Below are positions 1-64,000 of a DNA stretch of 64,000 nt, piece after piece. The stretch covers positions 124,001-188,000 of the forward strand of contig CAMELR010000001.1 in assembly GCA_945923775.1 (NCBI GenBank). Reading direction: 5' to 3'. The position numbers and the translations under genes were made by a program. The number at the start of each line of letters is the position of its first letter. The first letter of the stretch is position 1. Below the pieces are notes generated by a model that saw only the letters and a list, made by a program, of their open reading frames with translations, made no database searches and was not told the DNA's origin. Source of the DNA: an uncultured Clostridia bacterium (GTDB lineage: Bacteria; Bacillota; Clostridia; Oscillospirales; Ruminococcaceae).

Positions 1-336
1 GAGCTTCGCCGGGTCGGGAAGGTCGAACGGAACATACCTCAGCACAGCCGAAAACGACCCTCTCTGCTTGTAGATGTTAACACGGAATCGTCCCACCCCG
101 GCAACGGAAAGCGAAAAATCCTCCTCACGCTCAGGGAGCTGCTCCTCGGTGATATCCCTCTTTGCAAGGTGGAATATCTGAAGCACCAGATTCTTGGTGT
201 CCTCCGGGGACAGCGCGTCGCCGTCCATCTCGTACATTCTGCCGTTCGCCTTGAAGCTCAGAACCGCGCCGCAGACGATAAAAATATCCGCGGCCTGATT
301 CTCTGCTGCCTTTTTCAGTATATCCAGAATATCCAT
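1..336 (-). CDS. PilT-like twitching-motility ATPase, N-terminal part (runs off the window edge)
   Basis: Manual translation from ATG at 336: MDILDILKKAAENQAADIFIVCGAVLSFKANGRMYEMDGDALSPEDTKNLVLQIFHL...GRFRVNIYKQRGSFSAVLRYVPFDLPDP resembles the N-domain of PilT/secretion ATPases. Neighbours are pilin-like genes and GspF. Confidence 0.75.
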   Translation of the reverse strand, partial: MDILDILKKAAENQAADIFIVCGAVLSFKANGRMYEMDGDALSPEDTKNLVLQIFHLAKRDITEEQLPEREEDFSLSVAGVGRFRVNIYKQRGSFSAVLRYVPFDLPDPAKL

Positions 337-363
337 ACAACGCTCCTTTTCAAACCTGTTTAC

Positions 364-879
364 CTATACCAGATCCCCGCCGTCCCATACCGACGGGTGA
401 CTTTCACCGGAGATCTCCTTCTCCGTGCTGTTCCACTTTTCAATCCTGAACCGCTCCCCGGAAGGCGCGCTGAAGAACACAACGCTGACCGCCAGGGTCT
501 GCCGCTCGTTTATCGCCTGCGAGAATTCCACCCGGACTCCCCCGGCGATCCTCGCCGCGGAAACTCCCTCAACACCGGATACCGCCTCGATGAACCCATC
601 TTCGAAAGAGAATCCGTCAAGCGCCTCCGCCGCCAGCCCGTCGAGCTTGGAGAGCGTTTTCTTAGCCTCCATGTCAGCCGTGTAGTACTGCTGAGTGAAT
701 CCGTCGCTGCGGCTGGTCATCTTGTCGCTGGAATACACCGCCTGGAAGCTCAGCACCGCAAATATCGTAAGGCAGATCACAGTGAATATCAGCATTATCG
801 AGATGTACCCCACGCCGACAGTACCGCCGGATCTTCCCTTTTTCTCCGTATTATCCAACCGCTGCACCTCCCGGAACAT
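364..879 (-). CDS. pilus-assembly-associated membrane protein, single N-terminal TM (minor pilin-like)
   Basis: 171 aa ORF, hydrophobic segment GYISIMLIFTVICLTIFAVLSFQAV, tight packing in a pilus-like cluster. Confidence 0.6.
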   Translation of the reverse strand: MFREVQRLDNTEKKGRSGGTVGVGYISIMLIFTVICLTIFAVLSFQAVYSSDKMTSRSDGFTQQYYTADMEAKKTLSKLDGLAAEALDGFSFEDGFIEAVSGVEGVSAARIAGGVRVEFSQAINERQTLAVSVVFFSAPSGERFRIEKWNSTEKEISGESHPSVWDGGDLV

Positions 880-1315
880 ACGCGCCGCATTTCAGCGAAT
901 AGATCAATTCCTCGTCATCGCCGGAGTTATCGAAGAACTCCACCACCAGCTCGGAGTAAATACCCGCGGCGGTATCCTGCTTCTGTTCGTCCAGCCGCAG
1001 GATCACGTCGGAGGAATCCGCCGGGTAAAACCCGCTGTCCAGACCTATCTCAGCGCTTCCGGTGAAGTCGCGCAGATCTGCGCCCAGAGCCAGACTGACC
1101 GCCTTCTGAACGTCCCCGCTGACCGAGTAAGCCTCCGCGATGGACTGCGCGCACAGCGCCGCGCTCTGCCGCTGGCGGCTCCTGCGCTCAAGGCTGTCCG
1201 CCGAAGCGAAAACGCGGATAATTACCGCAAAGGAGATGACGAAGAACAGCAGCGCAATGATCATCTCCGCATAAAGCAGAACATTTGATCTTCTGTTGAC
1301 CTTCAGTCTTATCAC
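851..1315 (-). CDS. pilin-like/minor pseudopilin protein
   Basis: 154 aa, N-terminal TM MIIALLFFVISFAVIIRVFASAD, overlaps both neighbouring ORFs in the cluster. Confidence 0.6.
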   Translation of the reverse strand: MIRLKVNRRSNVLLYAEMIIALLFFVISFAVIIRVFASADSLERRSRQRQSAALCAQSIAEAYSVSGDVQKAVSLALGADLRDFTGSAEIGLDSGFYPADSSDVILRLDEQKQDTAAGIYSELVVEFFDNSGDDEELIYSLKCGAYVPGGAAVG

Positions 1316-1761
1316 CCTTTCCGAACCAGTATGACAGAGCTGCTGACGCCGCTGTCGACTGTAATTTCATAAAGCCCGTCGTGCTCGCTGAACTCCAGCG
1401 AGGAAGCCGCCGAAATGAGCTCCCCGCCGTCGGCTGTAAGCTCCCCGCCGGGAACCGTGTTTTTCTCATAAAGGCCGCCGTCGCCGCAGTAGATCACGCT
1501 GACCGTCCCGGCGCTCTCGATCGCAGCCGCGCTGCCGTCCTCAAGCAGTGTGACGTTTTCAGCCGCCCTGAGCTTATTCGATATGTATTTTATGGAAGCC
1601 GCCGTTCCGAAGGACTGCTGATATCCGGTCTTTATCCGGCTGTAGGTATCCGCAGCGACGGCGACCGCCATCAGCATACAAACCGCGAACAGCACGAACA
1701 GCAGCATGCTCCCGACCGCGGAAGCGGTATCTCCCATGCTCCTTGCCCTGTGATCCTTCAT
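1312..1761 (-). CDS. DUF4860-like membrane protein of pilus-like cluster
   Basis: ATG at 1761 preceded by GGGAGAA; N-terminal TM GSMLLFVLFAVCMLMAVAVAADTY. Confidence 0.6.
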   Translation of the reverse strand: MKDHRARSMGDTASAVGSMLLFVLFAVCMLMAVAVAADTYSRIKTGYQQSFGTAASIKYISNKLRAAENVTLLEDGSAAAIESAGTVSVIYCGDGGLYEKNTVPGGELTADGGELISAASSLEFSEHDGLYEITVDSGVSSSVILVRKG

Positions 1762-1762
1762 A

Positions 1763-2083
1763 TCAATTCTCCCTCCGGATAACCGTGACAGTCGGGCGGA
1801 CATTCGCCGCGAAGCACTCGTAATGCACCAGGTATTTGTCCTCGTCGAATACCACGCCGTAGCTTTCCGTGAGGTATTCCAGGCTCTCGGGGTACGCTCC
1901 CTCGACGGCGTAGCATAATGTCACGCCGTTTTCCACCGACTGCCTCACCTGAGCCAGCCGTTCCTCCTCGGAGGCGCTGGAAGCGTTGGAAAGCCCCATC
2001 ACCAGCCAGACGATCATTCCGGCGAACAGCACCAGCCCCAGTATCCAGGGCAGAGCCGCACGCAGTCCGGCAAAACGTTTCAT
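1763..2083 (-). CDS. pseudopilin-like small protein
   Basis: 106 aa, TM near N-terminus followed by ...VENGVTLCYAVEGAYPESLEYLTESYG, reminiscent of the pseudopilin GxYPxxLxxL segment. Confidence 0.5.
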   Translation of the reverse strand: MKRFAGLRAALPWILGLVLFAGMIVWLVMGLSNASSASEEERLAQVRQSVENGVTLCYAVEGAYPESLEYLTESYGVVFDEDKYLVHYECFAANVRPTVTVIRREN

Positions 2084-2101
2084 AGAAGTTCCTCCGTTCG
2101 C

Positions 2102-3151
2102 TCAGCCAAGCACTGACATAATGTTCATCAGCGGTATCATCAGCATGAGCAGTATCGCGCCGATGATAAGCCCCAGAATGATTATAATAGCCGGCTCGAT
2201 GACCGCTGTGATGTTCATAAGGCTGCGGGAAGCCGCCTCGCTGTAAGCGTCGCTGATACGCCTCCACACGCCCTCAAAGCTGCCGGAGCTGTATCCCAGC
2301 TTCAGCGAGCGCGCATAGAGCGGCGGAAGGAATCCGCTGCTGATTATCGCGTCCGGGAAGCTCTCGCCCTCGATGACGCGCTTTTCGCAGTCCTCGTATT
2401 TTTTCTTTATCCTGCCGTCAGTGATGAAGCTCTTGACATCGGAATGCAGCATCATCTCCGCCGGGGAAACGCCCGCCGAAACGGTCACGCAGACCGCCTT
2501 TGTGAGGTCTGCAAGCGCGAGCTTTTCAGAGATACCCCTTGTGAACGGCAGAATGCTGAACAGCCTGCGGATACCTCCGCCGGACTTTCTCACCGCCGAA
2601 AGCACGGCAGTGACCGCAGAAACCGCGATGATGGCGAGCAGAACTATCATAATTATGAGACCCGCTTGGTAAGCCATATCCACCGTATGCTGAACCGTGG
2701 CGCTGACGGAGCTGTCAAACTGCGAGAAAATATCCCCGAACATGGGAATCACCATCACAACAAGCACGATGATGACCACCGTCATCATCAGCAGAAGCAC
2801 CATCGGGTGAAGCACCGCGGAGCGCAGCATTCTGCGTATCTCGTCGCGCTCCTCATAGTATTCGGCAAGTCCCCTGAGGACGTCCTCGAGCTTGCCGCTC
2901 ATCTCGCCCAGCGCGACCATATCCACCGCGTACTCCGGGAATCGCCCGCTGCTTCGCATAGCCTGCGAGAGCGGCTCCCCCCTGTCGACCTCGGAGGAGA
3001 TCTCATTGCACGCGCTGACGAGCACTCTGTCGTCAGAATCGGCGCACAGCAGCCCCAGACCCTCGGAAACGCTCATTCCCGAGCCGAGTATCATCGCAAG
3101 CTGCTCGCACAGGAATTCCACCTGCGAGTATGTAAGTCTTTTCGCCCTCAT
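2102..3151 (-). CDS. type II secretion/type IV pilus inner-membrane protein GspF/PilC family
   Basis: 349 aa with two GspF-like repeats (LAMILGSGMSVSEGLGLL..., LTKAVCVTVSAGVSPAEMML...) and TM segments. Confidence 0.85.
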   Translation of the reverse strand: MRAKRLTYSQVEFLCEQLAMILGSGMSVSEGLGLLCADSDDRVLVSACNEISSEVDRGEPLSQAMRSSGRFPEYAVDMVALGEMSGKLEDVLRGLAEYYEERDEIRRMLRSAVLHPMVLLLMMTVVIIVLVVMVIPMFGDIFSQFDSSVSATVQHTVDMAYQAGLIIMIVLLAIIAVSAVTAVLSAVRKSGGGIRRLFSILPFTRGISEKLALADLTKAVCVTVSAGVSPAEMMLHSDVKSFITDGRIKKKYEDCEKRVIEGESFPDAIISSGFLPPLYARSLKLGYSSGSFEGVWRRISDAYSEAASRSLMNITAVIEPAIIIILGLIIGAILLMLMIPLMNIMSVLG

Positions 3152-3168
3152 TCAAATTTCCTCCGGTC

Positions 3169-4428
3169 TCAATAGTAGTACAGCGCGGCGTAGTTCCCGC
3201 TGTTCTGTATGTAATCGGCGATCTTCTCCTTGTTTGAAGAACCCGCGTAAAATGTCGTGTCAACGATGTTGTAGCCTTTTTTGGAAAGCAGCAGCTCCGG
3301 GGTTATCCAGCCGGTTTCGTCCGTCCAGACCTCGTTCCATGCGTGGTAGATGTTATCCGCCGCGTAGCCCACTGCCAGCCGCGCGGGGATCCCCTGCGAC
3401 CTGACCATAGCCGCCATCAGCGAAGCGTAATCGTAGCATATCCCCGATCTCTTGACAAGAACGCTGTCCGGGTCGGGAACGTAGCCGCTCTTTACCGTCG
3501 CCGCGAGCTGCGTGTCGTAGGTCACGTTGTCAGTCACCCACACGAAAATAGCCGCCAGCTTCTCTATCTCATCGGATTTCCCCGCGCAGACCTCCGCAGC
3601 TTTTTTCACCGCCGAGGAGCTCTGCGAGAAATTCACGTACTTATTCGGATACAAAAATGGCGAAGTTTCGCTGCGCAGCTTCACTGAAAACTCAGTTTCG
3701 AGCGATTTTGCGTACTTGTCGCCCTCGGTCTGCTCGTAAATCTGGACCTTGTAAGTACCGCTGCCGCAGCTTATCGGGAAGTACTCCGTAGCTCCACCGC
3801 CTGCGACGTCGTGGTCGTAGGTCTTGTCGCCGCATATCATTCGCAGCTTGACCCGCTTGCCGGATCCCTTCCAGCATACCGAGATGTAGCCCTCGGAGCA
3901 GTTGCTGTAATCCACCAGCACCTTGTCGTTGGAAGCGGTATCCTTACCCGGCGAAAGAGGAACCCTCACCTCGGGTATTACCACCTTTACCGGCTTGAGA
4001 GGCTCCGTTGCCGCAGTCGTAGTGGTAACAACGACTGGCGGAGCGGTCTGAGCCGGAGTCTGCGAAGTCGTGACCGCCGGAACCGAGCTTACAGCGGAAA
4101 CAGTTTCAGCCGGTTCATCACTGACCTGCGCCGTTTCATGCTCGATTTCCGCCGAAGCCTGCCCGGAGCCGCTCTCCAAAGAGCCAACCTCCGCAGAGCT
4201 TTCCTCCGCTGACGCCGCCTCCGACGTATCGGAAGTTCCAGCGGCGCCGGAGGTCTCCTGCATGGTGACTTCCGGCTCAGCGCCCCGCGAAACCGCAGAA
4301 ACGCTCGCCGAGGAAGCGGAGGTCTGCGGCCCGGACTGTACCGGCTTGTTGTCAGCGCTGCAGCCGCTTAGTAATACAAGTGCAAGCAGCGCGGCGGTAA
4401 ATTTTAACTTTTTATCCACAGACCCCAC
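3169..4428 (-). CDS. transglutaminase-like domain lipoprotein
   Basis: Lipobox LLSGC, long Ser/Thr/Glu-rich linker, then core ...RSGICYDYASLMAAMVRSQGIPARLAVGYA...HAWNEVWTDETGWI (Cys-His-Asp transglutaminase motif). Confidence 0.85.
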   Translation of the reverse strand: MGSVDKKLKFTAALLALVLLSGCSADNKPVQSGPQTSASSASVSAVSRGAEPEVTMQETSGAAGTSDTSEAASAEESSAEVGSLESGSGQASAEIEHETAQVSDEPAETVSAVSSVPAVTTSQTPAQTAPPVVVTTTTAATEPLKPVKVVIPEVRVPLSPGKDTASNDKVLVDYSNCSEGYISVCWKGSGKRVKLRMICGDKTYDHDVAGGGATEYFPISCGSGTYKVQIYEQTEGDKYAKSLETEFSVKLRSETSPFLYPNKYVNFSQSSSAVKKAAEVCAGKSDEIEKLAAIFVWVTDNVTYDTQLAATVKSGYVPDPDSVLVKRSGICYDYASLMAAMVRSQGIPARLAVGYAADNIYHAWNEVWTDETGWITPELLLSKKGYNIVDTTFYAGSSNKEKIADYIQNSGNYAALYYY

Positions 4429-4448
4429 CTCCTTTCAGCGGAAAATTT

Positions 4449-7400
4449 TTATCTATTGAGTCTGAGATTCCTGAGCAGAAGGTAGTTGTCGTCCACCGTG
4501 CTGAACACATGGCGGCTGCTGCCGCTGATTATTTCATTGATATACTCCCCCGCCTGGCGGTAGAACTCCTCCTCGTAGTGAACGATGTGGGCTCCGCCCA
4601 GCGGGAAGCTGTCGGAAGCATAGAAATTCTTCGAAATGTCGATGACATAGCACCCGGTAACGCTCGCGAAGCGTTCCTCGCACAGCGAGATGAACTTCTT
4701 CTTTATTTCGTACATGCCGTCGTCCTCAAGACGCCTGAGCCTGTTGTCGAGGTCGATATAGCTGTCCTTCGGCTCGGTCTTGAGAAGGATTATGTTCTCG
4801 CCGTACTTTTCAAGTATCATCTTTGCGAAGCGGGTCATATTGTCGAAGCAGTACTTCATGTCGCGCTTTTCAAAGAGGTAGCACTCCTGGCAGTCCTTCT
4901 GAATGCTCTTGTAAAAGTCCGTCCGGCAGATGAAATCGTCTATCTCGAACAGACCGCCCTTGTAGTCCGACATGCGGCAGATAAGGTCGTACATATCCAC
5001 GAGTATCCACCGTGATTCGCTTCCCTTGATGTCCGCGTCGCCGCTTCTCAGGAAGGAATCCTGCAATGTACGCCTGCGCCACTTGTTTCCGCAGAACGCC
5101 TCCGCGCCGTCGGGAAGCTCCGCCTTTACCGGCGGCTCAAACGCCAGTATCGGAGCCTGCTTGAAAATGTACGTGCCGATGTGCGCGTCCTTGCTGCGGT
5201 TTGCGGATTCCCTTGAAACGCAGCTTCCCCAGATGTCCAGGGTCATGCGGTTGAGCGAAGCGACGTAGCGCTTTATCTGCGGCTTGCCGCGCAGCAGGAA
5301 CGCAAGCTCCGCGCTCTCCTCGTTGACCGAAGCACCGATATCCGCCGAAAGCAGGCGCACCATCTTCTTGATGATGTTGAACTTTCCGCGGAACGCAGGC
5401 TCGAAAAACTCGTAGGATCTGTCAAGGTGTCCGCCAAGCAGAGCGTTGATTATCTCCGCCGCCCTGACCACCTCGTCGGCGCCGGGGTCGCTCGCAAAGA
5501 ACTCCCTGACGGAGGAAAGCTCGGTACTCCCCGCGCGCTTCAGCTGCATGATACGGCTTCCGTTCCTCGCGGCGAACTCCACGGAGGTGTACGCTATCAG
5601 GAGGTCGGCGGCGCAGTTCATATCCAGCAGCCAGTTCTGGTAGGAGCGCGCGGTCATATTCCGGTAGTACTTCATAACGCGCTCGAACCATATCTGCTCA
5701 TCGGGAATGTAAACGCTGGTTCTGCCGTCGCCGGCGCAGAGCTTCCTTGCAGCGCGGTAGCAGTCGAGATAGTAGTCACGCTCGAAATCCTTGCCGTCGC
5801 CGCCCGCCATGAAATAGCCGCCGGAAAGGTCGACCGTCATCGGGGAGGTCAGGGTGATGAAGTAGTCCTCCATAGCGCGCATGGTTCTGTTGATGTTGCT
5901 GCGGAGCGTGACGTTGCGCAGCTCGGAGTGTTCCGAAGCGCGGCTGCTGAGCCTGTGCCGGAACAGGATTATCCTGTCCTTCGGTATCGCTGAAATGAGC
6001 TGCTCCGCATAGCGCTTAACGAGCGGCTTCCAGATGTTTTCGCCGAACGGCGGATTGACCTTCGTGAAATCCTCGCGGTTCACGGTGAAGTACGCAAGCT
6101 GCCTGAACGCTTTGTTGTCCGTGAAGCAGCAGAACTCCTCCCCGGGCGCACCGTTGGTTTTCCATACGGCGATAGAAGCCGCCGCGAAGAAGTCCACCGC
6201 GCAGAAATCCGGCGCGGATTCCCTCACAGCCGCCGCAATATCCTTGTTCATATCCAGCCGAAGCCGCTCGTCGGCGTTATCCGGAAGCGCTCCCTCCGGC
6301 GCAGCCTTTGCGCAGCCGAGAGAGATCTGCGAGAGCCGCAGCCCGGATTTGTCCAGCCGGAATTCCGTACCCTGCGTGAAAATTCTTCCCAGCATAGGCG
6401 AACCGCTCAGGAACACCTTCGGGCGGTAGGCATAGCAGTTGATTCGCTTACCGATGACCTCCTTGGTGCGCTGTAAGGAAGCACGGCTCTCCGCGCTGTG
6501 CGGCGGGCTGACCGGAACTATCTCAGCGCCCCAGTCCCTGTCCTCCGTCATGCACGGAATGTAGGAGTATTTTGCAGAGATCCCGTCAGCACCGCGGGTG
6601 AGTTCCACGCGGAGTATTGCGCTGTCGCGGTTTCCGCTGAGCTCCGACATTGTGGTGAGGAAATTCCCGAGCGAATACGCGCAGGGAACCAGCCTGCCGT
6701 CCGCCGCGCCGATATAACTGAATCGCTGGACCATATGCGGGTGGGAGCCTACGATGAGGTCTGCCCCGGCGTCCGCCATGAATTGAGCCTCCTCGGCCTG
6801 ATCCTTCCTTATCCGCGGGGAGTTCATGCTCCCCCAGTGCTGATATGCAACTATGAATTCAGCGCCCATGCTGCGTGCGCTGTTCACAAGCTCGGTGAAG
6901 TAGTCGCGGCTGTAAAATCCGGCGGGGTTGACGAGACCGCTCTTTGAGAGGTCCCAGCCGGTGTTGTTGGTTATCATGGTCGTTGCGATGACCGCGACCT
7001 TTATCCCCTTTACGTCCGTCATGACCAGGGAATGCCCCATGCTGCCGATATTGAGCATACCGCAGCGCCTTATCTCGGAGTCGACCGCCTTCAGTCCCTC
7101 AACGCCGCAGTCGGAGTTGTGGTTGTTCGCGGTGACGACCGCGTTGAATCCGGCGGCAGCGACCGCAGAAATAAAAGTAGACGGCGAATTGCAGTTAGGC
7201 GCGCCGGTCAGCAGCCGGAGCTGCTCAAACTCGAACGGAGCGCGGTCGATACTGGTGGTCTCAAGCACTCCGGCGGTGAAGTCCGCCCCGGAGAGGATAT
7301 CCCTGACCCGCCTGAACGAATCGAAGTAGTCATGCTGGTGCCCGGAGGCAAGCCGCTGGTGCTTGACCGCGCACATGATATCCCCGGTGAACATCATGAC

Positions 7401-7946
7401 AGCCTTCTCGCGGCGCACGGAAAGGTCGCGCCCTACCTCCACGCGGGTGACGAAGGTCTGGCGGTTCTCGGAGGTTATCGTAATATGCGCCGTACCCTCT
7501 GCCTTTCCGGTGATCTGCCCGAGCGTATCCACAGGAACTATCTCCGGAGCGTCCGAAGAAAACGAAGCCTGCGGGACGCGGTTAGCCTCCTCCCAGAAAA
7601 GCTGAGCGGTCTCGCCGAGGTCAAGACATACCACCTTCTGCGCGGTGAGCTTGAGCGAGATCGGAACGAATCTGACCTTCTGCGAACGCTCACCGAGTAT
7701 CTCCCTGCCGTCCTTCACCGAATAAGCGCAGACCTCCGCAAAGTACTCCTTGCCGTTGGTGAAGCCAAGTATCACCCTGGAGCAGCCCTGCGCGTAGCGC
7801 GTCTTGAACACCTTATCCGGCTCGCTTCCGTCGTAGAAGAACATGCGGTATCCGGCTGCGCCCTTAACCTCGTCCCAGGTGAGCTGGGCAGACCTGTCCC
7901 TGCCGGTTATCCTGAAATTCTGCGGTGCCTTTAAAACCTGTGCCAT
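4449..7946 (-). CDS. multidomain CapA (PGA_cap metallophosphoesterase-like) protein with N-terminal Fn3/BIG2-like and C-terminal DUF6270-like domains
   Basis: 1165 aa; CapA motifs VMMFTGDIMCA...VVTANNHNSDCG...GADLIVGSHPHMVQ...YSLGNF; C-terminal LDIWGSCVSRESAN...FKQAPIL resembles DUF6270. Confidence 0.75.
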   Translation of the reverse strand: MAQVLKAPQNFRITGRDRSAQLTWDEVKGAAGYRMFFYDGSEPDKVFKTRYAQGCSRVILGFTNGKEYFAEVCAYSVKDGREILGERSQKVRFVPISLKLTAQKVVCLDLGETAQLFWEEANRVPQASFSSDAPEIVPVDTLGQITGKAEGTAHITITSENRQTFVTRVEVGRDLSVRREKAVMMFTGDIMCAVKHQRLASGHQHDYFDSFRRVRDILSGADFTAGVLETTSIDRAPFEFEQLRLLTGAPNCNSPSTFISAVAAAGFNAVVTANNHNSDCGVEGLKAVDSEIRRCGMLNIGSMGHSLVMTDVKGIKVAVIATTMITNNTGWDLSKSGLVNPAGFYSRDYFTELVNSARSMGAEFIVAYQHWGSMNSPRIRKDQAEEAQFMADAGADLIVGSHPHMVQRFSYIGAADGRLVPCAYSLGNFLTTMSELSGNRDSAILRVELTRGADGISAKYSYIPCMTEDRDWGAEIVPVSPPHSAESRASLQRTKEVIGKRINCYAYRPKVFLSGSPMLGRIFTQGTEFRLDKSGLRLSQISLGCAKAAPEGALPDNADERLRLDMNKDIAAAVRESAPDFCAVDFFAAASIAVWKTNGAPGEEFCCFTDNKAFRQLAYFTVNREDFTKVNPPFGENIWKPLVKRYAEQLISAIPKDRIILFRHRLSSRASEHSELRNVTLRSNINRTMRAMEDYFITLTSPMTVDLSGGYFMAGGDGKDFERDYYLDCYRAARKLCAGDGRTSVYIPDEQIWFERVMKYYRNMTARSYQNWLLDMNCAADLLIAYTSVEFAARNGSRIMQLKRAGSTELSSVREFFASDPGADEVVRAAEIINALLGGHLDRSYEFFEPAFRGKFNIIKKMVRLLSADIGASVNEESAELAFLLRGKPQIKRYVASLNRMTLDIWGSCVSRESANRSKDAHIGTYIFKQAPILAFEPPVKAELPDGAEAFCGNKWRRRTLQDSFLRSGDADIKGSESRWILVDMYDLICRMSDYKGGLFEIDDFICRTDFYKSIQKDCQECYLFEKRDMKYCFDNMTRFAKMILEKYGENIILLKTEPKDSYIDLDNRLRRLEDDGMYEIKKKFISLCEERFASVTGCYVIDISKNFYASDSFPLGGAHIVHYEEEFYRQAGEYINEIISGSSRHVFSTVDDNYLLLRNLRLNR

Positions 7947-7949
7947 TTG

Positions 7950-9698
7950 TCAACCCTCGTGTTCTGCTTTGTTGAATGAATTCCTGAGCTCCTCGAGCCT
8001 GCCGTAATTGCGGTAGAACGAATAGTACGCCCCGCAGAAATGCTGGATATCGTCAATCCTCATTCGGAAGCCGTCGTGCCGCACAAAGAACCCGCCCATA
8101 TCGCACGCCGGGAACTTCAGATACATGACGAACTCCGGATAGCCGTAGCCGTTGAGCATGTAGTCAGCGCGGTGGTATATAGTTTCCACGAACTTCTCAG
8201 CCCTGAACTTTTCAAGGTAGCTGCACTCCAACCCCTGTTCAAGAATGCGGGAATACATCTCGAACGTAACGCACAGCAGCTCGAGATAGGTGTGGTAGGT
8301 GGTGTCCTGATTGTAGATACGGTCGAGGTTCACGTTTGCGTTCTTCAGCCCGAAGCTCAGGTACTTATCCTCGGGGAGGTACTTTGTAAGCTCGTTCATC
8401 GCGTATGCGACCCAGTGGTCGCGGTACTTTTCGTAGCCCTCGCGGATAAAACGGTCAGCGGAGAGCGCCGCGGCGTCCAGCCACTTTTTGTCGCCGGTAA
8501 GCCCGTACAGCCGGGCAAGCGCGAACGTAGCCTCGCCGTCGTAGTACACGGTGCGGAACTTATCCTTTGGCGACAGCGTGGGGAAATTCAGCACGTGGAA
8601 AAAGCTGCCGTCGCGCTTGTCGAACAGCTCCATTATGCCGTTTCCAAGCTCCTCGCATAGCGTTCTGTATTTGTCGGTTCCTGCGACGTCCATGAATTCC
8701 GTCAGCATTATCACCGCGATGGCGTTTCCGCCCACCTTGACCTCGCCCTTGGACTTCTCCGCAAGGTAGACCGTGTTTGTAACGCCGGGGCGGTCGGGAT
8801 ACTTCTTGAACGTGTTCGCTACCATGTACCCTATCGCCTTCTGGATCTGATTCAGCGTGAATTTATCCTTCGTGAGCCTGTAGGAGCAGATAAGGCTCCA
8901 GATAGACGAAGAATGACGCAGGATATTGTACCCGGGAATTTCCTTGTGAAATATCGGGTAGTATCCATATTCAAACTTTCCGTCCAGCCCGACCATATTT
9001 TCAAGGTACTGAGACGCCGTTCTGATGACATCAAGCGCGGTCTTGTCGTCGAACTTCTCTATAATGCGCCTGCCGCAGTTGTTCCCGCTTTCGTAGAGCG
9101 GATATACGGCGTCTCCCGCTGTGAAGAAGCTGCGGCAGTCAAACAGCCGTACTTCCTCCGGAAAGCCGCCGAGCGTTTTCAGACCGCATTCCGAAAGCCG
9201 CTTGTTGACCCTGACAAGTTCGATTTTGTGCTCTTTGTAAGTGATGACCCGGGAGCCGTTTATCTCGCCTTCAATGAGCGCAGTCTGCATACCCTCGTCG
9301 AATGAAATACCGCGCCGGAAGAACTCATTGCGGCTTTTTGCGATGAGTTCCTCAAGCTTTGTAAACGGAACCTTTTCACTCCTGACCGTGATGTCCGACT
9401 TCACCCAGGCAGGATTCAGCCCGTTTTTCCTGACGTACTCCCGCGCATTCCAGCAGGCGCTGTCCCAGGCGGTTTCCGGAGACTCCCCGGCTCCACGGAG
9501 CACGGAAGCGCGCGTATTGATATCGCACACCGATATGAACGCGGCGTACTTCCCGCCGTTCATGGCTTCCGCGGACTCCTCCGAGAGCTTCTCAAAACCG
9601 CCGTTTTCCGCATAGCTTCCCCGCAGGATATCCATCTTTTTTTCAAGGCTGTTCATGAACTCAGCGATAACATGTGGATCAGATACTGCCATAGACAC
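7950..9698 (-). CDS. six-hairpin-glycosidase-like (alpha/alpha toroid) protein
   Basis: 582 aa; C-terminal repeats such as YYDGEATFALARLYGLTGDKKWLDAAALSADRFI typical of alpha/alpha toroids; only 3 nt from the CapA ORF. Confidence 0.55.
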   Translation of the reverse strand: MSMAVSDPHVIAEFMNSLEKKMDILRGSYAENGGFEKLSEESAEAMNGGKYAAFISVCDINTRASVLRGAGESPETAWDSACWNAREYVRKNGLNPAWVKSDITVRSEKVPFTKLEELIAKSRNEFFRRGISFDEGMQTALIEGEINGSRVITYKEHKIELVRVNKRLSECGLKTLGGFPEEVRLFDCRSFFTAGDAVYPLYESGNNCGRRIIEKFDDKTALDVIRTASQYLENMVGLDGKFEYGYYPIFHKEIPGYNILRHSSSIWSLICSYRLTKDKFTLNQIQKAIGYMVANTFKKYPDRPGVTNTVYLAEKSKGEVKVGGNAIAVIMLTEFMDVAGTDKYRTLCEELGNGIMELFDKRDGSFFHVLNFPTLSPKDKFRTVYYDGEATFALARLYGLTGDKKWLDAAALSADRFIREGYEKYRDHWVAYAMNELTKYLPEDKYLSFGLKNANVNLDRIYNQDTTYHTYLELLCVTFEMYSRILEQGLECSYLEKFRAEKFVETIYHRADYMLNGYGYPEFVMYLKFPACDMGGFFVRHDGFRMRIDDIQHFCGAYYSFYRNYGRLEELRNSFNKAEHEG

Positions 9699-9727
9699 CT
9701 CCGGAAATTACACCTGTGATTTCTTTG

Positions 9728-9756
9728 ATTATAGCATATCTGCACTTATTTGTAAA
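9728..9756 (-). promoter_or_regulatory. sigmaA-type promoter upstream of the 9698 gene
   Basis: Minus strand TTTACA-17 nt-TATAAT. Confidence 0.7.
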
Positions 9757-9768
9757 GAATAAATTAGC

Positions 9769-9900
9769 TTAGATATCTATTATATCCTCGTCGCTTTCAT
9801 TTTTGAACTGCTTGACGAGCTTATCCGCAGCCCTGACGCCGATGATCACCGCCGCGAGCAGCGCAACGCTTGAAATCAGCCTGAAAATTTCCTTTACCAT
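9769..9900 (-). CDS. small single-TM hypothetical protein (43 aa)
   Basis: ATG at 9900 preceded by GGGGGTG; MVKEIFRLISSVALLAAVIIGVRAADKLVKQFKNESDEDIIDI. Confidence 0.55.
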   Translation of the reverse strand: MVKEIFRLISSVALLAAVIIGVRAADKLVKQFKNESDEDIIDI

Positions 9901-9919
9901 ATAGTCACCCCCGTAAAAA

Positions 9920-10237
9920 TCACAAACCATCCCAGAGGAATCTATCCAGATCAACGAATCCGTCCTCCGAAACCTCGACTCCCTCCGCCCTTAGAAGCTC
10001 AGCCTGACGGTCAGCGCCGCCAAAAGCGAACGCCGGAGCTGTTTTTCCGAATCTGTTCAGCACGCGGTGGCACGGAATAACTCCCGGCTCCGGATTCGCA
10101 TGAAGCGCATAGCCGACCGCCCTAGCCCAGCGCGGATTCCCGGCGAGCATGGCTATCTGACCGTAGGTTGCGACCTTCCCGCTGGGGATCCTCCGCACAA
10201 CGTCATAAATACGCTCAAAAACCGTTTTTTCCGACAT
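9920..10237 (-). CDS. MGMT-family DNA-binding domain protein (O6-alkylguanine alkyltransferase-like)
   Basis: MSEKTVFERIYDVVRRIPSGKVATYGQIAMLAG...IPCHRVLNRFGKTAPAFAFGG with PCHR motif; RBS GGGAGGG before ATG 10237. Confidence 0.85.
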   Translation of the reverse strand: MSEKTVFERIYDVVRRIPSGKVATYGQIAMLAGNPRWARAVGYALHANPEPGVIPCHRVLNRFGKTAPAFAFGGADRQAELLRAEGVEVSEDGFVDLDRFLWDGL

Positions 10238-10255
10238 GTTCCCTCCCGAAAACAA

Positions 10256-10281
10256 AACGGCAGACATCACTGCCTGCCGTT
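10256..10281 (-). terminator. intrinsic terminator after clpX
   Basis: Stem AACGGCAGGCA/TGTCTGCCGTT followed by TTGTTTTC on the minus strand. Confidence 0.7.
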
Positions 10282-10286
10282 ACCTA

Positions 10287-11582
10287 TCAGTTCTTTGCCG
10301 CTTTCTTTGCAGGCTTTTTCTTTCTGTCATGCTCGATGACAGGCTCGCCGGTGCCGTTTACACAGTCGGCGGTGATCGTGATCTTGCTTATCGTTTCGTC
10401 GCTGGGCGCGGTGAACATGATGTCGCGCAGAGTAGCCTCAACGATGGAGCGCAGACCTCTCGCACCTGTGTTGCGCTCGATGGACTTCTTCGCGATAGCG
10501 CGGAGCGCGTCCTGATCGAACTCAAGGTCGATGTTGTCAGCGTTGAACAGGTACTTGTACTGCTTAATGAGCGCGTTCTTCGGCTCGTCAAGTATACGCA
10601 CCAGAGCGTCCTCGTCCAGGGCGTCAAGCACGGTAACGACCGGCAGACGACCGATAAGCTCGGGGATAATTCCGAACTTCACGAGATCCTCCTGGCTTAC
10701 CTGGTGGAGTATCTTGTAGCTCTCCTTCTCCTTCTTGGAAGCGACCTCGGCTCCGAAGCCCATCGCAGAGCTTGAAACCCTGGAAGCGATCATCTTCTCA
10801 AGACCTTCGAACGCACCGCCGCAAATGAACAGTATGTTCTTGGTGTTGATTTGAATAAACTCCTGGTGGGGGTGCTTTCTGCCGCCCTGGGGAGGTACGT
10901 TGGAGATGGTACCCTCGACGATCTTCAAAAGCGCCTGCTGAACGCCCTCGCCGCTTACATCACGGGTGATGGAGGTATTCTCGCTGCGTCTGGAGATCTT
11001 GTCGATCTCGTCGATGTAGATTATGCCGCGCTCAGCCGCTTCGATATCGTAATCGGCAGCCTGAATGAGTCTCAGCAGAACGTTCTCAACGTCCTCACCG
11101 ACATATCCCGCCTGGGTCAGCGTTGTTGCGTCCGCGATCGCGAACGGAACATTCAGCAGCTTCGCCAGGGACTGCGCCAGCATGGTCTTTCCGACGCCGG
11201 TAGGACCGAGCAGCAGCACGTTGGACTTCTGAAGCTCTACTTCGTCGTCGGCTTCCTCGTCGTTGAGGAAGGTTCTCTTGTAGTGGTTGTAAACGGACAC
11301 GCTGAGGATCTTCTTTGCCTCGTCCTGTCCGATGATGTACTGATCGAGATAAGCCTTGATCTCCTCGGGCTTCATAAGCTCGCTGCCGTTGGAGATGAAC
11401 TCGGACTTGCTGTCGGACACAGCCGAGGGAGCACGACCGGGCTTGATGTCGCCGCTTTCCACAAGCATATTGTAGGAAGCGAGCACGCACTCGTTGCAGA
11501 TCACGGATTTTTCGCCAAGACCTCCGTAGAGGATACGGCGTACTTTATCCTCGCTCTTTCCGCAAAAGGAGCAAACCATCAT
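10287..11582 (-). CDS. clpX: ATP-dependent Clp protease ATP-binding subunit ClpX
   Basis: N-terminal zinc finger [15 protein letters not shown]...CNECV; Walker [15 protein letters not shown]; 431 aa. Confidence 0.97.
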
Positions 11583-11652
11583 AATATCTGTATTCCTCTC
11601 AAATAGCGAAGCGCCCGGAAAGCGGCAGCCCTCCGGGGCGTTCTGTGTTAAA

Positions 11653-12255
11653 TTACTTGATATCCGCTCTGTTTCTGTAAACCTTGTCGATCAGACCGTA
11701 TTCCAGAGCCTCGTCCGCGGACATGAAGTTGTCACGCTCGGTGTCGCGGCAGATGGTCTCGTAGTCCTTGCCGGTGTTCTCGCTGAGAATGCGGTTCAGA
11801 CGTTCCTTAGTCCTCTGAAGGTAGTTGGAGTGGATCATGATGTCAGTTACCTGACCGGAAAGACCGCTGCCGGAAATAAGCGGCTGGTGGATCATAATTT
11901 CACTGTTGGGAAGTGCGATACGCTTACCCTTAGCGCCGGAAGAAAGCAGGAAAGCACCCATTGAAGCAGCCATACCGGTGCAGATGGTCGATACATCGCA
12001 CTTAATGTACTGCATGGTGTCGTAGATTGCCATACCGTCAGAAACAGACCCTCCGGGGCTGTTGATATACAGGTAGATATCCTTGTCAGGATCCTGCCCC
12101 TCGAGATAGAGGAGCTGTGCGACTACAACGCTTGCTGTCGCCGAATTGACCTGATCATGCAGAAGAATGATACGGTCGTTAAGAAGCCTGGAGAAAATAT
12201 CGTATGAACGCTCTCCGTGGTTGCTCTGCTCTACTACATAAGGAATATAAGCCAT
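11653..12255 (-). CDS. clpP: ATP-dependent Clp protease proteolytic subunit ClpP
   Basis: [30 protein letters not shown]...[14 protein letters not shown]...[19 protein letters not shown] before ATG 12255. Confidence 0.96.
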
Positions 12256-12359
12256 AAAGCTCCTTTCCCCGCTTGCGCGGCTGCCTGTGCCGTTTTCCAT
12301 AAAGATACGCAAGCTGTCTGTGCGGAGCCGCCCAGACAGCCGTTGTAATGCTGCTGTGA

Positions 12360-13643
12360 TTACTCGGTAACTTCCTCGATCTTAGCGGAATCACGAACGA
12401 GGTCGAGAGCCTTCTCGATCTTAAGGTCGTTCTTGATAGCGTCAGCAGGAACTGCTGCCTTGATCTTGTCAGCTTCCATCTTGTACTGCTCAGCCATATC
12501 AGCGTATTCCTTCTCAACGTCCTCATCGGAAACGGTGATGTTCTCAAGCTCAGCGATCTTCTCGAGTGCAAGGCGGAGGTCAACCTGGCGCTTAGCAACC
12601 TCGGTGAAGTTAGCTCTGAACTGATCCATGGTAACGCCAGTGTACTTGAGGTAATCCTCAACGCTGATGCGGTTTCTTGCGCTCCACTCGCGGACGATCT
12701 CGTCGATACGGCGCTGATACATAACCTGCGGAACCTCAGCCTTCATCTTGCCGATGATCGCGTCAACAAGCGCGTTGTCGAGGTTTGTGGAAGCCTCGTC
12801 AGCGGCTGCCTTCTCAAGCTTGGATTTGATGTCAGCCTTGTATTCGTCGAGGGTGTCGAACTCGCTTACGTCCTTAACGAACTCGTCGTCAACGTTCGGA
12901 AGCTCCTTGCCCTTGATCTCGTGCAGTTTGCACTTGAATACAGCGGACTTGCCAGCGAGGTTCTCAGCCTGATAGTGCTCAGGGAATGTTACGTTAACAT
13001 CGAAATCCTCGCCGATGTTCTTACCAGCAACCTGCTCCTCGAAGCCGGGGATAAAGGAACCGGAACCAAGCTCCAGCGGGAACTTCTCGCCCTTGCCGCC
13101 CTCGAAAGCTACGCCATCGAGGAAGCCCTCGAAGTCGATAACAGCGGTATCGCCGATCTGAGCTGCTCTGTCCTCAACGGAGATGCTTCTTGCATTTCTG
13201 TTGCGAACCTTCTCGATCTCAGCGTCAACAGCAGCGTCATCTACATTCTTGGTTGTTTTCTTAACTTCTAATCCCTTGTAGTCAGAAATTTCTACTACCG
13301 GCTTAGTGATGATGTCAGCCTTGAACTTAACACCGTTCTCCTTGCTTACCTCGACTACCTCGGTGTTCTCAACGTCAACAACGTCGAGACCGGTCTTGTC
13401 GATAACTGCAACGATATTCTGGTTGTACAGGCTGTTTACTGCGTCATCATAGAAAACGCTCTCGCCGTACTGAGCCTCGATAACCTTGCGGGGAGCCTTG
13501 CCCTTGCGGAAGCCGGGAACGGTGATGCTCTTCTTTCTCTTGTTGTAAGCTGCGGAGATCGCGTTCTCAAACTCCTCTGCGGTGAAAGAGAACTCGATAG
13601 CTGTAGTATTAGTCGCTGTGTTGTTCTGGGAAATGATTTCCAT
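12360..13643 (-). CDS. tig: trigger factor
   Basis: 427 aa; ribosome-binding [17 protein letters not shown]; PPIase region. Confidence 0.96.
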
Positions 13644-13694
13644 GGTATTGTATTCCTTCCTTGTCCAAGTGGACGTATTTTCAGATCCGCAGTA

Positions 13695-14387
13695 TTATCT
13701 GCGTTCAATTAAAACCGGGTCGAAACCCACACCGTCGGCTGAGACCAGACGGTAATCTATTCCGTTTCTGACGCCGTTGATGGAGCCTTTAATGCTCGAG
13801 CCGTGGAGATGTGCGTAGTAGCACCTCTTCACGCCGTAGCGCTGAAGGACATCGGTCAGATAAACGTTTTCTTCCGCGCGGTAAATCGGCGGATAATGTA
13901 TGAAAGCAATAAGCTCGCCGCCGAGCTTGACGCCTTCCTTCAGGGAAGCCTCCAGCCGACCCGCCTCACGAAGCAGCACCTTCATATCCGGCTTCTCGCC
14001 GTTTTCGCTTATCCAGCCTCTGGTGCCGCAGATGGACACTCCCTCGACCAGATACGCATTGTTAAAAAGGAACTTTATCGAGCTGAATCCGTTGTCGCTC
14101 ACAAACTTTGTGATCTTGTTCATCGTGGACCACCACAAATCGTGGTTGCCTTTGACGAAAATCTTCTGACCCCGCAGCTTCGAGTGGATAAACTCGAGAT
14201 CCTTGTAGCTCTCTTCCAGCTTCAGCGCCCAGGAGTGGTCGCCCAGCAGGACGACCGTATCTTCATCGGTGATCTTGCTGTTCCAGTTGGCTTCGATCTT
14301 TTCAACGTGATTTCCCCAACCGGGAAAAATATCCATCGGCTTGTCAGTGCCGAGCGATAAGTGAAGGTCGCCTATTGTGTAAAGCAA
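13695..14387 (-). CDS. metallophosphoesterase
   Basis: GDLHLSLG...VLLGDHSWA...VKGNHDLWW motifs. Confidence 0.88.
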   Translation of the reverse strand: MLYTIGDLHLSLGTDKPMDIFPGWGNHVEKIEANWNSKITDEDTVVLLGDHSWALKLEESYKDLEFIHSKLRGQKIFVKGNHDLWWSTMNKITKFVSDNGFSSIKFLFNNAYLVEGVSICGTRGWISENGEKPDMKVLLREAGRLEASLKEGVKLGGELIAFIHYPPIYRAEENVYLTDVLQRYGVKRCYYAHLHGSSIKGSINGVRNGIDYRLVSADGVGFDPVLIERR

Positions 14388-14409
14388 TGTCAGCCTCCGT
14401 TCTGAACCA

Positions 14410-15900
14410 TCAGGACTTCAGGAAGCTGCAAACCACTTCAGGCATCTCCTGCTTTTCAACGGAGCCTGTGAAGCGGATCTCCTTGTTCTTGGTGGCTGCA
14501 AGGGGCGCAGGCATCTTTGTGCCGGTCTTTGCCTCAAGCTCAGCGATGTTCTTCCACTCGTCCTCAACGGGAGTGCCGCCGATTGCTTCGTAAACTGCGC
14601 CGCTGAACTTATAGGGGTTAGCGGTGGAAGCGATAACGGTCTTAGTCTCATCGCCGGTAGCCTTCTTATAGTCCTCATAAACCTTGACAGCGACAGCGGT
14701 ATGTGTGTCGAGCAGGTAGTTGTAATTCTCAAATGTGGACTTGATCTCTGCCTTGGTCTCAGCGTCGGAGCAGCAGCCAGCCCAGAACAGCTCGCCGATC
14801 TTCGCCTTTACATCAGCGGAGATCTCGTATCTGCCATCGGTCTTGAGCTTGCCGAACCAATCGTTGATAACAGCGTCGTTGTCGCCGGAGAGGTGATACA
14901 GCAGACGCTCCAGGTTGGAGGAGATCAGGATATCCATAGACGGAGAAACAGTTGTGTAGAACTTTCTGTTTCTGTCGTAAACGCCTGTATTGATGAAATC
15001 AGTCAGCACGTTGTTGCTGTTGGAAGCGCAGATAAGCTTGTTTACCGGAATACCCATCAGCTTTGCATAGTAAGCCGCAAGGATATTGCCGAAGTTGCCG
15101 GTAGGAACGACTACGTTGATCTTCTCGCCGTATTCGATCTCCTTGTTCTTGAGCAGCTCTGCGTATGTAGAAACGTAGTAAACGATCTGCGGAGCCAGTC
15201 TGCCCCAGTTGATGGAGTTAGCGCTGGACAGCAGGATATTGTTCTTTGCAAGTCTGTCGGCGATGGCCTTATCGGTGAAAATAGCCTTAACGCCGTTCTG
15301 GCAGTCGTCGAAGTTGCCCTTTACAGCGCAAACGTTTACGTTCTTGCCTTCCTGAGTGGTCATCTGGCGCTTCTGCATCTTGCTTACGCCGTCCTCAGGG
15401 TAGAACACGGAAATGCTTGTACCGTCAACGTCCTTGAAGCCCTCGAGAGCAGCCTTGCCGGTATCGCCGGAGGTCGCAACGAGAATAGCGATTTGCTTTC
15501 CGTCAACGGTCTTCTTTGCAGAAGTAGTCAGCAGGTACGGCAGGATCTGGAGCGCCATATCCTTGAACGCGCAGGTCGGGCCATGCCACAGCTCGAGCAC
15601 ATATGTGCCGGGAATGAGCTTTGCAAGCTCAGCGATGTTGTTGGAATCGAAGTTCTTGTCGTTGTACGCAGAATCCACGCAGTGACGGATCTCGTCAGCG
15701 GTGAAGTCTGTCAGCAGACGGCTGAAAACCTCGAAAGCCCTGTCGGCATAGCTCATGTCGCACATTGCAAGGATCTCGTCCTTGCTGAGCTGAGGAATGC
15801 TCTCGGGAACATACAGACCTCCCTCGTCTGAGAGACCTTTGGTGATAGCGTGCGCGCTAGTCACATTCAGGGCAGAGTTTCTCGTGCTTCTGTAATTCAT
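14410..15900 (-). CDS. thrC: threonine synthase
   Basis: MNYRSTRNSALNVTSAHAITKGLSDEGGLYVPE...LELWHGPTCAFKDMALQ...VATSGDTGKAALEG. Confidence 0.95.
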   Translation of the reverse strand: MNYRSTRNSALNVTSAHAITKGLSDEGGLYVPESIPQLSKDEILAMCDMSYADRAFEVFSRLLTDFTADEIRHCVDSAYNDKNFDSNNIAELAKLIPGTYVLELWHGPTCAFKDMALQILPYLLTTSAKKTVDGKQIAILVATSGDTGKAALEGFKDVDGTSISVFYPEDGVSKMQKRQMTTQEGKNVNVCAVKGNFDDCQNGVKAIFTDKAIADRLAKNNILLSSANSINWGRLAPQIVYYVSTYAELLKNKEIEYGEKINVVVPTGNFGNILAAYYAKLMGIPVNKLICASNSNNVLTDFINTGVYDRNRKFYTTVSPSMDILISSNLERLLYHLSGDNDAVINDWFGKLKTDGRYEISADVKAKIGELFWAGCCSDAETKAEIKSTFENYNYLLDTHTAVAVKVYEDYKKATGDETKTVIASTANPYKFSGAVYEAIGGTPVEDEWKNIAELEAKTGTKMPAPLAATKNKEIRFTGSVEKQEMPEVVCSFLKS

Positions 15901-15931
15901 TGTTATCGTCCTTTCATAGACTGTTTTCTGC

Positions 15932-16324
15932 TTAGTTGACCGTATAAACGCCATCGGTAGTGAACGCGTCCTCGTAGATACGGATATCCACCACCCGGGG
16001 AGGCTCCCCCGCAAGCGTGACCTCGGCGATATCGTACCTCGGCTGAAGTCCGGTATCGTTATCAGTAAGCCACAGATCCGCCGTCAGAATGATCCTGACC
16101 TGCTTGCGGCGGTCCACCGCCTCAAGCCCGGAGACCATGCTCCCGCGCTTCCGTGCCTTGACCTCAGTAAAAACCACGAATCCGCCGCATTTCGAGATCA
16201 CATCGACCTCGCCGCAGCGCCTGTGATAGTTCCGCGCAAGTATCTCATGACCGCGCTGCTCAAGCAGACTGCACACGGCGTCCTCGCCGAGCATGCCCTT
16301 CGCCTGATTACCGCGCTTATCCAT
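15932..16324 (-). CDS. YraN family endonuclease-like protein (UPF0102)
   Basis: GEDAVCSLLEQRGHEILARNYHRRCGEVDVISK...FTEVKARK. Confidence 0.92.
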   Translation of the reverse strand: MDKRGNQAKGMLGEDAVCSLLEQRGHEILARNYHRRCGEVDVISKCGGFVVFTEVKARKRGSMVSGLEAVDRRKQVRIILTADLWLTDNDTGLQPRYDIAEVTLAGEPPRVVDIRIYEDAFTTDGVYTVN

Positions 16325-16949
16325 GTTTCTCACGCTGTTCGAAGTACTTCTTAAAGAAGGACTTCCTGTGTATTTCGCACAATCCGAACTCGTCGACCGC
16401 AGCGTAGTGCGCCTTGGTTCCATAGCCCTTGTGCTTTTCAAAGCCGTACTGCGGATATTTTTCCGCCATCTGCTTCATGTATCTGTCCCTGGACACCTTC
16501 GCCAGAATGGAAGCCGCCGCGATACTCGCAGACTTCGCGTCGCCCTTGATGACGTAGCGCATCTGCGCGTCCAGCGCCGGAAGCTGATTCCCGTCGACAA
16601 GCACGATCCCGGCTTTCACCCCGAGACCGCTGTAAGCCCGATTCATCGCAAGGAAATCCGCCTGAAGTATGTTCAGACGTTCTATCTCCTCAACGCTGGC
16701 GCTTGCTATGCAGTACGCGCGCGCCTTCGAGATTATCTCGCCGAAAAGCGCCTCGCGCTTTTTCTCAGTCAGCTTCTTGCTGTCGTTTATGCCTTCGATA
16801 CAAACGCCCTCGTCAAAGACCACCGCCGCCGCGAAAACATCGCCTGCAAGCGGACCCCGCCCAGCTTCGTCAATTCCGCAGACAACGCCGCATTCCGACC
16901 TTATCGCGCTGTCAAAGCCGAACAGGTCTGGCTCGCTTTCCGCGTCCAT
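16317..16949 (-). CDS. rnhB: ribonuclease HII
   Basis: VCGIDEAGRGPLAGDVFAAAV...SIAAASILAKVSRDRYM; start chosen at ATG 16949 after the rbgA stop. Confidence 0.93.
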   Translation of the reverse strand: MDAESEPDLFGFDSAIRSECGVVCGIDEAGRGPLAGDVFAAAVVFDEGVCIEGINDSKKLTEKKREALFGEIISKARAYCIASASVEEIERLNILQADFLAMNRAYSGLGVKAGIVLVDGNQLPALDAQMRYVIKGDAKSASIAAASILAKVSRDRYMKQMAEKYPQYGFEKHKGYGTKAHYAAVDEFGLCEIHRKSFFKKYFEQREKHG

Positions 16950-16968
16950 CAGTGTAAGCTGTTCCGGC

Positions 16969-17823
16969 TCACTTTGCCGGAAGTTCGAGGGTGATCCTGC
17001 CAATTCGTCCACCTCTGTATTCGTCAAGAAACGTTGCCGCCGCCCTCTCGGTATCCGGAACACCTCCGGAAACGAGCATTCCGCGCGCCTTTGCGATATC
17101 CGTCAGGATATCAGGCTCGCCGGACAGCTTGTAGCGCGCGTTCAGAAGCTCCGGGTATTTCTCCCTGAGAACCTCCCCCAGCGCCCTTGCAAGCGCTTCC
17201 GTGTCCATAACATCGTCTTTTATCGCCCCGGTGAAAGCAAGCCGCTGAGCCGCGGTCTGATCGTCAAACTTCGGCCAGAGTATACCGGGCATGTCCAGCA
17301 GTTCAACATCTTTGTCGATGGAGACCCACTGTTTGCCGCGGGTTACGCCGGGCTTGTCGCCCACCTTGGTTTTCTTGGTTTTCGCCATTCTGTTGATGAA
17401 CGAGCTTTTTCCCACATTCGGGATTCCCACGACCATCAGCCTGAGCGCTTTTCCGATCATTCCGCGCTTTTTACGGCGCTCGATGAGGTCGGCAAGCAGC
17501 GTCTTGACCTCCGGAAGGAACCGATTCAGCCCCTTGCCGCTTCGGCAGTCGCATGTGAGCACGCGTATCCCGCGCTTCTCATAGTACTGCTTCCAGAGCC
17601 TGGTAGCGTTCTCGTCTGCGTAGTCGCACTTGTTCATCAGAATAATGCGGGGCTTATCCTTGACCAGATCGTCCAGTATAGGATTCCTGCTGCTTTCCGG
17701 GATTCTTGCGTCCGTGATCTCCACAACCGCGTCGACCATCTTGAGGTCATCCTCGATAATCCGCTTCGTTTTGGTCATATGCCCCGGGAACCACTGGATA
17801 TTTCCTACATCATTCATAGCCAT
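16969..17823 (-). CDS. rbgA: ribosome biogenesis GTPase YlqF/RbgA
   Basis: IQWFPGHMTKTKRIIEDDLKMVDAVVEITDARIPESSRNP; circularly permuted G motifs LMNKCD...GIPNVGKSSFIN. Confidence 0.95.
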   Translation of the reverse strand: MAMNDVGNIQWFPGHMTKTKRIIEDDLKMVDAVVEITDARIPESSRNPILDDLVKDKPRIILMNKCDYADENATRLWKQYYEKRGIRVLTCDCRSGKGLNRFLPEVKTLLADLIERRKKRGMIGKALRLMVVGIPNVGKSSFINRMAKTKKTKVGDKPGVTRGKQWVSIDKDVELLDMPGILWPKFDDQTAAQRLAFTGAIKDDVMDTEALARALGEVLREKYPELLNARYKLSGEPDILTDIAKARGMLVSGGVPDTERAAATFLDEYRGGRIGRITLELPAK

Positions 17824-18503
17824 GTAAAATTCTTTATCGGGAACAGGCGTACAAACGCTCTGCCCATGATCAAATCTGTGTCAACGTCTCCAAGCATAAG
17901 GCTGCGGCTGTCAAGCGAGCGGTTTCTGTTATCGCCCATGACGAACACACAGTGCTCCGGAACAACATGCTCCTCGCCGGAATGCCGGTCGAGCTTGGCA
18001 ACTGTCGGAGCCGCGATGTAATCCTCGTCAAGCAGCTCGAACTCAGTCTCGCCAGCCTTCTTGAGGAACACATGCCCGTTCTCAAAGTCAAACTTGATGG
18101 TATCGCCCTCCAGCGCGATAACGCGCTTGATTATAGGCTCTCCGTAGTTCATTGTCGCCTGGTTCGGGATCCTGTCAGCTTCGAGAACAACGATATCTCC
18201 CCTGCTGGGAGTATAGAAGAAGTTGGTAGAGAGCACTCTGTCGTTATTCTGCAGCGTATTCATCATCGACTCGCCGTCAACGGTTATCGACCTGAACACG
18301 AACAGATTCAGCAGAAGCATTGCAAGCACGGCGTAAACAAGGCTTCCAGCCCAGTCAAGCGCACCCGCGAAAGGCTTGTACGAAGCCTTTTCAATATCAG
18401 AAGCCGCCTCTGCCGCCTTTTCGATGAGTGGACGGTGGTCAGCCTGTTTCTGCTTCGGCTCTTCAGCGCCGGACTTTTCTTCCAGATTCTCGTTATCAGA
18501 CAT
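17814..18503 (-). CDS. lepB: signal peptidase I
   Basis: TVDGESMMNTLQNNDRVL...PSRGDIVVLEAD...IIKRVIALEGDTI...GDNRNRSLDSR. Confidence 0.94.
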   Translation of the reverse strand: MSDNENLEEKSGAEEPKQKQADHRPLIEKAAEAASDIEKASYKPFAGALDWAGSLVYAVLAMLLLNLFVFRSITVDGESMMNTLQNNDRVLSTNFFYTPSRGDIVVLEADRIPNQATMNYGEPIIKRVIALEGDTIKFDFENGHVFLKKAGETEFELLDEDYIAAPTVAKLDRHSGEEHVVPEHCVFVMGDNRNRSLDSRSLMLGDVDTDLIMGRAFVRLFPIKNFTWL

Positions 18504-18583
18504 TGCACATACTCTTTCTCAATATCCACGCTAAGCCCCGCCGAAGCGGAGCATTGCATGAATGGGGAATTGGGTTTAACGAA

Positions 18584-18925
18584 TTAAACCTTGGACTTAA
18601 CCTTAGCAGCCTTACCAACTCTGTCGCGGAGGTAGTACAGCTTAGCTCTGCGAACCTTACCGTTTCTAACGAGCTCTACCTTCTCAACTATCGGAGAATG
18701 CAGCGGGAATACTCTCTCGATACCGCAGCCGTGAGCTACACGTCTAACAGTGAAAGTCTCGTTGATTCCGCCGTGCTTCTTAGCGATAACAGTACCCTCG
18801 AATACCTGGATACGGAACTTCTCGCCTTCCTTGATCTTAACGTGAACCTTTACGAGGTCACCGATCTCGATCTTGGGAGCCTCAGCCTTCATGCTGCCCT
18901 GCTCAATGAGTTTTAATGCGTCCAT
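18584..18925 (-). CDS. rplS: 50S ribosomal protein L19
   Basis: [88 protein letters not shown]. Confidence 0.97.
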
Positions 18926-19092
18926 AATTTTCCTCCTGATTTTTCGGACATTCTTGATAACGACTTATTCGTACACAAAAGTGCCGGGGAAACCCCGATA
19001 ACAGCGGACTGTCCGTTTTTAATGTTTGGCTTAACGCCGCGCATTAACACACATTATTCCACAAAAACGCAGAATAACGGATACTAAATGCT
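18926..19092 (-). ncRNA. candidate structured 5' leader of rplS (possible ribosomal-protein autoregulatory leader)
   Basis: About 165 nt between promoter and L19 start with hairpins CGGGGTTTCCCCG and TTATTC..GAATAA, and CGGAC/GTCCG pairings near the RBS. Confidence 0.4.
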
Positions 19093-19097
19093 TTAAT

Positions 19098-19126
19098 ATT
19101 ATACCATCTTTAAAGAAAAAAATCAA
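19098..19126 (-). promoter_or_regulatory. sigmaA-type promoter for rplS
   Basis: Minus strand TTGATT-17 nt-TATAAT. Confidence 0.75.
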
Positions 19127-19158
19127 GACCTTTTCGCAAACATTTCATACAAAATTGC

Positions 19159-20256
19159 CTAAAATCCCAAGTTTTTTATGTATAGTTCGTCGAATTCCGC
19201 GTAGAGCCGATGTGAAACGTCCTCGGCGGAATCGCACAGTGCGTGTACTCTCTCCAGGAGCTGCGGCTGAACAAGGCAGTCGATAACGCCCTGTTCTCCC
19301 GGGAGCCTGCACCAGCCGTACTTCTCCGCAAGCCCCTTCGGAACTGCTCCGAGACCCGCCATAACCGCCGCGCCGCGTTCCGAGCCAAACGCCTCTCCGG
19401 AAACCACCATGCGCCCGAAGGAACCAAGCTCCGAAGCGGTTTCGCCAAAAAGCTCCAGCCCCGCACGCATGGACGCCTTATCAGACTGCACCGCCCTGAC
19501 GTCCGCCTGCGAGATGTAGAAATCCTCGCCTATGTAAAACAGGTCGCGGTCGGTCATGATGCCGTCGCTGTCGAGCGTCCCGGCGTCGAGCATTACCCTC
19601 ACTGCATTCGCCGCCGCTGCCGCGGAGATACCCATGCTGTCGCCGTCGCCCGCGACGCTGTAGCAGATGGTTCCGTCCTTCTCCCGGTCGAGGAGTTCGA
19701 TCGCGCCGGACTCCAGCGGCATTCCGCTTTCGAGAGCCGTACCGTCAAGCCCGCCCTTCAAGGGTATCTCCGCGAACATCATCTTGTCGCCGGAGACCGC
19801 CGCTATTCTCAGCGAACCAGTCACGTCCGCCGCGATAACGCTCCCGCCCTGTTGGAGCGCCGCCGCCAGAACCGCCGTGAAATCCCCGCCTACCCCGCCG
19901 GAAAGCATGGGCAGAATTGTTATCTCGATGTCCGGCGGCAGAAAAATATCCGACGGAGAAAGCAGCTCCTCCACAGCCATCGTAATGTCTGCGGGAGCCG
20001 CGAATCCCAGTCGCTTAACGGCATTTCCAGGAACCGCGCCCTCGCGGAGCAGCCGTACTATCAGCGCCGAAATGATCTCGGCCGCATTCTCATTCGTGAG
20101 AGTCACCCCGAACGTCACCGCCCGGGCGAACCGCCTTTCAAGCGCCGTATCATAAAGCACCGCGCTGACGGAGTGCCGCGAAGCCAGACACGCCAGCACA
20201 AGCTCGGTGCTTCTCTCGCTCCGGTATTTTTCGAAAACCGTTCTTTCCTTTACCAT
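19159..20256 (-). CDS. RACo-like ASKHA-domain protein without ferredoxin domain (degenerate)
   Basis: LPMLSGGVGGDFTAVLAAAL...ESGMPLESGAIELL...FYISQADVRAVQSDKASMRAGLELF resembles the C-terminal half of reductive activators of corrinoid proteins; RBS GGAGGTAAG before ATG. Confidence 0.65.
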   Translation of the reverse strand: MVKERTVFEKYRSERSTELVLACLASRHSVSAVLYDTALERRFARAVTFGVTLTNENAAEIISALIVRLLREGAVPGNAVKRLGFAAPADITMAVEELLSPSDIFLPPDIEITILPMLSGGVGGDFTAVLAAALQQGGSVIAADVTGSLRIAAVSGDKMMFAEIPLKGGLDGTALESGMPLESGAIELLDREKDGTICYSVAGDGDSMGISAAAAANAVRVMLDAGTLDSDGIMTDRDLFYIGEDFYISQADVRAVQSDKASMRAGLELFGETASELGSFGRMVVSGEAFGSERGAAVMAGLGAVPKGLAEKYGWCRLPGEQGVIDCLVQPQLLERVHALCDSAEDVSHRLYAEFDELYIKNLGF

Positions 20257-20275
20257 CTTACCTCCATAGCCAAAA

Positions 20276-20297
20276 GCCGCCCTTTTTGCGGGGCGGC
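20276..20297 (-). terminator. intrinsic terminator after pyrB
   Basis: Minus strand GCCGCCC-N8-GGGCGGC followed by TTTTG. Confidence 0.7.
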
Positions 20298-20307
20298 ACG
20301 CATTTTT

Positions 20308-21399
20308 TTACTTTAACAGGATTCGCTCGTCGCAGTACTCGCAGATCATTATATCGCCGTACTTGCGGAAGCTGTGCGGCAGATAATGCTCGGTCTGGGT
20401 AATGCAGCGCGGATTCGTGCAGCGGCATTCGTGATGGACCTGACCGGTCAGCAGCGGATTTGCGGTGATCGTGTTGTTCAGCGTCATGAGTATCAGCGCC
20501 ATTCTGACGTACATTCCGCACTTTGCCTGGCGGAAATACGCCGCGCGCGGGTCGTCGTCGATCTCCACCTCTATCTCGTTGACCCTGGGAAGCGGGTGCA
20601 TTACTATCATGTTCTTTTTGGCGAGCTGCATTTTCTCGCGTGTCAGAATGTAAACGCCCTTCTGCTTCTCGTACTCCTCTCGGGTCGCGAAGCGCTCCTG
20701 CTGGATACGCGTCATGTAGAGCATGTCGCACTCGCCGATTGTTTCCTCAATGGTAGAAACTTCCTTAAACTCGCAGCCCCGGGCATGGAGCACGTCCTTG
20801 ATGTACTGCGGAAGCGCCAGGGAGGGCGTTGAAATAAGAATGAACTTGTTGTTCTTGTAGCAGGAAAGAGCCTTTAATATCGAGTGCACCGTTCTGCCGT
20901 ACTTAAGGTCGCCGCACAGACCAACAGTCAGGTTATCCAGGCGGCCCAGCTCGGTTTTGAGGGTCAGAAGATCCGTGAGGGTCTGGGTCGGGTGGAGATG
21001 ACCTCCGTCGCCGGCGTTGATGACCGGGCAATCAGCTGAAAGAGCCGCAGCACGCGCCGCGCCCTCCTGATTGTGGCGCATAACAAGTACGTCCGCATAG
21101 TTGCTGACTATTTTAATGGTGTCCTTCAGATTTTCACCCTTCGACACCGAGGAATTTCCAGGATTATCAAATCCAATAATGCTTCCGCCCAGGCGTATCA
21201 TAGCGGTCTGGAAGCTCATCTGCGTGCGGGTGGAAGGCTCGTAGAAAAGCGTTGCCATGATTTTTCCGCGGCATTTATCCGCGTAGCTCTCCGGGCGGCG
21301 CATGATGTCCTCAGCAAGCTTGACCATCGCGTTCCACTGTGAAACGCTGTAGTCGTCCATGTCGATTAGATGGTTGAATCTCTGGTTCAAATTGATCAC
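20308..21399 (-). CDS. pyrB: aspartate carbamoyltransferase with C-terminal PyrI-like zinc-binding module
   Basis: FYEPSTRTQMSFQTAM...HPTQTLTDLLTL...MHPLPRVNEI; C-terminal CRCTNPRCITQTEHYLPHSF...ICEYCDERI. Confidence 0.92.
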   Translation of the reverse strand: MINLNQRFNHLIDMDDYSVSQWNAMVKLAEDIMRRPESYADKCRGKIMATLFYEPSTRTQMSFQTAMIRLGGSIIGFDNPGNSSVSKGENLKDTIKIVSNYADVLVMRHNQEGAARAAALSADCPVINAGDGGHLHPTQTLTDLLTLKTELGRLDNLTVGLCGDLKYGRTVHSILKALSCYKNNKFILISTPSLALPQYIKDVLHARGCEFKEVSTIEETIGECDMLYMTRIQQERFATREEYEKQKGVYILTREKMQLAKKNMIVMHPLPRVNEIEVEIDDDPRAAYFRQAKCGMYVRMALILMTLNNTITANPLLTGQVHHECRCTNPRCITQTEHYLPHSFRKYGDIMICEYCDERILLK

Positions 21400-21422
21400 C
21401 TTTCCTGTTCTTTATTGGGTCT

Positions 21423-21451
21423 ATTATATCACTTTTTACGTCATTTTTCAA
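21423..21451 (-). promoter_or_regulatory. sigmaA-type promoter for pyrB
   Basis: Minus strand TTGAAA-17 nt-TATAAT. Confidence 0.7.
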
Positions 21452-21493
21452 TATCTTTTTTGCATATATCTAACATGTATTTTCTGCGCAGAA

Positions 21494-21522
21494 AAAGGCG
21501 GCCTGAAAACCAGACCGCCTTT
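21494..21522 (-). terminator. intrinsic terminator after decarboxylase beta subunit gene
   Basis: AAAGGCGGTCTG/CAGGCCGCCTTT hairpin followed by TTCT on minus strand. Confidence 0.75.
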
Positions 21523-21532
21523 ATAATCTGAA

Positions 21533-22807
21533 TTAGCCAAGTACGCTCAGCAGAACGCCCGCAGCAACCGCGGAACCGATAACGCCTGCAACGTTCGGAC
21601 CCATAGCGTGCATGAGAAGGAAGTTGGAGGGGTTGGTCTCCTGACCTACCTTCTGGGAAACACGCGCCGCCATAGGAACCGCGGAAACGCCAGCAGAACC
21701 GATAAGCGGGTTGATCTTTCCGCCGGAGAGGAGGTACATCAGCTTGCCGAGCAGAACGCCGCATGCAGTACCTACGCAGAACGCGATAAGACCGAGCGCG
21801 ATGATGAGCAGTGTGTCGACCTTAAGGAAGTTCTGAGCAACTGCGGTAGCGCCGACAGTAACACCGAGGAAGATCGTGATAATGTTCATCAGTTCGTTTG
21901 TAGCGGTCTTTACGAGACGGTCGCAAACGCCGGATTCCTTCATCAGGTTACCGAGCATAAGCATACCGACAAGGGAAGCAGCGTCCGGAACGATGAGAGA
22001 AACGATAACTGTAACCGCGATCGGGAATACGATCTTCTCGAGCTTGGAAACCTGACGGAGCTGACCCATCTTGACCTCGCGCTCCTTCTTGGTCGTGAGG
22101 AGCTTCATGATAGGCGGCTGAATTACCGGAACCAGAGCCATGTATGAGTAAGCAGCGACCGCAATGGAGCCGAGCAGCTCAGGAGCAAGTCTGGAAGTAA
22201 GGAAGATCGCTGTAGGACCGTCCGCGCCGCCGATGATAGCGATGGAGGCAGCCTGCTTCAGCGAGAAGCCGTCGCCGAGGCCGAGCGCATTGATAGCGCA
22301 TGCGCCGAGGAAGGTGAAGAAGATACCGCCCTGTGCGGCAGCGCCGAGCAGGAAGCTCTTCGGGTTTGCGATCAGCGGGCCGAAGTCGGTCATAGCACCG
22401 ATGCCGAGGAAGATGATAGGCGGATAGATACCGAGCTTAACGCCGAGGTAGAGCATATCCAGCAGACCGCCCTCGTGAAGCACCTTGCCGTAGTCAAGGC
22501 TTACTTCCTTGGTGTAGGTTATCAGAAGGTTCGCGCCCTCCTGAACGTATTCGGGAGCAAAATAGGGGTTGGTGGAAGGATTCCACAGCTCAGCGTGATA
22601 AAGTCCGCTGAACGGAAGGTTTGTGAGCAGCATACCGAATGCGATAGGGAGCATCAGCAGCGGCTCGTACTGCTTTTTAATCGCCAGATAGAACAGGACG
22701 AAGGAAAGCAGAATCATAATTATGCTCTGCCAGCCGTTTTCAACTCCGAAGCCTGCAAAGCCGGAGGTCGACGCGAGCGATTTTATGGTATCAACAAATA
22801 TTTCCAT
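21533..22807 (-). CDS. sodium ion-translocating decarboxylase subunit beta (OadB family)
   Basis: 424 aa polytopic; ...LLMLPIAFGMLLTNLPFSG..., IIGGADGPTAIFLTSRLAPELLG..., MHAMGPNVAGVIGSAVAAG. Confidence 0.93.
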   Translation of the reverse strand: MEIFVDTIKSLASTSGFAGFGVENGWQSIIMILLSFVLFYLAIKKQYEPLLMLPIAFGMLLTNLPFSGLYHAELWNPSTNPYFAPEYVQEGANLLITYTKEVSLDYGKVLHEGGLLDMLYLGVKLGIYPPIIFLGIGAMTDFGPLIANPKSFLLGAAAQGGIFFTFLGACAINALGLGDGFSLKQAASIAIIGGADGPTAIFLTSRLAPELLGSIAVAAYSYMALVPVIQPPIMKLLTTKKEREVKMGQLRQVSKLEKIVFPIAVTVIVSLIVPDAASLVGMLMLGNLMKESGVCDRLVKTATNELMNIITIFLGVTVGATAVAQNFLKVDTLLIIALGLIAFCVGTACGVLLGKLMYLLSGGKINPLIGSAGVSAVPMAARVSQKVGQETNPSNFLLMHAMGPNVAGVIGSAVAAGVLLSVLG

Positions 22808-22833
22808 GCTTCAATTTTCCTTTCTGTCTGTTC

Positions 22834-23403
22834 TCAGAACGGGCGCGTATTCTCGCCGATTCCGGCAAGGCTCCATGCGGAACGCGCTCTCTTGTCGCGC
22901 TTCTTTACGTCGCGGATAGTGTAGGAAGTTCCCTCTTCCTCGGCGTAAGCAGCGATAGCCGCGCTGATAACAGCCATTATCTCATCGTCGTTATCGTCTT
23001 CCTCAACGATCTCCTCAACGGGAGCGGGAGCAGCGGCGGGCGCAGGAGCGGCAGCCTTCTTGGCGGCCTCTGCCTTTACAGCCCTGTTCTTGTCGATGGT
23101 CTGGAAGGTCTTGCCCAGTGCCCAGAACAGGAAGATAAGAATAGCGAGAATAAAGAATACAACAAGTATACCGGTCAGGGTGATAATGCCCACGGAACCC
23201 CAGTAATCCGGGTCAGCAAGCTGTGCATGTGCATCTCCAAGTCCCTGAATGCGGTCAACTACGCCCTGTGCTTCCTCAGTTACTGCCTCAGCAGTAGAGT
23301 GAACAGCATTATAGACGTTTTCCCACGGTCCGGAGTACGCTTCTGCTGTGCCAGCCGCTTCCGCTGAAGCCGCAGCCGACAGAATGGATAAAGCGATGTT
23401 CAT
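22834..23403 (-). CDS. sodium-translocating decarboxylase gamma-subunit-like (OadG family)
   Basis: Single TM GIITLTGILVVFFILAILIFLFWALGKTF, Ala/Pro linker, EEDDNDDEIMAVISAAIAAY; adjacent to OadB. Confidence 0.8.
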   Translation of the reverse strand: MNIALSILSAAASAEAAGTAEAYSGPWENVYNAVHSTAEAVTEEAQGVVDRIQGLGDAHAQLADPDYWGSVGIITLTGILVVFFILAILIFLFWALGKTFQTIDKNRAVKAEAAKKAAAPAPAAAPAPVEEIVEEDDNDDEIMAVISAAIAAYAEEEGTSYTIRDVKKRDKRARSAWSLAGIGENTRPF

Positions 23404-23455
23404 ATTAAGTCTCCTTTTTTGCCGAAATCGCCGTTCGGATTTTCAAATCAAATTT

Positions 23456-23484
23456 ATTATACTATATTTTGCGAAAAAATTCAA
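23456..23484 (-). promoter_or_regulatory. sigmaA-type promoter for OadG/OadB operon
   Basis: Minus strand TTGAAT-17 nt-TATAAT. Confidence 0.7.
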
Positions 23485-23579
23485 CCGAAAACATTGTGTT
23501 TTTTTTGACAAAACATCGGACGTATCTTTGTGAATTTTTAGGCAAAATGTTAAACCAGTTTAACGTCACTGGAAATCGT

Positions 23580-24287
23580 TCAGCAGAACCCGCCGTCCAC
23601 ACCGAGCACCTGTCCGGTTATAAAGCGGTTCTCAGCCAGCGCCCTGACTGCCTTCGCGACCTCCGAAGGCTTCCCGAGGCGGCACACCGGAGTCTGGTCT
23701 GCAAGCTCCCGGAGCTCCTCACCGTTGAGGTGCGAACTGTTCATTGGGCTGTCGATAACCCCCGGAGCGACCGCGTTCACGGTTATCCCGGAGGCTCCAA
23801 GCTCCCTGGCAAGAGCCTTCGTAAGCCCGATGACCCCGGCCTTAGCCGCTGAATACGCGCTCTCGCACGCGCCGCCGTAAACTCCCCAGACCGAGGACAC
23901 GTTCACGACCGCGCCGCTTTTGCGGTTTATCATTGAGCGTATCACGGCGTGCGTCATGTTGTAAACGCCGTTCAAATCGACATTCATAACGCGCTGCCAG
24001 TCCTCCGGGGTGATATCGGTAAACAGTTTTATCTGCGAAATCCCCGCATTATTCACCAGCACGTCTATCCTGCCGTAATCCTTCAGGACCTGCTCCGCCG
24101 CCGCCTCGCAGGAAGCGTAGTCCGCAACGTCGCAGCGCACCGCCGAGCAGCGGAGCTCTCCGCAGAGCCGCTGAGCCTCCTCCGCCCGGGAATTATAGGT
24201 GAACACCACGTCGTCCGTCGCCGCAAATTCCGCAGCGATGGCGCTTCCGATGGCGCCGGTTCCGCCGGTAATCAGTATCGTACTCAT
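23580..24287 (-). CDS. SDR family oxidoreductase (FabG-like)
   Basis: ILITGGTGAIGSAIA...VLVNNAGISQ...YSAAKAGVIGLTKALARELG. Confidence 0.92.
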   Translation of the reverse strand: MSTILITGGTGAIGSAIAAEFAATDDVVFTYNSRAEEAQRLCGELRCSAVRCDVADYASCEAAAEQVLKDYGRIDVLVNNAGISQIKLFTDITPEDWQRVMNVDLNGVYNMTHAVIRSMINRKSGAVVNVSSVWGVYGGACESAYSAAKAGVIGLTKALARELGASGITVNAVAPGVIDSPMNSSHLNGEELRELADQTPVCRLGKPSEVAKAVRALAENRFITGQVLGVDGGFC

Positions 24288-24291
24288 GCGC

Positions 24292-26697
24292 TTACTTGCC
24301 GTCCACTGTTATCTCGCCGTCCTGAGAGCCTATGCTTATCTCGGAAAGCGGCTGCTCTGCGTGGTCGATTATCAGCTCCGCGATTTTATCCTCGATGTCG
24401 CTGCGGATCACGCGGCGGATATCTCTGCCGCCGTACTTCCCGCCGAACGCCTTCTGAGCCACAGCCTTGTACGCGTCGTCGGTGATGTGGAGCGCGATCT
24501 TCTTCTCCGCGAGCGGAGCCTCCAGCTCGTGCAGCATGAGCTTCGCAATGTCCGCGTAGTTCTCAACTGTTAACGGGTGGAAAACAATGATCTCGTCCAC
24601 GCGGGCGATGAACTCCGGTCTGAGGAAGTCGCGGAGGCCCTTCATTGCGCGCTCCTTGCTGATATCGCCCTCGGTCTTGGTGAAGCCAACGCTGTTTGTT
24701 CCGGTGGAGCTTCCCGCGTTGGAGGTCATGCAGATGATGGTGTTTTCAAAGCTTACGGAGCGGCCGTGCGCGTCGTTTATTTTGCCCTCGTCGAGTATCT
24801 GGAGCAGGATATTCATTACGTCCGGGTGAGCCTTCTCTATCTCATCGAAAAGTATCACGGAATAGGGCTTGCGGCGTACCTTTTCAGTGAGCTGACCCGC
24901 CTCGTCGTAGCCAACATATCCGGGAGGCGAGCCGATTATCTTGGACACGCTGTGCTTCTCCATGAACTCCGACATATCAAGCCTGATGAGCGGCTCCACG
25001 GTGTCGAACATCTCGTTTGCCAGAACTTTAACAAGCTCGGTCTTGCCGACGCCGGTCGGGCCTACGAAAATGAACGAAGCGGGTCTGCGGCGCTCCGTGA
25101 GCTGAACCCTGGTGCGCTTTATAGCCTTTGCGACCAGCTCGCACGCCTCGTCTTGGCCGATAACGTGCTCCTTGAGGTGCTGCTCCAGCGTACCGATACG
25201 CTTGTACTCCGCCTCCTGTATCTTGTTGGCGGGAATTCCGGTCCACAGCTCGATGACCTTGGAAAGATCCTCCATCGTGACCTGCACGTTCTCGGCTTCC
25301 TTCTTTATCTTGTCGATGCTGTCGGAGGTCTGCGCGATCTGCATTTTGATCTCCGCCATCTTTTCGTAGTCCTTGTCGCTTGCTTCCGCGAGCTTGCTCT
25401 CGTCCACGCGAAGCTCCGCCAGCTTGGATTTCAGCTTTTCGTACTCGGTTATCGCCGGGCTTCCGAGACTTGCGCATGCGCAGGATTCGTCCAGCAGGTC
25501 GATAGCCTTGTCAGGCAGGAATCTGTCGTTGATATAGCGTTCCGAAAGCACCGCGCACATACGCGTTATCTCCGGTGAGGCCTTCACCTTGTGGTGCTCC
25601 TCGTAGTATCCCTTGATACCCTCAAGCAGCTTCACGGTGTCCTCGATGGACGGCTCGTTGACCGTTACCGGCTGGAAGCGGCGCTCCAGCGCGCTGTCCT
25701 TCTCGATGTACTTGCGGTACTCGTTGAACGTGGTCGCGCCTATAACCTGGAGCTCCCCGCGGGAAAGCGCCGGCTTGAACATATTTCCGGCGTTCATGGT
25801 TCCCTCGGAATCTCCGGTGCCGACCAGGTTGTGCACCTCGTCGATGAACAGGATAACGTTTCCTGCGTTCTTTACCTCGTCGATAAGGGACTTCACGCGG
25901 CTCTCAAACTGACCTCTGAACTGTGTTCCCGCTACCAGCGCGGTGAGGTCGAGCAGGTAAAGCTCCTTGCCCTGGAGCCTGAACGGAACGTCCCCGCTTG
26001 CAAGCTTCAGCGCGATACCCTCGGCGATGGCGGTCTTTCCGACGCCGGGTTCGCCGATAAGGCAGGGATTGTTCTTCGTCCTGCGGGAAAGTATCTGGAT
26101 AACTCTGCCGATTTCCTTGTCCCTGCCGATAATGCGGTCGATTTTGCCGTCCTTTGCGCGGCGGGTGAGGTTTGTGCAGAACGTCTCAAGAGTTCTGCGC
26201 TTCTTGTCGGTCTTTTCCTGCTTTTTCTTCGGGGACTTCGCTTTCGCTTCCTCGTTCAGCTTATCCATATCGTCCTTGCTGAGGGCGCCCTCGAACGGCT
26301 CGAACATCTTCTTGAAGAACTCCGGCATGGTGTTTGCCCCGCCCTTCTGGAACAGTTCGTCCTTCTTGTCAGGGTCGTCGGAGTCGTCGCCGTCGTCTTC
26401 GGAATCATCATCGTCCGGGTCGGAGTCGTGCGGCTTGAATCCGTTCGTGATGTCCTCGAAGCCTATATTCTTGAGCAGCTCCGGATCGGGATTGCCGTTC
26501 TCGTCAAACATGGAATCGTAGGCGTTCTCAAAATCCTCCTCGGAAATACCCATCTGCTTGAGGTACTCGTCGACCTGCGGAATCCCCATTTCCTTGGCGC
26601 ATCTCAGGCACAGACCCTCGTTGCGGCGCTCAGTACCCTGCATCGAGGATATGAACACCACCGCGGGACGCTTCTTGCATCTGGAACACATCATCAT
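24292..26697 (-). CDS. Clp/Hsp100 AAA+ ATPase with N-terminal zinc finger (ClpE-like)
   Basis: 801 aa; CSRCKKRPAVVF...LCLRCAKEMG N-terminal zinc motif, acidic linker, two AAA domains GEPGVGKTAIAEG and [12 protein letters not shown]. Confidence 0.9.
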   Translation of the reverse strand: MMMCSRCKKRPAVVFISSMQGTERRNEGLCLRCAKEMGIPQVDEYLKQMGISEEDFENAYDSMFDENGNPDPELLKNIGFEDITNGFKPHDSDPDDDDSEDDGDDSDDPDKKDELFQKGGANTMPEFFKKMFEPFEGALSKDDMDKLNEEAKAKSPKKKQEKTDKKRRTLETFCTNLTRRAKDGKIDRIIGRDKEIGRVIQILSRRTKNNPCLIGEPGVGKTAIAEGIALKLASGDVPFRLQGKELYLLDLTALVAGTQFRGQFESRVKSLIDEVKNAGNVILFIDEVHNLVGTGDSEGTMNAGNMFKPALSRGELQVIGATTFNEYRKYIEKDSALERRFQPVTVNEPSIEDTVKLLEGIKGYYEEHHKVKASPEITRMCAVLSERYINDRFLPDKAIDLLDESCACASLGSPAITEYEKLKSKLAELRVDESKLAEASDKDYEKMAEIKMQIAQTSDSIDKIKKEAENVQVTMEDLSKVIELWTGIPANKIQEAEYKRIGTLEQHLKEHVIGQDEACELVAKAIKRTRVQLTERRRPASFIFVGPTGVGKTELVKVLANEMFDTVEPLIRLDMSEFMEKHSVSKIIGSPPGYVGYDEAGQLTEKVRRKPYSVILFDEIEKAHPDVMNILLQILDEGKINDAHGRSVSFENTIICMTSNAGSSTGTNSVGFTKTEGDISKERAMKGLRDFLRPEFIARVDEIIVFHPLTVENYADIAKLMLHELEAPLAEKKIALHITDDAYKAVAQKAFGGKYGGRDIRRVIRSDIEDKIAELIIDHAEQPLSEISIGSQDGEITVDGK

Positions 26698-26739
26698 AGT
26701 TTATACCACCTTTGCATGAAATCGCAGCCTAGCTGCACT

Positions 26740-27774
26740 TTATGTCAGAAAATTCAGGAATTCAAAGTTGTAGAAATACCTGAAAACGAAAGTCGAATCG
26801 ATCGCGGTATCGTTGAGCAGCAGGACATTTCCGCCGCTGAGCGTAACGATGAACCGCACGAGAATGCAGATAACGCATATCGAGATAAGTCCGCTGACCG
26901 CTCCGCAGACGCCGCCGAGAAGTCCGTTGACGCTGCCGATGACCGGTATCTTGTTGACCACCTTGAGCAGCCGCGCGACTATATCCAGAACGCAGCTAAC
27001 CACAATGAAGATGATTGCGAAGAAAATTGTTTTCATCACCAGCGTGAACGCCGGACGGAGCATATGGTCGATCACCGCGCTCTTGACCGACGATGAACAG
27101 TCGATCATAGTCAGCACAAGCGACCTCACCATTGATATCTCACCGTCGCTGATACCCTGGGAGATATCCTGGAACTGAGCCGGGAACATTCCCCCGATAA
27201 TGCCGACGTACTCCTGAATGCCGCTTATCATCGGGCTTGCGGCCAGCTTCACTGCGATGACCTGCGCCGTAGCGAGCTTACCAAGCCCGTACGCATTGAT
27301 ATCCGCCATGGTGAACTCAGCCGTTTTGCCGTTCATGTGGGCGTAGTCCTCGCTGCTGCCGAATCCGAACTTGCTGAGGTCTGCGCTTTCAAAGCCGGTG
27401 CCGCTGAGGTCTACGTTTGAAAGGTCGAATACGACCTTATCGGTCCCGGAGTAATCCGGAGTTATCTCAGAAACCGGCGTCCCGGAGATCTTCACGCTGT
27501 CGAAATCCATACCGGAAAGCCCGCTGAGCGTTATGCTGCTCATATTGTCGTCGAGGGTCTGGCTGACCGCCTCAGTGAGCGGCTTCTCGACCATCGAGGT
27601 ATACACAAGCTCCGTAAGCGGAGTGCTGAACGTCATCGCGCAGAAGAATCCCACGAACACGGCCGCGATCCCGACCACCGCGCTGACGAATCCGCGCTTT
27701 GCCCCGCTGAATATCGCGAACACCAGAACTACCGCGATCAATATATCATAAACTATCGCAAACTGCGATCCCAT
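26740..27774 (-). CDS. CvpA family membrane protein
   Basis: YDILIAVVLVFAIFSGAKRGFVSAVVGIAAVFVGFFCAM; C-terminal TMs VNKIPVIGSVNGLLGGVCGAVSGLI. Confidence 0.75.
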   Translation of the reverse strand: MGSQFAIVYDILIAVVLVFAIFSGAKRGFVSAVVGIAAVFVGFFCAMTFSTPLTELVYTSMVEKPLTEAVSQTLDDNMSSITLSGLSGMDFDSVKISGTPVSEITPDYSGTDKVVFDLSNVDLSGTGFESADLSKFGFGSSEDYAHMNGKTAEFTMADINAYGLGKLATAQVIAVKLAASPMISGIQEYVGIIGGMFPAQFQDISQGISDGEISMVRSLVLTMIDCSSSVKSAVIDHMLRPAFTLVMKTIFFAIIFIVVSCVLDIVARLLKVVNKIPVIGSVNGLLGGVCGAVSGLISICVICILVRFIVTLSGGNVLLLNDTAIDSTFVFRYFYNFEFLNFLT

Positions 27775-27789
27775 AAACAGCCTCCTTAA

Positions 27790-28935
27790 TCAAGTCAGAT
27801 CCACCTTCTGAACGGTGTTGTAGCCAAGCAGATAGGCGCTGCTTCCTATAACAAGCATGTCTGAGTAATCGTCCTGCAGCTCCTTTTCGGAGACTACGTT
27901 CAGCCCCTCGTCGAACACTGTCAGAGTGCGCTTGCTGAGGGAATACACGTTCTTTCCTTCCGCGCACACCCTGGTAACGTTCTGAAGTCCTGCCGCAGCG
28001 GTCGCTTCCAGCGTATCATCGTAGACCGTCAGGACTTTCCCCCCGGCGCTGTCGCTGAACATCACCGCGTGGAGTTCCCCGCCGGGTATCTGAGAAACGT
28101 TCTTGATAAACTCCGTCTGAGCCGAGATATCGCCGGTATCCGCGTCGAGAATGTACGCTCCCCCGGCGGTAACTGCGAACAGCTCCTTACCGGACTGCTC
28201 CAGCGAAAACACCATGTGATTCCCGAGGTAGGTCTCCCAGACGCTGCCCTCCGCGTTGTCAAGGTCGAAGCGCAGCAGCCTGTACTCCAGCTCGCCGTTG
28301 TCCGCGCCGCAGACCGCCGCGAAAATGCTGCTGTCGTCCTGCGAGAACACCACCCGGTCGATGAGATACAACGGCGAAGCCCAGCGGAATATCTGCTGAC
28401 CATCCCCGTTGAAAACGAACAGGCAGTTTGAATATTTCGAGGACTTCGTGACCACCGCGCTGCGCTCGCCGTTGCTTACCTGCGCGAAATCTATCGTGTC
28501 CTCAGTGGCGGTGCTGAATATCTCCCCGGAACGGTTGTAGAGCTGAAGCTCCCTGCCGTTGCGGTCGTAGATGAGCGCGCGACGGGAGTTGCTCGACAGC
28601 GCCGGGGACTGCAGTCCGTGCTGGGCGCTGGTTATCATCGCGCCGTCTGAGTTATAGGTATAGAAGTAGGTATCCGTCAGCAGGCAGAAATTGTCGCCCA
28701 GCTCGTCAAGGACATAATCGGTGCTTCCCGGCAGGTCGACCGGAAATCCGCCTTTGCCGACGTCAAGCGCGGCGTCCTTCAGCGGAGCGATAATCTTTCC
28801 CCAGTTGAGCGCGATGAACAGAGCGATAAGCCCGAACAGCACAAGTATGGCTATGTTGAGCCTTACCCTTCGGAGCCTCCGCTTTTTTCTGAACTCGTTT
28901 ATGTCGTTTCTTTTATCCATTCTGTACTTCTGCAC
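27790..28935 (-). CDS. DUF5711-like membrane-anchored beta-propeller-like protein
   Basis: Basic N-terminus, one TM, repetitive beta-rich ectodomain with ITSAQHGLQSPALSSNSRRALIYDRNGRELQLY. Confidence 0.55.
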   Translation of the reverse strand: MQKYRMDKRNDINEFRKKRRLRRVRLNIAILVLFGLIALFIALNWGKIIAPLKDAALDVGKGGFPVDLPGSTDYVLDELGDNFCLLTDTYFYTYNSDGAMITSAQHGLQSPALSSNSRRALIYDRNGRELQLYNRSGEIFSTATEDTIDFAQVSNGERSAVVTKSSKYSNCLFVFNGDGQQIFRWASPLYLIDRVVFSQDDSSIFAAVCGADNGELEYRLLRFDLDNAEGSVWETYLGNHMVFSLEQSGKELFAVTAGGAYILDADTGDISAQTEFIKNVSQIPGGELHAVMFSDSAGGKVLTVYDDTLEATAAAGLQNVTRVCAEGKNVYSLSKRTLTVFDEGLNVVSEKELQDDYSDMLVIGSSAYLLGYNTVQKVDLT

Positions 28936-28963
28936 CAGCCTTCCCCAAGCTATTATACATCGG

Positions 28964-29710
28964 TCAATATGTTACACGGTTGAGGTACAGACCCTCCGGC
29001 GGGAGCGTCTTGCCTGCAAGGCTGCGGTCTCCGGTCTGGAGTGCCCGCCTTATGTCGTCAGTGGTGAGCTTCCCTTCGTTTATATAGATGAGCGTTCCCG
29101 CGCATATCCTCACCATATTGTACAGGAATCCGCTGCCGCTTATCCTCAGCTCGCACACGTCGTCCTCCTTCATTGAAGCCGTGAAGCTGTATATCTCCCT
29201 CACGGTGGACTTCATGCGAGCCTTTCCCTCTGCCCGGCAGAACGCCGCGAAATCGTGCTCCCCGACCAGGAGCCGCGCCGCTTCGTTCATCTTATCAAGG
29301 TCGAGCGGATAGGGGTAGTGGTACGCAAGGTTCTGCAAAAAAACGTCCCTCTGAACGGTATTCGCGATGAGGTATACATATTCCTTGCTTTTTGTGCAGT
29401 ATCTCGCGTGGAAGTCCTCCGGGGCGTCCTCGCAGGAGAGCACCGCGATATCCGGCGGAAGCAGCGTGTTCATTCCCTTCACGAAGCCCTCGCAGGGTAT
29501 CCTGCTGTCAACGTGGACGTTAAAGCAGAACTGCCGCGCGTGCACTCCGGTATCCGTCCGGGAGCAGCCGTAGATCACCGGCGCGGGGATCTTCAGCAGC
29601 TTTCCTATGCTGTTCTCGACTACCTCCTGAACGGTCAGGGCGTTGTCCTGCCGCTGGAATCCGTGGTAGGCGGCGCCATTGTAGGCTATGAAAACCTTTA
29701 AATTTCGCAA
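28964..29710 (-). CDS. truA: tRNA pseudouridine(38-40) synthase
   Basis: LKVFIAYNGAAYHGFQRQDNALTVQEVVE...CSRTDTGVHARQFCFNV; TTG start at 29710 with GAGGTGAGG RBS (the listed ORF extends upstream in a wrong context). Confidence 0.93.
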   Translation of the reverse strand: MRNLKVFIAYNGAAYHGFQRQDNALTVQEVVENSIGKLLKIPAPVIYGCSRTDTGVHARQFCFNVHVDSRIPCEGFVKGMNTLLPPDIAVLSCEDAPEDFHARYCTKSKEYVYLIANTVQRDVFLQNLAYHYPYPLDLDKMNEAARLLVGEHDFAAFCRAEGKARMKSTVREIYSFTASMKEDDVCELRISGSGFLYNMVRICAGTLIYINEGKLTTDDIRRALQTGDRSLAGKTLPPEGLYLNRVTY

Positions 29711-29730
29711 ATCCTCACCTCGCTGGGCAG

Positions 29731-30543
29731 TTACGGCAGAACCGGGAAGCAGTTTATAACGATGACCGCCGCCAGAAGCAGCAGCATACAGCCGATGGCA
29801 ACGTAGTCCCTCGGAGCCGTGTGCATTACACGAAGCCTCGTACGGCCCTCTCCGCCGTGATAGCAGCGGCATTCCATCGCGGTCGCAAGCTCGTTGGCGC
29901 GCTTGAACGCCGAAACGAACAGCGGTATCAGCACCGGTATCAGCGACTTTGCCTTTTTGACAAGTCCGCCGGTGTCCATCTCCGCGCCGCGGGCCTTCTG
30001 CGCGGACATTATCTTGTCCGTTTCCTCGACCAGCGTGGGTATGAAACGCAGCGCAATGGTCATCATCATTGAAAGCTCGTGCACCGGGACGTGTATCTTC
30101 TTCAGCGGCGAAAGGAGCCGCTCGATGGCGTCGGTGAGCATTATCGGGGAGGTCGTGTAGGTCAGCAGAGACATGCCGACGATAAGCGTGATAACGCGTA
30201 TCAGCATGAACAGCGCCGTATTGACGCCCTCCGGGTATATCTCGATGAACTCCCACTTGAACAGCGGAGTTTCACCCTTGACGAAAAACAGGTTGAGAAT
30301 GCCGGTGAAAATCATCAGCGGAAGGATAGGCTTCACGCTTTTCAGGATCATGACGAGCTTTATCCTCGCCAGCATGTAGCACATCACCATGAAGAGCATT
30401 CCCAGCAGCAGACCGGTGTAGCTCTGCGCGGTAAACAGAATAACAAGGTACAGTATATCCAGAACGAGCTTTACGCGGCTGTCGAGCCTGTGTATGACCG
30501 AATTACCCGGGAAGTACTGCCCTATCGTAATATCCTTTATCAT
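29731..30543 (-). CDS. ecfT: ECF transporter transmembrane protein EcfT
   Basis: SVIHRLDSRVKLVLDILYLVILF...AQKARGAEMDTGGLVKKAKSLIPVLIPLFVSAFKRANELATAMECRCY. Confidence 0.94.
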   Translation of the reverse strand: MIKDITIGQYFPGNSVIHRLDSRVKLVLDILYLVILFTAQSYTGLLLGMLFMVMCYMLARIKLVMILKSVKPILPLMIFTGILNLFFVKGETPLFKWEFIEIYPEGVNTALFMLIRVITLIVGMSLLTYTTSPIMLTDAIERLLSPLKKIHVPVHELSMMMTIALRFIPTLVEETDKIMSAQKARGAEMDTGGLVKKAKSLIPVLIPLFVSAFKRANELATAMECRCYHGGEGRTRLRVMHTAPRDYVAIGCMLLLLAAVIVINCFPVLP

Positions 30544-30562
30544 CTTTTGTTCTAGTCCTTAC

Positions 30563-32323
30563 TTATCTTATCAGCGGAAGCAGACGCTCAGCCGCTCTCT
30601 GTGTGGTGTAGATGTCATTCCCGATATCCGTGCCGAGGGATTTCAGGATATGGCTCATTCTGGTTATCTGCGGAACGTCGAGGCCTATCTTCGCGAGCTC
30701 GTCCGTCCGGGCGAATACCCTGTCCACCGTGTCGTAGCAGAACAGGCGGCTCTTGTTCATTACAAGCACCTTTCCGGCGTACTTCACGATGTCCTCCATC
30801 GAGTGGGATACAAGCAGTATCGTCTTGCCGTATTCATCGTGGTATTTCTTTATCTGCGCGAGTATCTTGTCGCGCCCCTTGGGGTCGAGACCCGCCGCCG
30901 GCTCGTCGAGGATAAGCACCTCGGGGTCCATCGCGAGGACTCCCGCGAGGGCGGCTCTTCTCTGCTGGCCTCCGGAAAGCTCAAACGGAGACCTGTCCAG
31001 CAGGTGGACGATATCCATGCTCTCGGCGGCGCTCCTTACGCGCTTCTGTATCTCCTCTTCGGAAAGACCCATGTTCTTCGGACCGTAGGCGATGTCCTTC
31101 GCGACAGTCTCCTCAAAGAGCTGGTGCTCCGAATACTGGAACACAAGCCCAACCTTGAAACGTATGTCGCGTATATTCACGTCCTTGCTCCAGATGTCTG
31201 CGCCGTCAACCAGCACGCGCCCGGAGGTCGGCTTCACAAGCCCGTCGAAATGCTGTATCAGCGTGGACTTGCCGCTTCCGGTGTGCCCGATTATCCCGAC
31301 GAACTCGCCCTGACGTATCTTCAGGTCGACGCTGTTCACCGCGGTCTTTTCAAAAGGGGTGCCGATACTATACTTGTAAGTCACCTTGTCGCATTCCAGC
31401 ACCACCGGGCGCTTGTCGTCCTCTGCGGCTTCCTTCGCGGGAGGTATCTCCGCGCTCCTGCCCTTTGTGAGGTTGAACAGAGCCTCTGCGCACTCCTGCT
31501 CGCCGATTATTTCCGTGGAAATGTCCACGCCCTTCTCGCGAAGCTCCTCGCACAGCTCAGTCACCTGCGGGACGTCCAGCCCGACGGAGCGAAGTTTCTT
31601 CACCTGCGAGAATATCTTCTTCGGAACGTCGTCCATGATGATATTGCCGCCGTCCATCACGACCACGCGGTCAGCCTGCGCGGCTTCGTCCATGTAGTGC
31701 GTGATGAGGACTACCGTTATTCCCTTTTCGCGGTTGAGCGTGTGGATAGTCTCCATGACCTCCCGCCTGCCCTTGGGGTCGAGCATTGCGGTAGGCTCGT
31801 CCATGACGATACAGCGCGGCTGCATTGCGATAACTCCCGCGATGGCAACGCGCTGCTTCTGACCGCCCGAAAGCTGGTGCGGAGCATGCTCACGGTACTC
31901 GTACATGTCGACCTGTTTCAGAGCGTCGTCGACGCGCTGACGGATTTCCGGCTGGGGAATTCCCATGTTCTCCGGCGCGAATGCAACGTCCTCCTCGACG
32001 ATGGTAGCGACCAGCTGGTTATCCGGATTCTGGAACACCATGCCCACCGTCTGGCGGATATCAAACAGCCTGTCCTCGTCGGAGGTATCTATGCCCGCGA
32101 CCGTGACCCTGCCGGAGGTCGGCGTGAGTATCGCGTTGAAGTGCTTCGCAAGCGTGGATTTTCCGCAGCCGTTGTGTCCCAGCACCGCAAGGAACTGCCC
32201 CTCCGGAACGGACAGGGAAACGTCCTTCAGCACCGGATTGCGGCCTACTTCCTTGCCGTCCTCGTCGTAGCTGATGTAATCAAAGCAAAGGTTTTCGACT
32301 TCTATAATGTTCAAGTGATTCAC
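30563..32323 (-). CDS. ECF transporter ATPase, EcfA1-EcfA2 tandem fusion
   Basis: 586 aa with two complete ABC cassettes ([12 protein letters not shown] ... [26 protein letters not shown] ... [13 protein letters not shown]). Confidence 0.93.
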
Positions 32324-32331
32324 CCGTTATC

Positions 32332-33195
32332 TCAAAAATGTACTATTGCGGTGCTTCCTGCGGGGAGCGGCATACCGGTCTGCTTTACCGGAAGCCCTAT
32401 CTCCTGGGAATCCACCGTGATATCGAACCGCTTACCGACGGTCATTTGCAGGAGGTAGCTCATAACGCTGGCGGAAAGTCCGGTCGTGTAGCTGTTCAGA
32501 AGCACGAACAGCGGCTTGTCCGAAAGGAGCTGCGTACAGCTCTCCATCAGGTCGTAAATGCAGTCCTCAAGCTTCCACATTTCGCCGTTGGTTCCCCTGC
32601 CGTAGCTGGGAGGGTCGAGTATAATGCCGTCGTAGCGGTTCCCGCGGCGTATCTCGCGGTTGATGAACTTCTGCGCGTCATCGACTATCCAGCGTATCGG
32701 CTTGTCAGAAAGCCCGGAGAGCTTCGCGTTGGTGCGCGCCCAGTCGACCATGCCCTTCACAGCGTCCACATGGCACACGGAGGCTCCCGCCGCAGCGCAT
32801 GCCAGCGTAGCTCCGCCGGTGTAGGCGAACAGGTTCAGCACGTTTATCGGGCGGTCTGCGCCGCGGATCGCGTTCATGCAGTAATCCCAGTTGACCGCCT
32901 GCTCCGGGAACAGCCCGGTGTGCTTGAATCCGGTGGGCTTCACCATGAAGGTGAGTTCCCCGTACTTTATCTGCCAGCTCTCTGGGAGCTTCCTGCGGTA
33001 ATCCCAGGAGCCTCCGCCGGAGGACGAGCGGTTGTACTTTGCGTGAGCGGTGCGCCATTCCGGAGCCTCGCCGGAGCATTTCCAGATTATCTGCGGGTCG
33101 GGGCGGATAAGGGTGACGTCGCCCCAGCGCTCCAGCCGCTCGCCGTCTGATGTGTCGATTAGGCAGTAGTCCTGCCACTTGTCTGAAAGTCTCAT
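32332..33195 (-). CDS. class I SAM-dependent RNA methyltransferase (RlmI/RlmK-like)
   Basis: FKHTGLFPEQAVNWDYC...VLNLFAYTGGATLACAAAGASVCHVDAVKGMV...DGIILDPPSYGRG. Confidence 0.85.
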   Translation of the reverse strand: MRLSDKWQDYCLIDTSDGERLERWGDVTLIRPDPQIIWKCSGEAPEWRTAHAKYNRSSSGGGSWDYRRKLPESWQIKYGELTFMVKPTGFKHTGLFPEQAVNWDYCMNAIRGADRPINVLNLFAYTGGATLACAAAGASVCHVDAVKGMVDWARTNAKLSGLSDKPIRWIVDDAQKFINREIRRGNRYDGIILDPPSYGRGTNGEMWKLEDCIYDLMESCTQLLSDKPLFVLLNSYTTGLSASVMSYLLQMTVGKRFDITVDSQEIGLPVKQTGMPLPAGSTAIVHF

Positions 33196-33229
33196 TCTTG
33201 TGTCCTCTTTATTTTCACTCGGCAGAAGC

Positions 33230-33589
33230 TCAGATCTTCTCCCACTCAACGCACTCCGGCAGCTTCATTTCCTTCATGAACGCCTCGGCTATCTCGAGTA
33301 TTTTTTCCTCCGGAACTATCTGCCCGCGGTTCAGCTGATACACCTCGCCGTCGATGTTGACGTCAATAGTTCCGTGGCGGGTCTTGTCGCCGATGGAAAC
33401 GTACGCCGTGCCGCCCTCGCTCTCGAAATAGTTGATGGAAGCTCCGTCCTCGCAGCAGAGTATCGCCATGCAGGGGTAGGAATCGGTGCCCTCCCCGAGC
33501 CATATCTCGCCGCAAGCCGCATTCAGCGCGGTTTTGAGTTCATCTTTATCGTTTGCGGGAAAGTTCCCGTTATTTGCACAAACCAGCAT
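33230..33589 (-). CDS. Imm1-like immunity-family protein (orphan)
   Basis: 119 aa; ...CCEDGASINYFESEGGTAYVSIG...GEVYQLNRGQIVPEEKILEIAEAFMKEMKLPECVEWEKI resembles Imm1 family C-terminus (e.g. the DddI-type immunity protein pattern). Confidence 0.55.
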   Translation of the reverse strand: MLVCANNGNFPANDKDELKTALNAACGEIWLGEGTDSYPCMAILCCEDGASINYFESEGGTAYVSIGDKTRHGTIDVNIDGEVYQLNRGQIVPEEKILEIAEAFMKEMKLPECVEWEKI

Positions 33590-33599
33590 TTTTCCTCCG

Positions 33600-34961
33600 T
33601 CAGGTAAGGCTGCGCTTGACTTCCTCCGCGATGGAGTCCGCCAGCCGCTTCACCATATCCATGTCCTTGCCCTCGACCATAACGCGCACCAGAGGCTCCG
33701 TGCCGCTCTCGCGGACGAGGACTCTGCCGCTGTCGCCGAGTTCCTTCTCAGCTGCGGAAATGCAGTCCATTATAGCCGGGACCTTGTTCCACTTGCCCTT
33801 GCCGCTCTCGGTGATCTTCACGTTCACCAGGAGCTGCGGGTAATCCTCGATGCCCTCGCAGAGCTGCGCCAGGGACTTCCCGGTCTCGGTCATGACCTTG
33901 ATGAGCATAGCCGCCGTGAGCTGACCGTCGCCGGTGGTCGCGTGGTCGAGCATGATTATGTGTCCGGACTGCTCGCCGCCGATATTGTAACCGCTGCGCT
34001 GCATTTCCTCGAGGACATATCTGTCGCCGACCTTCGCGCAGACAGTTTTCATGCCGTTCTGCTTCATGAAATCGTGGAACCCGAGGTTGCTCATAACGGT
34101 AACGACAGCGGCGTCGCCCCTGAGTATCTTCTTTTCCTTCATGCGCTTGGCAAGCACTGCGATGATACGGTCGCCGTCGATGACTCTGCCGTTTTCGTCC
34201 ACTGCAAGACACCTGTCTGCGTCGCCGTCGAAAGCGAATCCCGCCGCCATGCCGCCGTTCTTAACGTACTCACAGAGCTGACCGATATGTGTGGAGCCGC
34301 AGTTGTCGTTGATGTTGGTGCCGTCCGGCTCGTCTGCGATGAACTCGCAGCCGTTCCCGAGGTACGCGAACAGCTTGCGCGCCGTAGCGGCGGAGCTTCC
34401 ATTCGCGCAGTCGAAGCAGTAGCGCTGGTTCACGCCCGCGTAGTCCCCGGTGCCGGCGCACTCCCTGATGTGCTGAATGTAGTCGGTGCAGGCGCTGCTG
34501 AGCCTGGAAATTCTCCCGACCTCGATTCCGTCACGCAGCTTTATCTCGTCCTTGCGGTCGAGGATAAGAGCCTCTATCTCCTCCTCAACGCTGTCCAGGA
34601 GCTTGAATCCCTCGGAGGAAAACAGCTTTATGCCGTTGTATTCCACGGTATTATGCGAAGCGGAGATCATAACGCCCGCGTCCGCATTGTACTTTTTCAC
34701 AAGGTAAGCCACCGCCGGAGTAGGCACAACGCCCAGCAGAAGCGCGTTTGCTCCCACGGAAGCAAGGCCTGCGGACAGCGCCGCCTCCAGAATTTTAGAG
34801 GAAATGCGGGTATCCATGCCAACGATGATATTCGGGTGAGCCTTGCCGCTCTCCTTAGTGAGGACGTAAGCCGCCGCCCTTCCTATCTCCATTGCCCTTT
34901 CGCAGGTGAGTTCCGTGACCGCAACGCCGCGCGCGCCGTCCGTGCCGAAAATTCTTCCCAT
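33600..34961 (-). CDS. glmM: phosphoglucosamine mutase
   Basis: GRIFGTDGARGVA...GVMISASHNTVEYNGIKLF...FAFDGDADRCLAVDENG. Confidence 0.95.
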   Translation of the reverse strand: MGRIFGTDGARGVAVTELTCERAMEIGRAAAYVLTKESGKAHPNIIVGMDTRISSKILEAALSAGLASVGANALLLGVVPTPAVAYLVKKYNADAGVMISASHNTVEYNGIKLFSSEGFKLLDSVEEEIEALILDRKDEIKLRDGIEVGRISRLSSACTDYIQHIRECAGTGDYAGVNQRYCFDCANGSSAATARKLFAYLGNGCEFIADEPDGTNINDNCGSTHIGQLCEYVKNGGMAAGFAFDGDADRCLAVDENGRVIDGDRIIAVLAKRMKEKKILRGDAAVVTVMSNLGFHDFMKQNGMKTVCAKVGDRYVLEEMQRSGYNIGGEQSGHIIMLDHATTGDGQLTAAMLIKVMTETGKSLAQLCEGIEDYPQLLVNVKITESGKGKWNKVPAIMDCISAAEKELGDSGRVLVRESGTEPLVRVMVEGKDMDMVKRLADSIAEEVKRSLT

Positions 34962-35007
34962 ATTATTGCCCCCGTTATGTATATTTAATTAGAGTATGCT
35001 CGTATTA

Positions 35008-36060
35008 TCAGAAATCAAGCCGCTGCTGACCATCCTGGAGTATCCCCAGGTGCCTGTAAGCGAGCGCAGTAGCGGTGCGCCCGCGCGGAGTCCTCGCAAT
35101 GAAGCCTAGCTGCATAAGGAACGGCTCGCAGACCTCCTCCAGCGTCACCGACTCCTCGCCAAGCGCGGAAGCCAGCGTTTCCAGCCCGACGGGACCGCCG
35201 TTGTAGCCCTTGATTATCATTTCCAGAAGCCGCCTGTCGAGCCTGTCGAGACCTAACTTGTCGATGTCCTCGCGGCCTAACGCGATATCCGCAAGCTCCT
35301 GGGTTATCTTTCCGTCGCCGAGCACCTCCGCATAGTCGCGGACGCGCTTGAGCAGGCGGTTCGCGATACGCGGCGTGCCTCTTGAGCGCTTTGCGATCTC
35401 CATCGCGCCGTCCTTTGTGCAGGGTATCGCGAGGATTATCGCGGAGCGCTGCACGATGCTGCAAAGCTCCTCCGGAGTATACAGTTCCAGCCGCTGGATA
35501 ACGCCGAATCTGTCGCGCAGAGGCGCAGAAAGCTGTCCGGAGCGCGTAGTAGCGCCTATCAGCGTGAATTTCGGCAGGTCGATGCGGATAGACCTCGCAG
35601 AGGGACCGTTGCCCATGATTATATCGAGAACATAGTCCTCCATCGCAGGGTAAAGCACTTCCTCAACCTGACGGGAAAGGCGGTGTATCTCATCGATGAA
35701 AAGCACGTCGTTGGGCTGGAGGTTGGTCAGCAGAGCCGCCAGGTCCCCCGCCTTCTCGATCGCCGGACCGGAGGTCACGCGGATATTCACGCCCATCTCG
35801 TTCGCAATTATGCACGAAAGCGTGGTCTTTCCGAGTCCGGGAGGGCCGTAGAGCAGCACGTGGTCAAGACACTCGCCGCGCTTTTTCGCAGCCTCGATGT
35901 AGACCTTCATGTTCTCCTTGACCTTATCCTGACCGATGTACTCGTCAAGTACCTTCGGGCGCAGGGAATACTCGATATCGGTATCTGACTCATTATATTC
36001 CGGTTCGACTATTCTGTTACTGCGTTCGGGATTTCCCCCGAGTTCAGACATTTCCAGCAT
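35008..36060 (-). CDS. ruvB: Holliday junction DNA helicase RuvB
   Basis: [51 protein letters not shown]. Confidence 0.97.
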
Positions 36061-36988
36061 CTGTATCTTCCTTTACTGTTTCCTCAGTTTCTTCTTTTTC
36101 AATGTATCTGTAATAATCACGCGGCAGGTCGTTTCCCGTTGCGTTTTCAGCGTGGTTGAACATTCGCAGCGCGGTCATGCGCTTTGAAAGCTCCTCTGGG
36201 TCCTTGTAGCCGCAGAGTATCGCCTTGTCGTATGCTTCCTCGGCGTTCTTCTCATCGTCGTGCATTGCGTACCATGTGGCAAGTTCGGCGTAGACCAGCG
36301 GGTGGTTTTCCTGGATAGTCACCAATTTCTTGAGGGTCTCGAGAGCGCGCTCATCCTCGCCGCGCAGCGTGTATATCGTTGCCAGGCTGTAGTAGGAGTA
36401 CCCATAGTTAGGGTCGTACCTGAGCGCCTGTTCAAAGCAGTATTCCGCACTGCTGAGCTTACCCTCGTTGTAATAGGCATGCCCGAGCCGCGACTGCGCG
36501 TCCGGATTGTCCGGAGCTATCTCCGCAGCCTTCCGAAGCGCCCACATGAGCTGCCCCTCGTTCTCCTGCGCCTCGTACAGCTTGATGAGCCACTCCACGC
36601 AGAATAGCTGATTCTGCCGGTTGTCCGAAATACTCAGGGCGCGCATGAGCTTTTCCTCCGCCTCGGGGTAGCGCCCCTTCGTCAGCATGAGAATTCCCTT
36701 GTAAGCGCAGCGGGCGCCCTCGTCGTGCCGTAGTACGCGAAGCCCGTGTTTTCCGAGCGCCTTCACAGCCGCCCTGCGTGCTGCCGCATTTTCCTTCACG
36801 AATGAAAAAAGTACGCCCAGTGCAGTGGCCACCGCAACGGATCCGCCCAGTATCAGACCGGATAGACACATCAGCCGGAAACTTCCGTTGCCCTGTGCAT
36901 ATAAGAATCCCAGGAACAGGAAAAACTCTCCCGCCGCAAGTATCATGAATATTTCGCCGGGAATTTTGGACCTATTCAGAGCGCTCAC
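36044..36988 (-). CDS. TPR-repeat membrane protein
   Basis: N-terminal two TMs, then tetratricopeptide-like repeats ([48 protein letters not shown]). Confidence 0.8.
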
Positions 36989-37011
36989 CTCCCCTACGAC
37001 AGTTCAATAAC

Positions 37012-37611
37012 TCAGCCCAAATGCTTGAGCGCGTATTTTATAAGCTCCTCAACGCTGCTGTCAGGGTCAGCGCCGGTGAGCGCCTCCTGAGCCTGCGGCA
37101 GGGCGAATCCAAGAACGCACAGCGCTGTGATAGCTTCCGCAGCCGCGTTGCCGCCGACCGAAGCCGCAGTGACAGGCTCCGTGCCGAAATCGGAAGCGGA
37201 GATGTGCTGCTCCTTCGCGACCTTGTCCTTTAGCTCCATGACGATACGCTGCGCTATCTTGTTGCCGATCCCAGGGGAGCGGGTCAGGGTCTTGCTGTCG
37301 CCAGTGGTTATGCACAGCGCCAGCTTGGACGGTGTGAGGTCGGAAAGAATCGCCAGCGCCGCCTTGGGACCCACGCCGGAAATCGACGTGAGCTGCCTGA
37401 ACGCCTGAAGCTCCGCAGTATCAGCGAAGCCGAACAGGTCGATGGCGTCCTCCCGGACGTTGAGCTGCGTGAATAGCTTGACTTCCCCGCTGCTGCCTAT
37501 TTTTTTCAGCGTGTTCATGGTCGTGCGGCAGGCGTAGCCTACCCCGCCGCATTCAACTACCGCGAGGTTCGGCTCTGTGTGGATAAGTTCGCCGTGTAAG
37601 CTGTATATCAT
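37012..37611 (-). CDS. ruvA: Holliday junction branch migration protein RuvA
   Basis: MIYSLHGELIHTEPNLAVVECGGVGYAC...FRQLTSISGVGPKAALAILSDL. Confidence 0.96.
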   Translation of the reverse strand: MIYSLHGELIHTEPNLAVVECGGVGYACRTTMNTLKKIGSSGEVKLFTQLNVREDAIDLFGFADTAELQAFRQLTSISGVGPKAALAILSDLTPSKLALCITTGDSKTLTRSPGIGNKIAQRIVMELKDKVAKEQHISASDFGTEPVTAASVGGNAAAEAITALCVLGFALPQAQEALTGADPDSSVEELIKYALKHLG

Positions 37612-37616
37612 GTATT

Positions 37617-38168
37617 TTACCTCTTGTCACTCTTATGGTATATTTTTCCCATCGCGCCGTCGTTTTCCGCCGCCTTTGCAATGAGCCTCGAAAGCTGCGA
37701 CCCGCTGGAATGTCCGTGGCATATTGCGAGAGCCACCGCGTCCGCGGTGTCGTCGGGCTTGGGTATCGCGTCCAGATGGAGGATATTCTTCACCATCTCC
37801 TGCACCTGGTGCTTCTCAGCCTTGCCGTAGCCTACGACCGCCTGCTTCACCTGCATGGGCGTGTATTCGTAGATCTCGATGTCCCGCTGCACAGCCGTCA
37901 GCAGGATTATCCCGCGCGCCTGCGCAACATCGATTCCGGTGGTCTTGTTGTTGGTGAAATAGAGCTTCTCGATGGACATGCAGTCAGGCTTGAACATATC
38001 GAGCACGGTGCACATGTCGTCGTAGATCTCCATCAGGCGGCGGTCGAAGCTGGTTCCGGCGGCGGTGGTTATCGCGCCGTAGTTCACCACGGAGAACCGC
38101 GTTTTCTCATAGTCGAGAACTCCATACCCAACGATGGCGTAGCCCGGGTCGATACCGATTATCCTCAT
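37617..38168 (-). CDS. ruvC: crossover junction endodeoxyribonuclease RuvC
   Basis: MRIIGIDPGYAIVGYGVLDYE...SIEKLYFTNNKTTGIDVAQARG. Confidence 0.96.
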   Translation of the reverse strand: MRIIGIDPGYAIVGYGVLDYEKTRFSVVNYGAITTAAGTSFDRRLMEIYDDMCTVLDMFKPDCMSIEKLYFTNNKTTGIDVAQARGIILLTAVQRDIEIYEYTPMQVKQAVVGYGKAEKHQVQEMVKNILHLDAIPKPDDTADAVALAICHGHSSGSQLSRLIAKAAENDGAMGKIYHKSDKR

Positions 38169-38782
38169 GTGTAGCTTTCGTTATCGGTGATGTACTCACG
38201 CACTCTGAGCGGTATTCCCATGCTGTCCGCAAGCTGCTGGCAGCGGTCGATCTCGTCCTTTGTGATAACGTCGACAACGGTGAACTTCACCTGGACGCCC
38301 ATATTCTTCATATCCCGGGCGAAATCAAGCATAGCCTGGAACGCCGGCTCGCCGAAGTGCGGTCTTGTGACCTCGTTGTAGCGCTTTGCGTCCGGGGCGT
38401 TGAGGCTGATGGAAGCCACGTCGATAAGCCCGCGGAACTGCTCGATATCGAACTTCGGGTGGATCATGCGGACAAGTCCGTTTGTGTTAAGGCGTATCTT
38501 CATATCGGAGTGCTCCCGGATATACTGCGCGGTCTTAACGAGCATGTCCGCGCGGACGGTAGGCTCGCCGTAGCCGCAGAATATCGCGTGCGTGCAGCCG
38601 GTCTTGTCGAATTTCTCGTATGCCTCCACGATCTCCTCGAAGGAAGGCTCGTGCTCCAGCCACAGGCTGTCGTTGTCCTTCACGGAATCGGAGTTGTTCC
38701 GCAGGCAGAACACGCAGTCGCAGGGACAGCCGTTGGTTATATTAATGTACATCTGACCGTCGAATTTGTAAAAAATAGTCAT
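38165..38782 (-). CDS. radical SAM protein (TatD-associated rSAM-like)
   Basis: NITNGCPCDCVFCLRNN...FCGYGEPTVRADML...RLNTNGL. Confidence 0.85.
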   Translation of the reverse strand: MTIFYKFDGQMYINITNGCPCDCVFCLRNNSDSVKDNDSLWLEHEPSFEEIVEAYEKFDKTGCTHAIFCGYGEPTVRADMLVKTAQYIREHSDMKIRLNTNGLVRMIHPKFDIEQFRGLIDVASISLNAPDAKRYNEVTRPHFGEPAFQAMLDFARDMKNMGVQVKFTVVDVITKDEIDRCQQLADSMGIPLRVREYITDNESYT

Positions 38783-38816
38783 TTAGAAACACCTCTTGAA
38801 TACAAATATTCATTTT

Positions 38817-38845
38817 ATTATACCACTATATCGGGTATTTGTCAA
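38817..38845 (-). promoter_or_regulatory. consensus sigmaA promoter for rSAM-ruvC-ruvA-TPR-ruvB
   Basis: Minus strand TTGACA-17 nt-TATAAT. Confidence 0.8.
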
Positions 38846-38941
38846 TGAAAATCAGGTGACATTTTGCGGAACAGAAAAAAGGAGCCGTAAAAATTACAGC
38901 TCCAGATCCAGAATAAATCGGGCGGAACCCGATACCACAAA

Positions 38942-39643
38942 TCAATCTATTACCTGTCCGTCGGTGGTGATGATATCCACCTTCACCGGGATATCCTTGC
39001 CGGAAGCAGCGACTGCGCGGTTTACGGCGTTCTCAATACCTCCGCAGCAGGGTACTTCCATGCGCGCCACCGTAATGCTCCGGATATCGTTGGCGCGGAT
39101 TATCTCGCCCAGCTTCTCAGCGTAGTCGACGTCGTCCAGCTTGGGGCAGCCGATGAGGGTGACTCTCCCTTTGATGTACCTGCGGTGGAAATCTCCGTAG
39201 GCGTAGGCGGTGCAGTCGGCGGCGATAAGCAGGTCGCAGCCCCTGAAATAGGGAGCCTGCACGCCCGCGAGCTTGATCTGAACCGGCCACTGGCTGAGCA
39301 TGCTCGGAACCTCGCCCTCTGCCGGAGCGGTTCTCGGCTTCATCTGAGCCATTCTCATTCCGGGGCAGCCGGTGAATTTCGGAGCTTCCTGTGCGGGCTT
39401 CTTCTGGGACTCAATGTGGCGCTTTACAGCCTCCTCGTCAAACTCGGGAGCCTCGCGCTGAACAAAGCTTATCGCGTTCATCGGACAGGCGGGCAGGCAG
39501 TTGCCGAGTCCGTCGCAGAAATCCTCGCGGAGCAGCTTCGCCTTGCCGCCGACTATGCCGATAGCGGCTTCCTTGCAGGCGTTGGCGCAGAGTCCGCAGC
39601 CGTTGCACTTCTCTTCATCTATATGTATTATCTGTCTTATCAT
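38942..39643 (-). CDS. 4Fe-4S ferredoxin-domain protein
   Basis: HIDEEKCNGCGLCANACKEAAIG...LGNCLPACPMNAISF, two clusters; C-terminal Cys-containing domain. Confidence 0.88.
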   Translation of the reverse strand: MIRQIIHIDEEKCNGCGLCANACKEAAIGIVGGKAKLLREDFCDGLGNCLPACPMNAISFVQREAPEFDEEAVKRHIESQKKPAQEAPKFTGCPGMRMAQMKPRTAPAEGEVPSMLSQWPVQIKLAGVQAPYFRGCDLLIAADCTAYAYGDFHRRYIKGRVTLIGCPKLDDVDYAEKLGEIIRANDIRSITVARMEVPCCGGIENAVNRAVAASGKDIPVKVDIITTDGQVID

Positions 39644-39893
39644 GTTAATTGCTCCATTTCCTGAATTATTGCGGTTTTTAACCTGTCTATATGATACTAT
39701 ACCATGCCGGAAAAGTCAATAGAAGTTTAAACCACCGCTGGTATCTCTTGTCAAAAGCCGGACCGCGCCGTAACTTTCCAGCCCGGGTTCGTTATAATCA
39801 ACAAAACACGAGCAGATAATATTTGCAAAACCACTAAAACGAACTAAAAATCAGCGAGTTTCGCCGAAATCGGTGATTTTTTTTCAATCCCGC

Positions 39894-39922
39894 TTGACAG
39901 GCTGTGTAATATGTGTTACAAT
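39894..39922 (+). promoter_or_regulatory. sigmaA promoter for the plus-strand gene at 39977
   Basis: TTGACA-17 nt-TACAAT. Confidence 0.8.
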
Positions 39923-39976
39923 TACTGTTGTAAATTCTGACGATATTCGCAGACATAACAAAGGAGGACACGAAAA

Positions 39977-40246
39977 ATGGGGGAAATCCATGTTGGTGAT
40001 AAGGTCGTTGTAAGACTCAAGGAGTATTTCAGCGGCGAGGGCAACATAAGACCTCTGGTACAGGGCGAGGTCAAGTTCGTAAACACCACAGCGAACTTTG
40101 CCGTTGTGGACGTAGGCAACTACCGCGTAAGCTACTGGCTCAACGAGATCAGCGAGTTCAACGAGAACGAGTACGAATTCACCAGCCGCAACCGCGTAAA
40201 GCGCACTTCCATCTCCACTTCTCCCGAGGAGACCGAGCAGCTTTGA
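39977..40246 (+). CDS. small conserved-looking hypothetical protein (beta-rich)
   Basis: 89 aa, RBS AAGGAGG at about 39961, own promoter and terminator. Confidence 0.7.
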   Translation: MGEIHVGDKVVVRLKEYFSGEGNIRPLVQGEVKFVNTTANFAVVDVGNYRVSYWLNEISEFNENEYEFTSRNRVKRTSISTSPEETEQL

Positions 40247-40263
40247 TAACCGCGAATAACAAG

Positions 40264-40296
40264 CACCGGACAGCCTGACTGCCCGGTGTTTTTTCA
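40264..40296 (+). terminator. intrinsic terminator for plus-strand gene
   Basis: CACCGGACAG-CCTGA-CTGCCCGGTG followed by TTTTTT. Confidence 0.8.
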
Positions 40297-40302
40297 TGCA
40301 AA

Positions 40303-40332
40303 AACCGCTGACAGCCTGACTGCCAGCGGTTA
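40303..40332 (-). terminator. intrinsic terminator for minus-strand gene 40337-40621
   Basis: Minus strand AACCGCTGGCAG-TCAGG-CTGTCAGCGGTTTTTG. Confidence 0.75.
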
Positions 40333-40336
40333 ATTA

Positions 40337-40621
40337 TCATGCCCCGAAAAGCTCCTTGGTAAGCCATACGTGCGCGGTATCAAGCGCTTCGTAAAGGCTG
40401 TTCATCTCGCCCTTTCTGATCTTTGCAAGATCCTCCGGGGTAGGAGACGTAGGGATCATCTGAACCATGACTTTGGTAGGTATCTCGGCGTCCTTGTATT
40501 TCTCGCTCTCGCGGATAGTAAGCTTGGTGACGAACCTGTCGCCCATGCTTCCGTAGTAGATCTCGTTTCCGCTTCTCACCATCGGGAATCCACGGTAGTA
40601 AATAAAGTTACTTTCAGCCAT
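40337..40621 (-). CDS. conserved hypothetical protein (94 aa)
   Basis: MAESNFIYYRGFPMVRSGNEIYYGSMGDRFVTKLTIRESEKYKDAEIPTKVMVQMI...; ATG 40621 with upstream GGAGGTAAT. Confidence 0.7.
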   Translation of the reverse strand: MAESNFIYYRGFPMVRSGNEIYYGSMGDRFVTKLTIRESEKYKDAEIPTKVMVQMIPTSPTPEDLAKIRKGEMNSLYEALDTAHVWLTKELFGA

Positions 40622-40705
40622 TGTAATTACCTCCATATATAAAAGTTTATTTAACACGGTCAGGGAACGCGGCCTGCCGCCGCGCTCCGTTCTGCTGGAT
40701 CTCCG

Positions 40706-42322
40706 TTACCAGTTCAACTCGATGTCGCCGCCGTTCAGCAGGGCGTCAAGGTTGCTGAGAAGCCTGTCGGTGTAGACCTGGCGCACCTTGTAAAGCACGT
40801 CGCCGTTTACGCGCACAATGCTCTTGCGGTCGTCGGACTTGTAGAACTCCAGCACGTCGCTGCTTCTGCCGTAGGTGTCGTAGTACTCGCTGCGGTAGTC
40901 GAACTGCACCTTGATGTAAGGCTCGTAGTCCGCTTCCTCAAAGAACAGCTCCTCGCCCATCGAGGTTATAAGGTGCTGATAGAAGCTCTTGAACCTGGTG
41001 TCGTCCAGCGCCTCCCCATTGTAACGGAAAGTATGGTTGTCAGCGTCGCCTTCAATGGTGAATGCGTATTCGCCGTCCGGAGTTGTCACGGTCAGCTTGT
41101 CTACCGTATAGATGTACGGCGAGATAGGTCTGCGGGACATGATATCCTGAACGCTGAAGGTGTACCACGGTGCATTCGAGGTGCTGATAGCATAAATAAG
41201 TCTGTCGCCCTCGAACATAGCGTAGTACCCGGTCACGGAGGAAAGGCTTCCCTCGTCGGAATCGTCGCTGGACTCCCTTATCTCATTGCCGAGAAGCAGC
41301 ACACGCGCCTTTCCGCCGTACTTGAAGCTGATGCGGCAGTAGGGGTCGTCAAGACCCGCCGCTGCAAGCTCCTCATCGGTGGGGTCGATATACTGACAGG
41401 AAGCCGCGCTGAGCGCGTACAGCCCGTAGCAGATCGTCTGACCGCTGGTCGTGTCGAGCTCCGCAGTGATCGGGGAGGTTATGCGGTGGGAGTTGAACGT
41501 GGTCACAACGGAATCCTCGTCCTCCGCCTCCGCAGCAACATCGAACATATATTCGATCTCGACCGGCTCGCTGAGGTCCTTGCGCTCGATGGTAAGGTAC
41601 TCAAGCTCCTGCGGGTTGTTTGAATCGTAAGCGTCGGTAAGAACCAGGCTCACGAAGTCCTTGATATCATAGAACGCACTGCCGGTGCTGTAGTAGCTGA
41701 CCTGCATAACGTCGCTGCTGCCCTTAACGCAGCAGTATACATAGTTGGAAGCCGCCGGGTTCCGGATACCAAAGCAGATCTCGTTAGAAGTCCCGTCGTC
41801 GAACGTTGCCTTAACGGTGGAGAGCGGCTCTGCAAGCCCGTACTTCTCAAGGTCGGAAGCGCCCTCCTCTACCATCGAGGAAGCGGAAAGCCCCGCCATG
41901 CTGCGCACGAACGCGCCAATAGTGGAATCGTTGCGGCTTATGCCGTCAAGCTCCGGACTGGTCCAGTAGTACTGCGTGGTGGTGCTGACGTTGCCGTCGT
42001 CGTCCGTGGAGGATACCTCCCTGGAAGCGCGGTCGAACGAGAAGCTGCCGGTCTGGTTGGAGACCTCCAGCTTCAGCACGTTCTCCTGCTCGTAGCTGTT
42101 TATAACGACCTTTTCGTCGGCTCCGGAAGAAGCAGAGCTGCCGTCGTCAGCGGACGCAGAGGACTCGGAAGTCCCTGCCTCCCCGGAAACAGCGGAGCCG
42201 TCCCCGGAATTGCCGGCGTCCTTCGGACTGGTCATGACCAGCACCAAAAGCACCGCGCCCAGCACGAGGAGTACAGCCGCCGCAATGATAACGGTCTTTG
42301 TGGTTTTAGAAAGCTTCGCCAT
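40706..42322 (-). CDS. DUF4340-domain protein (Gld-type ABC system accessory)
   Basis: N-terminal TM, Ser-rich linker, DUF4340-like ectodomain repeats; directly follows the GldG-like gene. Confidence 0.75.
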   Translation of the reverse strand: MAKLSKTTKTVIIAAAVLLVLGAVLLVLVMTSPKDAGNSGDGSAVSGEAGTSESSASADDGSSASSGADEKVVINSYEQENVLKLEVSNQTGSFSFDRASREVSSTDDDGNVSTTTQYYWTSPELDGISRNDSTIGAFVRSMAGLSASSMVEEGASDLEKYGLAEPLSTVKATFDDGTSNEICFGIRNPAASNYVYCCVKGSSDVMQVSYYSTGSAFYDIKDFVSLVLTDAYDSNNPQELEYLTIERKDLSEPVEIEYMFDVAAEAEDEDSVVTTFNSHRITSPITAELDTTSGQTICYGLYALSAASCQYIDPTDEELAAAGLDDPYCRISFKYGGKARVLLLGNEIRESSDDSDEGSLSSVTGYYAMFEGDRLIYAISTSNAPWYTFSVQDIMSRRPISPYIYTVDKLTVTTPDGEYAFTIEGDADNHTFRYNGEALDDTRFKSFYQHLITSMGEELFFEEADYEPYIKVQFDYRSEYYDTYGRSSDVLEFYKSDDRKSIVRVNGDVLYKVRQVYTDRLLSNLDALLNGGDIELNW

Positions 42323-44038
42323 TTATCTGTGCCTCCTGCGCACCCAGATAACTACACCGGCCACGATAACTACTACCGGCACGATGATACACAGAACTAC
42401 AGCAAGGATATTCGCATTGCCCTGGTTTACCTCAAAGCCGACGTTGCTGAACGACTTTGCCGTGATAGTGATACCCTCGGTCTTGCCGGAGATATAGTTG
42501 AACATGTTTATCATGAAGTCCTGGTTGTTGGAGTTCGCATAGCTCATGAACATGCTGCTGCATATCATGTCGGAACCGAACGCCACAACTCTGGTGACTT
42601 CCTGAGTATTGCTGTGAACCTTGTACGCTGCAACAGCGTCGTTAAAGGAGCCGGACTCTGCGCCGGACTTGTCGAATTCATCGTCGGAAAGGGTGCTTAT
42701 CGGGCGGAGGTAAGCTCCGTCGTAGCTCTTTATAAGGACCTTCTGCTCAACGCTGCCCTTTGTTCCGCCCTCCCAGAGCTGCTGAACAGGACGGATATAC
42801 GCGTCGTAGGTAATAAGGCTGCTGCCGTAAGCGCTGCCGGCGTAGTCGGTATCCTGGATCTGCTGGAGATGTACATACTCCATGTTGCCGTAGGAATACT
42901 CGGTGTTGCTCTGGAGCACAAGGCTGTCGCCGATGGATATACCCCACTCCGCGAGGAAGGACGCGAGGTTCTTCATAGAGGAATCCTCGGGGTTCTCCGG
43001 CGCGTAGTCAGGCTGGCTGTAGGAAGCGAAGTAGATGAGGCTCTTGCCGAATGCGCCGCCGTTGTCAAGGAACGCGGACAGCTTTGTAAGGCTGTCGTTG
43101 TCGTAGTCCATAGAAGGCGCGTACATCACGATGTAGTCGATATCGCTGTAGATCTCAGCCACCTGCTGGAGGTTGATGGTCTCGATATCGTAGCCGTTCT
43201 TGCTGAGCAGCGAAGAAAGCGAGCTGCTGTCAGCCTCGCCGAAGCCCTCGGTGAACGCAACGCGCACCGGGTCGGTGTTGGTGACGTACATTATAGCGGA
43301 AATAGCCGCCTGCTCCACGTTGCTGCCCTCGATTATCTGGGAAGCGTAGGAGCTGTTGACGTACTGGTTTACGTATTGCTCGATGTAGGTCTCGGGATAG
43401 CCGTACTGCGACAGGTTATCGCGGAACGTCGGGCAGGAGAAGTACTCGCCGGGAGTGATTATGCGGTGGCGGTTGGTGTCCTTGGACTCCACCACGATGT
43501 AGTTCTCGGAAAGCGTCTCACCGTTGAATCTGGAGGTGAAATCCGGATTCTGGTCTATCTTGAGGTACTGGAGCTTGAAATGCTCGTTCTCCATAGCCAT
43601 CTTGTTGAGAAGCTCGTTGACGCTCTTATAGAAGGAGCTGCCGCCCTCGAAGCTGGATTCGGTATTCATGACGGAGACGGTAACGTCCTTGTCAAGCCCG
43701 GTGAGGTAGTTCGTGGTGGCCTCGTCGAGGGTGTAGATACCCGTGTCGGTGAGGTCGGCGGTGGTATCGATACGGTCGGAGATTATGCTGACGATAACGT
43801 TCAGCACTACGACTGCGGCGATGAAAAGCACCGTCAGCACGACTGCCATCGTGCCATGCTTGAGGTTGCGCTTATTGAAGGTGTGCTTGCGCGCGGCGGG
43901 GTTTCCGTTCTGTATCTCAGCCTGCTTCTTAGCGGACTTTGCAGTTTCCTCCGGCTTGGTTTCCTCTGCGGGGGAAACGTTTTCAGCGGCAGGCGCAGTC
44001 TGCTCCTGCTCGATGTTTTCGTTATTTGATTCGTTCAT
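42323..44038 (-). CDS. GldG-family ABC-associated protein
   Basis: N-terminal TM, ...TTNYLTGLDKDVTVSVMNTESSFEGGSSFYKSVNELLNKMA..., C-terminal TM with RRRHR tail; RBS AAAGGGGGAG before ATG 44038. Confidence 0.85.
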   Translation of the reverse strand: MNESNNENIEQEQTAPAAENVSPAEETKPEETAKSAKKQAEIQNGNPAARKHTFNKRNLKHGTMAVVLTVLFIAAVVVLNVIVSIISDRIDTTADLTDTGIYTLDEATTNYLTGLDKDVTVSVMNTESSFEGGSSFYKSVNELLNKMAMENEHFKLQYLKIDQNPDFTSRFNGETLSENYIVVESKDTNRHRIITPGEYFSCPTFRDNLSQYGYPETYIEQYVNQYVNSSYASQIIEGSNVEQAAISAIMYVTNTDPVRVAFTEGFGEADSSSLSSLLSKNGYDIETINLQQVAEIYSDIDYIVMYAPSMDYDNDSLTKLSAFLDNGGAFGKSLIYFASYSQPDYAPENPEDSSMKNLASFLAEWGISIGDSLVLQSNTEYSYGNMEYVHLQQIQDTDYAGSAYGSSLITYDAYIRPVQQLWEGGTKGSVEQKVLIKSYDGAYLRPISTLSDDEFDKSGAESGSFNDAVAAYKVHSNTQEVTRVVAFGSDMICSSMFMSYANSNNQDFMINMFNYISGKTEGITITAKSFSNVGFEVNQGNANILAVVLCIIVPVVVIVAGVVIWVRRRHR

Positions 44039-44054
44039 GTCTGCTCCCCCTTTC

Positions 44055-44780
44055 TCAGCTCCAGCGGCGGCGTTCAATAACGCGCATCGTCAGGAAGTTG
44101 AAAACTACTATCAGGCTCAGGAAGAACAGGATATTCTTCAGGCTGAAAATGCCGGCGGTGAACTCCTGGTACTTATAGAGCACCGCAAGCGCGTTGATGA
44201 TGTCCTTGAGGAACGTCACCGAAACGAAGTTTGAAATGACATCGAACAGACACAGCAGGATATTGACGCCGATGCTGCCGATAGCCGCGATCATCTGGTT
44301 CTCGGTAAGGCTGGAAATGAAGATGCCCACGGAGATAAATACCGCGCCCATCAGCACAATGCCTACGAAGTTACCGAAGAACCCTGCCCAGCCGAACTCA
44401 GTACCCGTACCGGAACCGTTGACAGCCGCAGCCAGACCCAGCGCGTAAATGAACATCACAGCCGCGCCGATAAGGAAGATGAAGAACGCCGCGAGGAACT
44501 TCCCCGCAACCAGCCCGAACAGGCTCACCGGGGAGGTCAGCGTGAGCTGATCCGTTTTCTGGCGCTTGTCGTCCGCCATGGTCCTCATGGTGAGTATCGG
44601 AATGAGAATCATCATTATAAAGAACATCCACAGAAAAACGTACTGCATGTCTGCGGAACCGCTGGAAAGGCAGGTTATCCACAGGAACAGTCCGGAGAAT
44701 CCGTAGAACACCGCAAGGTAAACATAGCCCAGCGGCGAAGTGAAATAGGAAGCGAACTCGCGCTTCAGAATAGCCGTCAT
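44055..44780 (-). CDS. ABC transporter permease (GldF-like)
   Basis: MTAILKREFASYFTSPLGYVYLAVFYGFSGLFLW, six TM-like segments. Confidence 0.88.
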   Translation of the reverse strand: MTAILKREFASYFTSPLGYVYLAVFYGFSGLFLWITCLSSGSADMQYVFLWMFFIMMILIPILTMRTMADDKRQKTDQLTLTSPVSLFGLVAGKFLAAFFIFLIGAAVMFIYALGLAAAVNGSGTGTEFGWAGFFGNFVGIVLMGAVFISVGIFISSLTENQMIAAIGSIGVNILLCLFDVISNFVSVTFLKDIINALAVLYKYQEFTAGIFSLKNILFFLSLIVVFNFLTMRVIERRRWS

Positions 44781-45745
44781 CTTGCCGCACCTCCGTTGTC
44801 GATATTGCCGTAGAAATCACCGGTGGTGAGCTTGAGGAAGATCTCCTCAAGGGTAAGCTCGCTGCTTCTCATGAGCAGTATCGGGTAGTTTCTCGCCGCC
44901 ATGCGCTTGAATACCTCACGGCGAATGTCGCAGCCCTCCTGGGCGTTGAGTTCATACTCGCCGATTGTCTTATCTATAGTGCGGTTGAGGTGTACCTCCA
45001 CCATCTGGGGGATCTGCTCAAGCAGCGCCTTGACTTCCTTTGTCGGACCCTCGATCTGCACGGTCAGCTTGTGGTCGGCTGAGAGGTTGTGCGAAAGGTT
45101 CTCGGCGGTGTCGTTTGCAACCAGCTTTCCCTTGTCGATTACGACTATCTTGTCGCAGACCGCCTGCACCTCAGACAGAATATGCGAGGAAAGAATTACG
45201 GTGTGGTTCTTTCCGAGCTTCTTGATGAGCGTGCGTATCTCGATTATCTGCTTCGGGTCAAGACCTACGGTCGGCTCGTCGAGTATCAGCACCTTGGGAT
45301 TCCCGACCAGCGCCTGAGCCAGACCCACACGCTGCTTGTAGCCCTTTGAAAGGTTGCGGATAACGCGCTTCTGCACGTCGGTGATCTTCACGAGGCGGCA
45401 TATCTCGTCGAGATGGGAGCGCTTCGGAAGCTTGCACTTTTTCAGGTCGTACACGAAATTGAGGTACTCCATGACGGTCATGTCAAGGTACAGCGGAGGA
45501 AGCTCCGGCAGGTAGCCGATGTCCTTCTTTGCACGCACGGGATCCTCCAGAATATCGACGCCGTTGATGAGCGCCTGTCCGCCAGAGGAGGAGAGGTAGC
45601 CGGTCAGCATGTTCATCGTGGTGGACTTTCCCGCGCCGTTAGGCCCCAGGAAGCCGAGTATCTCGCTCTCACCGGCAGTGAAGCTGATACCGTCCACGGC
45701 TAATTTGCTGCCGTAGCTTTTGCTTAGGTTTTTTACTTCGATCAT
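44777..45745 (-). CDS. ABC transporter ATP-binding protein (GldA-like)
   Basis: LGPNGAGKSTTMNMLTGY...LSKGYKQRVGLAQALVGNPKVLILDEPTVGLDPKQ. Confidence 0.93.
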   Translation of the reverse strand: MIEVKNLSKSYGSKLAVDGISFTAGESEILGFLGPNGAGKSTTMNMLTGYLSSSGGQALINGVDILEDPVRAKKDIGYLPELPPLYLDMTVMEYLNFVYDLKKCKLPKRSHLDEICRLVKITDVQKRVIRNLSKGYKQRVGLAQALVGNPKVLILDEPTVGLDPKQIIEIRTLIKKLGKNHTVILSSHILSEVQAVCDKIVVIDKGKLVANDTAENLSHNLSADHKLTVQIEGPTKEVKALLEQIPQMVEVHLNRTIDKTIGEYELNAQEGCDIRREVFKRMAARNYPILLMRSSELTLEEIFLKLTTGDFYGNIDNGGAAR

Positions 45746-45807
45746 GTTATGTCCTTTTCCGCATGTTGTTCATACGGCTGATTAGTTAGGGTATATATCC
45801 ATAGCAT

Positions 45808-45825
45808 ACCGGACATATACCCGGT
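45808..45825. promoter_or_regulatory. candidate operator palindrome upstream of the Gld-like ABC operon
   Basis: ACCGG-N8-CCGGT imperfect inverted repeat in the 165-bp intergenic region. Confidence 0.3.
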
Positions 45826-45910
45826 CATATATCAGCTTAACACACTAAAGTGATGAAAGTGTGAATCAGGCATGAATATACAGTTAAAATTGACGCGTCC
45901 GGAGCGTTTA

Positions 45911-47359
45911 TCAGCAGATCTCGGCCGTGAGTTTCTCGACAGCCTTGTGCATGCGGTCGAGGGTATCCTGCTTGCCGAGGATCTTCGCAAGCTCCACGCC
46001 GCCGCCGGGGGTGACAGCCTTTCCGCTGAGAGCTACGCGCAGCGGGTAGAGGTACAGACCGTTCTTCACGCCGTCTGCCTCGATCTGCTTGAAGAGCGCG
46101 TCGTGGATATTTTCGGTGGTGAAATCCTGAATGCCCTCGATAACGGGAATGAGCTTCTTAAGAGCCTCAAGGGAGGTCTGCGGAGTGGTTTTCATCTTCT
46201 TGCTGACATACATGTCGATGGAATATTCCGGCATCTGGTCGATGAAGTCAACGCGCTCGGGAATATCGTTGAAAACCTCGGTTCTGGGCTGAAGTCCTGC
46301 GCAGAGGAGCGGCATGTCGATATCAGTGCGCTTGCAGGTCTGGCGAATCCACGGCTCTGCGTACTCGATGAACTTCTCAAGCGGCAGGTTGCGGATATAA
46401 ACAGCGTTTATCGCAGTGAGCTTCAGCGGGTCGAATATCGCCGGGGACTTGGAGATACCGGAAAGGTCGAACGCCTCGATCATCTCGTCCAGTGTGAAGA
46501 TCTCCTGCTCGCCCTTGGGAGCCCAGCCCAGCAGCAGAATGTAGTTCAGGATAGCTTCGGTGAGGTAGCCCTTTGCGCGGAAATCCTCGAAGGAAGCGTC
46601 GCCGTCGCGCTTGGACAGCTTGTGAGTAGCGTCGCGCATGATGTGCTCAACATGAATGTAAACCGGAGGCTCCCAGCCGAACGCGGAGTAGAGCAGATTG
46701 TACTTCGGAGCGGAGGAAAGGTACTCGTTGCCTCTTACGACGTGGGTTATGCCCATAGTGTGGTCGTCGACCACGTTTGCGAAGTTGTAGGTCGGCATGC
46801 CGTCGGACTTGAGCAGCACCTGGTCGTCCAGGTCGGTGTTCTCGACCGTGATATCGCCGTAGATCTCATCGTGGAACGTGGTGGTACCCTCGTTCGGGAT
46901 CTTCTGGCGGATAACGCAGGATTCGCCCGCGTCGTGGCGCTTCTTCGCCTCGGCGGGGTCGAGGTCGCGGCAGGGGCAGCGGTTAGCGGAGGCAAGACCG
47001 TTCGCGGTATCCTCGCTGCTGTCCTCGCTCTTGGTGCAGAAGCAGTAGTAAGCGTGGCCGCTCTCGACCAGCTTCTCTGCGTATTCCTTGAACATACCCA
47101 TGCGCTGGCTCTGAATATACGGACCGCAGGGGCCGCCGATATCCGGGCCTTCGTCCCAGTTCAGGCCGCATGTCTTGAGGGTTCTGTATATAACATCAGT
47201 TGCGCCCTCAACGTAGCGCCCCTGGTCTGTGTCCTCGATTCGGAGAATGAACTTTCCGTGGTTCTTTCTCGCGATGAGGTAAGTATACAGCGCGGTGCGC
47301 AGATTGCCTATATGCATGTACCCAGTAGGGCTGGGCGCAAATCTTGTCCTGACTTCCAT
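45911..47359 (-). CDS. gltX: glutamyl-tRNA synthetase
   Basis: RTRFAPSPTGYMHIGNLRTALYTYLIAR...KLSKRDGDAS. Confidence 0.96.
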   Translation of the reverse strand: MEVRTRFAPSPTGYMHIGNLRTALYTYLIARKNHGKFILRIEDTDQGRYVEGATDVIYRTLKTCGLNWDEGPDIGGPCGPYIQSQRMGMFKEYAEKLVESGHAYYCFCTKSEDSSEDTANGLASANRCPCRDLDPAEAKKRHDAGESCVIRQKIPNEGTTTFHDEIYGDITVENTDLDDQVLLKSDGMPTYNFANVVDDHTMGITHVVRGNEYLSSAPKYNLLYSAFGWEPPVYIHVEHIMRDATHKLSKRDGDASFEDFRAKGYLTEAILNYILLLGWAPKGEQEIFTLDEMIEAFDLSGISKSPAIFDPLKLTAINAVYIRNLPLEKFIEYAEPWIRQTCKRTDIDMPLLCAGLQPRTEVFNDIPERVDFIDQMPEYSIDMYVSKKMKTTPQTSLEALKKLIPVIEGIQDFTTENIHDALFKQIEADGVKNGLYLYPLRVALSGKAVTPGGGVELAKILGKQDTLDRMHKAVEKLTAEIC

Positions 47360-47435
47360 TTCTGTATTCCTTTCCTGCCGGTCCCCCGGCGTTTTTGACC
47401 GCTTCTGAAACCGGCTTCACAGTTTCAGAGTCGCC

Positions 47436-48356
47436 TTATTTAAGCGCTTCTTCCTTGTCGCGCGCTATCTGTGCTTTCAGCTCGTCAAGTCCGGCGAACT
47501 TGGTCTCCGGACGTATGAAGCGCACCAGTGCGACTGCTATGTCCTGACCGTAAAGGTCGCCGTCAAAGCCGATGATGTAGGTCTCCATCACTGCGCCGGA
47601 GCCGTCCCGCCTGTGCTGGACGGTGGGCTTCACGCCGATGTTAGTGACCCCGTGGTACTGCTTCCCCGCCACCTCTACGTAGCTCTTGTAGACTCCGTAG
47701 CGCGGGATAATATTCGTGTCCGGGATAACCTGGTTTATCGTCGGGAAATCAATGGTCCGTCCGATCTCGTTTCCCCGGATAACCGGCAGCCTGTACCACA
47801 GCTCATAGCCCAGCAGCCGGTTAGCTTCTTCTATTTCTCCCCGGCGTATATGCTCGCGGATACGCGTGGAGCTTATCATCTTGCCGTCAAGGCAGACGTC
47901 CTTCACCACCTCGACGCGCATTCCGTACTTCGCGCCGATCTCCCCGAGTCTCTCCGGAGTGCCGCTGCCGCCCTTTCCGAACCGGAAATTGCTTCCGCAG
48001 CAGGCGAAGCCCGCGTTCAGCCGGTCGATAAGTATTTTCTTCACGAAGTCCTCGTCGGACAGCGCGCAGACCTCCGCAAAATCCGGCGCGTAGATGTACT
48101 TCACGCCGATCTTCTGCATAAGCTCGCACTTGTTCTCGAACGAGATTATATCCTCCGGCCCGCGGAACTTCGGCAGCGTGGTGTCGCAGTTGAACGTGAA
48201 CACCGCCGGTTTTAGCCCCTCCTGAGCCATCGCCGTGCGTATAACGCCGACATGTCCCAGGTGAAGCCCGTCAAAGTAACCCAGCGCGACGGCGGTCTTT
48301 TCCTCCGGGCGCAGGCTGCTGTTAGTTATGTCTATCAAATTAAATCCACCATTCAT
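47436..48356 (-). CDS. ribF: bifunctional riboflavin kinase/FAD synthetase
   Basis: ALGYFDGLHLGHVGVIRTA...GNEIGRTIDFPTINQ...GVTNIGVKPTV. Confidence 0.95.
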   Translation of the reverse strand: MNGGFNLIDITNSSLRPEEKTAVALGYFDGLHLGHVGVIRTAMAQEGLKPAVFTFNCDTTLPKFRGPEDIISFENKCELMQKIGVKYIYAPDFAEVCALSDEDFVKKILIDRLNAGFACCGSNFRFGKGGSGTPERLGEIGAKYGMRVEVVKDVCLDGKMISSTRIREHIRRGEIEEANRLLGYELWYRLPVIRGNEIGRTIDFPTINQVIPDTNIIPRYGVYKSYVEVAGKQYHGVTNIGVKPTVQHRRDGSGAVMETYIIGFDGDLYGQDIAVALVRFIRPETKFAGLDELKAQIARDKEEALK

Positions 48357-48374
48357 ACCGGATACCCGGTATTT

Positions 48375-49259
48375 TTATTCCGAGCGGAACTGCTTGATCG
48401 AAACCAGTTCCCCTTCAGCATTGATCTTTCCTACTCCGAGGAACTCCCCTCCGGAGGTAACTCTCGCAAGTTCGTCCACGGGAGCGCGCTTCTGGAGCCT
48501 TTCAGCGTCCAGGCGTACGCCGTTGAGGTACATTCTTGTCTGCACCTCGTCGAGGGGTATCTCGGGAAGCGGCGCGAACAGCTCCGAAACCGGAAGCAGC
48601 CACTTTTCGAGCTGCTCCGGGGAAGCATTCCGCACCTCGTCCAGCTCGTGACACTGCTCCAGTGTGAAGCCGCAGCTTTTCGTCCTGCACAGGCTTGTCA
48701 TGACCGCGCCGGTGCAGACGCTCTCGCCGATGTCGTTTATCAGCGTGCGGATATAGGTGCCGCCGGAGCAGTCCACGTCGAGCACTCCGTCTGTCCCGTC
48801 GAAGCTGACCAGCTCCAGGCGGGATATCGTCGCGGGGCGCGGCTTGCGCTCCACTTCGATTCCGCGGCGCGCCAGGTCGCAGAGCTTCTGCCCGTTGACC
48901 TTCAGCGCGGAGTACATCGGAGGCACCTGCATGATGTCGCCCCGGAAATCGTCCAGAGCGAACCTCATCTCGTCCTCGGAAATGCCATTTTCACAGCGCG
49001 AGCGGAGCTTCCCCCAGATATCCTGGGTATCCGAAACGAACCCCAGCCGGAACCCAGCCCGGTAGCTCTTGCTGTCGTCCGGAACCAGGTCGACCGCCTT
49101 CGTAGCGCCGCCGACGAACACCGGGAGCACCCCGGTAGCCATCGGGTCGAGGGTCCCCCCGTGCCCGATTTTCTTAGTCCCGAAAGCCCTTCTCATGGAA
49201 GCCACCACGTCGAAGGAGGTGAACTCCTGGGGCTTGTTTATGCAGATTATTCCGGTCAT
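48375..49259 (-). CDS. truB: tRNA pseudouridine(55) synthase
   Basis: GIICINKPQEFTSFDVVASMRRAFGTKKIGHGGTLDPMATGVLPVFVG. Confidence 0.96.
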   Translation of the reverse strand: MTGIICINKPQEFTSFDVVASMRRAFGTKKIGHGGTLDPMATGVLPVFVGGATKAVDLVPDDSKSYRAGFRLGFVSDTQDIWGKLRSRCENGISEDEMRFALDDFRGDIMQVPPMYSALKVNGQKLCDLARRGIEVERKPRPATISRLELVSFDGTDGVLDVDCSGGTYIRTLINDIGESVCTGAVMTSLCRTKSCGFTLEQCHELDEVRNASPEQLEKWLLPVSELFAPLPEIPLDEVQTRMYLNGVRLDAERLQKRAPVDELARVTSGGEFLGVGKINAEGELVSIKQFRSE

Positions 49260-50218
49260 ATCGAGTTACCGAGCGCCTTCGCGCATGCCCATACTATTTT
49301 CTTCTCCGCGTCCTCAAGCGTGGTTTCGAACGCGCAGCCTGCGGCTCTTGCATGACCTCCGCCGCCGAACTGCTGAGCGATCGCGGAAACGTCCGCGTTC
49401 TCGCTCGAGCGCAGGGAAACCTTGTAGAATCCCGGAGTTTTCTCCTTGATGCAGATACCGATATCCACGCCCTCTATCTGGCGCGGTATCGCGGAAAGCG
49501 CGCCGACGTCCTCGCTGTCTATGCCCTCGATGGAGTCGATGAGCGACTGCGTAACATCTATCAAGGCTATCCTGCCGCCCGCGTAGTAGCGTATCTTGCT
49601 GAGCGCGAGCTGCTCGAGCTTCAGTCTGCCCTGGCTCTTCATGTCGAACATCGCGTAGTTTATCGGCACGATGTCGGCGCCGAGCTTTATCAGCTCCGCA
49701 GCGTAGACATGGGTCTGCGGCGAGGTGTTGCTGTACTTGAAGCAGCCACTGTCCGTCGCGATCCCCGTGTAGAGGCTGTCCGCGATGGAGCTTGTGATCC
49801 TTACTTCCTTCATGGAGATGAGCAGCTCGAACATCAGCTCGGCAGCCGCCGCGTACTCCGGAGCAAGCAGCAGCCGCTCGGCGTACTCGGTATTGCTGAC
49901 GTGGTGATCTATGCAGAGCTGAGTTTTCTCGCCGACCTCGCGCATGCCGTAAAGCAGCTTGGTGTCTGCGACGTCCACGGCTACGATGGTCTCCGGCTCG
50001 AACTCCTGCTCCTTCAGTTCGCGGAACATATACCCGAACTTCTTCGGTATCGGGTCGGGGCACGCGGTCTTAGCGAGCTTGCCTATCTGCTGGAGCGCGC
50101 CGCAAAGCGCAGTTCCGCAGCCGACCGTATCTCCGTCGGGGCTGCCGTGCATAAGGATAAGGAAGCGGTCGTGCTCACGAAGGAAATTCGCCGCTTCGTT
50201 AAGGTCAATTCTCCTCAT
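49256..50218 (-). CDS. DHH-family phosphoesterase (NrnA-like oligoribonuclease/pAp phosphatase)
   Basis: LMHGSPDGDTVGCGTALCGAL...CIDHHVSNTEYAERLLL...FGGGGHARAAG. Confidence 0.93.
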   Translation of the reverse strand: MRRIDLNEAANFLREHDRFLILMHGSPDGDTVGCGTALCGALQQIGKLAKTACPDPIPKKFGYMFRELKEQEFEPETIVAVDVADTKLLYGMREVGEKTQLCIDHHVSNTEYAERLLLAPEYAAAAELMFELLISMKEVRITSSIADSLYTGIATDSGCFKYSNTSPQTHVYAAELIKLGADIVPINYAMFDMKSQGRLKLEQLALSKIRYYAGGRIALIDVTQSLIDSIEGIDSEDVGALSAIPRQIEGVDIGICIKEKTPGFYKVSLRSSENADVSAIAQQFGGGGHARAAGCAFETTLEDAEKKIVWACAKALGNSI

Positions 50219-50600
50219 CAGGCTCCTCCGCTTCTTCGTTCGCCGTATCCTCTACAGGCTTGGGAAGTCCTGCGATTATCTTTTCGATGTGTTCGCTGTA
50301 CTCAAGGGAATTATCCGGCAGGAATATGAACTCCGGCATTTTTCTCATGCGGATCCTTGCCGCGATCTCTCTCTTGAAGTAGCCGGAAGCGGCGGTCATG
50401 CCCTCCACGGCCTTTGCGGTCCTGCCCTCGCCGCCGAGGCACGCGATGTGCACCTTGCAGTAGGAAAGGTCGCTGGTAAGCTCACAGTGAGTTACCGTTA
50501 CAAAATTCTTTGATACTCTCGGGTCCTTCACGCCGCTCACAGCCGCGGAAAGCTCCCTCTTTATATCCTCGGAAAGTCTTTTTAAGTTGAAATTAGCCAT
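50205..50600 (-). CDS. rbfA: 30S ribosome-binding factor A
   Basis: MANFNLKRLSEDIKRELSAAVSGVKDPRVSKNFVTVTHCELTSDLSYCKVHI. Confidence 0.94.
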   Translation of the reverse strand: MANFNLKRLSEDIKRELSAAVSGVKDPRVSKNFVTVTHCELTSDLSYCKVHIACLGGEGRTAKAVEGMTAASGYFKREIAARIRMRKMPEFIFLPDNSLEYSEHIEKIIAGLPKPVEDTANEEAEEPDEEN

Positions 50601-50681
50601 AAAACCTCCCTGTGTGCGGCTCACGCCGCGTCGGAAAACCCCGCCGGGGCGCGGAACGCTCCGCACCCGCAGTCGGCGTTA

Positions 50682-53600
50682 TCAGTCTCTGTATTCTTCC
50701 ATGGTATACGCCTCGAAGATATCGCCGACCTTGATGTCGGTGAACTTCTCAAGGCTGATACCGCACTCGTAGCCCGCAGCGACTTCCTTGACAGAATCCT
50801 TGAAGCGCTGGAGGCCTGCGATCTTGTCGTCGCCGACGATGATACCGTCGCGCACGATACGAACCTGGCCGTTTCTGGTGACCTTGCCGTCGAGGACGTA
50901 GGAACCAGCAACGATGCCAACGTTGGTGATCTTGTAGACCTGGCGTACCTCAACTCTGCCGAGGTCGACCTCTCTGAACTTCGGAGCAAGCATGCCCTTC
51001 ATTGCGGCGGTGATATCCTCGATAGCGTCGTAAATTACGCGGTAAAGGCGGATCTCGATGCCGTCGCGCTTTGCGTTGTCCTGAGCGGACGGGTGAGGTC
51101 TTACGTTGAAGCCTACGATGATAGCTCCGGAAGCCGCAGCGAGCATTACGTCGCTCTCGCTTACCGCGCCTACCGCGCCGTGGATAACGCGTACGCGAAC
51201 TTCCTCGTTGGAGAGCTTCTCGAGGGACTGCTTAACAGCCTCGACGGAGCCCTGTACGTCCGCCTTGACGATGATCGGAAGCTCCTTGACGGTGCCTTCC
51301 TCGATGGAGGAGAACAGATTGTCGAGAGTTACCTGGTGGTAAGCTCTGAACTGCTCTTCCTTAGCTTCCTGGCGGCGCTTCTCAACGAGTTCCCTTGCAA
51401 GCTTCTCGTCCTCTACGGCGGCGAATGTATCGCCCGCGGAGGGAACGTCCGCGAGACCCATGATCTCAACAGGAACGGACGGGCCAGCTTCCTTGACGGT
51501 TCTGCCCTTGTCGTCGCGCATTACGCGGACTCTTCCGACGGACATACCCGCGATGAGCACGTCGCCTGCGTGGAGAGTACCGTTCTGAACCAGCACGGTA
51601 GCGATAGGACCTCTGCCCTTATCCAGACGAGCCTCGATGACTGCGCCGGTGGCGAGTCTGTCGGGGTTAGCCTTGAGTTCGAGCACGTCTGCGGTCAGGC
51701 AAACCATCTCGAGCAGGGTGTTGATGCCCTCGCCAGTCTTAGCGGAAACAGGAACGCAGATAACGTCGCCGCCCCACTCCTCGCAAACGAGGTCGTACTT
51801 GGTGAGCTCTTCCTTGATCTTGTCGGGGTTTGCGCCTTCCTTATCCATCTTGTTGATTGCAACGATGATGGAAACTCCGGCTGCCTTCGCGTGGTTGATA
51901 GCCTCAACGGTCTGCGGCATGATACCGTCGTCCGCTGCAACTACCAGTATAGCGATATCGGTAACGCTCGCACCGCGCGCTCTCATGGAGGTGAACGCCT
52001 CGTGACCCGGGGTATCCAGGAATGTGATATCGCGGTCGTTTATGTGCACTCTGTACGCACCGATGTGCTGTGTGATACCGCCTGCCTCTGTGGTGGTAAC
52101 GCTTGCGTGTCTGATATAGTCGAGCAGCGAGGTCTTGCCGTGGTCAACGTGACCCATTACAACAACGACCGGATCACGCGGCTGGAGGCTCTCGGGATCG
52201 TCGGGAGTATCCTCGAACAGTCTCTCCTCGATGGTAACGACAACTTCCTTCTCGACCTTTGCGCCGAGTTCCTCGGCAACGAGGGAAGCGGTATCGAAGT
52301 CGATGGTTTCGTTGAGGTTAGCCATAACGCCGAGGTTGAACAGCTTCTTGATGACCTCGGTAGCTGTTACCTTCAGGCGGGAAGCCAGCTCGGAAACAAC
52401 GATCTCGTCCGGGATCTGCACCTTGAGCTGCTGCTTTCTTGCGCGCTCAAGCTCCAGGCGCTTGAGCTTCTGAGCCTCGGTCTCGCGCTTGCTGTTGTAG
52501 GGCTTGCCCTTCTGCTGGGACTTCTGCTGTATCTTCTGCTTGCGCTGGAAGCTCTCGTTGCTCATGCGGGAAGCGGGAGCGATGGTCTCGTAGCGCTCGT
52601 TGTACTTGTCAAGCTCAACATAGCTGCCGCGGGTGTCGACCATCTTTGTGACCTGCTCGCCGCGCTGAACAGCTTCGCCCTTCTGCTTCTGCATGGGCGG
52701 AGTATTAACCTTGATCTTGGAGGAGTCGATAGCTGGCTTCTTGATGTTCTGCTTTGCAGAATCAGCCAGCGGGTTAACGGCTTCCTTGCGGACCTCGCCG
52801 CGGTTGTCGCGGTTGAAGCCGCCGTTTCTGTTATTGTTGAATCCGGGGCGGTCGCCGTTGCGGTTGTTATTGAATGCCGGACGGTCGCCGTTCCTGTTGC
52901 CGTTGAACGCGGGACGGTCGCCGTTTCTGTTATTGTTGAATGCCGGACGGTCGCCGTTGTTATTGTCGCGGTTAAATCCGGGACGATCACCGCGGTTGTT
53001 GTTGAACTGCGGTCTGTCGCCGTTATTATTGTCGCGGTTAAATCCGGGGCGGTCGCCATTGCGGTTATTGTTGAACGGTCTGTCGCCGCGGTTGTTATTG
53101 AACTGCTGGCGGTCGCCGTTGGCTCTGGGAGCGGGTCTGTCCTGACGCTCCTGCTGAGCGGGCTTCTGCTCGGGCTTGGACTCCGCCTTTGCTTCCGGCT
53201 TCGGCTCGGACTTTGCCTCGGGCTTTTCTTCCGGCTTGGGTTCGGGCTTTGCTTCTGCCTTGACCTCCGGCTTTGCCTCGGGCTTGGGCTCTGCCTTTGC
53301 TTCGGGCTTAGGCTCGGGCTTCGCCTCGACCTTTGCTTCAGCCTTGGGAGCAGCCTTTGCTTCCGGCTTGGTCTCGGACTTTACTTCGGGCTTTGCCTCT
53401 GCCTTTGCTTCAGCCTTAGGCTCCTCTGCGGGAGCTTCTTCCTTCTTTGCGGCAGGCTTCTTTCTTGCGGCAGGCTTCTTCTCCTCCGCCTTTGGCTTCT
53501 CGGTTTTCTTGTCAGCGGTAGCCTTGAAATATTCGTCAAAGTCCTTGACTTCGCCCTTCTTCGAGAACACCTCGAGAACGTAGCTAACCTCCTGATCCGT

Positions 53601-53723
53601 AAGGGAGGTCTGCGCCTTCTTAGTTCCCTCGAACGCACCCTCGAGCAGCTCAATGACTGCGCTGCGGTCTGCGCCGATATCAGCCGCTATATCCTGTACA
53701 CGATACTTTTTGTTATTTGGCAA
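50682..53723 (-). CDS. infB: translation initiation factor IF-2 with long low-complexity N-terminus
   Basis: [19 protein letters not shown]...[18 protein letters not shown]...AINKMDK; 1013 aa. Confidence 0.97.
52800..53130 (-). repeat. in-frame tandem repeats encoding N-R-N/G-D-R-P-x-F-N-N-N units in the infB N-terminal region
   Basis: Repeated [22 protein letters not shown]... in the translated infB ORF. Confidence 0.85.
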
Positions 53724-53740
53724 TGTAACTTTCCTCCATA

Positions 53741-54046
53741 CTATTCACTTATATGTCTTGTGATAGAGCCGTAAAGACCCGCGTCGAGCACCAGAAAGAT
53801 ACCCGTGCGCTTTCCGACAGCTTCCTTTGCGTCGTCCATCGTAAAATCTCCGTGGACGACCGGTGTGCCGCGCTTCTCTGCATGAAAGCAGATCTCCTTT
53901 TCTGTTTTCGGCGACACGTCCGAAGCCAGAATAATGCCCGCTGCCTTTGACTTAGGCGCATTCATTTCCTGCACAGCCGCGTCAAAGCCCATAACGAGCT
54001 TTCCGGCACGGCGGCAAAGGCAGATCGTCGAAAGTTCCTTATTTAT
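53741..54046 (-). CDS. ribosomal protein L7Ae/L30e-family protein (YlxQ-like); start uncertain, ATA at 54046 is the likely homologous start
   Basis: In-frame upstream codons give (I)[25 protein letters not shown]..., matching the family N-terminus; first ATG (53992) truncates it. TGA in frame at 54053-54055. Confidence 0.7.
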
Positions 54047-54308
54047 CCGAGGTCAGCTCCTTTTCGAGAATTTCATATATATCATCGGGAATAGCGCATT
54101 TCAGACCGCGTTCCAGCTTTCTGCCCTTCCGTGCCAGCTCAAGGCATTCCCTGCTCCGGCAGAGGTACGCGCCGCGTCCCGGTTTCTTTCCGGTGAGGTC
54201 TACGGAGAGCTCGCCCTCCTTGCTGCGGACTATCCTCACCGCGCCTTTTTTTCCTATCATTTCACCGCAGCCTATGCACTTACGCATCGGAACGTGCTTT
54301 TCCTGCAT
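54039..54308 (-). CDS. ylxR: YlxR family RNA-binding protein (RnpM)
   Basis: KHVPMRKCIGCGEMIGKKGAVRIVRSKEGELSVDLTGKKPGRGAYLCRSRECLELARK. Confidence 0.94.
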   Translation of the reverse strand: MQEKHVPMRKCIGCGEMIGKKGAVRIVRSKEGELSVDLTGKKPGRGAYLCRSRECLELARKGRKLERGLKCAIPDDIYEILEKELTSDK

Positions 54309-54317
54309 GGCGGCTCC

Positions 54318-55559
54318 TTATTCCTCAGTTGAGGACTCGGTGGCTGCCGCTTCCTCTGCGGGAGCCTCAGCCTGTGCGGGAGCTTCCTCGGCGGGTGCCT
54401 CTGCAGGCTCCTCGGGAACATACTCGGTCACGATGAGGTCCTCGGGAGTTACCTTGCTCTCAGCCTTGATGTCGATTTTGCAGTTAGTGAGCTTTGCAGC
54501 CAGCAGCGCGTTCTGACCCTTGTTGCCGATCGCGAGGGAGAGCTGATTATCAGGAACGATAGCCTTGCACTCCTTCTTCTTGGGGTCGGGGTTGGTAATT
54601 ACCACGCGGAGTACCTCAGCGGGCTTGAGCGCCTGCTTGATGAACTCCTCGAGATCCTCGCTCCACAGAACAACGTCGACCTTCTCGCCCTTGAGCTCCT
54701 TGGTAACGGCGTTGATACGGGACTTCTGGGTACCTATGCACGCGCCCACTGCGTCAACGTTGGGGTCGTTGCTGATGACCGCGATCTTGGAGCGCGAACC
54801 AGCCGCACGGCTGACAGCCTTGATCTCAACGGTTCCGTCGTAGATCTCGGGGCACTCAAGCTCGAACAGGCGCTTGATGAGGCCTCTGTCGGTTCTGGTG
54901 ATGCGGAGGCTCTGCTTCTTCGCGCCTTCCTTATATTCTTTGGAAACGCCGGTGATATATACCTTGATGATATCGCCGACATGAAGCACCTCGCCGGGGA
55001 TCTGGTCTGCTCTCATCAGCAGTACTTCGTTGTGGTTGATCTCAATGGTCGCATGACCAGTCTTGGGTTCGATCTTTGTAACGAGCGCGGATACTGCCTC
55101 GTTCTCATACTCGCCCCACATCTCGCTGAGCTGCTGACGCTCGATATCGCGGAATCCCTGCTTGATGAGGTCCTTCGCGTTCTTTGCTGCGATACGCTTG
55201 AACTCGTGCGGGTCGATCGGAACGCGGATCTTGTCGCCCACCTGCGCCGCCGGGTTGAGCTTGCGTGCTTCCTCGAGAACTATCTCGATCTCCGGCTCAT
55301 ACAGGGTGTCGACCACCTCGATGACTTCCTTAAGTACGCTCACGTTGAAGATCTTCCTGTCGAAATCTATGTTGACGAACACGCACTCGCTGTCCTTGTC
55401 CTCAACGTGCATGCTGGTCTTGAGGCTCTTTTCGATAGCGCTCTTGATCTTCTCAGCGAACACGTCCTTGTCGATACCCTTTTCAGCAGCGTAAGCGGCA
55501 AGCGCGTCAAAAAATTCAGTGATGTCGTTCTGGGGCTGCTGTACTTTCTTCTTAGCCAT
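54318..55559 (-). CDS. nusA: transcription termination/antitermination protein NusA
   Basis: S1/KH architecture: VPIDPHEFKRIAAKNAKDLIKQGFRDIERQ...RTDRGLIKRLFELECPEIYDGTVEIKAVSRAAGSRSKIAV. Confidence 0.96.
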   Translation of the reverse strand: MAKKKVQQPQNDITEFFDALAAYAAEKGIDKDVFAEKIKSAIEKSLKTSMHVEDKDSECVFVNIDFDRKIFNVSVLKEVIEVVDTLYEPEIEIVLEEARKLNPAAQVGDKIRVPIDPHEFKRIAAKNAKDLIKQGFRDIERQQLSEMWGEYENEAVSALVTKIEPKTGHATIEINHNEVLLMRADQIPGEVLHVGDIIKVYITGVSKEYKEGAKKQSLRITRTDRGLIKRLFELECPEIYDGTVEIKAVSRAAGSRSKIAVISNDPNVDAVGACIGTQKSRINAVTKELKGEKVDVVLWSEDLEEFIKQALKPAEVLRVVITNPDPKKKECKAIVPDNQLSLAIGNKGQNALLAAKLTNCKIDIKAESKVTPEDLIVTEYVPEEPAEAPAEEAPAQAEAPAEEAAATESSTEE

Positions 55560-55596
55560 TTTCCGTTAATTCCTCCATTAAAATATTAAGCCGCGG

Positions 55597-56103
55597 TCAC
55601 TCATCGCCATCTAGCAGTTCATGATCGTCAAAATCGTCGTAGTTCATTGCCGAGATATCGGCGGCGGGAAGCGAGATCTCCCCGAAATCGCCGGTCAGCG
55701 TGATCTTTTCGCCGTCGTATCCCGAAAGCACGCACTTGAAGTCCTTGGACGGCGCGCCATCGCACAGCTTGTAGGTCTTGACCCTCACCTTTTTTCCTAT
55801 CGACTGCTCAAGCTGGGCAAGCCTTCTCACGGAACGCTCAAGCCCCGCGGAGCCTATCTCCAGATAGTCGATCTTGTCGATGAAATACTGCTCGTCGATG
55901 ATGGAGTTTATCTCCCCGTCGATGGATTCGCAGTCGTCGATGGAAACGCCGTGCGGCTTGTCGATGAAGATACGCAGATACCATTTTGCGCCCTCCTTCG
56001 CGAACCAGACGTCCCACAGCGAGAAACCATGGCCCTCGACTATCGGTCTTACCGCGGCCTCAGCCGCAGCCTCGATAGTGCTGAACCCCTTTGCAAGTGC
56101 CAT
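55597..56103 (-). CDS. rimP: ribosome maturation factor RimP
   Basis: PIVEGHGFSLWDVWFAKEGAKWYLRIFIDKPHGVSIDDCESIDGEIN; ATG 56103 with AAAGGAG RBS. Confidence 0.94.
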   Translation of the reverse strand: MALAKGFSTIEAAAEAAVRPIVEGHGFSLWDVWFAKEGAKWYLRIFIDKPHGVSIDDCESIDGEINSIIDEQYFIDKIDYLEIGSAGLERSVRRLAQLEQSIGKKVRVKTYKLCDGAPSKDFKCVLSGYDGEKITLTGDFGEISLPAADISAMNYDDFDDHELLDGDE

Positions 56104-56210
56104 TAAGCCAGCTCCTTTCAGAATATGCAGCAGGACAGGCAAAAACCGCCTGCCCCCGATTAAAACTTAAAGACTGGAGCGGAACCCCAGTCTTTAGTCT
56201 AATCTATCTT
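56104..56210 (-). ncRNA. structured 5' leader of the rimP-nusA-infB operon (two hairpins)
   Basis: 10-bp perfect stem TAAAGACTGG/CCAGTCTTTA and GGGCAGGC/GCCTGTCC hairpin between promoter and rimP. Confidence 0.45.
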
Positions 56211-56215
56211 GTATT

Positions 56216-56244
56216 ATTATACCACGTTTATTTCAGAAAATCAA
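56216..56244 (-). promoter_or_regulatory. sigmaA-type promoter for rimP-nusA operon
   Basis: Minus strand TTGATT-17 nt-TATAAT. Confidence 0.75.
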
Positions 56245-56344
56245 TAGGTTTTTTGAAAAAACAGCGTAAAAATCCCGTTTTTAACCGCCCAGCACCATGA
56301 AGCCAAAAAAGAAAACCTTCTTAGAGGTTTCACAGAAACATCTA

Positions 56345-56373
56345 TTGACAATCATTCAAACAAGTGATATAAT
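56345..56373 (+). promoter_or_regulatory. perfect-consensus sigmaA promoter
   Basis: TTGACA-17 nt-TATAAT, RBS AGGAGG at 56381-56386. Confidence 0.85.
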
Positions 56374-56394
56374 ATGATCAAGGAGGAATGAACA

Positions 56395-56940
56395 ATGGAA
56401 ACAACAGAAATTCTTACGAAGCTTCTTATCCAAATTAATGATCTGTCGATTCTAATGAACAATCTGACGGGACGAGTTACAGCGCTTGAAAAGCAGATCG
56501 ATGAGCTGAAAAAGGAAGCGCGTACGATACCCCAAAGCAATACTAGTTCAGCAGAGCCCATGCTCGCAAACTACAAGGTTAATCGCATGCGCCAGGCAAA
56601 GGACTCACAGCAGTATTTATTTAACGGAATGCCATACGGAAAAGGTCGTCTTGTTCTTGAAGTAGTTCGAAAGTACGCTGCTGATAACCCCGCCACAACT
56701 GCTGATGAACTCGAAATCATTTTTGACGGTTCTATTCAGGGTTCGATCGGCGTAGTCAGAAAGCTCAACGAACTTTCAAGATTTTCTTCTGATCCTCAAA
56801 ATAGATTCTTTCTAAACCAAGATGATATTATTCAAACCGCAACAGACGAATGCGCTGTCTGCAATCAGTGGAGCGTATACAATATCGACAAATTCATCGA
56901 CCGTGCAAGAGAACTTGGTTTCACTATAGAAAAAATATAA
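56395..56940 (+). CDS. AT-rich orphan gene: N-terminal coiled coil plus unknown C-terminal domain
   Basis: 181 aa; coiled coil ILMNNLTGRVTALEKQIDELKKEA; C-terminal YLFNGMPYGKGRLVLEVVRKYAADNP...CNQWSVYNIDKFIDRARELGFTI. Confidence 0.75.
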   Translation: METTEILTKLLIQINDLSILMNNLTGRVTALEKQIDELKKEARTIPQSNTSSAEPMLANYKVNRMRQAKDSQQYLFNGMPYGKGRLVLEVVRKYAADNPATTADELEIIFDGSIQGSIGVVRKLNELSRFSSDPQNRFFLNQDDIIQTATDECAVCNQWSVYNIDKFIDRARELGFTIEKI

Positions 56941-56982
56941 CTTCTTTTTTATATGGATACAGTTCAATTTGCCAGTATCGAC

Positions 56983-57011
56983 TTGACAAATATACGGAAA
57001 CGTGCTATAAT
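56983..57011 (+). promoter_or_regulatory. perfect-consensus sigmaA promoter of the T-box/proS unit
   Basis: TTGACA-17 nt-TATAAT. Confidence 0.85.
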
Positions 57012-57029
57012 CAAACCAATGAATACGAA

Positions 57030-57287
57030 AAGCTGTGACAAGAAACAGTAGGCACATCGGATTTTCAGAGAGACGGCGGCAGGTGCGAGCCGTTATTGAA
57101 GATATGCCGAACCCGTCTTAGAGCTGCGCCCGGAACCCGCGAGAGCGGAAGTAAGCGGCGCCGGTGCTCACCGTTACATGAGAAAGCGTTGCAGACGCTG
57201 AGCGCGGGGTCTCCCCGAATCCAGGTGGTAACACGGACTTTGTACAGTTCGCCCTGAGCCTTTTTAGGTTCAGGGCTTTTTGTATTC
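57030..57287 (+). ncRNA. T-box leader upstream of proS
   Basis: T-box core CCAGGTGGTAACACGG (57221-57236), Stem I-like AGAGAGACGG...CCCGTCTT, terminator hairpin CCCTGAGCC/GGTTCAGGG + TTTTT; followed by an aminoacyl-tRNA synthetase gene. Confidence 0.9.
57251..57284 (+). terminator. T-box terminator hairpin
   Basis: GCCCTGAGCC-TTTTTA-GGTTCAGGGC then TTTTTGT. Confidence 0.85.
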
Positions 57288-57326
57288 TCTGAGAAATTTC
57301 GAAACAAGACGAAAGGAAGAAAACAC

Positions 57327-59051
57327 ATGAAACTTGAAAAGTTAGTAGGCGACCGCTTCAAGCAGCGCCCCTCCGACTGCAATATCGACAGCCACGCGCT
57401 GATGATACGCGGCGGCTACATGAAGTACGTTGCGAACGGCATTTTCTCCAGCTACATGCCCTTAAAGCGCATAACCCGCAAGATAGAGCAGATAATCCGC
57501 GAGGAAATGGACGCTATCGACGGCCAGGAGGTATCCTTCCCTGTTGTAATGCCTGCGACCCTCTGGCAGGAGTCCGGCAGATACGAGAGCATCGGCAGCG
57601 AGCTTCTCCGCTTCACCGACCGCAACAAGGCGCAGATGGTCCTCGGCATGACCCACGAGGAGGCCGCCGTGCAGCTCGTGCGCGAGTATGCGAACAGCTA
57701 CTCCAAGTATCCGTTCATGATCTACCAGATACAGACCAAGTTCCGCGACGAGGCGCGTCCCCGCGGCGGACTTATCCGCGTGCGCGAGTTCACTATGAAG
57801 GACGCGTATTCCTTCCACACCTCCCAGGAGGATCTCGAGGAATACTACATGCGCTGCCACAAGGCGTATGAGCGTATCTACGCCCGCGCCGGCATTCCCG
57901 AGGTAATTTCCGTAAAGTCCGATTCCGGCATGATGGGCGGAAGCATCTCCCACGAGTTCATGCTGCTCACTCCTATCGGCGAGGACTCCATCGCGATATG
58001 CAAGGACTGCGGATTCCGCGCTAACATGGAAGCGGCCGAGTCCATAATCGAGAACACCCGCGACGCCGAGAGCCAGCCCCTCACCGAGGTACACACCCCG
58101 AATATCCACACCATCGAGGATATCTGCGAGTTCCTGCACACCCCACAGGACAAGAGCTGCAAGGCGGTAGTATACCAGCGCAACCACGACGACAGCTACG
58201 TTGTAGTATTTATCCGCGGCGACCTCGACATCAACGAGACAAAGCTCACAAACTTCCTCGGCTGCGATATCCACCCGGCTGTTATCACTCCTGAGTGCGG
58301 ACTCAACGCGGGTTACATCGGGCCGTTAGGTCTCCCCGAGGGCATGACCGTGCTGTTTGACCGCTCCCTCCAGAACACGAACAACCTCTCCTGCGGCGCA
58401 AACAAGGAGGAGTACCACTACACCGGTCTCGACATCGACCGCGACTGCAAGAATGTCGAGTACCACGACTTCGCGAAGATCATCGAAGGCGGTATCTGCC
58501 CGAGCTGCGGCAAGAGGCACATCACCATCTCCCGCGGCATCGAGGTCGGCAACATATTCCAGCTCGGAACCAAGTACACCAAGAGCATGGGCATGACCTA
58601 CCTTGACAAGGACGGCAACACTCAGACACCTATCATGGGCTGCTATGGTATCGGCGTAGGCAGACTTGCCGCTTCCGTATGCGAGGCTCATCACGATGAT
58701 TACGGTCCCATCTGGCCGATGGCGATTGCTCCGTGGCAGGTACACATCTGCGCAGTACGCGCCGACGATGCCGAGGTCAAGGAGAAGGCGGACGCACTCT
58801 ACGAGGAGCTTCAGAAGCGCGGCGTAGAGGTGATCTACGACGACCGTGCAGTAAGCGCAGGCGTAATGTTCTCCGACGCCGACCTGCTGGGAATCCCGCT
58901 CCGCGTTATCGTAAGCCCGAGAAACCTCAAGGACGGCGTAATCGAGATCTCCGCAAGAGACAAGAGCTTCAGCGAGAAGCTGAACCCCGCCGACGTTGCA
59001 GACAGGATCCAGGAAAAGATCGCTGAAATGATGCAGTTCGACGTTGAATAA
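57327..59051 (+). CDS. proS: prolyl-tRNA synthetase
   Basis: LMIRGGYMKYVANGIFSSYMPLKRITRKIEQIIREEMDAIDGQEVSFPVVMPATLWQESGRY...FRDEARPRGGLIRVREFTMKDAYSFH. Confidence 0.97.
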   Translation: MKLEKLVGDRFKQRPSDCNIDSHALMIRGGYMKYVANGIFSSYMPLKRITRKIEQIIREEMDAIDGQEVSFPVVMPATLWQESGRYESIGSELLRFTDRNKAQMVLGMTHEEAAVQLVREYANSYSKYPFMIYQIQTKFRDEARPRGGLIRVREFTMKDAYSFHTSQEDLEEYYMRCHKAYERIYARAGIPEVISVKSDSGMMGGSISHEFMLLTPIGEDSIAICKDCGFRANMEAAESIIENTRDAESQPLTEVHTPNIHTIEDICEFLHTPQDKSCKAVVYQRNHDDSYVVVFIRGDLDINETKLTNFLGCDIHPAVITPECGLNAGYIGPLGLPEGMTVLFDRSLQNTNNLSCGANKEEYHYTGLDIDRDCKNVEYHDFAKIIEGGICPSCGKRHITISRGIEVGNIFQLGTKYTKSMGMTYLDKDGNTQTPIMGCYGIGVGRLAASVCEAHHDDYGPIWPMAIAPWQVHICAVRADDAEVKEKADALYEELQKRGVEVIYDDRAVSAGVMFSDADLLGIPLRVIVSPRNLKDGVIEISARDKSFSEKLNPADVADRIQEKIAEMMQFDVE

Positions 59052-59056
59052 GCAAG

Positions 59057-59087
59057 ATCCCCCGGGGCGCCGCTCCGGGGGATTTTT
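59057..59087 (+). terminator. intrinsic terminator after proS
   Basis: ATCCCCCGG/CCGGGGGAT + TTTTT. Confidence 0.85.
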
Positions 59088-59096
59088 ACAGCGAAA

Positions 59097-59121
59097 ACCG
59101 GGACAGCAGACCTGCCCCGGT
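59097..59121. repeat. 25-bp direct repeat copy 1 (itself a hairpin)
   Basis: ACCGGGACAGCAGACCTGCCCCGGT, identical to 59311-59335. Confidence 0.95.
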
Positions 59122-59127
59122 GAGACC

Positions 59128-59304
59128 GTCGAAAAAGTCACTAAAGTGACTTTTCCGCCGAACATCCGCGCCGCGCGCACGGTTTGTCGGCAAAGCCGAC
59201 AAACCGCACACTTGCGCGGATAGAAGTGTTTTTTGCCCCGGGAAACCCGTGGCAAAAAACGGATTTCAAATGCCTGCTTCGCAGGCAGAATTGACTTTTT
59301 CGAC
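59128..59304. repeat. multi-hairpin palindromic intergenic element with 13-bp terminal inverted repeats (candidate MITE/REP-like or structured RNA)
   Basis: TIRs GTCGAAAAAGTCA / TGACTTTTTCGAC; internal stems CGGTTTGTCGGC/GCCGACAAACCG, ATCCGCGC/GCGCGGAT, TTTTTTGCC/GGCAAAAAA, TGCCTGC/GCAGGCA, AAAAGTCAC/GTGACTTTT. Confidence 0.85.
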
Positions 59305-59310
59305 AAACTG

Positions 59311-59335
59311 ACCGGGACAGCAGACCTGCCCCGGT
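59311..59335. repeat. 25-bp direct repeat copy 2 (itself a hairpin)
   Basis: ACCGGGACAGCAGACCTGCCCCGGT, identical to 59097-59121. Confidence 0.95.
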
Positions 59336-59339
59336 TTGT

Positions 59340-61001
59340 TTATTTGTTGACCTCAACAAGCATTTTGTCGAATTCTTCCTGGGTTATCGGCTTGGAGTAG
59401 AAGAACCCCTGTGCCGAATCGCAGCCGCAGTCGCTCAGGAACGAAGCCTGCTCCGGAGTTTCCACGCCCTCCGCGATAATATCGAGGCCGATATCACGCG
59501 ACATCGAGATCGTGTGCGAGATTATCTTACGTCCACGGCTGGACTCCATGAATTCTGAAAGGAACCCGCGGTCTATCTTAAGTACGTCGAACTGCGTCTT
59601 TTGCAGCATGTTCAGCGATGAATACCCGGAGCCGAAATCGTCCATCAGCATGGTGAATCCCGCGTCCTTCATCTTCTGAACTACGTCGGAAACTCCCTCG
59701 GCGTCGGTGGTTTCGGTTATTTCAAGCTCCAGCAGCTTTATCGGGATATCGTACTTGTTCACGAGGTGCAGCATTTCGCTGACCACGTCGAAGGTGTGTA
59801 TGTACTCCCGGGAGATGTTCACCGATATCGGAACCGGCTCTATTCCCTTGTCTATCCAATCGCGGATTTTCCTGCACGCGCTCTCCCAGATTATCTGGTC
59901 GAGTTTCAGTATGAATCCGTTCTCCTCGAACACCGGAACGAAATCCGCCGGAGATATCATGCCCTTTTCCGGGTGGATCCACCTTGCCAGCGCCTCCGCA
60001 CCGATTATCCGCTTGGTGGAAATGCTGAACTTCGGCTGTAGGTACATCACGAACTGACCGTCAAGCAGTGCGTTCATCATGTCGTCCTCGATGGACTGCT
60101 TCTTGTGAAGCTCGCTCTTCATTCTTCCGTTGAAGAAGCCTATGTTGTTCAGAGCGTTCCCCTTTATCGACTGGCGCGCCAGCGCGGCGTTGTCACCGTG
60201 CCTGCGTGTATGCAGCGACCTGTCCTCGACTATCGCAACGCCGAAAATCAGCCTGTACTCCATGTTCTGGAATCCGGTAAGCATGCTTTCAAGCCGATGT
60301 ATAAAATCAAGCAGGTCAGAGTCGCTTGAGAATGTAGTCACCACCATGAAAACATCTGCGTTCAGCCGGGCGAAGGGCTGTTCCTCGCTGCAAATCAGTC
60401 CCAGCGTGCTGTACAGGAATTCAAGAAGCTCGTCTCCGGCTTCAACGCCGTATTTTTCGTTGATAAGCTTGAACCGCTCCACATCGAACTGGATAAACGC
60501 TATCTCCTCGTCGGGGTGGCGCTTTATCATCTCCGCAGCTTCGTCGCTGAAAATGCGCGGGTCGCGGTCTGACGAAAAGCCGCTCAGCACGCGCCGGTCA
60601 AAAAGCTCGCGGTTTGTATAGGGTCTGACGGTGCCGTGTACGGCGATTATCCTGCCGCCGTCGTCCTTCAGGAAATGCGCGTAGAACCCGCACAGCCGGA
60701 ATTCTCCGTCCGCTGACAGCTTCATGCGAATATCGGCGCTGAGGCTCATTCTGTCGCTCCCGGAGATCGTCCCTTCCTCTATACACGAGGAAAAGATATT
60801 GAAGGAAGGCAGGGACTGCGGGTCGATCAGGCCGCTTTCGCGAAGATAATCCAGCGGGTCGCCCGAGACGTCTGCAAATATTCCGGAACCAGCGGAAACG
60901 ACAGTCCCCGCTGCGCAGTCCCAGAGGAAATGCGCGGAATTCTTGTCACGATCCAGCATTTCATAAAAGAGCTTCATGTCCTTTTCTGTGATATCACTCA
61001 T
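59340..61001 (-). CDS. GGDEF (degenerate)-EAL domain protein, probable c-di-GMP phosphodiesterase
   Basis: EAL motif GAEALARWIHPEKGMISPADFVP..., DDFGSGYSSLNML, IIAEGVET; GGDEF site reads RLNADVFMVV. Confidence 0.9.
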   Translation of the reverse strand: MSDITEKDMKLFYEMLDRDKNSAHFLWDCAAGTVVSAGSGIFADVSGDPLDYLRESGLIDPQSLPSFNIFSSCIEEGTISGSDRMSLSADIRMKLSADGEFRLCGFYAHFLKDDGGRIIAVHGTVRPYTNRELFDRRVLSGFSSDRDPRIFSDEAAEMIKRHPDEEIAFIQFDVERFKLINEKYGVEAGDELLEFLYSTLGLICSEEQPFARLNADVFMVVTTFSSDSDLLDFIHRLESMLTGFQNMEYRLIFGVAIVEDRSLHTRRHGDNAALARQSIKGNALNNIGFFNGRMKSELHKKQSIEDDMMNALLDGQFVMYLQPKFSISTKRIIGAEALARWIHPEKGMISPADFVPVFEENGFILKLDQIIWESACRKIRDWIDKGIEPVPISVNISREYIHTFDVVSEMLHLVNKYDIPIKLLELEITETTDAEGVSDVVQKMKDAGFTMLMDDFGSGYSSLNMLQKTQFDVLKIDRGFLSEFMESSRGRKIISHTISMSRDIGLDIIAEGVETPEQASFLSDCGCDSAQGFFYSKPITQEEFDKMLVEVNK

Positions 61002-61045
61002 TGCCCCACCGCCTTTCCTTGGTTTGTTTTATTAACTCTTATACA

Positions 61046-61074
61046 ATTATACCACACACGCTCGTATTTTTCAA
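61046..61074 (-). promoter_or_regulatory. sigmaA-type promoter for the GGDEF/EAL gene
   Basis: Minus strand TTGAAA-17 nt-TATAAT. Confidence 0.75.
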
Positions 61075-61132
61075 TAGTTTTTGATAAAAATGCAATAGAC
61101 AGATTAAATTCTGTGTCAAATAATATCGAATT

Positions 61133-61900
61133 TCATTCCATTCTTATACTTTTATAATAATCCAGTGCAGAAAAACTGCGCTCCGTGCGGGCGAGGAAGT
61201 AGTTTTCGGTAACGATGCCGAGCAGCTTTGCGGACTCCGGCGAAACGCTGAACCGGAACGCCTGGTCGAGCCTTGCGTAAACGATATTCTGCATAGCCCC
61301 GAGGATCTCCCGGGTAAGCACGAAGTAACGCCCACTGTATTCTCTGTCGAAGCAGTCTCCGCAGATGAGTTCGCCGCTGTCCGGCAGGAAGAACATCTCG
61401 TCATGCTCGCCGCAGCCGCAGTTGCAGCAGCCGCGCAGGTCCGGGAAGTACCCCAGCATGCAGGAAAACCGCAGCTCGAACGCCGCCTTTACGCATGCGA
61501 GCCGAGCCGTATCCTGCGCCATTTCAGCCTCGTAAAGCGATATCGCAAAGAACCTCACCAGGCTGTCAGAACCCTCCGCCGCCTGCTCCTGCGGGGTGCA
61601 GAACTTCACCGCCTGAGCGAAGTAGGAGCCGAGCGCGAGTTTCTCGATGTCGCTTCCCAGCTCGTGGAAGCTCCGCTTAGGCTTCGCGGAGTTCACCGAG
61701 TACCGCTGCTTAGTTTTATTAAGGCAGAAAGTGGCATAGGAAAACAGCCCGCATGACCCTAAAAGCGAGCTGTTGATCTTCTTCACACCGTGGGCGGTCG
61801 CCTCGATTATGCCCTGCTCGTCGGTGAGGATATCAATGAAGCAGTTGCTTTCGCCGATATCCCGCCGCCCGACGACTATACCGTCATAGGTAAAAAGCAA
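61133..61900 (-). CDS. recO: DNA repair protein RecO
   Basis: GIVVGRRDIGESNCFIDILTDEQGIIEATAHGVKK...CCNCGCGEHDEMFFLPDSGELICGDC. Confidence 0.93.
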   Translation of the reverse strand: MLFTYDGIVVGRRDIGESNCFIDILTDEQGIIEATAHGVKKINSSLLGSCGLFSYATFCLNKTKQRYSVNSAKPKRSFHELGSDIEKLALGSYFAQAVKFCTPQEQAAEGSDSLVRFFAISLYEAEMAQDTARLACVKAAFELRFSCMLGYFPDLRGCCNCGCGEHDEMFFLPDSGELICGDCFDREYSGRYFVLTREILGAMQNIVYARLDQAFRFSVSPESAKLLGIVTENYFLARTERSFSALDYYKSIRME

Positions 61901-61915
61901 ATCCGTACCTCCAGT

Positions 61916-62818
61916 TTAGTCCTCGTCGTACATTCCAAGGTCGGAGATAACGCGTTCGCGGTTTCTCCAGTCCTCCTTGACCTTCACGAAGCATTGCAGG
62001 TTGACCTTAGCCTGAAGCAGGTCCTCCATATCCTCGCGCGCCATGGTGCCTATCTGCTTGAGGCGCTCTCCGCCCTTGCCGATGATCATTCCCTTGTGGC
62101 TTTCCTTCTCGCAGATGATCACGACGCTGATGTCGATTATCTCGGTGTCGCCCTTCATGCGGGTCTTGAATTTCTCGACGTCAACTGCAACGCCGTGGGG
62201 TATCTCCTCCTGCATGACGCGGAGTATCTTCTCGCGGACTATCTCGGAGCACATGAAGCGCTCGGTGCGGTCGGTGGCGATGTCGTCCGGGAAGAAGTGC
62301 TCTCCCTCGACTGCGAAGCGCTCCAGCACCGGCATTATCTGATCGGTGTTTATGCGGTTCTTGACGGATATCGGGATTATCTCCTCAAAGTCGTAAAGCT
62401 CGGAATACTGCTGGATTATCTTGAGTATCTCGCTCTTGTCCTTCAGCAGGTCGACCTTATTGAGAAGCAGCACCACAGCAGTCCCGTGGGAAGCGAAGCT
62501 GCGTATCAGATCCTGCTCGATGGAGGATATTTTCTTTGTTACGTCCGCCATGAGGATAGCGCAGTCCACGTCGTCAACGCTCTGCCGTATAGACTTCACC
62601 ATGTGCTCGGAGAGCTTGGTCTTGGGCTTGTGCATACCCGGCGTATCCATGAAAACGTACTGCGTATCGCCCTTGGTGAGCACGCCGTTTATGCGGTTTC
62701 GCGTAGTCTGTGGCTTCTCGCTGACTATGGATATCTTCTCGCCGACCAGCAGGTTGGTGAGAGAGGATTTTCCGGCGTTTGCGCGCCCGGTTATTGCAAT
62801 GAATGCGTTTTTTGTCAT
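61916..62818 (-). CDS. era: GTPase Era
   Basis: AFIAITGRANAGKSSLTNLLVGEKISIVSEKPQTTRNRI...MDTPGMHKPK...LLNKVDL; KH-like C-terminus. Confidence 0.96.
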   Translation of the reverse strand: MTKNAFIAITGRANAGKSSLTNLLVGEKISIVSEKPQTTRNRINGVLTKGDTQYVFMDTPGMHKPKTKLSEHMVKSIRQSVDDVDCAILMADVTKKISSIEQDLIRSFASHGTAVVLLLNKVDLLKDKSEILKIIQQYSELYDFEEIIPISVKNRINTDQIMPVLERFAVEGEHFFPDDIATDRTERFMCSEIVREKILRVMQEEIPHGVAVDVEKFKTRMKGDTEIIDISVVIICEKESHKGMIIGKGGERLKQIGTMAREDMEDLLQAKVNLQCFVKVKEDWRNRERVISDLGMYDED

Positions 62819-63957
62819 GATTTCGTTCCTTTGTATTCTAATCGGATTTCCACATAGATTATCGGCATATCTTCGGAAAACTCACTTCCTATTTCTTTGC
62901 ACAAATGCTCAAAGATTTTCCGATTTCTATTTGTCCATTCTTCAACGGTTTTATCCTCACCCAATTTCAGAACTTGTTCGGGAGTTATCTCGTTAAAACG
63001 TATTATTTGAGACCCTGTGACCTTTACAACACACCGAGGAATTTTGTCATAATCAGTTACTGCAAAATAAGTGCCTTTTTTCGGAAGCGAGTCCATGGTG
63101 ACGGTTCTCTCGCAGCAACTTACAAATGCTCTTTTTTTGCCGCGCAGCAAAAGCTTTATAAGCTTTGATGAAGATTCCTCATCACGACAGAACATAGCCT
63201 CTTTATACCTGACGCTTCTGTCCAGCCCTTTGGAAGCAAGGAACTCATTCCAATAATTCTTTTGCAGCTCATCAATGTATTTCTTGTGCATATCCGGGCG
63301 CTTTCTTGCAGTAACCCGAAGCGCTTCACGGTTCTGCCAATCGGTGACGGTGCGGTGGTCTCCCGTGAGGAGCACCTCCGGGACTCTGCGCCCGTGCCAT
63401 TCCTCCGGGCGGGTGTACTGCGGAAACTCCAGCAGTCCGTTGTAGTGGCTCTCGATGCTGTAGGCGTCCTCATTCGGGAGCACCCCGGGCTGGAGCCTCG
63501 CCACAGCGTCCGCGACTATCAGCGCGGGAAGCTCACCGCCGGTCAGCACGTAATTCCCGACCGACAGCTCCTCGGCCTCCAGCTCGTCAAGCACGCGCTG
63601 ATCTATGCCCTCGTAGTGGCCGCACAGCAGGATAAGCCACGGCTCCTGCGCGAGTTCCTTCACCTTCTGCTGGGTAAGCACCTCGCCCTGCGGGGACATG
63701 TAGATTATCCGGGGCTTGCCCTCGCCCTGGGACTTTATCGCGGAAATGCAGTCGTAAACCGGCTGAGCCTGCATGAGCATTCCGGTGCCTCCGCCGTAGG
63801 GCTTGTCGTCCACGCGGCGGTGCTTGTTCTCGGTGTATTTCCGGATATCGTGGGTGTGCACCTCGATGAATCCGTTCTTTATTCCCCTGCCGACTATGCT
63901 CTCGTTAAGCACGCTGTCGCACATTTGAGTGAACAGCGTTGCAATGTCGATCCTCAT
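62815..63957 (-). CDS. trmD: tRNA (guanine-N1)-methyltransferase TrmD fused to a C-terminal ASCH-like domain
   Basis: Residues 1-222 TrmD (KPYGGGTGMLMQAQPVYD...LCGHYEGIDQRVLDEL...SVGNYVLTGGELPALIVADAV...HYNGLLEFPQYTRP); residues 223-380 ASCH-like (WNEFLASKGLDRSVRYKEA...LPKKGTYFAVTDYDKIPRCVVKVTGSQIIRFNEIT...FEHLCKEIGSEFSEDMPIIYVEIRLEY). Confidence 0.92.
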   Translation of the reverse strand: MRIDIATLFTQMCDSVLNESIVGRGIKNGFIEVHTHDIRKYTENKHRRVDDKPYGGGTGMLMQAQPVYDCISAIKSQGEGKPRIIYMSPQGEVLTQQKVKELAQEPWLILLCGHYEGIDQRVLDELEAEELSVGNYVLTGGELPALIVADAVARLQPGVLPNEDAYSIESHYNGLLEFPQYTRPEEWHGRRVPEVLLTGDHRTVTDWQNREALRVTARKRPDMHKKYIDELQKNYWNEFLASKGLDRSVRYKEAMFCRDEESSSKLIKLLLRGKKRAFVSCCERTVTMDSLPKKGTYFAVTDYDKIPRCVVKVTGSQIIRFNEITPEQVLKLGEDKTVEEWTNRNRKIFEHLCKEIGSEFSEDMPIIYVEIRLEYKGTKS

Positions 63958-64000
63958 TCGCCGTCCCCGTCTCCGTCAACAGCGTCCTCAAACAGCCCCG
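63954..64000 (-). CDS. C-terminal end of the gene upstream of trmD (probably rimM; truncated by window edge)
   Basis: Frame ...GLFEDAVDGDGDGE* whose TGA overlaps the trmD ATG; RimM proteins often end in a ...PGLL/PGLFE-like motif and precede trmD. Confidence 0.45.
   Translation of the reverse strand, partial: GLFEDAVDGDGDGE

Follow-up and report, generated by a model that had tools for sequence, protein, structure and literature searches.

Within the IS1182 family of insertion sequences, IS1272 and TnSha1 of Staphylococcus insert at hairpins, often those of terminators, without sequence preference, and the target hairpin is deleted with no duplication left (PMC5678879, PMC4923244). Duplication of the whole hairpin was sketched as a hypothetical pathway b (PMC5678879). 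IS1182 elements are over-represented between convergent genes (PMC9208149), which fits a targeting of terminators. The locus described here lies between two convergent genes in a window of 64,000 nucleotides (the whole stretch of DNA that was analysed) from an uncultured bacterium of the Clostridia. It very probably represents one copy of an IS1182-type MITE that duplicates an entire terminator hairpin as its target site and is moved in trans by a transposase of the IS1182 family.

Layout of the locus and copies of the element

The original prediction had described identical 25-bp direct repeats enclosing 13-bp perfect inverted repeats and five stems, and had read the block either as a mobile element, non-autonomous and lying at a terminator, or as a dispersed structured RNA. 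The direct repeats and all five named stems were found as described (Table 1), as were the 13-bp inverted repeats (59128-59140 and 59292-59304). The analysis adds three points: the repeats are copies of the target hairpin, the element has ends of the IS1182 type, and the structure belongs to the minus strand. Because the element stops exactly at the direct repeats, its terminal inverted repeat is 18 bp long, of which the 13-bp block represents the inner part plus one base; the two 18-bp ends of the window copy are imperfect inverted repeats, matching at 14 of 18 positions.

Table 1. Coordinates of the element, its helices and its neighbours in the window
Feature	Position	Strand	Basis or remark
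proS, flanking gene (class II tRNA synthetase with editing domain)	57327-59051	+	Pfam
proS intrinsic terminator, outside the element	59059-59087	+	hairpin followed by T5
Target-site duplication, left copy (complete hairpin of the terminator type)	59097-59121		unrelated hairpins in the same arrangement at other copies
MITE, 189 bp	59122-59310	- (structured strand)	alignment of 63 copies; in most of them no base lies between the ends and the direct repeats
Left terminal inverted repeat GAGACCGTCGAAAAAGTC	59122-59139	+	15/18 identical to the IS1182 end CAGTCTGTCGAAAAAGTC of L111
Terminator-form hairpin AAAAAGTCAC-TAAA-GTGACTTTT overlapping the left terminal repeat	59132-59154	-	helix 5, covariation; also in autonomous IS1182 elements L087 and L111
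Helix P1, 3' strand (pairs with 59214-59221)	59164-59171	-	covariation
Conserved AAGUGUG / UGCGCGC helix flanking P2	~59174-59180 and ~59207-59213	-	covariation
Hairpin P2	59180-59206	-	stem seen in sequence, and covariation
Helix P1, 5' strand (pairs with 59164-59171)	59214-59221	-	covariation
Hairpin P3 (U6/A6 base, upper stem strongly covarying)	59228-59260	-	covariation
Hairpin P4	59271-59287	-	sequence and alignment
Right terminal inverted repeat CAGTTTGTCGAAAAAGTC	59293-59310	-	17/18 identical to the IS1182 end CAGTCTGTCGAAAAAGTC of L111
Right copy of the target-site duplication, then T-rich tract	59311-59335		hairpin identical to the left copy
GGDEF/EAL protein, flanking convergent gene	59340-61001	-	Pfam

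Each of the two 25-bp repeats is itself a hairpin. The right copy is directly followed by the T-rich TTTGTTTATTT, and this hairpin is therefore probably the terminator of the target. Since proS is followed by a terminator of its own before the left hairpin, the interval holds three terminator-like hairpins besides the one that belongs to the element. No third copy of the 25-bp repeat was found in the window with up to three mismatches (0 expected in shuffles). A shorter variant of the element adjoins the orthologous GGDEF/EAL gene of another species (L241, G024:C124:3700-4420); this is a separate insertion, and its right side is without a second copy of the hairpin.

The genome of the host, a gut bacterium, contains about 10 copies of the element; the genus contains more than 100, which are found in 10 of 43 genomes with up to about 20 copies per genome. 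An exact-match scan with a conserved stretch of 26 bases (one genome per species) yielded only metagenome-assembled Oscillospiraceae and Clostridia. Several variants were observed. The copies L039, L066, L068 and L069 of G024 form a subfamily with about 24 extra bases after P2 (AGAATAAGGCGTAGCCGTTTCTGA), and the right flank of L041 shows the element, a terminator-like hairpin and the start of a second element, apparently a tandem insertion. Copies from other families of the order (L172-L190 and L251-L290) often have the start GCCTCGCAGAGTT and the P3 loop GACATGYGC in common, and orthologous copies are kept between species.

The structured core

When the window element was folded and compared with shuffles, z was -10.6 (plus strand) and -12.2 (minus strand), and none of 200 shuffles was as stable. 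Across the aligned copies the stems vary together, whereas certain other bases are invariant. Read on the minus strand, the core has the architecture P4-P3-P1/P2, followed by a 3' terminator hairpin. Within the genus both sides had changed in 28 of the 60 pairs on this strand, and 95.7% of cells were paired (87.2% in shuffles). The covariation score, a check named in the original prediction, was 0.232 compared with 0.091 after shuffling; in a set taken mostly from other families, whose alignment was fitted to the structure, it was 0.523 compared with 0.167. Covariation exceeds both shuffled and slid controls, the shuffles being of a kind that ignores relatedness.

Model R1 extended the group to a second genus (G151), in which P1 is completely different in sequence. 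With model R2, a sample of 396 genomes of the order gave 45 with the core, belonging to several families, and a class-wide sample of 392 genomes gave 4, three of these four being from the same order. Related elements elsewhere in the order are flanked by duplicated hairpins in 6 of 25 cases (1 of 150 controls). The core yielded no Rfam family above the gathering score; the matches to miRNA precursors, NsiR1, His leader and RAGATH-23 were weak and far below the cut-offs. An origin of the core from the end region of IS1182 was also considered, and models R1 and R2 matched nothing in the IS1182 loci searched. The core is a conserved, covarying structure and not degenerate IS sequence. A pseudoknot ACACTT/AAGTGT adjoining P1 in the window copy was dropped, because other copies have ACAGTT while AAGTG is kept.

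Two readings of this structure were weighed. According to the first, which is compatible with the MITE assignment, the interior would be a functional non-coding RNA that hitchhikes on the element or is maintained by it, the element being mainly a vehicle. The structure is kept across several bacterial families while almost all of the paired sequence has changed, the bases CUUCU, AAGUGUG and UGCGCGC are near-invariant, and at a locus common to two sister species the orthologous copies L251 and L258 differ by compensatory changes in several stems. The minus strand gives the better fold in 63 of 63 copies and has G-U pairs in the consensus (13 G-U cells compared with 2 A-C cells outside the genus), and the proposed minus-strand transcript would carry the terminator hairpin at its 3' end. 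Against this stand the weak wobble asymmetry within the genus (23 G-U compared with 27 A-C cells), the fitting of some alignments to the structure, and inverted loops, which point to hairpin processes at the DNA level; a sigma-70 promoter match was absent in or near the window copy, and a preferred orientation relative to the neighbouring genes was sought and the copies were unbiased. Taken together, an RNA function of the core is given a probability somewhat below even. Of the dispersed structured RNA foreseen in the original prediction a good part is upheld. Slightly more tentative is the fuller proposal that the core constitutes an undescribed class of structured non-coding RNA, which would have been spread through the order by IS1182-type miniature elements between duplicated terminators, an insulated slot, and would be under structural selection at fixed loci after loss of mobility.

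According to the second reading, which is possible and on balance doubtful, the structure would matter as DNA and no RNA would be made: either template switching keeps the quasi-palindromes perfect, or the transposase reads single-stranded or cruciform DNA. This is consistent with the loop of P2, which flips between the complementary AAA and TTT, a mark of hairpin inversion, with the small number of wobble intermediates within the genus, and with the reading of hairpins attributed to one member of the transposase family (PMC5678879). Mechanical repair of palindromes is, however, not expected to give conserved bases outside the stems, strand-specific G-U pairs in the consensus or a terminator hairpin at the same end. 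The core most plausibly represents an RNA, or a strand-specific structure in the DNA, kept under selection by the element, and a function appears likely. It offers a widespread conserved nucleic-acid structure, outside Rfam, that is now open to functional testing.

Hairpin duplication and the connection to IS1182

The flanks of the 62 full-length copies differ from one copy to the next and nearly always show one complete palindrome on both sides (e.g., AGAGCGGCGCTGAGCCGCTCT, AAACCGCCGAGTTTTTCTCGGCGGTTT and AGGCACACGGTTTTTCCGTGTGCCT at different copies). A flanking direct repeat scoring at least 14, mismatches allowed, was present at 54 of the 62 copies and at none of 620 mismatched pairs of left and right flanks. 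The called flanking repeats (n = 56) had a median length of 26 bp, with 54 of them between 19 and 33 bp, and 40 were perfect; they abutted the left end of the element in 50 cases and the right end in 49, and their mean predicted hairpin energy was -15 kcal/mol. The duplicated hairpins are preceded by A-rich and followed by T-rich sequence and are thus terminator-like. As the length of the repeat varies, a fixed stagger is ruled out; the length of the repeat is that of the palindrome. A clear duplication was absent at 6 of the 62 full-length copies. At L008 (G000:C20:43211-43371) and L171, sites that are apparently not terminators, short direct repeats without hairpins were seen (7 bp TATAAAG; 14 bp TAGTATTTGTATAG).

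Empty sites were found at orthologous loci and hold a single hairpin. In G007 the element L083 lies between two copies of AGGCGGGTGACTTTATGTCGTCCGCCT, and the orthologous place in G010, G000, G015 and G021 is without the element and carries a single, diverged version of this hairpin. The element is likewise absent from the orthologous place of L003 in G015. G015 is also without the element at the locus that corresponds to the window copy, where a single hairpin (ACACCGGGCTGC...GCAGCCCGGTGT) stands; this hairpin is similar to the 25-bp repeat, with a divergence too great for certain identity. A block present as a single copy, or repeats standing without the element, were looked for and not encountered. 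The element is very probably mobile, with duplication of a whole target hairpin, and the mobile element inserted at a terminator that had been proposed from the repeats is strongly supported by its copies, duplicated hairpins and empty sites.

Ends of the type CAGNNTGTCNAAAAA occur in the autonomous elements L086, L087, L106, L109, L111, L222 and L223 from the same genus and family and from related bacterial families, all of which are bracketed by duplicated palindromes of roughly 20-34 bp; other autonomous IS1182 elements examined, several of them cut by contig ends, had no such direct repeat. The element L111 is 1510 bp long, has CAGTCTGTCGAAAAAGTC at its start, a sequence matched imperfectly by the ends of the window copy (Table 1), and encodes DUF772 and DDE domains (Pfam). 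In L087 and L111, those that were inspected, the terminator-form hairpin overlaps the left end as it does in the MITE. The IS1182 model NF033551 scored above the cut-off in G025 and G136, with ends matching the MITE. The element is classed as a MITE by its small size, the lack of a transposase gene inside it and ends common to an autonomous element, together with dispersed copies, duplications and empty sites, all observed directly, as are the like duplications around autonomous IS1182 elements. It is classed as a derivative of IS1182 by the cognate transposase with matching ends in G025 and G136 and by its palindromic targets. Deletion of the target hairpin without duplication, as in IS1272, is not what was found, since 54 of the 62 copies have the hairpin to their left and to their right.

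The following course of insertion is proposed from these patterns. An IS1182-family DDE transposase acting in trans would bind the 18-bp ends and then excise or copy the element. Its target would be defined by structure, a hairpin or cruciform in the DNA, and not by sequence; in practice the structure would be that of a transcription terminator, and by a presumed order of strand joining the whole hairpin would end up on both sides of the element. With a hairpin on each side both neighbours would keep a terminator, and the insertion should be nearly harmless. The MITE-bearing genomes of the genus, which are draft assemblies, contained only fragments of IS1182 and no intact transposase with matching ends, so that mobilization in trans is what we infer; draft assemblies often lose IS copies. 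Matching ends were also absent from the other transposase fragments of the host genome.

The missing intact partner in the MITE-bearing genomes could mean that the element is moved by a recombinase or by a transposase of another family, its IS1182-like ends being convergent. This is quite improbable, since 15 to 17 of 18 end bases agree with IS1182 elements, and these further resemble the MITE in their unusual kind of target duplication and in the hairpin adjoining the end. The flanking genes converge and each could own a terminator, yet a reading of the repeats as unrelated, look-alike terminators around ordinary intergenic structure is refuted by the same arrangement with different hairpins in 54 of 62 copies (0 of 620 controls) and by empty sites with one hairpin.

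Comparison with known systems

The IS1182-type MITE shares with IS1272 the transposase family and the targeting of hairpins, whereas the whole hairpin is duplicated in the former and deleted in the latter; the copies look like the outcome of the hypothetical pathway b (PMC5678879). The autonomous elements L086, L087, L106, L109, L111, L222 and L223 are alike in their ends and duplicated palindromic targets. These autonomous elements carry a transposase and are without the structured core. A search of the accessible literature returned no whole-hairpin duplication for IS1182 and no such element in these bacteria. The IS1182 duplication lengths in ISfinder range widely, and whole-hairpin duplication may therefore already be known there. 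The copies provide dozens of natural cases of what had previously only been sketched as a possibility in the accessible literature. They suggest how such elements spread without harm to their neighbours, as a terminator is left to either side of every insertion.

Group IIC introns are retroelements that insert after terminator hairpins, which they do not duplicate. Insertion at terminator hairpins is thus common to them and the MITE, which is without a reverse transcriptase or an Rfam match. To our knowledge, none of the NEMIS/Correia, ERIC and CIR repeats has a multi-helix core conserved across bacterial families. They are likewise small, non-autonomous, dispersed and rich in stem-loops, with ends and targets that differ from those of the MITE (PMC2229807). 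The mobile or repeat candidate MRSC-65-2 is a dispersed covarying structure that is thought to be selfish, RNA or DNA being undecided (PMC11109978). By its description it is set apart as a single long stem with UYCCGG repeats, whereas the MITE combines several helices with ends of the IS1182 type.
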